From an uncultured bacterium (lineage in GTDB: Bacteria; Verrucomicrobiota; Kiritimatiellia; RFP12; UBA1067): DNA of 35,500 nucleotides. A program made the translations under genes and the position numbers. Numbering within the stretch: the stretch's first letter is position 1; each line of letters starts with the position of its first letter. The notes beneath the pieces are model-generated. The model was not told the DNA's origin and ran no database searches. It saw only the letters and a program-made list of their open reading frames with translations. Shown here one piece after another: positions 1 through 35,500 of this stretch. Location of the stretch: contig CAIZQW010000142.1 of NCBI GenBank assembly GCA_903935195.1, positions 1 to 35,500 of the forward strand, in the 5' to 3' direction.

Positions 1-407
1 AGGGTTGCCCCCATTGCGAATGATCCTCGACTGCAGCCTCCCGTAGGAGTCTGGGCAGTATCTCAGTCCCAGTGCGGCTGGTCGTCCTCTCAGACCAGCT
101 AACCGTAAGCCTTGGTGGGCCGTTACCCCGCCAACAAGCTGATGGTACGCGGACTCTTCAACTGGGGGCTGGTCCGGCTTGCGCCAGATCCCAGCCTTTA
201 ACATTTGGAGCATGTGCTCCTATGCCACATTCGGTATTAGCTCCGTTTTCACGGGGTTATCCCCACCCAGTGGACAGATTGTCCACGCGTTCCTCGCCCT
301 TCCGCCGCTCCCACCCGTTGTATTGCTACACCGGGTGATCGCTCGACTTGCATGCCTAATCCACGCTGCCAGCGTTCGTTCTGAGCCAGAATCAAACTCT
401 CAGAAAA
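1..407 (-). rRNA. rrs: 16S rRNA gene, 5' portion, truncated by the window edge
   Basis: Read on the minus strand, this stretch contains the near-universal 5' motif AGAGTTTGATTCTGGCTCAG (complement of 381-400) and later ACTCCTACGGGAGGCTGCAG (complement near 31-50), the standard 16S landmarks at about E. coli positions 8-27 and 338-357. By that numbering the mature 5' end is near base 407, and the window holds only about the first 385 nucleotides. The rest of the operon lies beyond base 1. The stretch GGATTAGGCATGCAAGTCGA is typical of Verrucomicrobiota, Kiritimatiellota, Lentisphaerota and Planctomycetota. The probe-site variant at 33-50 also suits that group. All ORF-track entries between 72 and 503 lie in or beside this RNA and are spurious. 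Confidence 0.97.
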
Positions 408-542
408 ATTCCGAGTAGGGATGGACTGCTCCATCCCAAACTTCAAATAAGTTGTTGACCTAGCACAAGCTTCATTTTCCCACATCCCCGCCGGGCCGTT
501 CAAAACTGAACCGGACTCCGTGGGATGCGCCTAAGCTTCGGT

Positions 543-555
543 TGTCAAAAGAACA
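543..555 (-). promoter_or_regulatory. boxA-like antitermination motif in the rRNA leader
   Basis: The minus strand reads TGTTCTTTTGACA here, close to the conserved rRNA leader boxA (TGCTCTTTAACA and the common TGTTCTTTGA variants) that loads the Nus antitermination complex. It lies about 135 bases upstream of the mature 16S 5' end, which is where leader boxA is normally found. A further TTCAGTTTTGAAC stretch at 499-511 may belong to the leader stem. The assignment rests on motif and position only. Confidence 0.6.
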
Positions 556-604
556 AATTTTCTCTTGCGTTTCAGGCTTTCGCCTTGTTTCGCAAAGGAC
601 GTTC

Positions 605-634
605 AAGGTATCAAAACCCGCCCCGTCCTGTCAA
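605..634 (-). promoter_or_regulatory. proximal rRNA operon promoter
   Basis: On the minus strand a perfect TTGACA (complement of 629-634) is followed after 16-18 bases by GATACCTT (within 605-612), a plausible -10. It sits upstream of the boxA-like motif and directs transcription into the 16S gene. The -10 is weaker than that of the distal promoter, and its exact register is uncertain. Confidence 0.5.
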
Positions 635-724
635 CAGCCAAAATGAAACTTTTTAATATTTCTTTCGGACCGCCCTTTTCACACCGCAAAAACCCGAAGG
701 TCTAGTGGCGCAAAAGGACGGTTA

Positions 725-753
725 ATTTATCAAAGCTGACCCTGAAATGTCAA
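725..753 (-). promoter_or_regulatory. distal rRNA operon promoter
   Basis: On the minus strand a perfect TTGACA (complement of 748-753) is followed after 17 bases by ATAAAT (complement of 725-730). AT-rich sequence upstream (about 760-800, with T and A runs) could act as an UP element. With the proximal promoter it makes a tandem pair, the usual arrangement for rRNA operons. The 408-876 gap therefore holds the rRNA leader, these two promoters and the symporter promoter. No gene is seen in it. Confidence 0.55.
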
Positions 754-800
754 CGGGTATTTTGAAAAAAGTTTGATTTTTTTTAAAATGCTTTTCGAAG

Positions 801-830
801 TTGACTCTCAACTCCCCTTACTCACATAAT
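801..830 (+). promoter_or_regulatory. probable sigma70-type promoter of the symporter gene
   Basis: TTGACT (801-806) and CATAAT (825-830) are separated by 18 bases, giving a start about 40 bases before the ATG at 877. The overlapping TAATAT at 827-832 is a better hexamer but at a 20-base spacing. It faces away from the rRNA promoters, so this is a divergent control region. The Shine-Dalgarno before the ATG is weak. Confidence 0.45.
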
Positions 831-876
831 ATCACCTGATATTTCTCAGAATTAAACAACAACGGAACTCTTTACT

Positions 877-2616
877 ATGACGATATTAACAGGATTGGAC
901 TGGCTCGTAATTGGGATCTATTTTTTAATGTTGGGCGCGGTGGTCTGGTGGTCCTCACGCAAGCAGGACAGCTCTGCGGACTACTTTCTGGCGGGACGTA
1001 ACATCGGCTGGTTTGCGATCGGCGGATCGCTCTTTGCCTCTAATATCGGCTCGGAACATATAGTGGGGCTAGCTGGTTCCGGCGCCTCAACCGGTATGGC
1101 CATGGCGCACTGGGAGATGCATGCGTGGTGCATGCTGCTGCTGGGCTGGGTCTTTGTCCCCTTCTATTATCGTTCGAATGTTTTTACCATGCCGGAGTTT
1201 CTTGAAAAACGTTTTGATGCGCGGGCTCGCTGGATCCTCTCGGTCGTCTCCCTCGTGGCGTATGTCTTCACCAAGGTCTCGGTCACAGTCTATGCCGGCG
1301 CACTGGTCTTTCAAACGCTGCTGCCCGAAATGAAATTGACGCTCTTTGGACAGGTCTGGGGTCCCTTCTGGATCGGCGCCTTTGCAACCGTTGTCCTCAC
1401 GGGTATTTATACTATTTTTGGTGGCCTGCGCGCAGTTCTCTACACGGACACCGCACAGGCACTAATCCTGCTCGCGGGCTCCTTCTTCATCACCTATTAC
1501 GGACTTGAGAGGCTGGGCGGCTGGGGCGAACTTCAGGCGGTCTGCAAGGAACGGGCTTCCGATCTCGCACTCTGGCGTCCCATGGTGCAGGCTGGGTCAA
1601 CATTGCCCTGGTGGAAAAATGGCGATTTCCCCTGGCTGGGTATTATGATTGCATCGCCCATTATCGGCATTTGGTATTGGTGCACCGATCAATATATTGT
1701 TCAGCGCACCCTGGCAGCTCGCAATCTCACGCAAGCCAGACGTGGCGCGCTCTTTGGCGCCTTCCTCAAACTCTGGCCTGTCTTGATTTTCTTGATTCCG
1801 GGTATGATAGGATTGGCGCTTCATCAGAAGGGGCTCCTAGTAATTCCTCCAAAAGTAGTGAATGGTGTAACCGCAACTGGGACAATTGATGGGGATCAGG
1901 TCTTTGCCACGCTCGTGATGAATTTGTTGCCGACCGGGCTGCGCGGACTCGTGGTCGCCGGACTCTTGGCCGCATTGATGAGCTCGCTCTCCTCGCTCTT
2001 CAATTCTTGCGCATCTCTCTTTACGATAGATATTTATGAAAAATTGCGTCCCAATCAATCCGAAAAACACCTCGTCACAGTAGGACGCGTCGTCACCGCC
2101 CTCATTGTGCTCCTAGGTATGGCGTGGATTCCCGTCATGTACAAAGTGGCTGGCGGCGGACTCTATCAATACCTGCAGAGCGTGCAAGGCTATCTGGCAC
2201 CGCCGATCACAGCCGTATTTTTATTGGGTCTCTTCTGGAAACGGGTCAATGCTCAGGGAGCCCTCTGGGGACTGGTCACCGGCTTTGTATTAGGCATGAT
2301 CAAGCTGACGATCCAGGCCAATTACGGTACCCTTGATGCAACTAAAGCTGCTGGACCGGCATGGCTCGCGGCGATCGGTGATTTTAATTTTCTCTATGCC
2401 TCAGGAGTTCTTTTTGTGATCAGTATCGCAGTCGTCATCGGCGTCTCGCTCCTCGGCAAGGCACAGGATGAAGCCTCGATTGCCGGCTTGACCTATAGTT
2501 CGATTGACAAAAAGGCGGTACGCGCCAGCATTCATCCCCTTGATATCGCTGCCACGGCCATCATCCTGGCCGCATTGCTTGGCATGTATCTCTACTTCTC
2601 CTTCTGGCTGAGGTAG
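877..2616 (+). CDS. sodium:solute symporter (SSS/SLC5 family), vSGLT-like
   Basis: This 579-residue inner-membrane protein resembles sodium/sugar cotransporters of the SSS family. An initial hydrophobic helix is followed by DYFLAGRNIGWFAIGGSLFA and NIGSEHIVGLAGSGA, the family signature of TM1-TM2 seen in vSGLT-type carriers. About 13-14 hydrophobic segments continue to the C-terminal YLYFSFWLR. Length and pattern fit a complete protein. The substrate is probably a monosaccharide, galactose or glucose by similarity to vSGLT, but related members carry sialic acid or inositol, so this is not fixed. Its neighbours on the other strand (ThuA protein, Gfo/Idh/MocA oxidoreductase, TIM-barrel isomerase) are classic sugar-use genes, which supports a sugar substrate. 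It ends 11 bases from the convergent ThuA gene, with no clear terminator between. Confidence 0.85.
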   Translation: MTILTGLDWLVIGIYFLMLGAVVWWSSRKQDSSADYFLAGRNIGWFAIGGSLFASNIGSEHIVGLAGSGASTGMAMAHWEMHAWCMLLLGWVFVPFYYRSNVFTMPEFLEKRFDARARWILSVVSLVAYVFTKVSVTVYAGALVFQTLLPEMKLTLFGQVWGPFWIGAFATVVLTGIYTIFGGLRAVLYTDTAQALILLAGSFFITYYGLERLGGWGELQAVCKERASDLALWRPMVQAGSTLPWWKNGDFPWLGIMIASPIIGIWYWCTDQYIVQRTLAARNLTQARRGALFGAFLKLWPVLIFLIPGMIGLALHQKGLLVIPPKVVNGVTATGTIDGDQVFATLVMNLLPTGLRGLVVAGLLAALMSSLSSLFNSCASLFTIDIYEKLRPNQSEKHLVTVGRVVTALIVLLGMAWIPVMYKVAGGGLYQYLQSVQGYLAPPITAVFLLGLFWKRVNAQGALWGLVTGFVLGMIKLTIQANYGTLDATKAAGPAWLAAIGDFNFLYASGVLFVISIAVVIGVSLLGKAQDEASIAGLTYSSIDKKAVRASIHPLDIAATAIILAALLGMYLYFSFWLR

Positions 2617-2627
2617 AGAGAAAACCC

Positions 2628-4367
2628 CTACTCTTTTACATTCCCAGTTCCCGCCCACTCGGTGCCGCGCAGGATGAGTGAGGTGCAGCCTTCGTTTTCA
2701 ATAGCCTTGGCGTTGTGGCCCAGCACGAGGTTGAAGCAGCGCCCCTTTTCCAACTCCATGGTCATGGCCATGACTTCAGGCTCGCCTGTACCGCCGCCGC
2801 CCTTTTCACTCTTCTCCTTGGGGATGGTGGTGGTAGCCAGCATCTTGCGAGCGGGATTCCGATTGGAGAGCTTCTGCCAGGGTTCGTCGAAGGTCACAAA
2901 ATCCTTCATGCCTTTGGTAATCGGATGATCAACATTCTCGATCTTCACCGTATACTCCTGCTGCTTGGGATGATAGGTCCCCTTCTCCCAGGTGCCACCG
3001 ATGAGGCTCATGAATTCCGGCCAATTGTAGAAGATACTTCCGCCGGCATGGAAAATAAAGACGCCGCCGCCCTTCTTAACCCACGGGATGAAGGCATCCT
3101 TCATGGGCTGACTCCACTCCCGTTTATCTTTGCCGAAGGTGTTCCAGTTGAAGAAGACCACATCGCAGGAGGCCAAGGCGTCAGGGGTCATCTCCCAAGG
3201 TGTCTCCGTAACCGTCACTGCAAATTTCGGATTTTTTGCCAACACCTTTTTGAGGCTCTCGGTCGTCTCCTGCCAGTTATGGTTGTTTGCTCCCGACAGG
3301 AGCAACACACGGATCTTTCCAGTGGTAGGTACAGCTGCCATCGGTGCATTCGGTAGCTTTTTAGACTCAGCACCTCCAACACTCTTGAGCGCAGCTTCGA
3401 TCAATTGCTTCTCTTCGTCGCGTTCAGCAACGGTGGCCAGCGTTTTAAGCACCTCCGCCTTCTTGGTCGCATCAGCCATGTCCTTCTTCTCCAGCAGGGT
3501 TATGACACTGCGTATCGCTAAAATCTTGACCGAACCATCCGCATCTCCCTTCGCGACAGTGACCAGCGCATCGAGCGCGATGGGCTGACTCCACTTTGAA
3601 AGCGTCCGCACAATCGCCTTGCGATAGTCCACTGTTCCTTGCTTTGCCTCGTCCGCCAGCACCTGGCAGATGCTTGGGCTCTGTAAAGATCCGAGGAGTT
3701 CAAGAGCACCCAGGCGTGCCTCAGGAGACAACTTCAAAAACTGCGCAAGAACACCCTTCTCTACCTGCTCCTTGCCTGGCAATTGCTGTGCAACGGAGGA
3801 GAGCGCGGAGACAAACGGTTCACATTGCCCAGCAGGGAGGCTGGTGAAAACAAAGGTCATCGCCTTTGCAAAATCTTCGCCTTGCAGACAGAGACGGAAG
3901 GCTCCGGCTGCCGCCTGATTGACGCCCTTCTCGGCATAGAGCGAAGGATCACAAAGCTTTGCGATCAGCCCCTTCTCATGGCGGGAAGCCAGCAGCTCAA
4001 TCGCTTTACAACGCGAACTGGGCTTCGCCATCTGTTCATAGAGAAACGCATCCAGTCCCTTGGCAGGACTCGAGGCGACCATCAATGGAGCTAAACGGCC
4101 CTCCTCCCCGTCCTTCGAACAGGCGGCGAAGAGAAGCGGGAAGGCCGCAGGATCGCAGGTCTTCACCGTGGCGCGTAATGCCACCAGACGGACAAGCTCC
4201 GATTCGTCGGAGAGTGCTGCCAGCAGGAGCGGTTTAACTGAAGGATCCTCAGCCTGCGCAGTCAGGGCTGTGATCTTACGGGCTCTCTCAATCACCTGTG
4301 CGTCATCACTGGCAAAAAGAGGCGCGCAGGTGAGGAGTGCGGAGAGGATGGGTAGTAATATTTTCAT
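2628..4367 (-). CDS. secreted HEAT-repeat protein with C-terminal ThuA-like domain
   Basis: This 579-residue protein begins with a signal peptide (MKILLPILSALLTCAPLFAS, cut near residue 20). Residues about 25-340 form alpha-helical HEAT-type repeats, visible in the recurring LLLAALSDESELVRLVALRA pattern. From about residue 350 to the end lies a ThuA-like, class I glutamine amidotransferase-fold domain (IRVLLLSGANNHNWQETTES, then GGGVFIFHAGG and DHPITKGMKDF). ThuA domains occur around trehalose and other sugar metabolism, often in secreted proteins of PVC bacteria; their reaction is poorly defined. A good Shine-Dalgarno (AGGAAA, 8 bases before ATG) supports the start. It is the last gene of a minus-strand set with the Gfo/Idh/MocA oxidoreductase and the isomerase, suggesting one sugar-processing route. 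The substrate cannot be read from the sequence. Confidence 0.8.
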   Translation of the reverse strand: MKILLPILSALLTCAPLFASDDAQVIERARKITALTAQAEDPSVKPLLLAALSDESELVRLVALRATVKTCDPAAFPLLFAACSKDGEEGRLAPLMVASSPAKGLDAFLYEQMAKPSSRCKAIELLASRHEKGLIAKLCDPSLYAEKGVNQAAAGAFRLCLQGEDFAKAMTFVFTSLPAGQCEPFVSALSSVAQQLPGKEQVEKGVLAQFLKLSPEARLGALELLGSLQSPSICQVLADEAKQGTVDYRKAIVRTLSKWSQPIALDALVTVAKGDADGSVKILAIRSVITLLEKKDMADATKKAEVLKTLATVAERDEEKQLIEAALKSVGGAESKKLPNAPMAAVPTTGKIRVLLLSGANNHNWQETTESLKKVLAKNPKFAVTVTETPWEMTPDALASCDVVFFNWNTFGKDKREWSQPMKDAFIPWVKKGGGVFIFHAGGSIFYNWPEFMSLIGGTWEKGTYHPKQQEYTVKIENVDHPITKGMKDFVTFDEPWQKLSNRNPARKMLATTTIPKEKSEKGGGGTGEPEVMAMTMELEKGRCFNLVLGHNAKAIENEGCTSLILRGTEWAGTGNVKE

Positions 4368-4388
4368 GTGTTGGATTTCCTATCGTGC

Positions 4389-4452
4389 GGGCGACCTGCC
4401 GGTCGCCCTTACTGAGTTTGGTTGGTCTTTAGGTCGTCATGGGGTCGCCCCT
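4389..4452. repeat. REP-like palindromic element between the ThuA and oxidoreductase genes
   Basis: A perfect 8-bp hairpin GGGCGACC-TGCC-GGTCGCCC (4389-4408) is followed 30 bases later by a second copy of the core (GGGGTCGCCCCTAC, 4439-4452). On the minus strand this copy begins GTAGGGGCGACC, and GTAG heads are characteristic of REP sequences mobilised by RAYT transposases. The stop codon TAG of the oxidoreductase lies inside that GTAGGGG. No RAYT gene is present in the window, so mobility is inferred from form only. The hairpin could also act in RNA stability or attenuation between the two genes. Confidence 0.6.
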
Positions 4453-5728
4453 ACGCGATATACGCTGGACGTTGAACTTTACGGCGCATCATCTTCTGGG
4501 CCTCTTCATCTCCGATAATGGTTTGGTTCGCGATATCCCACTTGATCTTTCGTCCCGTATGACAGGCGATGTTGGTGAGATGGCTGATGTTGTCCGAGTG
4601 GTAGGCGCCTTCGATGCCACTGCACGGCGTCTCGCGGGTCTTGATACACTGCGCGAAATCGGCAGTATGATGGAAGCCCGTGGTGTTCGCACGGCATGGA
4701 TTGGTTGATTGCGGGATCGGCGAACGGAGCAGGTTAATGGGATTGGCGGTCAATTTGCCACGCGAAATGCTGATGCTCCCGTTCTCACCGACAAACGTCG
4801 TGCAGTCGTCGCCCGACTTAAAGGTGAACGCGATGCCGTTTGCAAAACGCCCCTTGGCATTCCATGTTCCGAAGGTGTCAAAGAGGCAATCGGTCTTACG
4901 TTCTCCGGTCCCTTCAATCTCGACCGGGACACTGTCGGGCAGATCATACAAGGCCCAGCACATCACATCCAACGGGTGTGCACCCCAGCCACCCAGGAAG
5001 CCAATGGCGCACTCCGAGGAATACCATGCACCCCCGTTCGTGCAACGATCTTTAGTATATGGACGGTCCCTTGTCGGCCCCAACCAGAGATCATACGCAA
5101 GTCCCTCCGGAACAGGAAGTGGCTCAAGACTGCCCCCTCCAATAGCACCGCGAGGAGCGACAACATCTACGCGGCTAATCTTACCGAGGATGCCTGAACG
5201 TACCAGCTCACATCCGATACGGATATGCGAGGAGGAACGCTGCTGCGTGCCATACTGGAAGACGCGTTTATGTTTATAGACCGTCTCCCGCACATGTTTA
5301 TTGTCGTCAATCGAGAGCGTCAGGGGCTTTTCGATGTAGACATCCTTGCCAGCCTGCATCGAGAGCACAGCGACACCATGATGCCAATGGTCAGGCGTTG
5401 CGCAGACCACACCATCCACATCGGAACGCGTGATCATCTCGCGGAAATCTGTGTAGGCGGTGCAAACATTCCCGCCGTACTTCTGATTCACCAGCGCCGC
5501 CTTCGCCTCACGACGGCTCTTAAAGCAGTCCGCAACCCCCACGATGCGGATCCAGTCCGGTTGCAAAATCGCACCCAAGAGTCCGCCGCCCTGTCCGCCG
5601 ACGCCCACGCTGACCAGATTCACCCGGTTCGAAGGTGCTGTCGCACCATACAGAATGTTAGACGGCACCACCAGCGGTGCTGTACCTGCTGCCAATGCAG
5701 CTTTCAAAAACCCTCTACGTGTGTTCAT
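4451..5728 (-). CDS. Tat-exported Gfo/Idh/MocA family NAD(P)-dependent oxidoreductase
   Basis: A 425-residue protein that starts with a twin-arginine signal (NTRRGFLKAALAAGTAPLVV), so it is exported folded, probably with its cofactor bound. After the signal comes a Rossmann domain (VNLVSVGVGGQGGGLLGAIL, then VVCATPDHWHHGVAVLSMQAGKD). The family's EKP motif follows near residue 133 (YIEKPLTLS), and then the C-terminal alpha/beta substrate domain (AIGFLGGWGAHPLDVMCWAL). Enzymes of this family oxidise or reduce sugars and inositols. Some exported members work as glycosidases using bound NAD. A Shine-Dalgarno AAAGGA 8 bases upstream supports the start. It lies between the isomerase and ThuA genes on the same strand. 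Its stop codon falls inside a REP-like repeat, so the extreme C-terminus may have been altered by that element. Confidence 0.85.
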   Translation of the reverse strand: MNTRRGFLKAALAAGTAPLVVPSNILYGATAPSNRVNLVSVGVGGQGGGLLGAILQPDWIRIVGVADCFKSRREAKAALVNQKYGGNVCTAYTDFREMITRSDVDGVVCATPDHWHHGVAVLSMQAGKDVYIEKPLTLSIDDNKHVRETVYKHKRVFQYGTQQRSSSHIRIGCELVRSGILGKISRVDVVAPRGAIGGGSLEPLPVPEGLAYDLWLGPTRDRPYTKDRCTNGGAWYSSECAIGFLGGWGAHPLDVMCWALYDLPDSVPVEIEGTGERKTDCLFDTFGTWNAKGRFANGIAFTFKSGDDCTTFVGENGSISISRGKLTANPINLLRSPIPQSTNPCRANTTGFHHTADFAQCIKTRETPCSGIEGAYHSDNISHLTNIACHTGRKIKWDIANQTIIGDEEAQKMMRRKVQRPAYIA

Positions 5729-5749
5729 GTGTATTGTCCTTTATCTTAC

Positions 5750-5904
5750 TGGAATATTGGAATATGGGAATGTTGGAATATTGGGCGAAAGAAATATGGC
5801 GCTGTGTGGGGCACGCGCCTGCGTGCCTAGGACGAGCAGACGCTCGTCCCTCCCGGAAGGCATGTTCTTACATTATTCCAGTATTCCGACATTCCATTAT
5901 TCCA
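5750..5904. repeat. intergenic inverted-arm element: four 8-mers (TGGAATAN) each side of two GC-rich hairpins
   Basis: The left arm 5750-5781 is four contiguous octamers TGGAATAT, TGGAATAT, GGGAATGT, TGGAATAT. The right arm 5873-5904 is the complement of four similar octamers (TTATTCCA, GTATTCCG, ACATTCCA, TTATTCCA). Between them sit two perfect hairpins, GGCACGC-GCCT-GCGTGCC (5810-5827) and GGACGAGC-AGAC-GCTCGTCC (5830-5849). The element fills almost the whole 185-bp gap between the isomerase and the oxidoreductase genes. A second element with the same arm design lies at 16273-16432. It does not look like a terminator, as no U-run follows, and it encodes no protein. A non-autonomous mobile or repeat-derived element is the best reading. 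Confidence 0.75.
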
Positions 5905-5913
5905 TCCCCCCCC

Positions 5914-6750
5914 CTACCATTTCATCAATCGTTTCGCGGAAAGCTTCACAGCCTCTGCGCCTGCAATCTCAAGCGTCGTCGCGACGTTGATCTTGGCTTT
6001 CTGGAGCGCCTTGGCAATGGCCTCCACACCGACAACCCCGTCGCCGAGTGCGATGAGAGCCATGCCGCAACCAAAAATCTTGCCGCGTTTAGCGACCATC
6101 CCTTCGGGCATATCCTTCCAATGGACATGTCCAATGCGCGTCCCAAAGGCCTTCACATAGGCCATTGGATCACCGCCACCGAGCCAGCAGTTGCCAGTGT
6201 CCAAACAGACGCCGACGGTCTTTTCATGGCCCAACGCATTCAACAGATCGCCCATCATGGTAAGATTGTCAGAGACAGGCCCATGGGTCTCAATCAACAG
6301 TTTGATGCCTAACTCTTCAGCCCACTGGATCGGCACTTGCAGTTTTTCACGCACCAACAAAAGCTGTTCAGCGGGTTTAAGTGATTTACCAAACGCTGTA
6401 TGGGGCTCACCCTCTGTTGTAATAACTTCTTTAATACCTAAATCCTTGGCGAGGCGAATCGCCTTGATAATTTGCGCGGTGCCATACGTGGCTGGCGAGG
6501 TGGGGTCCAAGAGATTCGCATGACAGCAAAAGGCGCTCAGCGTGATCCCCGCCTCTTTCGCCATCGCACGGATCGTGGCTGGATGGGCATCCAGACTGAC
6601 GGTCGGCGCGAAACCGAACTCCTCACCTAACGCGGCGCCATCGTGGTTATCCGTCACATCCGCATACTTAAATCCCATCTCCCGAATCGCTTTCAATTGA
6701 CGCGACATGGGAGCAAAGGGCTCAACACAGGCAAAACATCCAATCTTCAT
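5914..6750 (-). CDS. sugar phosphate isomerase/epimerase family protein (TIM barrel, AP endonuclease 2 fold)
   Basis: This 278-residue cytoplasmic TIM-barrel protein belongs to the xylose isomerase-like family. Visible landmarks are KIGCFACVEPFAPMSRQLKA at the start, LLIETHGPVSDN with the metal-ligand glutamate, VCLDTGNCWLGGGDP, GHVHWKDMPEG and a final TLEIAG, which together supply the usual Glu/Asp/His metal site. Members interconvert ketoses or inosose derivatives. The start was moved from the ORF-track position (6774) to the internal ATG at 6750 because AGGAAA sits about 8 bases upstream of it. It is the first gene of the minus-strand set with the oxidoreductase and ThuA protein, and it diverges from an AraC-type regulator, its likely controller. 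The exact substrate is unknown. Confidence 0.8.
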   Translation of the reverse strand: MKIGCFACVEPFAPMSRQLKAIREMGFKYADVTDNHDGAALGEEFGFAPTVSLDAHPATIRAMAKEAGITLSAFCCHANLLDPTSPATYGTAQIIKAIRLAKDLGIKEVITTEGEPHTAFGKSLKPAEQLLLVREKLQVPIQWAEELGIKLLIETHGPVSDNLTMMGDLLNALGHEKTVGVCLDTGNCWLGGGDPMAYVKAFGTRIGHVHWKDMPEGMVAKRGKIFGCGMALIALGDGVVGVEAIAKALQKAKINVATTLEIAGAEAVKLSAKRLMKW

Positions 6751-6815
6751 AAACAAATTTCCTTTCTTCAGCATCCTTACAGTAGCAAAAGATGCACCTG
6801 ACGACTATAACAAGA

Positions 6816-6830
6816 TTCTTCACTGAAGAA
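6816..6830. promoter_or_regulatory. 15-bp perfect palindrome between divergent isomerase and AraC genes, candidate operator
   Basis: TTCTTCA-C-TGAAGAA is a perfect 7-bp inverted repeat around one base, placed between the divergent starts at 6750 and 6892. Its position suits a regulator binding site controlling both directions. AraC-family proteins more often use direct repeats, so another factor, or chance, is possible. Confidence 0.35.
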
Positions 6831-6855
6831 ATTTAACATTTTTACTTGAAATCGC

Positions 6856-6884
6856 TTGCCCTGCATTCTGAATCGTTAGATAAT
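6856..6884 (+). promoter_or_regulatory. probable promoter of the AraC-type regulator gene
   Basis: TTGCCC (6856-6861) and GATAAT (6879-6884) are spaced by 17 bases. Transcription would begin within a few bases of the ATG at 6892. No Shine-Dalgarno is seen before that ATG, so a leaderless or nearly leaderless message is possible. Confidence 0.5.
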
Positions 6885-6891
6885 ATCAACC

Positions 6892-7887
6892 ATGAAAAAA
6901 GGGAGCTTAACCAAGGCCGTGCCACTCCACGCTGATTCCTGCGAAACCGTGAAGGAAGCACTGCAGGCGGGAGAGATGGAGCTTTTCGGGATTGCCCGAA
7001 ACAACTATCCCGGCACCCCCTTCAAGGCGAGCGAAGTCCCCGGTGTGAGTTGCTTCGGTTACTGGAAGACAACTGGCAAACAGAGCTATGGACTGCCCAC
7101 CCATCAAAATGAGGGGATTGAACTGACCGTCTCGCTACAAGGAGAGTCCCCGGTGACGGTAGACGGTGTAAGCCATAGCCTCGGACAGGGACAGATCATG
7201 GTTACACGTCCCTGGCAGAAGCACTCCATCGGAAACCCCTGCTTTACCCAAGGCCGCATCGGCTGGCTCATCCTTGATGTTGGCGTGCGCCATCCGCATC
7301 AGGAGTGGATCTGGCCTGACTGGGTGCTTCTAAGTAAGAGCGAACTGAAGAGTCTGACACGCGCACTCCGACAGAATGAAGATGCCATTCGCCCTGTTTC
7401 GCCAACCTACTTAGAGCTTTTCAACCGCCTCTTGCTGATCGCCAAATCTCCTGGGCAACCACACCGCGCTACGCGGATCGCACTCCTCGTGAACAGTATG
7501 CTGCTTGAACTCTTTGTGACTTTCGACTCCACACCGACAACCTATAAAGAATCCCTGACCGACTCCCTGCGCAGTATCAGACTCTTTTTAGAACAGCTCC
7601 CGAAACGGCTCCACGAACCTTGGACTCTCCAGACGATGGCTGAGGCATGTGGTATCGGACTCACACGCTTCTCAACCCAGTTCAGTGCCCTTACCGGCGA
7701 AACCCCTGCCAAGTATCTGATGAACCTGCGCATGGAGACCGCTGCAAAGCTTCTCCAAAATAGAGAACTCCCATTGCAAGACATCATCAAGCAGGTCGGC
7801 TTCACGACAACCAGCTATTTCATCCAGGTTTTTTCCCGCCACCATGGCCAGACCCCTGCGGTCTACCGGAGAAGCCATTTAAGTTGA
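6892..7887 (+). CDS. AraC family transcriptional regulator with N-terminal sensor domain
   Basis: A 331-residue regulator. The N-terminal half is a cupin-like sensor (GIELTVSLQGESPVTVDGVS, HSLGQGQIMVTRPWQKHSIG), the sugar-sensing fold of AraC-type proteins. The last 100 residues carry two helix-turn-helix units (WTLQTMAEACGIGLTRFSTQ and LPLQDIIKQVGFTTTSYFIQ, then FSRHHGQTPAVYRRS), matching the AraC/XylS DNA-binding domain. It is transcribed divergently from the isomerase/oxidoreductase/ThuA set, with 141 bases between the starts, so control of that set in response to a sugar is the natural inference. An alternative downstream start at MELFGI (6976) has a GGGAGAG nearby, but it lies too close to the ATG to be convincing. 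Confidence 0.88.
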   Translation: MKKGSLTKAVPLHADSCETVKEALQAGEMELFGIARNNYPGTPFKASEVPGVSCFGYWKTTGKQSYGLPTHQNEGIELTVSLQGESPVTVDGVSHSLGQGQIMVTRPWQKHSIGNPCFTQGRIGWLILDVGVRHPHQEWIWPDWVLLSKSELKSLTRALRQNEDAIRPVSPTYLELFNRLLLIAKSPGQPHRATRIALLVNSMLLELFVTFDSTPTTYKESLTDSLRSIRLFLEQLPKRLHEPWTLQTMAEACGIGLTRFSTQFSALTGETPAKYLMNLRMETAAKLLQNRELPLQDIIKQVGFTTTSYFIQVFSRHHGQTPAVYRRSHLS

Positions 7888-7899
7888 ATTTGGATAGAC

Positions 7900-8007
7900 T
7901 TATCAACTGTTTATCACTTTAAAGTTATCAACAGGTTATATTAAACTGTGTATAACTCTTAAAATGTTTATTAATAACTAGTTATATTGTTGATAATTTG
8001 TTGATAT
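7900..8007. other. oriC: candidate replication origin: cluster of DnaA-box-like 9-mers in AT-rich DNA
   Basis: Within about 110 AT-rich bases there are at least four good matches to the DnaA box TTAT(A/C)CACA and its common relatives. They are TTATCAACA at 7925-7933, the complement of TTATACACA at 7947-7955, the complement of TTATCAACA at 7988-7996, and a one-off copy on the minus strand at 7999-8007. Weaker copies are TTATCAACT (7900-7908) and TTATCACTT (7911-7919). A 12-bp perfect palindrome ATAACTAGTTAT (7974-7985) lies between the groups. The rRNA operon on one side reads away from it, and parB lies about 14 kb away on the other. No dnaA or dnaN gene is visible in the window. A DnaA-regulated promoter for the next gene is the main alternative. 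Confidence 0.55.
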
Positions 8008-8078
8008 CATCCCCTTGTGAAAAACACTCAAATCCGTCATACTACTCGTCATTCACATGTTATGAACAACACGATTTT

Positions 8079-8618
8079 ATGACGACACTACCACACGAAA
8101 TTTGCAAACAGATTGCGCAGGCCCGGCGGGAAAAGGGGTTGACCCAGAGCGTCTTAGCCCTTGAGGTCGGGTGCAAACAATCCGCCATCAGCATGCTGGA
8201 GGCTGGGCAGCCCTCGAAGCTTTCTAAAGAGAACATCGAGAAGATCGCCTCTGCGCTCGGACTAACCCTTCAGACGACACAGGCAAAACTGGTCACCTCC
8301 CTCGGAGAGAAAAAAGGATTTTGTCCTAATGCCCATTGCCCCTCAAACACACCGTACATAATACAAGGCGAACTTATTTTCCAGCCCCGGCTTCAAGTCG
8401 AAAAGCATTGCGCCTACTGTGCGGAGCTTTTAGAGACCTGTTGTCCAAACTGCGCAACAGCCATTCACGCTGAGGGATCCTATTGTACCGCTTGCGGCAC
8501 AATCCGCATCACAAATACCCTGCCCGCCGATCTACCGATTGCAGCCTGGGTTGTCGAACGTCGGCGCGAACTCATGGAGTTAAGGAAGTTGACAAACTTT
8601 TCATCGCCGGAAGGCTAG
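8079..8618 (+). CDS. XRE-type helix-turn-helix protein with zinc-ribbon C-terminus
   Basis: A 179-residue protein. Residues about 5-60 form a Cro/XRE helix-turn-helix (QIAQARREKGLTQSVLALEV, SAISMLEAGQPSKLSKENI). The C-terminal part has four paired-cysteine knuckles (CPNAHC, CAYC, CPNC, CTAC), which look like two zinc ribbons. It is probably a DNA-binding regulator; no target can be named. The ORF track starts it at a TTG at 7998, inside the DnaA-box cluster; the ATG at 8079 immediately before the HTH domain is preferred, although no clear Shine-Dalgarno precedes it. It begins about 70 bases from the candidate origin, and its 3' end overlaps the convergent radical SAM gene by 47 bases. Confidence 0.72.
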   Translation: MTTLPHEICKQIAQARREKGLTQSVLALEVGCKQSAISMLEAGQPSKLSKENIEKIASALGLTLQTTQAKLVTSLGEKKGFCPNAHCPSNTPYIIQGELIFQPRLQVEKHCAYCAELLETCCPNCATAIHAEGSYCTACGTIRITNTLPADLPIAAWVVERRRELMELRKLTNFSSPEG

Positions 8619-10932
8619 GATGGCGGATGAGCGTTGAACTCCATACCTTCAACGAAAGCTTGGAGGAGAACTCGATCGCGATACACGTGCCACCTTCGAT
8701 TGGCTGCAGTGAACAAGAATAGAGCATTTTCTTTTTTAAGGCCGCTGGTGCGAGATCAAGCCGCCACCCCTCCCCTGCCTTGCACAGCGTATGGGCGAGA
8801 TGGAGGTCCTTCAACCACTTACTCCCTGATTCCGCTGCCACGCGGGGTGTGAGCGACGTATGGAGCAAGCAGGATGCCTTCGAGAAGATCCCTGGTTGAA
8901 AACCATCCGCGACTTCTCCACCCACCAGCGGAGCGGCATCCGCAAGTGCACGTTGCAGTGCTTTCCGATCCCATGCGCGAAAGGCAACGACTGTTTGTCC
9001 ACACGGGATCTGGAAACGGTCTTCATTCTCTCCAAAGCTAAAGATCACCTCTTCAATCGAGAGCAGATTCTCCATCAATTCGGGATGGCGACTGAGGAGT
9101 TCACGCATCAATTCGGCATTGAGCGTGGCTGGCGGCAAACCGGCAGAGCTTTCGGGAAGCGTGACAACCCGATAAAGAAGCGGCAGACGGCGTTTGGATG
9201 ACTCGACGGCCGCGACATCCTGAATGTCGGACTCTGAAATGCGTTGCGAACGTGAATGACGGACAATTCGACGCATCTCCTCCGGGGTCGAACAGGCACC
9301 GCAGGCAGCGCATTCGCTGCCAAGACAATACCCCTTGTCGCGATAAACACAGGCCTCTTCCCACCGTTTTCTCAAAAATTCAGAGGTGACTGGGCGCTGC
9401 ACAAAGGGAAAGGGTTGTGAAGGCTCCATCTGCACCGCAAGGACTGTCTGAAGCTTGGTGGCCTCCACTGGCAACCAGGGACCATGATACGAAAGTCCTT
9501 CACTTGCCAATTTGACGACTGCGGGGGCATCCTCATGTCCGCAAGCAGCCAGCAGTTGCGTTCCGAGATAATCCGGCCAGTCAAAGGCAAAACGAAATTC
9601 GAGTTTCGCCCGACGACAAGCCGCCGAGACTCCGTCTACGCAGAAACGCCACTCCTGCTCATCCAGCAACAAGCTATCAAACATCAAGGGCGTATTCGGC
9701 ATGCGCACGAGCCGTCCGAAGCTCAGCACCACCCGTGTACCACACTTAGGCGCGCGAAGTTTCTCCTGCAAACGCGAGCAGAAGGAGGAGAAGGCAGCCA
9801 GGTCTTCAGCCGCTTCATGTCCGGTGAGAATATAGAAGAGTTTGATCTCCCGGACACGATTGCTTAAGAGTGTCTGAAGCGCTAACTCAATATCCTCGTC
9901 GCTCAGCGACTTGCAGAGAAAAGCCCGCATGCGCGCACTGATGCCTTCGATCCCCAACGTAAACGATTGTTTCCCAGCGGCGCGCTCAAGCGCGATAATC
10001 TCCGGACATGCCGCAATGCCATCCGCCCGCTGACTCTTGAAGGAAACCCGATCAAACAGCTGCGAACAGTTTTTGACCAGCGGAACAAAATCCGCATACA
10101 TGTTTAGATTGAAGGCATCCAGCTCAACGGTCCGCGCACCATATTCGCGCTTCAAAAAGTGGGCGCGCTGAAGCACTTCCTTCAACGGTGTCTCCCGGTA
10201 AGGCTTGCGTTCATAGCCTTCAAAACAGAACGAACAGAAAGCTGGGCACCCCCTGCTCACCGTGAGACGGACGGTGCCAGTCAAAGTAGCAGTCGGCAGC
10301 CGGCTTCGCTGGGAAGCTACGCCGCGCCAGGGTGGCAGTTGGCAGTTCGTGGCATCAGACGGCGTAGGCGAGCGGACCACCGCCTGTTTGAGGGGTTGGG
10401 CAGGCAAACAACCGGTCACCCAGAAGCCATCAAGCCCCTCTGTCGCACGCAGCAAACGCGAGCGTTTCTCCAAGCCGGCTTGCGTCCTCGTGTCCTTGCG
10501 TCCTTCCGTCATCCGCTGTACAAACCTCGGCAGCACCTCTTCGGCCTCGCCAAAAAAGAGCGCATCCGGCACCGCCCTACCATCCGGACAGACAAGGCAC
10601 TGGGCGGCAAAGGCATTTGAACCGCCGAGGATTACAGGAGGGAACGATTCAGGCCGTTCAGACGCCCAAGGGGAAAGGCCGTTCATCGCGAGTAGCCACG
10701 GCAAGTTGACGGCCTCTTGGACAAAGGAGTTCGAGACGAGAATCAAGTCGAAGGCGTTCCAACCCAACCCGCTCTGTGCACCGACTACGAGAGGCGTACG
10801 ACGTGGCGGGAGAAAGGCAAAGTCAATCAATGCATCAGGACAAGCCAAGCGACAGAGTTCAGCTAACACGGTATGTGTCGCTGAAGCTTCTGTATCACGA
10901 CTGTTCGACAACCTTAAAATCAAGATCTTCAT
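8572..10932 (-). CDS. radical SAM protein with N-terminal B12-binding-like domain
   Basis: This 786-residue protein has an N-terminal Rossmann-like domain (MKILILRLSNSRDTEAS, FDLILVSNSFVQEAVNLPWL, DALFFGEAEEVLPRF) resembling the cobalamin-binding half of B12-type radical SAM enzymes. The radical SAM core carries the iron-sulfur motif CPAFCSFC (C229, C233, C236; CX3CX2C). A second cysteine cluster, CLGSECAACGAC, near residue 540 may hold another iron-sulfur centre. The ATG at 10932 was chosen over the ORF-track start (11199), which would overlap the sulfatase by about 250 bases. It begins 13 bases after the sulfatase stop, so the two are probably co-transcribed. The reaction is unknown. Residues about 190-218 look like translated repeat DNA just before the core, and the 3' end overlaps the XRE gene. 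Confidence 0.72.
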   Translation of the reverse strand: MKILILRLSNSRDTEASATHTVLAELCRLACPDALIDFAFLPPRRTPLVVGAQSGLGWNAFDLILVSNSFVQEAVNLPWLLAMNGLSPWASERPESFPPVILGGSNAFAAQCLVCPDGRAVPDALFFGEAEEVLPRFVQRMTEGRKDTRTQAGLEKRSRLLRATEGLDGFWVTGCLPAQPLKQAVVRSPTPSDATNCQLPPWRGVASQRSRLPTATLTGTVRLTVSRGCPAFCSFCFEGYERKPYRETPLKEVLQRAHFLKREYGARTVELDAFNLNMYADFVPLVKNCSQLFDRVSFKSQRADGIAACPEIIALERAAGKQSFTLGIEGISARMRAFLCKSLSDEDIELALQTLLSNRVREIKLFYILTGHEAAEDLAAFSSFCSRLQEKLRAPKCGTRVVLSFGRLVRMPNTPLMFDSLLLDEQEWRFCVDGVSAACRRAKLEFRFAFDWPDYLGTQLLAACGHEDAPAVVKLASEGLSYHGPWLPVEATKLQTVLAVQMEPSQPFPFVQRPVTSEFLRKRWEEACVYRDKGYCLGSECAACGACSTPEEMRRIVRHSRSQRISESDIQDVAAVESSKRRLPLLYRVVTLPESSAGLPPATLNAELMRELLSRHPELMENLLSIEEVIFSFGENEDRFQIPCGQTVVAFRAWDRKALQRALADAAPLVGGEVADGFQPGIFSKASCLLHTSLTPRVAAESGSKWLKDLHLAHTLCKAGEGWRLDLAPAALKKKMLYSCSLQPIEGGTCIAIEFSSKLSLKVWSSTLIRHPSLPAMKSLSTSLTP
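10287..10346. repeat. short repeat element apparently embedded in frame in the radical SAM gene
   Basis: Two pairs of 7-mers occur here: TAGCAGT-CGGCAGC (10287-10300) and TGGCAGT-TGGCAGT (10333-10346). They flank CGGCTTCGCTGGGAAGCTAC and small hairpins, with GTAGC and GCTAC as outer complementary pieces (10286-10290 and 10316-10320). The translated region is rich in Ser, Arg, Pro and Thr and falls between the N-terminal domain and the conserved radical SAM strand. Its composition and repeat layout resemble the intergenic elements elsewhere in the window, though the arms here are direct rather than inverted. Confidence 0.4.
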
Positions 10933-10945
10933 AGAAGGGCCCGCT

Positions 10946-12481
10946 CTACTTAAAAGCAGGATTATATTTGCCTGATTCCTTGAAACCAGACAGCTCCTTT
11001 CGCATGGTGTTATAGCGTGGATAACTGTCAAAAATCTCACTGCCCAGCACCCGAGGATCACCCTGTTGGCGGAGCAACTCCCGCAAGCGGGTCCGCAACT
11101 CCGCGACCGTCTTGGCATGCGCGGGCTGGCCAGCCAGGTTGACCACGCATCCGGGATCTTTTCCCACATCAAAGAGCTCATCGCCCGCCCGTAACCCAAA
11201 GGCCATCTGGAAATACGGAGCGATCAGCTCCTCCTTCTGATGCTCAAGAAGGTAATCCTTCGTCCAGCCGCCGTCATCCGTGTCACGGAAACTCGGAGGA
11301 TTCCCGACCGGCCATCGATCAGGCTTCATGTTCCAGATATACAAATACTGATCCGTGCGGATTGCCCGGCTAGGATAGCCGACATTGTCCGGCCGGGCAT
11401 GCGTATGCCTCTCCCGTCCGAAGAGCACACAGTCGTTGATTCCCTTCGCCTCCGAGCCGTTCAGACCGGGGAGCACACTGCGTCCTGTCATCTCCGTCGG
11501 GATCTTCACACCGGCGGCATCCAGAATTGTCGGGGCGATATCCACGCAACTCAAAAGGTTCTTCACCTGTTGTCCCGCGCGGACCGCTGGCGGATAACGA
11601 ATCGCGAGGGGCAGACGCACGCCGTGCTCATAGAGATTGGCTTTTGCATGAGGAAATGGCATCCCATTATCCGACAGGACGATGATCACCGTGTTGTCCA
11701 GCTCACCGTGCGCCTCGAGGAGCTTCATCATCTTCGCCAGATGGGAATCGAACCATTCAATTTCCAACAGATAATCCAGTAGATCAGTGCGCACCGTCTC
11801 GTTGTCCGGCAAAAACGGAGGCACACGGACATCTGCCAGTGCCTTACCGGACTTCAAGCCTGATCCTTTTTCGTAATCCCGATGGGGTTCATATCCGCCA
11901 TACCAGAAGCAAAACGGCTGATCCGTTTTTTTCTGTTTGAGAAAGTCCTCGAAATTTCCAGCATAGTCCGTTTTTGAGATACCCGTAGCCGGCACGGTGT
12001 CCAGCTTCCTCTCATTGAACGCGTTGCCGGCAGGATTGCGTGTGCGTCCGCTAATCTTCCAGTTTCCGGGGCTCCAGGCCTTGCCGGTATACCCAACCGT
12101 ATACCCCCGTTGCTCCAGGAGGTCCGGATAGACGGCTAACTCAGACGGAAAGCTACTGGAGTGGGTTCCCGCCTCACGATTCTGCCAGATATGACGGCCC
12201 GTCAACAGCGAAGCGCGGTTCGGACTGCACTGCGGAGCTGCTGCAAAAAAACGTGTAAAGAGCGCACCCTCCGAGGCCACGCGGTCAAAAGCGGGGGTTT
12301 TCACAGTCTTACATCCATACGCCCCATAATGCTCCCACGATTGATCATCGCTGATTGCCACCAGTATGTTGGGTTGCTTCCGGTTGACATCCCTCTCGGC
12401 AGCAGTCAGCTGGCTGACCAGCAGAAGCGAACCGATGCCTGCCAGAATAGTGATTTTTTTTCGATTCGTACTGTTTTTCAT
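10946..12481 (-). CDS. exported S1-type sulfatase (formylglycine-dependent)
   Basis: A 511-residue type I sulfatase with a signal peptide (ITILAGIGSLLLVSQLTAAE). The catalytic motif is C85-S-P-N-R in APQCSPNRASLLTGR; C85 is the residue converted to formylglycine. The metal site begins with D45-D46 in NILVAISDDQSWEHYGAYG and continues with LSDNGMPFPHAKANLYEHGV. The DDQSWEHYGAYG opening resembles heparan N-sulfatase-like members, so a sulfated glycan substrate is likely, but specificity is not decided by motifs. The protein would act in the periplasm or outside the cell. It shares a likely operon with the radical SAM gene 13 bases downstream and diverges from the large haem/SUMF1 gene, with a 221-base gap holding no clear gene. 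Maturation needs an FGE or anaerobic maturase, and none is recognisable here. Confidence 0.9.
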   Translation of the reverse strand: MKNSTNRKKITILAGIGSLLLVSQLTAAERDVNRKQPNILVAISDDQSWEHYGAYGCKTVKTPAFDRVASEGALFTRFFAAAPQCSPNRASLLTGRHIWQNREAGTHSSSFPSELAVYPDLLEQRGYTVGYTGKAWSPGNWKISGRTRNPAGNAFNERKLDTVPATGISKTDYAGNFEDFLKQKKTDQPFCFWYGGYEPHRDYEKGSGLKSGKALADVRVPPFLPDNETVRTDLLDYLLEIEWFDSHLAKMMKLLEAHGELDNTVIIVLSDNGMPFPHAKANLYEHGVRLPLAIRYPPAVRAGQQVKNLLSCVDIAPTILDAAGVKIPTEMTGRSVLPGLNGSEAKGINDCVLFGRERHTHARPDNVGYPSRAIRTDQYLYIWNMKPDRWPVGNPPSFRDTDDGGWTKDYLLEHQKEELIAPYFQMAFGLRAGDELFDVGKDPGCVVNLAGQPAHAKTVAELRTRLRELLRQQGDPRVLGSEIFDSYPRYNTMRKELSGFKESGKYNPAFK

Positions 12482-12702
12482 GTTTATTTATAATCCCCAA
12501 ATAATTAACGTCTTGGTCAATTTATCATGTGCGCCAAACCTGCGCAAGAGAGAATCTTTACGATTGATTCCTGATCATCAAAATGATAAGCTGAAAAGGT
12601 TAATTTTTAATTAGTTTTTTCATTAAAAGACAAAGGTTAGGGGACTTCCAAAATTAACAACGGATTATCACCAAAGAATATTCATACAAGAGGGGGATCA
12701 TT

Positions 12703-15700
12703 ATGGTCGGTTTTAAAATGATAACAGGTATAAGAGTTTCGATTATTTGTTGTTTAGCGTTGCTAGGGAATGACGCTTTTGCGGCAGAAAAGAAAGCCCC
12801 TGCTCAGGAACCAAAGACCGCGGGAGCAACGGATACTAAAGTTGCACAACCCGCGAAAGATCAAGCTCCTAAAAAGGGGAAAGCAGCTGTACCCCAAGGA
12901 CCGGAGTCCCTTGAAGCACTTGTCAAAGCTTCACCACCCGAAGCGCTTGTCCGTTCCATTAAACATATTCTCAAGACCAAGCCCCGCGATTACAAGAATG
13001 GCCAGGAGTTTCTAAAGCAGGCGGAGTCTATTGCCACAAAGATGACGCTCCTGTTGCCTGGCTTGGACAAAGGTGATGCCGAGGCCATGAAAATCTACCT
13101 GGATTTTGAGGCACTCAAATACAAGGCACTGGTTGTTGACAACCCCTACATTACCTTTGACGAGACACTCGTCGTCATGGCCGACCGCCTTCGGACGAAG
13201 AACAACTGGCTGGGCACCCATGTCATGGGACCCAAGGGGCACGTGAACAAGATTGCAAAGTTTAATATCAAGACAAAACAAATCACCGACATCTACGAGC
13301 CCAAAGACGGTTCTTTCGTCGGCGAACCTGATCTTTATTTTGATGGATCCAAACTCCTCTTCACCTCCAGCGACTCGAACAAGGCCTTCCAGGTGATGGA
13401 AGTTGACATCAATGGAACCAATTTGCGCCAAGTCTCAAAGATGACAGGCGATTATCTCCACTGCTACGGCGGTATCTATCTACCGAATGACAAGATCATC
13501 TTCAGTTCGACTGCTCCGCTCGTCGGCGTGCCTTGTATCGGGGGCGGCCAGACCGTACCCAATCTCTATCTGATGGGGCCCAACGGTGAAAATCCACGCC
13601 AGCTGACCTTCGAACAGGACGCGGATTGGTATCCAACCGTTTTGGCAGATGGCAAAGTAATGTACTTGCGCTGGGAGTACACGGATATCATGCACTACTA
13701 TACACGTATCATGATGACCATGAATCCTGACGGCTCCAACCAACGCTCCATCTATGGTTCACAAAGCCTTTGGCCCAACGCCATGTTCAATGCGCGCCCG
13801 ATTCCGGGACAGTCTGGTCAATTCGTGGCGATCGTCTCCGGACATCATGGTGTTGCAGGAACTGGTAAAATGACGATCTTCGATACCAACAAGGGATATG
13901 CCCATGCCGATGGCGTGGTACAACACATTCCAGGTTATGGCAAAAAGGTAACCCATGTGACGGTTGACCAATTGTACCCCAAAGTAAAGAAGGACCTTCT
14001 TGTGCAGTTCCCCAATCTCCAACAGGATGTGGATGCCCTCATCGCCAAAAGCATGCCTCCAGATTCACAGAAAGGGAAAGACTATCACGAACTCAATAAC
14101 GACTTCTTCAACAAGTGCTATGCACAGTTACGTTCCATCTACCCGGAGATGGCACTGGACTTGGACAGCTTAGCCAATGGCGTCTACCCGCAATCCATCC
14201 AACCCTATCCCATCAACGCCAATTATCACCTGGTTGTCTCCCGAGTCACCCCCAACAGTCCCTATCGCCTCTATCTCGTAGACACGTTTGACAATTTCGT
14301 ACCCGTACAACCGGAAGACATGGGACAGTACAAGGTAATGACAGAACCGTATGTCTTGCAGAAACGTGAGCGCCCGCCGGTCATCCCTGAGCGCGTCAAC
14401 CTCCAAGACAAAGAAGCGGTCTGTTATATCCAGAATATCTATCGCGGACCTGGACTGAAGAATGTCCCTGTCGGCGAAGTGGACTCGCTTCGTGTCTTCA
14501 CCTACGTGTATGGCTACTTCCGGATAGGCAACCACCATCATCTCGGCGTGGAGAGCGGCTGGGACTGCAAGCGTGTGCTCGGTCATGTAAAAGTCGAAAA
14601 AGACGGTTCTGCCATGTTTAAGATTCCAGCCAATACAACGATTTCCATCCAACCCCTCGACAAGCAAGGACGCGCAATCCAACTCTTCCGAAGCTGGCTT
14701 GTCGCCATGCCTGGCGAAGAGCTCTCCTGCGTGGGTTGCCACGAACCCCCGAACGAGCCGCCTGTCACGAGCAAAACCATGGCGTCATTAAAAGAGCCGC
14801 AAAGACTCACCCCTTACCGTACGCCAGTGGAAGGTTTCTCGTTCATCAATGAGATCCAGCCGATCCTGGATGCTTACTGTATCCGTTGCCATGATGGAAC
14901 TGATCCCAAGAAGCCTAACTTCAAGGATACCCAGCTTGCATCGAACAGCCCCTCTGACAACTTCAGCAACGCCTATCACGCCCTCCATCGCTACTTCCGC
15001 CGTCCGGGACCGGAAAGCAACGGCATCATGGGCATCCCCTACGAATTCCATTCCTCGACATCCGAAGGCATTCAAATGCTTGAAAAAGGCCATTATGGCG
15101 TCAAGCTCAATGCGGATTCCCTACGTCGCCTCAACATGTGGATTGACCTGAATGTCCCGTATTATGGGAGCTGGTCTTCGGTCTATGCAAGCACAGGAGA
15201 TAAAGGCTCTTGGGCTTCGACCATTGCGTCCAAGGCTGCAGACTCTCGCGAGAAGTATGCGGGCGCCAGTGAAGATGAAAATCGCGAATATGTCTCGCCG
15301 ACCCCGCATCCTGTCAAGGCTACAGAGGAGAAGAGCGAAGAACGCCTACCCCCTGTCAGCGTCTCCGCAGACAACTGGCCCTTCTCCGAGGCTGTCGCGC
15401 AAGAGATGCAAAAGAAGCTCGGCACGGAAAAGAAGACGATTGAGGTCGCTGAAGGTGTGAGCATCACGCTTATCCGCATCCCCGCAGGTGAGTTCATCAT
15501 GGGCAGTGATACTGAAACAGCGATTGAACAGCCTCGTCACACGATCAAGATCACCAAGCCCTTCTGGATGTCGGAAAGCGAAATCAACAACGCCGCCTTC
15601 TTCGCCTTCAAGCCTGATCACAACGCGAGCGTCTATGACCAGCAATGGAAAGACCATGTTCGCCTGGGCTACTATGCGAACTACGTCGAGCAGCCTGCGG

Positions 15701-16263
15701 TCCGCATGACCTGGCAAGATGCTCAGGCCTTCTGTGCATGGTTAGGCAAGAAGAGCAACATGAAGGTCTCCCTCCCCTCGGAAGCTCAATGGGAATGGGC
15801 CTGCCGTGCAGGTAGCGACAAGGATATGGCCTTTGGTGACAAAAACTCCGATTTCAGCCCTTATGCAAACCTTGCTGATAAATCCATTGAAAGGTTCGCT
15901 GTCACCGGAGTCAATCCGACCTTTAATCCTAAGAATGTCGGCAATCGTACTCTGGATTTCATCCCGCGCATCTCCGCCTTCAATGACGGACAGTTCCTTG
16001 TGACCGGCACCAAGCAGTATAAGCCAAACGCCTGGGGACTCTATGACATGCATGGTAACGTCGCGGAATGGACGCGCAGTGATTATGCTCGCTACCCCTA
16101 TAAAGCAGGGAAGAGCGACACCCTCTCGCCCCAGGAGAGAAAGACGGTCCGCGGCGGATCCTTCTTTGATCGCCCCTATCGTGCAACAGCCAGCTATCGT
16201 CTAGGCTATGCACCGTGGCAGGGTGTCTTCAATGTAGGGTTCCGTGTCGTTATCGAGGAGTAG
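12703..16263 (+). CDS. exported HZS-alpha-like dihaem protein fused to a SUMF1/FGE-type domain
   Basis: A 1186-residue multidomain protein. Order: signal peptide (RVSIICCLALLGNDAFAAE), a Lys/Pro/Ala-rich linker, a TolB/WD40-like propeller (about 150-420; SSDSNKAFQVMEVDINGTNL, YLMGPNGENPRQLTFEQDAD), and a hydrazine-synthase-alpha-like region ending in the haem motif CVGCH (676-680). A second haem motif, CIRCH (726-730), follows. From about 912 to the end lies a SUMF1/FGE-fold domain (IRIPAGEFIMGSD, SLPSEAQWEWACRAG, GLYDMHGNVAEWTRSD, NVGFRVVIEE). HZS-alpha-like proteins are common in PVC bacteria that do not make hydrazine, so anammox is not implied. The SUMF1 C-terminal segment (GGSFFDRPYRATASYRLGYA) lacks the catalytic cysteine pair of true FGE. 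AGAGGGGG about 7 bases before the ATG supports the start. It sits 130 bases before a second haem protein and is probably co-expressed with it. Confidence 0.85.
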   Translation: MVGFKMITGIRVSIICCLALLGNDAFAAEKKAPAQEPKTAGATDTKVAQPAKDQAPKKGKAAVPQGPESLEALVKASPPEALVRSIKHILKTKPRDYKNGQEFLKQAESIATKMTLLLPGLDKGDAEAMKIYLDFEALKYKALVVDNPYITFDETLVVMADRLRTKNNWLGTHVMGPKGHVNKIAKFNIKTKQITDIYEPKDGSFVGEPDLYFDGSKLLFTSSDSNKAFQVMEVDINGTNLRQVSKMTGDYLHCYGGIYLPNDKIIFSSTAPLVGVPCIGGGQTVPNLYLMGPNGENPRQLTFEQDADWYPTVLADGKVMYLRWEYTDIMHYYTRIMMTMNPDGSNQRSIYGSQSLWPNAMFNARPIPGQSGQFVAIVSGHHGVAGTGKMTIFDTNKGYAHADGVVQHIPGYGKKVTHVTVDQLYPKVKKDLLVQFPNLQQDVDALIAKSMPPDSQKGKDYHELNNDFFNKCYAQLRSIYPEMALDLDSLANGVYPQSIQPYPINANYHLVVSRVTPNSPYRLYLVDTFDNFVPVQPEDMGQYKVMTEPYVLQKRERPPVIPERVNLQDKEAVCYIQNIYRGPGLKNVPVGEVDSLRVFTYVYGYFRIGNHHHLGVESGWDCKRVLGHVKVEKDGSAMFKIPANTTISIQPLDKQGRAIQLFRSWLVAMPGEELSCVGCHEPPNEPPVTSKTMASLKEPQRLTPYRTPVEGFSFINEIQPILDAYCIRCHDGTDPKKPNFKDTQLASNSPSDNFSNAYHALHRYFRRPGPESNGIMGIPYEFHSSTSEGIQMLEKGHYGVKLNADSLRRLNMWIDLNVPYYGSWSSVYASTGDKGSWASTIASKAADSREKYAGASEDENREYVSPTPHPVKATEEKSEERLPPVSVSADNWPFSEAVAQEMQKKLGTEKKTIEVAEGVSITLIRIPAGEFIMGSDTETAIEQPRHTIKITKPFWMSESEINNAAFFAFKPDHNASVYDQQWKDHVRLGYYANYVEQPAVRMTWQDAQAFCAWLGKKSNMKVSLPSEAQWEWACRAGSDKDMAFGDKNSDFSPYANLADKSIERFAVTGVNPTFNPKNVGNRTLDFIPRISAFNDGQFLVTGTKQYKPNAWGLYDMHGNVAEWTRSDYARYPYKAGKSDTLSPQERKTVRGGSFFDRPYRATASYRLGYAPWQGVFNVGFRVVIEE

Positions 16264-16272
16264 TAACCTCTC

Positions 16273-16432
16273 TGGAAAAATGGAATAGAGGAATGATGGA
16301 ATGATGGGGATGCAGAATACTGTCTCCGGAAATCACAACACCCTCTCCATCTGGGCTTCAAATACGATGCTCAGATGGTTCTGCAAGAAGCTGATGTCTA
16401 TTATTCCACTATTCCACTACTCCATTATTCCG
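16273..16432. repeat. second inverted-arm element with four 8-mers per arm, overlapping the next gene's start
   Basis: The left arm 16273-16304 is TGGAAAAA, TGGAATAG, AGGAATGA, TGGAATGA. The right arm 16401-16432 is TTATTCCA, CTATTCCA, CTACTCCA, TTATTCCG, the complement of the same octamer type. The roughly 96-base centre differs from that of the copy at 5750-5904, so the conserved part is the arm unit rather than the interior. The right arm is translated as IIPLFHYSIIP at the N-terminus of the following gene. Confidence 0.75.
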
Positions 16433-18256
16433 ATCCGGTTCTCCCTGACATGTTGGGCGTTCGTCGTGAGCTGCTTTTCTTTCGACGCCTTCGCGGCTGA
16501 GCCGAACTACCTCTCGCCCTCCTCACTCGCAATGACCAAGGATGGCAAGACGCTCTATGTCGCCTGCCAGACCGCAGGCGAAGTCATGGTTTTCGACACA
16601 ACAACCGAGAAGGTCACGGCGCGCCATGCCCTCACCAATGTCCACCAATTTGCCCTCTCCCCTGACGAGCAGCGACTCTATCTCACGGGCGGGACCAGCC
16701 ATGGCACCCTCCAGGAGGTAGACTTGAAGACAGGGAAGGCCTTGCGGTCTTTTTCTGCTGGGCATACACCGATGTCTCCCCTTGTCACACAGGATGGCAA
16801 GCGGCTCTTCTATTGCAATCGTCATGCCCGTACCGACCAGCCGGATATCCATGAGCTAGATATTACAACAGGCAAGATCCTGCGTTCCGCCAAGGCCATT
16901 CGCGAACCCGTGAAGCTGTGTCTGTCCAAGGATGAGCAGACGCTCTGGGCCTTCAACCACCTGCCCCTGATGGAGGCCAATCGCTCAAATGTCTTCACCT
17001 CCGTCTCGGTCTATGACGCAAAGACCTTCAGACAAAAAGCAAAACTCGATCTGCCCTCTGGCTCCTTCGCCATTCGGGACGCAGTGATGAGCCCTGACGG
17101 GAAATATTGTTTTGTCACCCATACCATTGGACGTTTCACCGTTCCAACAACCCACCTAGATCGAGGCTGGATTAACACCAGCGCCATCTCAGTCTTGGCT
17201 GTCGAAAAATGCGCTTACCTGAATACGGCATTACTGGACGACACCACGCGTGGTGCAGCCAACCCCTGGGGCGTCACCATCACCCCTGATGGCAAGTGGC
17301 TCTGTATCACCGCCTCGGGCATCCACGAATTACTCGTAATTCCTGTCGCTGATTTTTTGAAACGCCTTGCTGCCTGCGCGAACCCGAAGGAGGTCGTCAA
17401 CAACCTCTCCTTCTTGTATGGCGCAAAGACAAGATTACCCCTTGAAAAATGCCTAGGTCCGCGCGCAGTAGTCGCCTCAGGGGATCGCGTCTATTCTGCA
17501 AACCGCTTTTCGGACAACCTCGCTGTCGTCCAAATGTGGGATGACGGCCCAGGCGGTGTCGTACCGCTCCCACTGGTCGAGAAGCCAAAAGAGCCCGACC
17601 TCGTGCGTCATGGCGAACGGATCTTCAATGACGCCACACTCTGTTACCAGCAATGGCAGAGCTGTGCAAGTTGCCATCCCGACACCCGTTCAGACGGCAC
17701 CAACTGGGATTTGCTAAATGATGGCATCGGCAATCCAAAGCAATCCCGCAGCATGCTCTACTCCCACAGGACCTCACCGGTCATGATCACCGGCATCCGA
17801 GAGTCCGCTGAGATCGCGGTTGAAAAGGGCTTCACCATGATCCAGTTCCAGTCCGTGACCCCCTTCTATCTCGATACGGTCAACGCCTATATCAAATCGC
17901 TTGAACCTGAACTCAGCCCCTATCGCAACCCCGATGGTTCCCTTACCGCAGCTGCCGTGCGCGGCAAAGTTATTTTTGAAGGCAAGGCTGAGTGCATTAA
18001 GTGTCATACGCCCCCCTATTATGGCGATAAAAAACCGTACGTCCTGGGCCTCGGCTCAGACAACGAACGCACCCGCGCTTTCTGCACCCCTATCCTGATC
18101 GAGGTTTGGCGCACAGCCCCCTATATGTACGACGGCCGCGCACTCTCTATGGAGACCGTCATCACCACTGACAACAGCAATAATAAGCACGGCAACACCA
18201 AAAACCTCTCCAAAAAAGAGGTCCGCGACCTCGGCGAATACGTCAACTCGCTGTAA
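16394..18256 (+). CDS. exported YVTN beta-propeller protein with MauG/cytochrome c peroxidase-like dihaem domain
   Basis: From the preferred ATG at 16394 this is 620 residues. A hydrophobic signal ending DAFAAEP is followed by a seven-bladed YVTN-type propeller (SLAMTKDGKTLYVACQTAGE, FALSPDEQRLYLTGG, TPDGKWLCITASG). The C-terminal domain has two haem c motifs, CASCH (424-428) and CIKCH (534-538). RTAPYMYDGRAL is typical of the dihaem peroxidase/MauG family, as is the text after the first haem (DGTNWDLLNDGIGNPKQSRS). Such proteins reduce peroxide or oxidise a partner protein in the periplasm. It follows the HZS-alpha-like gene and likely works with it. The ORF track begins at 16301, inside a repeat; both candidate starts lie in or between repeat arms, and only AAGAAG precedes the chosen ATG. 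Confidence 0.82.
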   Translation: MSIIPLFHYSIIPIRFSLTCWAFVVSCFSFDAFAAEPNYLSPSSLAMTKDGKTLYVACQTAGEVMVFDTTTEKVTARHALTNVHQFALSPDEQRLYLTGGTSHGTLQEVDLKTGKALRSFSAGHTPMSPLVTQDGKRLFYCNRHARTDQPDIHELDITTGKILRSAKAIREPVKLCLSKDEQTLWAFNHLPLMEANRSNVFTSVSVYDAKTFRQKAKLDLPSGSFAIRDAVMSPDGKYCFVTHTIGRFTVPTTHLDRGWINTSAISVLAVEKCAYLNTALLDDTTRGAANPWGVTITPDGKWLCITASGIHELLVIPVADFLKRLAACANPKEVVNNLSFLYGAKTRLPLEKCLGPRAVVASGDRVYSANRFSDNLAVVQMWDDGPGGVVPLPLVEKPKEPDLVRHGERIFNDATLCYQQWQSCASCHPDTRSDGTNWDLLNDGIGNPKQSRSMLYSHRTSPVMITGIRESAEIAVEKGFTMIQFQSVTPFYLDTVNAYIKSLEPELSPYRNPDGSLTAAAVRGKVIFEGKAECIKCHTPPYYGDKKPYVLGLGSDNERTRAFCTPILIEVWRTAPYMYDGRALSMETVITTDNSNNKHGNTKNLSKKEVRDLGEYVNSL

Positions 18257-18401
18257 CACCTGTCTTCGCCACCTTGTCTTTCTTGAACAGCAAGCGCATT
18301 TTTTTGCCCTTAAATAAAAAAAACTCTGCCTATTTTACATATCTTTCTGTATACTTTTCCCCAACCGACAAAAGCGTCTTTTTAAACGAAAGTAGGTAAT
18401 T

Positions 18402-19925
18402 GTGAGTGACACCCCCGTTGGCTTTGATAATGACAAATATCTAGAAGAACAAACTGCAGCCATTGTGAAGCGGGCTGCACAAAATGGCAACAAACTTTAC
18501 CTCGAGTTTGGCGGCAAGATGATGCAGGATATGCACGCTGCGCGGGTGCTCCCTGGCTATGATCCGAATGTGAAACTGCGTTTGCTCCAGAAGCTGAAAG
18601 ATTCTGCCGAAATCCTCCTCTGCATCTACGCAGGTGATATTGAGCGGAAAAAGATGCGTGCCGACTTCGGCATCTCGTATGACGTGGATGCCATGAAGCT
18701 GATTGATGGGTTGCGAAGCTGGGGTCTCGTCGTCAATGCCGTGGTGATTACCCGTTTTACAGGTCAGCATGCAGCCAAGCAGTTTAAGGCGCGTTTGGAA
18801 AAACGCGACATCAAAGTCTATTATCACTATGTGACGCAAGGATATCCCACCGACGTCGAAACGATTGTGAGCGACGACGGCTATGGCGCCAATGATTTTG
18901 TCCCGACAACGCGACCGATCGTGGTCGTCACTGGCCCTGGACCTGGAAGTGGCAAACTCGCAACCTGTCTCTCCCAGCTCTATCACGAACGTCGTTCAGG
19001 CCGCGTTGCCGGATATGCCAAGTTTGAGACCTTTCCGATCTGGAACCTCCCCCTGTCGCATCCCGTCAATGTCGCGTATGAAGCTGCGACCGCTGACCTG
19101 CACGACTGCAATTTGGTCGACCCCTACCATCTCCAGGCTTATAACGAAATCTGCATCAATTACAACCGGGACGTTGACGCCTTCCCTTTGTTGCGTGCGA
19201 TCTGGGAGAAGATGACCAAGGAACCTTGTCCCTACAAATCGCCCACCGATATGGGTGTCAACAGGGCTGGCTTCGGTATTGTCAATGACGAGATTGTCTG
19301 CCAGGCTTCCAAGCAGGAGATCATCCGCCGCTATTTCCGCCATTTGTGCGAACACAGCTCGGGGCAGGTCGAATTTGCGACTGTTGATCGCTGTGAAGAG
19401 ATCATGCTCCGCATGTCACTTTCCCCAGAAGACCGCGATGTCGTACGTCCAGCCCGCAAGGCAGGACAAGAGGCCATGGAGAGCGGCAAGGGACGCAAGG
19501 GCATCTTTTGTGGTGCAGCCATCAAGCTCCGTGACGGCAGGATCATCTCCGGCAAAAACTCGGAACAGTTCCACGCGGCAGCCAGCATGGTGCTCAATGC
19601 GATCAAGGAACTCTCCGGAATCCCAGACCAGATCCACCTCATCGCACCTCAAGTCGTGCAATCCATTGTCCACATGAAGCATGACATCCTCAAGGGCGAT
19701 TATTGCACACTAAACTTGGACGAGGCGCTAATCGGTCTCGCGATCAGTTGTGCGACTAACCCTGCAGCTCAGATCGCCATGGAGCGTCTGATTGATTTGC
19801 GGGATTGCGAGATGCACATGACACACATGGTGACCCCGGGCGACGAGGCTGGTTTAAGGCGCCTTGGCATTCGTTGCACAAGCGACCCCTTCTTTGCCTC
19901 TGCCGACCTCTTTATTGATACATAA
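18402..19925 (+). CDS. DUF1846 family protein
   Basis: A 507-residue cytoplasmic protein matching the DUF1846 family by length and signature text (GFDNDKYLEEQTAAIVKRA, KLYLEFGGKMMQDMHAARVL). A glycine-rich P-loop-like segment, VVTGPGPGSGKLATCLSQLY, lies near residue 180, and a later conserved stretch is YKSPTDMGVNRAGFGIV. The function of the family is unknown; the loop suggests nucleotide or phosphate binding. It starts with GTG, with AGGT 6 bases upstream. It ends 3 bases before pgpA, so the two are probably translated together. The 145-base gap upstream has an A/T-rich stretch and a possible TATACT -10, but no convincing full promoter. Confidence 0.85.
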   Translation: MSDTPVGFDNDKYLEEQTAAIVKRAAQNGNKLYLEFGGKMMQDMHAARVLPGYDPNVKLRLLQKLKDSAEILLCIYAGDIERKKMRADFGISYDVDAMKLIDGLRSWGLVVNAVVITRFTGQHAAKQFKARLEKRDIKVYYHYVTQGYPTDVETIVSDDGYGANDFVPTTRPIVVVTGPGPGSGKLATCLSQLYHERRSGRVAGYAKFETFPIWNLPLSHPVNVAYEAATADLHDCNLVDPYHLQAYNEICINYNRDVDAFPLLRAIWEKMTKEPCPYKSPTDMGVNRAGFGIVNDEIVCQASKQEIIRRYFRHLCEHSSGQVEFATVDRCEEIMLRMSLSPEDRDVVRPARKAGQEAMESGKGRKGIFCGAAIKLRDGRIISGKNSEQFHAAASMVLNAIKELSGIPDQIHLIAPQVVQSIVHMKHDILKGDYCTLNLDEALIGLAISCATNPAAQIAMERLIDLRDCEMHMTHMVTPGDEAGLRRLGIRCTSDPFFASADLFIDT

Positions 19926-19928
19926 TGC

Positions 19929-20432
19929 ATGAAATCATTTAAAGATTCTCTCTTTGTCTTTATTGGAAGCGCCTTCGGCCTGGGACTTATGCCGATTGCG
20001 CCAGGCTCCTTTGGGGCGCTCTTGGGCGTTGCGATGCACCTGTCGATCCTCTGCTGGCTTCCCAACCAGCTCCTATATCAATTCGTGGCGCTCGTAGCGT
20101 GTCTGGTCGGAACCTCGCTGGTGCACTTCCTGCTCAACTCGTGGGCTGAACGCTACTACAACGACACAGACTCCGGCAACTTCGTTTTGGACGAAATTGT
20201 CGGTTACTTGGTTGTCCCCATTATCCTGATCGCCTACACGACACCTCCGTGGTGGTATATTCCTTTGGCGGGTTTTTTCATCTTCCGTATCTTTGACATC
20301 ATCAAGCTCCCTGTTGCCCGTTATATAGACAGAAACTGGCATAATGCATGGGGTGTTTTGCTGGATGATGTGGTGAGTGCCATCTACGCGGCGGGTGTTG
20401 TCTGGTTCTTGGGCTGGTGCATTTGGGGATAA
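19929..20432 (+). CDS. pgpA: phosphatidylglycerophosphatase A
   Basis: A 167-residue inner-membrane enzyme that removes phosphate from phosphatidylglycerophosphate to give phosphatidylglycerol. The PgpA motifs are all present: GLGLMPIAPGSFGALLG near the start, FVLDEIVGYL in the middle, and FRIFDIIKLPVARYID with WGVLLDDVVSAIYA near the end, together with four hydrophobic segments. The length is normal. It begins 3 bases after the DUF1846 stop without its own Shine-Dalgarno, which suggests translational coupling. Cardiolipin synthase, which uses the product phosphatidylglycerol, is encoded about 2.5 kb away on the other strand. Confidence 0.93.
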   Translation: MKSFKDSLFVFIGSAFGLGLMPIAPGSFGALLGVAMHLSILCWLPNQLLYQFVALVACLVGTSLVHFLLNSWAERYYNDTDSGNFVLDEIVGYLVVPIILIAYTTPPWWYIPLAGFFIFRIFDIIKLPVARYIDRNWHNAWGVLLDDVVSAIYAAGVVWFLGWCIWG

Positions 20433-20491
20433 TCGCAAGGGGCCGACCAGAGGGATCCGTTAGCCGACACGAATTTTTTTAAACTCTTTTT

Positions 20492-20520
20492 TTGAAATTA
20501 GAGCCAAATTATAGTAATAT
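20492..20520 (+). promoter_or_regulatory. strong sigma70-type promoter of argC-parB
   Basis: TTGAAA (20492-20497) and TAATAT (20515-20520) are separated by exactly 17 bases in AT-rich DNA. The predicted start is about 20 bases before the argC ATG, and AGGAG lies at 20540-20544. A 10-bp palindrome AAAACGTTTT directly follows the -10 (20521-20530) and could be an operator, though it is short. Confidence 0.65.
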
Positions 20521-20546
20521 AAAACGTTTTCGAAAGAAGAGGAGTT

Positions 20547-21602
20547 ATGATTCGAGTCAAAGTTGTTGGAGCCACCGGGTATGGTGGGGTGGGAATTACC
20601 GAATTAGTGTTGCAACATCCAGAGGCGAAGTTGTGCGCTCTTGTTGCGCGTGACGATGTCGGACACAAGATCTCTGATGTCTATCCCCACTTAGATGGTT
20701 TTTGTGACATGCCTGTCTTGGCTGCTGACGATCCCAACGCAAATGAACCCGCTGACGTGGTGTTCTTCTCAACGCCCGATCAAGTCGGAATGCATGACGC
20801 ACGTAAAGAACTTTCCAAGGGCGCCAAAGTCATTGACTACAGCGGTGATTTTCGTTTCACGACCTCAGAAGCCTACGCCGACTATGCCACGCGTATTGGA
20901 AAATCTCCAGCCCATGCCTCTCCTGACTTACTCGGAAGTAACGCCTATGGACTCGCTGAGCTCCACCGCGCAGAAATCGCTCAAGCAAAAATCGTGGGCA
21001 ACCCGGGATGTTTTGCATGTAGCTGTATTCTCGGCATGGCTCCAGCCGTAAAGCATGCCATTGTGGAACCCTACAGTATCATCTGCGACTGTAAGACAGG
21101 GGTCTCCGGCGCCGGCAAGAAGGTAAGCCCCACCTTTCATTACCCCGCACGTTACGAACAGATGAATGCCTATAAGCTCGCAGGCCATCAGCATGTCTGC
21201 GAGGTCGAACGCGAACTCAGCCTCCAGGCGGGACGCGACATCAAGGTGACCTTCACCGCACAGGTGGTGCCCGTCTGCCGTGGCATCCTATCAACGCTCT
21301 ATGGAACCTTGACAGCCCCCATGACCGAAGCTGAGGTCATCACCCTCTATCGTGAATTTTTTAAAGAGAGCCCGTTCGTCCGTATCTACGGCAGCACTGC
21401 TGCAATCGGTACACTCCACGTGCGTGGCACTAACTTTTGCAATCTCATTGTCAGCGTAGATACGCGCGTTAACCGCCTCCGCATCGTAGCTCATATTGAC
21501 AACCTGATGAAGGGACAAGCCGGCTCCGCCCTTCAAAACATGAACCTGATGTTTGGCCTCCCGGAGAATATGGGCCTCCATCGTTCAGGAATTTATCCAT
21601 GA
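20547..21602 (+). CDS. argC: N-acetyl-gamma-glutamyl-phosphate reductase
   Basis: A 351-residue cytoplasmic enzyme of arginine biosynthesis that reduces N-acetyl-glutamyl-phosphate to the semialdehyde with NADPH. The N-terminal nucleotide loop VVGATGYGGVGITELVLQHP, the catalytic cysteine in VGNPGCFACSC, and the GVSGAGKK and HQHVCEVERE segments are all typical of ArgC. The length is normal. It overlaps parB by four bases (ATGA), so the two share a message driven by the promoter just upstream. No other arginine gene lies beside it. Confidence 0.95.
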   Translation: MIRVKVVGATGYGGVGITELVLQHPEAKLCALVARDDVGHKISDVYPHLDGFCDMPVLAADDPNANEPADVVFFSTPDQVGMHDARKELSKGAKVIDYSGDFRFTTSEAYADYATRIGKSPAHASPDLLGSNAYGLAELHRAEIAQAKIVGNPGCFACSCILGMAPAVKHAIVEPYSIICDCKTGVSGAGKKVSPTFHYPARYEQMNAYKLAGHQHVCEVERELSLQAGRDIKVTFTAQVVPVCRGILSTLYGTLTAPMTEAEVITLYREFFKESPFVRIYGSTAAIGTLHVRGTNFCNLIVSVDTRVNRLRIVAHIDNLMKGQAGSALQNMNLMFGLPENMGLHRSGIYP

Positions 21603-22639
21603 GTACGAAAAACGCAAAGCAGAAAAAACAGGCCGTCCAAGCGACGACAAGCAAGTCAACCCCCACCCCGAACAAGCATCCGCGTCCGGGACTTGGAAAA
21701 GGATTTGGATTGCTCATTGGCAACACGACCCTCTCAAAGCATACGTCACAGATGCCGACCATTCCTCCGCATCAGTCGCCTGCTACCGCTGGTTTGTTGC
21801 CGACCGCGGTCCCCTCGCACGCCATTCATGATATTCCGCCTGGAGAGATCGAGCGCTCGCCTTGGCAACCCCGTCATATTTTCGATGAAGAGACGCTTGC
21901 CGAGCTCACCGAATCCATCAAGGTCAAGGGAATCATCTCGCCCTTAATTTGCCGCAAGAATGCCAACGGACGGTACGAGCTCATCGCTGGCGAACGCCGC
22001 CTGCGCGCGGCGATCGCAGCGGATCTGAAAAAAGTTCCTGTGATTCTGATGGAGGCCGAGGATCGAGTCGCAGCTGAAATCGCGATTATTGAAAATATTC
22101 AACGCCAAGACCTTAATATCATTGAAGAGGCAGAGGGCTACCGAACGCTAGCTGACCACTTCAATCTCACGCAACAGGAGGTTGCTGAACGCGTCGGCAA
22201 GCCTCGTACCAGCATTGCAAATGTTGTGCGTCTTTTGGATCTTCCCGATGAGGTGAAGCAGTTTATCGCTGACAAACGCCTCTCGACTGGCCACGCCAAG
22301 GTGCTCCTGGGGTTGACCGATGTCACCGAACAGACCTTGCTAGGACGCAAGTGCGTCACTGAAGAGATGACGGTCCGTTCTCTTGAGAAACTGATCCAGC
22401 GTCGCAAGGCGGCCAGTGATGGCACACAAGAGCGTAAACGCGGCACCCCTGATCTTCCTGAGAGCTACCTGCGCGACCTGACAGACCGCATGCACAAGCA
22501 CTTTGGCACGGCTGTACGCCTAACGCCAGGTGTTACACATGCCAATGGCCGGCACACCAAGGGATTGCTCGAAATTGACTTCTATGATAACGACGACCTT
22601 GACCGTCTGCTCTCGATCCTCGGTATTAAGATTGACTGA
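21599..22639 (+). CDS. parB: ParB/Spo0J family chromosome partitioning protein
   Basis: A 346-residue DNA-binding CTPase that loads at parS sites near the origin and helps segregate chromosomes. After a basic, Pro-rich N-terminal tail come the ParB core boxes: SPWQPRHIFDEETLAELTES, LIAGERRLRAA (CTP-binding arginines) and IIENIQRQDLNIIEEAEGY. A helix-turn-helix (LTQQEVAERVGKPRTSIAN) and a C-terminal dimerisation region follow. The start overlaps the argC stop as ATGA. The usual partner parA is not upstream; argC takes that place. No parS-like TGTTTCACGTGAAACA was found by eye in the window. Its position about 14 kb from the DnaA-box cluster suits an origin-proximal ParB. Confidence 0.93.
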   Translation: MSTKNAKQKKQAVQATTSKSTPTPNKHPRPGLGKGFGLLIGNTTLSKHTSQMPTIPPHQSPATAGLLPTAVPSHAIHDIPPGEIERSPWQPRHIFDEETLAELTESIKVKGIISPLICRKNANGRYELIAGERRLRAAIAADLKKVPVILMEAEDRVAAEIAIIENIQRQDLNIIEEAEGYRTLADHFNLTQQEVAERVGKPRTSIANVVRLLDLPDEVKQFIADKRLSTGHAKVLLGLTDVTEQTLLGRKCVTEEMTVRSLEKLIQRRKAASDGTQERKRGTPDLPESYLRDLTDRMHKHFGTAVRLTPGVTHANGRHTKGLLEIDFYDNDDLDRLLSILGIKID

Positions 22640-22695
22640 TCGACGCGCGTCATTGTTCGAACTCTTCTAGGGCATATTAATTTAATGTGCAGTCC

Positions 22696-22862
22696 CTCAC
22701 AGAGGCACAGAGGGCACAGAGAAATCTGTATCCCGAATGAATACTTTTGTGTTGTGTTTTTCTATAAATGATAGAAACTTCTATATATTAAACTAGCTTA
22801 TCCATTTATCAGAACAACCGATTGGGATTTTCTTCCTCTGTGAACTCTGTGGGCTCTGTGAG
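22696..22862. repeat. intergenic inverted-arm element with three 9-mers (NNCACAGAG) per arm
   Basis: The left arm 22696-22722 is CTCACAGAG, GCACAGAGG, GCACAGAGA. The right arm 22836-22862 is CTCTGTGAA, CTCTGTGGG, CTCTGTGAG, i.e. three copies of the same nonamer in opposite orientation. The AT-rich centre contains a perfect 7-bp hairpin TTTCTAT-AAATG-ATAGAAA (22759-22777). It fills the 242-bp gap between the convergent parB and cls genes. The design matches the TGGAATAN elements but uses a different unit and copy number. The inner hairpin could serve as a terminator for either gene. Confidence 0.72.
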
Positions 22863-22881
22863 AAAGAAACAGTTGCACTTT

Positions 22882-24393
22882 TTAAGCGATCGGATGGAAG
22901 AGATTAAAGAAGTTCTCAAGCAGGTGCTGGCTCCTCGACCTTAAGCGCCACTGCGAGTACTCGATTTCGTCCGCATGATCCAAGTCATCTTGAATCACAA
23001 AGCGGAGCCTTTCGGCAAAGAGCGAATCAAAGATTGCGAGATTCGTCTCGTAGTTGAGTTTCAAACTTCGGGAGTCCATATTCGTACTCCCGACAATCGC
23101 AACCTCCCCATCAATCACCATGGCTTTCCCATGAATAAACGGTGGTTTACGCTCAAAAATCCGCACACCCGCCATCAGAAGTCTCGTATAGAGTGCTCGC
23201 GAGGCAAAACGGATGCTGGGATGATTATTGATAGAGGGGACAAGAATCTTAACATCCACCCCACGAAAGGCCGCCTGTTGCAAGGCCAAGACCAGCGCTT
23301 CTGGAGGCACCAGATAGGGTGTCACGATGAGGATCTGTTTGCAGGCCAGATTCGTCGCAGCAAAAAAGGCGTTCAAGGCTGCGTGGAGTTCATCGCTGGT
23401 GGGACTACTATTCTGGACACAGGCCGCCATGTTTCCTGAAACGATGGGTCTCGGAAAATGATTCGCGCAAAGCAAGGCTTCAGACGACTCATCATTCATA
23501 TAATACCAGTCCCGAAGGAACGTGTACTGAAGTTCCGACACGATCGGGCCTACAACCCTAAAATGATAGTCCATCACGCCAGCAGTCGTTCCCTTTGGGA
23601 GATAGACATCATGGAAATTAACACCGCCTGTGTAGGCAATCTTGCCATCCAGCACGAGGATCTTGCGATGGTTTCTCAACGAGAACTGGAACTTCCGTTT
23701 AAAGATATTCGCCTGCGAGAACCCCACCATATGGAGATTAGGCACCTTGCGGTACTGCCAAAAGAAGAGTCGGAAACTCGCCCCTGCCGACCCGAAGGCA
23801 TCGTACATCACCCGCACGCGAACCCCTGCCCTCGCACGCTCGCACAAAACCTCCATCACGCGCCGCCCGACATCGTCATCGTTCAAGATATAGGTCGAAA
23901 GATGAATATGGTCTTTTGCCTGTTGCATCTCTTTTAACATCGTCTCCAACACCTGCTCGGCATTTTCGCAGATACGGATGTCATTTCCGCCTAGTAGCGG
24001 AAAGTCCGGCGCATAGTGCGACAACAAGTGGGCTAGTCGTCCAGCACCCGAATCAGGGAGTTGAACCTGAAACTTACTCCGATGAAACACAGGGGCGACC
24101 TCCTCTTCGACTCCCGTACCCCCACGCCAGCTAGCAAAGAAGGTTCGATCTGACGTCTGCTTCTTAAAGGCCTTGCGCGGAGTGGTGTTAATTCCGAAGA
24201 GGAGATAGGCAACAAAGCCAACCAGCGGAAAGGCGGTTACACCAATGATCCAGAGCAGGGATGTACGCGCTTCGCGTGGTTTTGCAAGCACATGAAAGAT
24301 GACGACAAGCGTGAGCACGACATGCAGGAGAGTCCCTAAACCAATGGATTCGGGCAAGGTTAACGAATGAAAAAAATGAAGGATAGCATGCAT
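22882..24393 (-). CDS. cls: cardiolipin synthase (phospholipase D family)
   Basis: A 503-residue inner-membrane enzyme that condenses phosphatidylglycerol into cardiolipin. The N-terminus has two membrane helices (LGTLLHVVLTLVVIFHVLA, LLWIIGVTAFPLVGFVAYLL), as in the PLDc_N region. Two HKD catalytic motifs follow, HRKILVLDGKIAYTGG and HGKAMVIDGEVAIVGSTNMD, with ETNLAIFD after the second. The length is normal for bacterial ClsA-type enzymes. Convergent with parB across a repeat element and divergent from the aminotransferase gene. The Shine-Dalgarno before the ATG is not clear. Confidence 0.92.
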   Translation of the reverse strand: MHAILHFFHSLTLPESIGLGTLLHVVLTLVVIFHVLAKPREARTSLLWIIGVTAFPLVGFVAYLLFGINTTPRKAFKKQTSDRTFFASWRGGTGVEEEVAPVFHRSKFQVQLPDSGAGRLAHLLSHYAPDFPLLGGNDIRICENAEQVLETMLKEMQQAKDHIHLSTYILNDDDVGRRVMEVLCERARAGVRVRVMYDAFGSAGASFRLFFWQYRKVPNLHMVGFSQANIFKRKFQFSLRNHRKILVLDGKIAYTGGVNFHDVYLPKGTTAGVMDYHFRVVGPIVSELQYTFLRDWYYMNDESSEALLCANHFPRPIVSGNMAACVQNSSPTSDELHAALNAFFAATNLACKQILIVTPYLVPPEALVLALQQAAFRGVDVKILVPSINNHPSIRFASRALYTRLLMAGVRIFERKPPFIHGKAMVIDGEVAIVGSTNMDSRSLKLNYETNLAIFDSLFAERLRFVIQDDLDHADEIEYSQWRLRSRSQHLLENFFNLFHPIA

Positions 24394-24516
24394 ATCAATT
24401 CAACGACAAATCACCAAGGCTCTTTCAGATTGAGCCATCTGCTTTTAATTCGAAGTCACTATATCACAAACTCACGATAAATCGCAAAAAAAATCTACTT
24501 TTGGCCCTGCCATCGC

Positions 24517-24546
24517 TTGACTGTCTATAGCAAGATTGAGTATTAT
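24517..24546 (+). promoter_or_regulatory. probable promoter of the aminotransferase gene set
   Basis: TTGACT (24517-24522) and TATTAT (24541-24546) are separated by 18 bases, placing the start about 55 bases before the ATG at 24609. It lies in the 215-base divergent gap with cls. The overlapping ORF-track entry at 24517 is spurious. Confidence 0.5.
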
Positions 24547-24608
24547 TTAACCTTTCTGGATAAAGGGGTTTTCCATACCAACGTCCAGAAAAACAAGGAG
24601 ACCAAAAT

Positions 24609-25913
24609 ATGGCCACGTCGTTACACCCGCTTGCTCAAACCCTCAATCAGGATCTCAAGGCGAACAAGAGTCCCCTGTTCACCATGCTTTCAAAGCGAGG
24701 CACTCGTATTTTCTTTCCTTCAAAGGGCATTCTTGGACAGAGTGCTGAAGCCAAGGACACGGCCATTAACGCAACCATTGGCACTGCCTTTGAAGAGGAT
24801 GGGTCCCCTCTCTGCTTAGAGTGTGTTGAGAAGATGGTCAAGCTTCCCTCAACCGCCTTTCTCTACACCCCCAGTTATGGCCTTCCGGGTATCCGCGAGG
24901 TGTGGCGTAAAATGCTGATAGAAAAGAATCCCTCGTTGGCCACAAAGTCATTCAGTCTTCCCGTGGTAACCCATGCCTTGACACACGGGTTGAGCGTTGC
25001 GGGATATCTCTTTTTAGATGCAGGCGATTCTGTGATTCTGCCAGACCTCTACTGGGATAACTATGAGCTGATGTTTGAAGAGTCATACGGTGCCAAACTC
25101 AAAACCTTCCCCATGTTCAAGAAGGGAGCCTTTAACACAGACGCAATGGAACGGATGTTACTCGCTCCGGGTACAAAGAAGGTACTGATTCTGAACTTCC
25201 CCAATAACCCGACAGGCTATACCGCCACAGAGCAGGATGCAAAGGCTATCTGCGCTTCTGTGCAACGTGCAGCGAAGGCAGGCAAAAAGGTCATCGTCAT
25301 CTTGGATGACGCCTATTTCGGCCTTGTCTATGAACCTGGCGTCAGCAAGGAATCCCTCTTTAGCGAGTTGTCGGACATTCATCCAAATGTTTTGGCCGTG
25401 AAGCTCGACGGACCGACCAAGGAAGATTACGTCTGGGGCGTGCGTGTGGGCTTTATTACGTTCGGGGCAAAGGGTGCTACACCTGCGCAATACAAAGCAT
25501 TAGAAGCTAAAGCGGCTGGCGTGGTTCGTGGATCCATCTCCAATGCGTCAAGCATCGGACAGCATCTGCTCTTGAAATGCTACAACGATCCCGCATACGC
25601 CAAGCAGAAGCAGAAGAAGTTCGCCCTCCTTAAGCGCCGGTATGATCGAATCAAAGCTCTATTCAATGAGCACCCCGAGTATGCGCGCTCTTTTGTCGCT
25701 ATGCCCTACAACTCGGGTTACTTCATGTGTGTTAAGCCCATCGGCGTAGAACCAGAGGTGTTGCGCAAGCACCTCCTCACCGAGTATAAGACGGGGGTCA
25801 TTAATCTCTCTGGCCTCATTCGCGTGGCCTTCTCAGCCGTACCCTGCGACAAACTGGAAACGCTCTTTTCGAACATTCACGCTGCGGTCCAATCGCTGGC
25901 TCCAAAGAAATAA
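24609..25913 (+). CDS. class I/II PLP-dependent aminotransferase
   Basis: A 434-residue fold-type I aminotransferase. Visible family features are YTPSYGLPGIREVWRKML, the NFPNNPTGYT motif holding the PLP-ring asparagine region, the ILDDAYFGLVYE aspartate segment, and a lysine in KLDGPTKEDYVWGVRVGF that would form the Schiff base with PLP. The Lys context (GPTKEDYVWG instead of SFSK..G) marks a less common subgroup, so the substrate pair is unknown; aspartate or an aromatic or branched amino acid with 2-oxoglutarate are candidates. AAGGAG 8 bases before the ATG supports the start. It is the first gene of a co-directional run and is followed 33 bases later by citrate synthase, which suggests a link to 2-oxoglutarate/glutamate supply. 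Confidence 0.82.
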   Translation: MATSLHPLAQTLNQDLKANKSPLFTMLSKRGTRIFFPSKGILGQSAEAKDTAINATIGTAFEEDGSPLCLECVEKMVKLPSTAFLYTPSYGLPGIREVWRKMLIEKNPSLATKSFSLPVVTHALTHGLSVAGYLFLDAGDSVILPDLYWDNYELMFEESYGAKLKTFPMFKKGAFNTDAMERMLLAPGTKKVLILNFPNNPTGYTATEQDAKAICASVQRAAKAGKKVIVILDDAYFGLVYEPGVSKESLFSELSDIHPNVLAVKLDGPTKEDYVWGVRVGFITFGAKGATPAQYKALEAKAAGVVRGSISNASSIGQHLLLKCYNDPAYAKQKQKKFALLKRRYDRIKALFNEHPEYARSFVAMPYNSGYFMCVKPIGVEPEVLRKHLLTEYKTGVINLSGLIRVAFSAVPCDKLETLFSNIHAAVQSLAPKK

Positions 25914-25946
25914 CCATCAGCGAAATTCCCAACCTGAAAGTACCCT

Positions 25947-27335
25947 ATGGCTAAAACTAAGACACCTCCCAAACCTGAAGTCGCCCAATTGACCTTTCGC
26001 GGCCAGACCATTGATCTCCCTGTTATTATCGGGACAGAGAACGAGATCGCCTTTAACATCTCCAATCTGCGCAAGCAGACAGGTGGCGTAACCCTTGATT
26101 ATGGATACCTGAACACCGGCTCCTGTGAAAGCTCCATCACCTATCTCGATGGTGAGAAGGGTGTCTTGCGGTATCGCGGTTATCCGGTTGAGGAACTGGC
26201 GGCCAAATCGCGTTTCACGGAAGTCGCCTACTTGCTCATCAACGGTCGCATGCCCGATACAAAGGAACGTGCGGGCTGGTCAGCCCTGCTCAATCAACAC
26301 TCCATGATTCACGAGGACATGAGCTACTTTTTCCGTCAGTTCCCTGAACATGCGCACCCGATGGCTGTGCTTTCAGCAATGGTCGTCTCGCTCTCGACCT
26401 TCTATCCTGAGCTTTCGCAGCATCGTCCAAACGAACCGGAAGAGGCCATTAACTTTGCCGCCACACGCCTCATGAGTAAACTGCGTACAATCGCAGCCTT
26501 CTCCTACAAGAAGTCGATTGGCGAACCCTTTGTCTATCCCCGTCATGACTTGAAATATTGCGCAAACTTCCTGAACATGATGTTCGGCTCCCCTGTCTGT
26601 CCTTACGAGATTCATCCGGAGGTTGTGAAAGCGCTAGAGGTTCTGCTTATCCTCCATGCCGACCACGAGCAGAATTGCTCAACCTCCGCTGTACGCCTAG
26701 TCGGCAGCGCACGTGTCAACCTCTACGCCTCCATCTCCGCTGGAATCTGCGCCTTGTGGGGACCCCTCCATGGCGGTGCAAACCAGATGGTGATCGAGAT
26801 GCTGGAAGACATTATCTCGAGTGGAAAGAGCGTGAAGGAATATGTTGAAGATGTCAAATGCTCCAGAGGAAAAACGCTACTTTATGGCTTTGGGCATCGC
26901 GTCTACAAGACGTACGATCCGCGTGCAAAGATCATCAAGAAAACCTGTGACCGGGTTCTCAAAACACTGAAGGTCAATGATCGCATGCTCGATGTCGCTT
27001 TGGAACTTGAAGCACTCGCCATGCAGGATGAGTATTTCACATCCAGGAACCTCTATCCAAATGTTGACTTTTACAGTGGCATCATCTATCGTGCTATCGG
27101 TATCCCGAAAGAGATGTTTACAGTGATGTTTGCTCTTGGACGACTCCCAGGGTGGATTGCACAATGGAAGGAGGCTCGTGAAGATCCTCGCTTCAAGCTT
27201 CAACGCCCTCGGCAGATCTACACAGGCCCCACAAAGCGCCATCTCCTGCCAGAGGAGGTCAGCACGGGCTTGGTTAAAGCACCGCGTGTCCGGAGGCAAC
27301 CGACCATTCAACCCATCGGACCGAGCAATAGTTAA
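25947..27335 (+). CDS. gltA: citrate synthase (hexameric type II-like)
   Basis: A 462-residue cytoplasmic enzyme that joins oxaloacetate and acetyl-CoA to give citrate. The N-terminal domain (GSCESSITYLDGEKGVLRYR) and the catalytic set are present: H240 in HADHEQN, H275 in GPLHGGANQ, H317 in YGFGHRVYKTYDPRA and D374 in NVDFYSGIIY. This corresponds to the His/His/Asp triad of E. coli GltA. A basic C-terminal tail of about 35 residues (PRQIYTGPTKRHLLPEEVST onward) is a little longer than usual. It sits between the aminotransferase and an L,D-transpeptidase, with gaps of 33 and 19 bases, so it is likely co-transcribed. Confidence 0.96.
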   Translation: MAKTKTPPKPEVAQLTFRGQTIDLPVIIGTENEIAFNISNLRKQTGGVTLDYGYLNTGSCESSITYLDGEKGVLRYRGYPVEELAAKSRFTEVAYLLINGRMPDTKERAGWSALLNQHSMIHEDMSYFFRQFPEHAHPMAVLSAMVVSLSTFYPELSQHRPNEPEEAINFAATRLMSKLRTIAAFSYKKSIGEPFVYPRHDLKYCANFLNMMFGSPVCPYEIHPEVVKALEVLLILHADHEQNCSTSAVRLVGSARVNLYASISAGICALWGPLHGGANQMVIEMLEDIISSGKSVKEYVEDVKCSRGKTLLYGFGHRVYKTYDPRAKIIKKTCDRVLKTLKVNDRMLDVALELEALAMQDEYFTSRNLYPNVDFYSGIIYRAIGIPKEMFTVMFALGRLPGWIAQWKEAREDPRFKLQRPRQIYTGPTKRHLLPEEVSTGLVKAPRVRRQPTIQPIGPSNS

Positions 27336-27354
27336 GCTCCCCAAAGGAGAGGTA

Positions 27355-28329
27355 ATGATGAAAAAGATGTTCAGGCTCTCGATAATCTCCTTGCTCTGCT
27401 GGGCTTTTCCTGCCAGTGGCCAGGTCGAAGAGTCTCCCTTTCTTAACTACAAGAAGGGGTTCAACAAGGACGTCCTAGCCCTTCAGATCCTTCTTGATCG
27501 TGAGGATCTCTCCTGCAATATGATCGACGGCCATTGGGGAGGCCGTACCGAGATCGCCCTCGTAACCTGGCAAACCCTTAAAGGCCTCCCTGTCACAGGA
27601 GTCCCCACTCCTGAAATACTCTCTTCCCTTGGGGGAGGGGCGACAAATCTGTTCACCCGTTACACTGTCACCACGAATGACCTTGCTCAACTTGGGCCTT
27701 TCCCCGACGATTGGGAAGAACGTGCAAAGCTTCCCGGACTTAAGTATGTCACAATTTTGGAGATGCTTTCCGAAAAGAGCCATTGCAGCCAAAAGCTCAT
27801 CACTTTTCTGAATTCAATCGCAAAATGGCCAAATCCCGACCCCGGCACCGTGGTGATTATCCCTAGCAGTGCGCCTGTTGCTTCAAAAAAATACGCTGGA
27901 TCCATTCGGATATCCCTGTCACGTATGGAGATCACGGCCTTTGATATTGAAGGGAAACTGATCGCCCTCTTCCCCTGCTCGATTGCAAAGGACAAGGCTA
28001 AAAGGCCTGTCGGCGCGCTGGAAGTCAAACTCCTTGTTTCCAATCCAACGTACACATACGACCCTCAACTCTTTGTCCCTGGGGGATCCAACACTGCCAA
28101 ACGGATCATCCCGCCTGGCCCTAATAACCCAGTCGGGCTCGCCTGGATGACACTTGCATTGCAGACCGAGAGTGACAAGCCCTTGCATGGCTATGGCATC
28201 CACGGCACCCCTTTCCCTGAGCGTATCGGAAATGCGGAATCCAAGGGATGTTTCCGACTTGCAAACTGGAATGCGCAGAAATTACTTAAGATGGCAAGCG
28301 AGGGGACCCCGATTGAAATTGAGGATTAA
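27355..28329 (+). CDS. exported L,D-transpeptidase (YkuD) with peptidoglycan-binding domain
   Basis: A 324-residue envelope protein from the ATG at 27355. A signal peptide (RLSIISLLCWAFPASG) leads to a peptidoglycan-binding helical domain (FNKDVLALQILLDRE, IDGHWGGRTEIALVTWQTLK). A LysM-like segment ending PGTVVIIPSS comes next, then the YkuD catalytic domain with HGTPFPERIGNAESKGCFRL, in which the cysteine is the nucleophile and the first histidine is part of the active site. It makes 3-3 cross-links or anchors proteins to peptidoglycan. The ORF-track start at 27130 lies inside gltA and is rejected; AAAGGAGAGG stands directly before ATGATG (27355 or 27358). A peptidoglycan-modifying enzyme implies a real wall in this lineage. 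Confidence 0.88.
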   Translation: MMKKMFRLSIISLLCWAFPASGQVEESPFLNYKKGFNKDVLALQILLDREDLSCNMIDGHWGGRTEIALVTWQTLKGLPVTGVPTPEILSSLGGGATNLFTRYTVTTNDLAQLGPFPDDWEERAKLPGLKYVTILEMLSEKSHCSQKLITFLNSIAKWPNPDPGTVVIIPSSAPVASKKYAGSIRISLSRMEITAFDIEGKLIALFPCSIAKDKAKRPVGALEVKLLVSNPTYTYDPQLFVPGGSNTAKRIIPPGPNNPVGLAWMTLALQTESDKPLHGYGIHGTPFPERIGNAESKGCFRLANWNAQKLLKMASEGTPIEIED

Positions 28330-28347
28330 CCCTCGAAAGGCTGGCCT

Positions 28348-29169
28348 ATGAAGACATGGAAATTGATAGCAAGCGCGCTAGTGGTAGCATCCTCCTCCTT
28401 TGCGCAGCAAATGGACGTCCGCCTTGAGTTGACTCACAGCGCATTTGTCCTTGGAGAACCGATCGTAGTCAAAATCTGGGTTGCGAACAACAGCCGCTCC
28501 CCAATGGTCATTGAGCCAAACTCTGCGGATAAAATTGAAATCGAAATTACGCGCGAAACGGATCAAACGGAGCTGGATTCGCGAAACAGCGCGCCCTTTT
28601 TCCCTGCAACAAAAATCAACCCCGGTCAAATAGCTCAGCAGAACATTGAGATTGATAAATGGTTTACCCTTTGCGATGCCGGGAAATACTTGATCCAGGC
28701 AGTCGTCATCAAAGGTGGCATGCGGTTTGAGACCCGGAAAAGAGCCTTTGATATCGTTCCGGGCATCCCCCTGAAAGAGGGACTTCAAATGTTTGTGGAC
28801 AAGCAGCATTTGCAACGCAAATTTCAACTCGTCTATTGGATGCGAGAACAAGCCAACCGCCTCTTTCTGCGTATTGAGGATTCACCAACAGCTCAAGCGT
28901 GGGATACCATTGACCTCGGTGTTCTCTCCAAGGTGACAGAGCCGAAGCTAGACATCTCCCCAAAAGGTGAGGTGACGGTCATCCATCGCTCAACCCAGGA
29001 CGCCTTCATCCGAACCGTAATCTGGTCACTCCCAAAAGCCATCGAAATTGCTGAGCGAAACGTTTTGGTTGATCCCGATGTTTCTTCCTCTGAACGTGTC
29101 AGATCTCTGTACTCGGAGATGCAAAAAGAGGAGAAGAAGGCTGATAAGCCGTGGTGGAAATTCTGGTAA
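28348..29169 (+). CDS. secreted protein of unknown function with an N-terminal beta-rich domain
   Basis: A 273-residue protein with a signal peptide (TWKLIASALVVASSSFAQQ). Residues about 22-135 look like an immunoglobulin-like beta domain (DVRLELTHSAFVLGEPIVVK, KYLIQAVVIKGGMRFETRKR), similar in text to proteins that describe intermediate effects of stress on the envelope but not assignable to a named family. The C-terminus is charged and ends in DKPWWKFW. It starts 18 bases after the transpeptidase stop, with AAAGG upstream, and is followed after 27 bases by the LarA-like gene, so it is probably part of the same transcript. No function is claimed. Confidence 0.7.
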   Translation: MKTWKLIASALVVASSSFAQQMDVRLELTHSAFVLGEPIVVKIWVANNSRSPMVIEPNSADKIEIEITRETDQTELDSRNSAPFFPATKINPGQIAQQNIEIDKWFTLCDAGKYLIQAVVIKGGMRFETRKRAFDIVPGIPLKEGLQMFVDKQHLQRKFQLVYWMREQANRLFLRIEDSPTAQAWDTIDLGVLSKVTEPKLDISPKGEVTVIHRSTQDAFIRTVIWSLPKAIEIAERNVLVDPDVSSSERVRSLYSEMQKEEKKADKPWWKFW

Positions 29170-29196
29170 CCTCTTCATCAAAAGGATACAACTCTC

Positions 29197-30471
29197 ATGA
29201 TCTACTCTGAGACAGGCTCTTTGACGACCAAGCTGGACAAAACACGCTTGCGAAGTCTTCTTTTCGGGGCCCTCGATAAATTAGGCCCTCGCAAGCGTGT
29301 GCTGGTCATACCACCTGATTTCACGCGCTTCCACTCGCAGGCAGGTCTTCTAACACAATTCGTCTGGCAGTATTACGGGGAAGCGCTCAAAGCAGTCCTT
29401 CCCGCATTGGGCACCCATTCGCCAATGACCCCAAAGCAGATCCATGAGATGTTTGATGAGATGCCCCTCGCGCTCTTTAAGGATCATGACTGGAGAAATG
29501 ATGTCATCACCCTCGGAACAGTACCTCCGGAGTATGTTCGCACGCTCACCGAAGGGAAGCTCGACTTTGACTGGCCTGTCCAGGTCAACCGTTTGCTGGT
29601 CGAGGGCAACTTCGACTTGATCCTTTCAATCGGCCAAGTCGTGCCCCACGAGGTGATCGGTATGGCTAATTATAACAAGAACATCTTTGTGGGCTGTGGT
29701 GGCTCCATCGCGATCAATCGCAGTCACTATGTTGGCGCAGTCTATGGGATGGAACGAATCATGGGACGGGCAGACACCCCTGTTCGCCGACTCTTTAACT
29801 ATGGCAGCGACCACTTTGGCCATCTCCTTCCACAGATTGTCTATGTCCAGACTGTGGTTGGGCGGGCCGAAGAGGGCGGGCTCGCGGTTCGTGGACTCTA
29901 TGTTGGCCCCGATGTTGAAGTTTTCAATAAGGCCGCCGCGCTCTCCCTTGATGTCAACTTCCAGATGGTCCCCAAGCCCTTCAAAAAATGTGTGGTCTAT
30001 CTCGACCCCTCCGAATTCAAGAGTACATGGCTGGGCAACAAGGCCATTTACCGGACGCGCATGGCCATGGCGGATGGTGGCGAACTCCTGATCCTTGCTC
30101 CAGGAGTTAAGGAGTTTGGCGAGGATCACCAAATTGACACCCTCATCAGGAAGTATGGATACTTCGGTACGGAGAAAACCCTTGTGGCTGTACGAGCCAA
30201 CAAAGAGCTTCAAGACAATCTCGGCGCGGCGGCTCATTTGATCCATGGCTCTTCTGAGGGGCGCTTCAACATTACCTACGCACCTGGCCACTTAACACGT
30301 CAAGAGATTGAAGGCGCTGGTTTCGCTTTTGCAGAGCTGAGTAAAGCCCTCGCACGCTACAATCCTGAAACACTCAAAGACGGGCTAAACACCCTGCCCG
30401 ATGGCGAAGAGATCTATTACATCAGCAATCCAGCTATTGGCCTCTGGGCCGTTCGTGAACGTTTCGCTTAA
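29197..30471 (+). CDS. LarA-like nickel-dependent racemase/epimerase family protein (DUF2088)
   Basis: A 424-residue cytoplasmic protein of the lactate racemase LarA superfamily. Family positions can be read off: D41 and R44 in PPDFTRFHS, H74 in LGTHSPMT, H151 in GQVVPHEVIG, K161 in NYNKNIFVG (aligned to the lysine that holds the nickel-pincer cofactor) and H177 in NRSHYVG. This indicates a cofactor-dependent 2-hydroxyacid or sugar-acid racemase/epimerase. The GFSGGAK loop of classic LarA is replaced by GMANYNK, so a substrate other than lactate is likely. The cofactor-making genes larB, larC and larE are absent from the window. AAAGGAT lies about 11 bases upstream. It lies in a run with envelope and amino-acid genes, which gives no substrate hint. 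Confidence 0.78.
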   Translation: MIYSETGSLTTKLDKTRLRSLLFGALDKLGPRKRVLVIPPDFTRFHSQAGLLTQFVWQYYGEALKAVLPALGTHSPMTPKQIHEMFDEMPLALFKDHDWRNDVITLGTVPPEYVRTLTEGKLDFDWPVQVNRLLVEGNFDLILSIGQVVPHEVIGMANYNKNIFVGCGGSIAINRSHYVGAVYGMERIMGRADTPVRRLFNYGSDHFGHLLPQIVYVQTVVGRAEEGGLAVRGLYVGPDVEVFNKAAALSLDVNFQMVPKPFKKCVVYLDPSEFKSTWLGNKAIYRTRMAMADGGELLILAPGVKEFGEDHQIDTLIRKYGYFGTEKTLVAVRANKELQDNLGAAAHLIHGSSEGRFNITYAPGHLTRQEIEGAGFAFAELSKALARYNPETLKDGLNTLPDGEEIYYISNPAIGLWAVRERFA

Positions 30472-30530
30472 ATGATCACCTCTGTACTCTTAACAAAACA
30501 ACACATACACCTTAATCGAAAATCTGGACT

Positions 30531-31457
30531 ATGAAAAAGTTTTGGCTACTCTATCTTATTCTCTTTATCTCAGGAAGCCTGGCGATCTATTTGAAGGCGC
30601 CCCTCATATCCGAGGAAATACTGCCGTATGTCCCTTCCTGCTTAAAACCGAATGATCCGAGTCTTGCAAAAACAACCTATGTTACAAATACTGTTGTTGG
30701 AACGATTGTGCCCAAGGAACCGTCAGGAGAAACGCTAATACCAAAGAAAGTAGTTGTCCCCAAGGAGGAGACGTTTGTATCCCCCGCGCTGGAGGGTATC
30801 TATTTCGCACGCTCTACCGAACAACCTGCTTGGGGGGTCACCCATCAGAAGACCTCCTTCTACAACGAAAAGGGGGCGAATCGAGGGATCCTCGAGGGTG
30901 GCGAGATTTTTGTCTGCCGTAACGGGAAGCTGAGTTCGTCAAAGGGCGACATTCTAGAGTGTCGGCTCCTCGCAGGAAGCCTCACGAATAGCACGCTCTT
31001 CATTGCACGTAAAGATGCCCACTTTTTCACAGGCGATTATACAAAACTGACAAAGAAGCAGATCGAAATGCTGAGCGAATACTATCAATTGAACGTGAAG
31101 CTCATCGAACGCAAGAAGAAACTCCTAGAGGAGGGCGCCGCGCGGAATCCGTATTTCCAATCCAGCAGAACCGCCTACCTTGCGCTGAGTAAGAATATTG
31201 AAGAGGCGAAGGCGACTCAGCAAAAGTTAGCAACAGCCACAGACGCTGTCAAGACGGCTCTTGACCAACAAATGAGAGCGTTTAAAATGAAGGAGATGCC
31301 CCTAAAGGCTGTATTCGAAGCTGAGCAAAAGAAATTTATGGAATGGAAGCAACTTCATGCAAAAGAACTTCCAAATCCAGATACAGATTCACAAATGAAA
31401 ACATGGCGCGACCAGAAGGCAAAACTGATCCCTGCCTTACCAGGACTAGCGTTTTAA
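30531..31457 (+). CDS. membrane-anchored or exported hypothetical protein with C-terminal coiled coil
   Basis: A 308-residue protein. The N-terminus (KKFWLLYLILFISGSLAIYL) is a signal anchor or uncleaved signal peptide. A beta-rich segment follows (residues about 90-160; GILEGGEIFVCRNGKLSSSK), possibly SH3-like, and then a long helical, Lys/Glu/Gln-rich region (about 175-300; IERKKKLLEEGAARNPYFQS) likely to form a coiled coil. No family is recognised. It starts 59 bases after the LarA-like gene, without a clear Shine-Dalgarno, and is followed by another hypothetical. A role in the envelope is the most that can be inferred. Confidence 0.6.
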   Translation: MKKFWLLYLILFISGSLAIYLKAPLISEEILPYVPSCLKPNDPSLAKTTYVTNTVVGTIVPKEPSGETLIPKKVVVPKEETFVSPALEGIYFARSTEQPAWGVTHQKTSFYNEKGANRGILEGGEIFVCRNGKLSSSKGDILECRLLAGSLTNSTLFIARKDAHFFTGDYTKLTKKQIEMLSEYYQLNVKLIERKKKLLEEGAARNPYFQSSRTAYLALSKNIEEAKATQQKLATATDAVKTALDQQMRAFKMKEMPLKAVFEAEQKKFMEWKQLHAKELPNPDTDSQMKTWRDQKAKLIPALPGLAF

Positions 31458-31502
31458 CAACCTTCTTTTGAAAAAGAACAACTCCTAAGACGAGATACAA
31501 CC

Positions 31503-32036
31503 ATGCAACTCTCTGAGCAACAAAAACAAACCGTCCGCGCGTGGGTGACCTCTGGCCTCTCGCTCTCAGATGTCCAAAAAAAACTTAAAGGCGAGCTCGG
31601 TATCACGATGACCTTTATAGATGTCCGGCTCTTGGTGCTCGACTTAGGCGCCGCTGTGCAGGACAAGCCTGAGCCCAAACCACTCCCGGCCAAAAATATC
31701 CCTGAGCATGTTATTGAGGACGAGGAGTCCTTTTCTGAAGAGGACGCCAACTCGGAGATCGATGACGAGCTACAACCACAGGCGCCTGTGCCTCCCGAAG
31801 ATTCCCCCGATACACCCAGTTCCGTCTCGATGACCATGGACACTCTCGTTGTTCCTGGCGCCATGGTCAGTGGGGACGTGACCTTCTCTGATGGGACCAA
31901 GGCGCGTTGGCTCATTGACCAATACGGGCGCTTCGGAGTCGAACCTGAAATCCCAGGCTACCGTCCCTCCCCTCCGGATCTCCAAGCTTTCCAAGTTTTG
32001 TTACGTCAGGAACTTCAACGCAAGGGTTACGCATAA
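31503..32036 (+). CDS. conserved hypothetical protein with acidic linker between two small domains
   Basis: A 177-residue cytoplasmic protein. The N-terminal 50 residues (EQQKQTVRAWVTSGLSLSDV, ELGITMTFIDVRLLVLDLG) resemble a helical, HTH-like unit. Residues about 55-105 are an acidic Pro/Glu/Asp linker, and the C-terminal 70 residues form a small beta domain with VVPGAMVSGDVTFSDGTKAR and RWLIDQYGRFGVEPEIPGYR. Similar three-part proteins are familiar from Verrucomicrobiota-type genomes, but no function is known to me. The start lacks a strong Shine-Dalgarno. It ends 14 bases before proC, so co-expression is likely. Confidence 0.65.
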   Translation: MQLSEQQKQTVRAWVTSGLSLSDVQKKLKGELGITMTFIDVRLLVLDLGAAVQDKPEPKPLPAKNIPEHVIEDEESFSEEDANSEIDDELQPQAPVPPEDSPDTPSSVSMTMDTLVVPGAMVSGDVTFSDGTKARWLIDQYGRFGVEPEIPGYRPSPPDLQAFQVLLRQELQRKGYA

Positions 32037-32050
32037 AAGAAAAGGAGATT

Positions 32051-32854
32051 ATGAGAGTAGGTCTTTTAGGTGCAGGAAAGATGGCGGAAGCAATTGCCGC
32101 GTCACTGATTAAAACTGGACTCTGTGAACCGTGGGATATTACCGCGTGCGACAAGTCGGAGGAGCGGCGGAAATTCATGGCCCGCGAGTATCAGATTGTC
32201 TCGACGGACTGTCCCGTTGAAACCGTCAACGACAGCGAGGTCCTCGTTCTCGCAGTCAAGCCCCAGGATCTTGATATGCTCCTTGAGGTCATCAAGCCTT
32301 ACCTGACAGCGAAGAAGCTGATTATCTCGATTGTCGCCGGCAAGTCCTTGTCACACATTAAGAAGCATTCAGGGAAAGCCTCGCGTATGATCCGTGTCAT
32401 GCCTAACCTCGCCCTCATGGTTCAGGAGGGGATGAGTGTCTACTGCGCCTCCAAGCAAGCTACTGAAAAAGACAAACACTGCGTGAAGCAGATTTTTGGA
32501 AGCGCAGGAGCCGTCATCTCCCTGCCTGAACGGCATTTCGATGCTGTGACGGCATTGAGCGGTTCTGGACCTGCCTTCATCGCCTACGTTCTTGATGCCA
32601 TGATTGAAGGCGCTCGCGCACTCAAGCTCCCCAAGGAGGCCGCACGCCTGCTCGCGGAGCAGACCCTGATTGGCGCGGGCATCTATCTTCAACATAGCGG
32701 ACGCGACATTGGTGAATTCATTAAGGCTGTAGCCTCACCTAAAGGAACAACCGTAGCAGGGCTTGCCGTGCTGGAGAAATCCTCGCTTCGCGCAACGATC
32801 ATCAAGACCTTGAAAGCCGCCGCCAAACGGAGCGCGGAGCTCTCAAAGGTTTAG
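32051..32854 (+). CDS. proC: pyrroline-5-carboxylate reductase
   Basis: A 267-residue cytoplasmic enzyme that reduces pyrroline-5-carboxylate to proline with NAD(P)H. The N-terminal GLLGAGKMAEAIA dinucleotide loop, AVKPQDLDMLLE, RVMPNLALMVQEGMS, the ALSGSGPAFIAYVLDAM signature and the C-terminal VASPKGTTVAGLAVLE segment are all diagnostic. The length is normal. AAAGGAG 4 bases before the ATG supports the start. It is the last gene of the forward run. Its 3' end overlaps the minus-strand small membrane gene by 12 bases, and pruA lies just beyond on the opposite strand. Confidence 0.96.
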   Translation: MRVGLLGAGKMAEAIAASLIKTGLCEPWDITACDKSEERRKFMAREYQIVSTDCPVETVNDSEVLVLAVKPQDLDMLLEVIKPYLTAKKLIISIVAGKSLSHIKKHSGKASRMIRVMPNLALMVQEGMSVYCASKQATEKDKHCVKQIFGSAGAVISLPERHFDAVTALSGSGPAFIAYVLDAMIEGARALKLPKEAARLLAEQTLIGAGIYLQHSGRDIGEFIKAVASPKGTTVAGLAVLEKSSLRATIIKTLKAAAKRSAELSKV

Positions 32855-33124
32855 CGCGCGGTCAAAGCGGCGATTGCGAAAGTAGAGTGCGCAGTCCATC
32901 GCCACCATCAGCGCGTTTAGCCCATACAAAAACAACACAGGGTCATTGGATTGACCCTGTGTTGTTTTATTGAGAATACCCGCGACATATCCCACTAGGA
33001 TGACAAAGAGGAAATAGATGCTCTTTCCCTTGGTCGACCTCGACCGCCACGATTTGACGAGCGAGAAGGGCCAGGCGGCGCCAAAGCAAATCAACATCAC
33101 AGCTTCGTAAGGTGAAAAGTTCAT
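32843..33124 (-). CDS. small PQ-loop-like multispanning membrane protein
   Basis: A 93-residue inner-membrane protein with three hydrophobic helices (AVMLICFGAAWPFSLV, IYFLFVILVGYVAGIL, VLFLYGLNALMVAMDCALYF). The text FGAAWPFSLVKSWRSRSTKGKS resembles PQ-loop/SemiSWEET-type half transporters, three-helix proteins that work as dimers, though the PQ itself is not present. The function is unknown. The start has GGGGA just before ATG and lies 15 bases past the pruA stop. Its coding region contains a 17-bp perfect hairpin, and its 3' end overlaps proC. The ORF could be questioned for that reason, but the helix pattern and the positioning support it. Confidence 0.65.
   Translation of the reverse strand: MNFSPYEAVMLICFGAAWPFSLVKSWRSRSTKGKSIYFLFVILVGYVAGILNKTTQGQSNDPVLFLYGLNALMVAMDCALYFRNRRFDRALNL
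32929..32968. terminator. 17-bp perfect hairpin, possible bidirectional terminator, inside a coding region
   Basis: AAAACAACACAGGGTCA is followed by the 6-base loop TTGGAT and the exact complement TGACCCTGTGTTGTTTT. T-runs leave the stem on both strands. It stands about 75 bases after the proC stop, where a terminator is expected, but within the minus-strand small membrane gene. The stem is only moderately GC-rich and the T-runs are short (four bases), so termination may be partial. Confidence 0.55.
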
Positions 33125-33139
33125 GATCCCCTTACTCGG

Positions 33140-34768
33140 CTACTCCTCTTTCATGAAGGGATAGGTGAAATCGGTTGGCGGTACAAACGTCTCTTTAATC
33201 GTACGCGGACTCGACCAACGGTAGAGGTTGAGCATACTTCCAGCCTTGTCGTTCGTACCCGAGGCACGCGCGCCACCAAAGGGTTGCTGTCCGACCACGG
33301 CGCCCGTGGGCTTGTCATTGATGTAGAAGTTGCCTGCTGCATGAACCAGCTTGCGTTCCATCAGATGAATCGCTTCGCGATCCTGTGCAAAGACCGCACC
33401 GGTGAGCGCATACTTTGTGGAGCTGTCACAAATATCAATGGTCTTCACAAAATCCTTGTCGTCGTAAACAAAGATCGTCATCACGGGCGCAAAGATCTCT
33501 TCAACCATGCTCTTGTAGTCTGGCTTTTTCGCTAAAATGACCGTGGGATAGATAAACCACCCCTTGGAATCATCATACCCGCCACAGAGCAACTCGGCAT
33601 CCTTCGACTTCTTCGCATGCTCGATGTACTTGACCGTATTCTTGAAAGAACCTTCGTCAATCACCGCGCCCATGAAGTTACGGAAGTCACAGACATCACC
33701 CACTTTAATCTTTGCAATTTCCGCGAGCAATCCCTTCTTAACCCGAGGCCAGAGGCTCTTCGGGATATAGGCGCGGGAGGCTGCGGAACACTTCTGGCCC
33801 TGATATTCAAAGGAGCCACGCACCAGCGCGCAAACCAGAGGAGCAACCTCTGCGGACTTATGCGCAAAGATAAAATCTTTTCCACCTGTCTCACCCACCA
33901 GACGAGGGTAGGATTTATATGGTGTAATGTTGTCACCCGTCAGCTTCCAGATGGCATTAAAGACCTCTGTGGAACCTGTGAAGTGCACCCCTGCCATATC
34001 GCGACTCGTCAACAGGTATTGGCTCATATCTGAACCCGCACAGGGAACAAAGTTGATCACGCCAGTCGGGATACCAGCCTCTTCCAAAATTTTGAACACG
34101 TAGTAGTTGGAGAGCACGGCTGTTGAAGCAGGTTTCCAAACGATCGTATTACCCATGATCGCAGGTGCAGTGCAGAGGTTGCCTCCGATCGAGGTGAAGT
34201 TGAACGGAGAGATCGCAACCACGAAACCATCCAGTGGACGATGCTGCTGGCGGTTCCAGACGCCCTTGGCGTTCTGAGGTTGATCCTTGTAGATCTCCTG
34301 TGCAAAGTAGCAGTTGTAGCGGAAGAAGTCAGCCAGTTCGCAGACAGCATCAATTTCCGCCTGAAAGATCGTCTTGCTCTGGCACAACATCGTCGCGGCA
34401 TTCAGCTTCGCGCGATAGGGACCCGTGAGCAACTCGGCCGCCTTCAAGAAGATCGAGGCGCGGTGCTCCCAGTCAATGTCCGCCCACTTCGCCTTGGCTT
34501 CCATCGCGGTACGGGCTGCCAATTCAAGCTCCTTCTTGCCGGCAATATAAAATTTACCAAGGATGTGCTGATGATCATGCGGCATCCGAATATACTTCAC
34601 ATTCGCCGTGCGGTATTCTTTTCCGCCAATCACGATCGGAACATCAACCACAATCGAAGCCTGACGCTTCAATTCAGCTTTGACCTCTGCACGTTCGGGA
34701 GAATTGGGGGCATAATTTAAAACCGGCTCATTGGTCGGCTTCGGAACTAAATAAAATCCATTTGCCAT
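33140..34768 (-). CDS. pruA: L-glutamate gamma-semialdehyde (pyrroline-5-carboxylate) dehydrogenase
   Basis: A 542-residue aldehyde dehydrogenase oxidising glutamate semialdehyde to glutamate with NAD, the second step of proline breakdown. It follows the stand-alone P5C dehydrogenase (ALDH4A1-like) pattern: CELADFFRYNCYFAQEIY, VVAISPFNFTSIGGN, HFTGSTEVF for NAD binding, the general base E293 in LVGETGGKDF and the catalytic C327 in GQKCSAASRAYIP. The C-terminal GQQPFGGARASGTNDKAGS is also typical. AGAGGA 7 bases before the ATG supports the start. No proline dehydrogenase is present here, so P5C may come from ornithine or arginine as well as proline. It is in a minus-strand set between a Nudix gene and a small membrane gene. 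Confidence 0.95.
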   Translation of the reverse strand: MANGFYLVPKPTNEPVLNYAPNSPERAEVKAELKRQASIVVDVPIVIGGKEYRTANVKYIRMPHDHQHILGKFYIAGKKELELAARTAMEAKAKWADIDWEHRASIFLKAAELLTGPYRAKLNAATMLCQSKTIFQAEIDAVCELADFFRYNCYFAQEIYKDQPQNAKGVWNRQQHRPLDGFVVAISPFNFTSIGGNLCTAPAIMGNTIVWKPASTAVLSNYYVFKILEEAGIPTGVINFVPCAGSDMSQYLLTSRDMAGVHFTGSTEVFNAIWKLTGDNITPYKSYPRLVGETGGKDFIFAHKSAEVAPLVCALVRGSFEYQGQKCSAASRAYIPKSLWPRVKKGLLAEIAKIKVGDVCDFRNFMGAVIDEGSFKNTVKYIEHAKKSKDAELLCGGYDDSKGWFIYPTVILAKKPDYKSMVEEIFAPVMTIFVYDDKDFVKTIDICDSSTKYALTGAVFAQDREAIHLMERKLVHAAGNFYINDKPTGAVVGQQPFGGARASGTNDKAGSMLNLYRWSSPRTIKETFVPPTDFTYPFMKEE

Positions 34769-34847
34769 AAAAAATCCTCTTTTAGTCTGAATTGTTAACG
34801 TTGAATTGTATCATTTTAGAAAGGGAAGTAAATGCCATTTAGAGATT

Positions 34848-35423
34848 TCAACCCGAAAAAGCGTCACGCGTTCTTCCCACATCTTGCTTTCGCTGCCAGA
34901 GGAGCCAGATCGTGATGCTTTTTCCGTCAATGATTTGTCCGCTGTCAATCGCGGCATTGATCTCTTCTGCACTCATGATGACGGGTTCCAGGTTTTCATC
35001 AAAGTCCGGACGCTGTTCCATAGGTTCTTGGGCGATCTTGGCATAATAGTGGTAATGCCGCTCTTCGCTATACCCCGGACACGGCACGCTCACAGCAATC
35101 GGCTCCAAAGCCAGCACAGCGTATCCGCTCTCCTCTTCCATCTCGCGGCGCGCACACGCCTCCGGCGCCTCCCCCTCTTCAAGTCCGCCTGCCACCACCT
35201 CCAGCAAGGTCTGCTCGATGGACTTGCGATATTGACGCACAAGGACGAATTTTCCGTCCGGACGTTGCCCCAGAATCACAGCCGCACCTCGATGGCGCAC
35301 AATCTCGCGCGTCGACTTGCGTCCGTTCGGCATCTCAATCGAAACCGAGTCAATCGTCAGCGCGCGACCTGTAAATACACGCTTGGTTGAGCTTGTTTTT
35401 TCTGTTAAATCGTTCTGTTTCAT
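34848..35423 (-). CDS. Nudix hydrolase, ADP-ribose pyrophosphatase-like
   Basis: A 191-residue enzyme with a complete Nudix box, GGLEEGEAPEACARREMEEESGY, fitting GX5EX7REUXEEXGU exactly. The N-terminal VFTGRALTIDSVSIEMPNGR and KFVLVRQYRKSIEQTLLEVV and the C-terminal EPVIMSAEEINAAIDSGQII resemble the NudF/YqkG ADP-ribose pyrophosphatase group, which splits ADP-ribose to AMP and ribose-5-phosphate with Mg. GGAG about 9 bases before the ATG supports the start. It precedes pruA by 79 bases on the same strand. The remaining bases to 35500 hold only its upstream region. Confidence 0.88.
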   Translation of the reverse strand: MKQNDLTEKTSSTKRVFTGRALTIDSVSIEMPNGRKSTREIVRHRGAAVILGQRPDGKFVLVRQYRKSIEQTLLEVVAGGLEEGEAPEACARREMEEESGYAVLALEPIAVSVPCPGYSEERHYHYYAKIAQEPMEQRPDFDENLEPVIMSAEEINAAIDSGQIIDGKSITIWLLWQRKQDVGRTRDAFSG

Positions 35424-35500
35424 CTCTTTTACTCCGCAGTTTGAAGGTCACAGTGTAACCCTTTTCCGTCACCGGAAAAAGCCAAAAGTTGACGTGGGGA

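Follow-up and report, generated by a model that had tools for sequence, protein, structure and literature searches.

A cluster of DnaA-box-like sites in front of an XRE-type gene

The window analyzed here, a stretch of 35,500 nucleotides, contains a short AT-rich interval between the gene of an AraC-family regulator and a gene encoding an XRE-type helix-turn-helix protein (the XRE gene). Within it lie 9-mers resembling DnaA boxes, a palindrome, and two putative promoter hexamers, as follows.

6892–7887, plus strand: AraC-family regulator, the upstream neighbor, also kept in the sister genome G001
7900–7908, plus strand: box TTATCAACT, conserved in G001
7908, minus strand: weaker box TGATAAACA
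7925–7933, plus strand: box TTATCAACA, among the most conserved alignment columns
7947–7955, minus strand: box TTATACACA, inverted partner of the box at 7925
7965, minus strand: weaker box TAATAAACA
7974–7985, no strand: palindrome ATAACTAGTTAT, not conserved in G001
7988–7996, minus strand: box TTATCAACA, from box scan and alignment
7999–8007, minus strand: box ATATCAACA, nearly invariant in relatives
8015–8020, plus strand: putative −35 hexamer TTGTGA, of which the TTG part is conserved
8038–8043, plus strand: putative −10 hexamer CATACT, after a 17-nt spacer, invariant in 13 aligned genomes
8060–8068, plus strand: box TTATGAACA, directly downstream of the predicted transcription start
8079–8618, plus strand: XRE-type helix-turn-helix and Cys-rich (zinc-ribbon-like) protein of 179 aa, the gene behind the cluster
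8572–11199, minus strand: radical-SAM protein, encoded convergently to the XRE gene

Six DnaA-box-like 9-mers, four of them strong, are found at 7900–8068. For 7888–8078, dinucleotide shuffles gave an expectation of 0.43 boxes and 0.09 strong boxes (p = 0.0005 in both cases), and the AT content is 80% in 7900–8007 compared with 48% for the window as a whole. The preliminary description had reported at least four good boxes in very AT-rich DNA, which these figures bear out, and had placed them at 7900–8007; boxes are indeed present there, but the cluster continues to 8068 with the box at 8060. The genome-wide box search that it proposed gave 61 TTATCAACW sites in the assembly of the same genome (3.63 Mb), and the only three such sites within 100 bp of one another in the whole genome are those of the window cluster. 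A cluster of boxes in AT-rich DNA, as expected of an oriC, is therefore present. AT-rich 9-mers might pile up by chance in a region of this composition, an explanation to which we give practically no credence: the shuffles keep the composition, and conservation over many genera refutes it.

At 7925 most relatives read TTATAAACA instead of TTATCAACA, and at 7947 they read TTATCAACA or TTATTAACA in place of TTATACACA. The 12-bp palindrome singled out in the preliminary description exists at 7974, but G001 reads ACAACAAGTTAT at this position; it was therefore rejected as a functional element and is probably a chance occurrence.

The XRE protein has a helix-turn-helix domain (Pfam HTH_3, E = 6.7e-13). 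Its second half contains eight cysteines that are invariant among 23 aligned homologues, and we read it as zinc-binding; NCBIfam offered no specific family name for the protein. Since the radical-SAM gene is convergent, the XRE gene is probably transcribed as a single-gene unit. We read the TTG-N17/18-CATACT pair as its promoter on account of conservation and not of consensus strength: the hexamers match the consensus weakly, and a strict sigma-70 consensus scan did not report the pair. Elsewhere in the window, two adjacent proteins encoded at 12703–18256 gave weak, below-cut-off matches to the hydrazine synthase alpha and beta-gamma families and are probably proteins of beta-propeller and cytochrome-like type with a different function.

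The dnaA-dnaN locus of the same genome

The preliminary description had taken the cluster for an oriC not adjacent to dnaA. The landmarks that it used are real: the rRNA sequence at 1–407 belongs to a minus-strand 16S gene, of which the 5′ part is present, and points left, parB is located about 14 kb to the right (21599–22639), and dnaA and dnaN are not nearby, both being on contig C150. The origin-like layout read from gene orientation and the proximity of parB was nevertheless rejected because the window contains no parS, the usual companion of an oriC, and its GC skew is flat, at −0.072 to the left of the cluster and −0.065 to the right. All seven 5-kb bins are negative, no change occurs at 7.9 kb, and no skew minimum was found at the cluster; the genome is in 466 contigs, so this evidence is local only. 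Third-codon-position skew gave inconsistent minima and was not used. At the cluster the score for a DnaA-trio module is 2.8 (p = 0.18), giving no sign of an unwinding module, and no such module stood above shuffles at the XRE site in 19 genomes. The parB product itself scores above the TIGR00180 cut-off and is near Noc but under the Noc cut-off; its gene sits after argC, and parS is absent from the same contig.

Contig C150 carries dnaA (8603–9994) in the row dnaA-dnaN-tex-mnmE-mnmG and has the following sites.

G000:C150:1376–1391 and 1480–1495: exact TGTTCCACGTGGAACA palindromes, taken as parS, inside mnmG (locus L051)

Both exact TGTTCCACGTGGAACA sites found thus lie inside mnmG on the dnaA contig. 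As a separate observation, these palindromes recur in mnmG or near dnaA throughout the class, as a lineage variant of parS. Boxes lie in the dnaA-dnaN spacer at +70, +122, and +187, and they are spaced almost identically in G001, G021, G034, and G039. They are followed by a 13-nt spacer and then CTAATATTACTACTATTGATACTT, which comprises eight trio-like triplets. Judged by sequence, this arrangement fits the pattern of DnaA box, spacer, and DnaA-trios that defines the basal unwinding system (PMC8287927, PMC6669920), and its trio-module score was 8.3 against a null of 2.3 (p = 0.016, the lowest value reachable with 60 shuffles).

GC skew turns from negative to positive at the dnaA-dnaN spacer in all six such genomes that could be read (the genome of the window, G000, together with G001, G021, G039, G013, and G049). 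Within the stretch read, the cumulative skew minimum falls in the spacer or no more than about 250 bp outside it in G000, G001, G021, G039, and G049; in G013 the distance is about 6 kb. The dnaA-dnaN spacer on C150 is the most likely start of replication in this genome, a placement that rests partly on relatives, as C150 is only 17.7 kb long and the window 35.5 kb. The skew check suggested in the preliminary description thus put the minimum at dnaA-dnaN and not in the window, within the limits set by the fragmented assembly. With boxes, trios, mnmG parS, and skew switch all on C150, we disfavor the window cluster as the oriC of its own genome.

Conservation and position of the boxes and the XRE gene in relatives

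Homologues of the XRE gene were present in 52 of 60 relatives, and the related loci come from records titled Kiritimatiellae, Lentisphaerae, or Verrucomicrobia. The comparison with relatives for which the preliminary description had called showed that the boxes are conserved together with this gene, at least three box-like sites lying within 450 bp upstream of it in 71 of 80 loci. In an alignment of 13 genomes (the window's own included) in which dnaA was not seen beside the XRE gene, with flanks that are short in some, the boxes at 7925 and 7999 and the TTG-N17/18-CATACT pair were among the most conserved columns. A scan of 2.22 Mb in 18 contigs for groups of at least four strong boxes per 200 bp found them upstream of the XRE gene in seven of 13 contigs that carry it and in only one other place, directly after dnaN in G057. 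Exceptions to this conservation occur in genus g14 and in a few deep branches, where zero to three boxes lie upstream of the XRE gene. XRE genes of g14 that are unlinked to dnaA have no boxes, and in G057 the XRE gene, about 29 kb from the cluster after dnaN, has none either. Where dnaN and the XRE gene are separated in g14, it is apparently dnaN that the boxes accompany rather than the XRE gene, a behavior better suited to part of an origin than to part of a promoter.

These data bear on the identity of the 9-mers. Regulators of the XRE type commonly recognize inverted repeats in the promoters of their own genes, and some of the window boxes form inverted pairs, so the sites might be operators through which the XRE protein controls its own gene. 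We hold this to be improbable, given that the same 9-mers occur at dnaA-dnaN beside the trio module, that TTATCAACA and TTATGAACA are also present at dnaA-dnaN of G005, where an XRE homologue was not found, and that the G057 cluster is remote from an XRE gene lacking boxes. Identification of the window 9-mers as DnaA boxes is supported by TTATCAACA and TTATGAACA also adjoining the DnaA-trio module at the dnaA-dnaN locus of the same genome.

The position of the boxes and the XRE gene relative to dnaA varies. In the genus of the window, the dnaA-dnaN and XRE box groups occupy separate contigs, and in G001 a distance of at least about 26 kb lies between them. In gut lineages, the boxes and the XRE gene lie about 4–5 kb downstream of dnaA, giving two box groups separated by a few kb, one at dnaA-dnaN and one upstream of the XRE gene. 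In genus g24 (G026 and G038), they lie 3.7 kb from a parS, with dnaA on another contig. The XRE protein tree calls for at least six changes between the linked and the unlinked state.

Of 32 loci linked to dnaA for which both arms were readable, 28 show a rise in skew at the cluster (p = 7.5e-6), while the unlinked loci show no consistent switch (8/14, p = 0.41); the difference between the two sets has a p value of 0.01. The skew minimum lies within 450 bp of the XRE cluster in six of the 32 linked loci and is scattered over 20 kb in the others. In most linked genomes dnaA-dnaN is about 2.5 kb away, so skew cannot separate the two sites; only g24 separates the XRE cluster from dnaA-dnaN, and the two g24 genomes do not count as independent. 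A cumulative skew minimum within about 700 bp of the XRE cluster was seen in G047, G035, G026, and G038, and none was seen at the XRE site in G021, G013, G049, G057, G039, or G027. The origin proposed in the preliminary description is therefore not supported for its own genome and fits relatives better, their homologous cluster being at or near the skew minimum. For this reason, the homologous element may possibly have origin activity in the gut lineages or g24.

Could the window cluster all the same be the chromosomal oriC, set apart from dnaA? It is the densest DnaA-box cluster found, in DNA of high AT content, and homologous clusters coincide with the skew minimum in G047, G035, G026, and G038, the last two with dnaA on another contig. 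We nonetheless consider it unlikely, because the window skew is flat, the cluster lacks a DnaA-trio module, and dnaA-dnaN of this genome has the trio module, parS, and the skew minimum; skew also reaches its minimum at dnaA-dnaN in G001, G021, G039, and G049.

Two further observations concern these loci. A second three-box group lies upstream of mnmG in G026 (C74, ~65417) and G038 (C21, ~102956), about 2.5 kb from the XRE cluster and near the skew minimum. In G030 (C45), gene strand switches sharply at the locus, with 10 of 76 genes on the plus strand to the left and 34 of 35 to the right.

A putative DnaA-responsive promoter

We propose that the window interval is probably a DnaA-responsive promoter outside the origin that also titrates DnaA. 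This reading is based on the retention of boxes and TTG-N17/18-CATACT in 13 genomes without dnaA seen alongside, and on the location of the dense strong-box groups upstream of the XRE gene, save the one after dnaN; it is favored because skew switch, mnmG parS, and trio module are at the dnaA-dnaN locus of the same genome. DnaA, probably ATP-DnaA, would bind five or six boxes, situated upstream of the XRE promoter and immediately beyond it, and form an oligomer there, so that XRE transcription would be set by the level of free DnaA, and DnaA bound at the cluster would be withdrawn from the origin. In the lineage of the window, the element would act away from the origin, affecting both the XRE gene and the pool of free DnaA; in relatives, it may have become part of the origin region. 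DnaA binding, the direction of regulation, titration, and the role of the XRE protein are what we infer from these comparisons. A promoter bound by DnaA is the simplest account that covers both the linked and the unlinked situations.

In Bacillus subtilis, DnaA activates sda, a gene outside oriC, by way of several DnaA boxes in its promoter (PMC4447404). The window likewise shows several boxes around the promoter of a single small regulatory gene that does not lie at dnaA-dnaN, and the box layout is conserved with promoter and gene, apart from the exceptions given above. Unlike with sda, the gene product is an unrelated XRE-type helix-turn-helix and Cys-rich protein, control by DnaA is predicted from sequence, and in relatives of this genome, the element is at or near the origin.

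Removal of the DnaA-box clusters of B. subtilis leads to early initiation (PMC5295017). The window cluster resembles these and datA of Escherichia coli (PMC5295017) as an extra-origin box cluster that may take up DnaA, but differs in being tied to one conserved promoter. It might be purely a DnaA sink or a site that resets the state of DnaA (datA- or DARS-like), its place before the XRE gene being incidental. Several strong boxes packed together far from dnaA would suit that role; the cluster, however, keeps the same gene and promoter over many genera and has a box immediately downstream of the start site that titration alone would not need, which leaves this option with a small chance.

Bacterial origins with the basal unwinding system (PMC8287927, PMC6669920) share several boxes and AT-rich DNA with the window cluster, which lacks their DnaA-trios, skew switch, and nearby parS; its own genome has these at dnaA-dnaN. 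The two box groups of the gut relatives recall the bipartite origins of B. subtilis and Helicobacter pylori (PMC6669920, PMC5295017), unlike the widely separated groups in the genus of the window.

More tentatively, and well behind the DnaA-responsive promoter in our estimation, the boxes and the XRE gene could form a mobile piece of the replication control of this class, with the XRE protein as a new regulator of initiation. Such a unit would in some lineages sit beside dnaN or parS and serve as the origin or replace part of it, in g24 apparently with dnaA elsewhere, and in other lineages be a distant DnaA-responsive regulator.

Within a limited literature search, we found no published description of a replication origin in Kiritimatiellota. 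The data give a testable picture of replication control for a largely uncultured class and name for one genus a canonical dnaA-dnaN origin together with a candidate gene for a regulator connected to DnaA. Linked and unlinked forms of the element offer a natural comparison of how box clusters may join or leave an origin. The data also caution that a dense DnaA-box cluster by itself is insufficient to identify oriC.

Two minor observations concern the records. One assembly, G007, has two copies of the XRE gene (on C14 and C217), each with upstream boxes, and is possibly a mixed bin. Two records titled Akkermansia muciniphila (loci L071 and L116; CAMBQV010000046.1 and CAMBQN010000005.1) contain a Kiritimatiellia-like XRE locus, and their titles look wrong.
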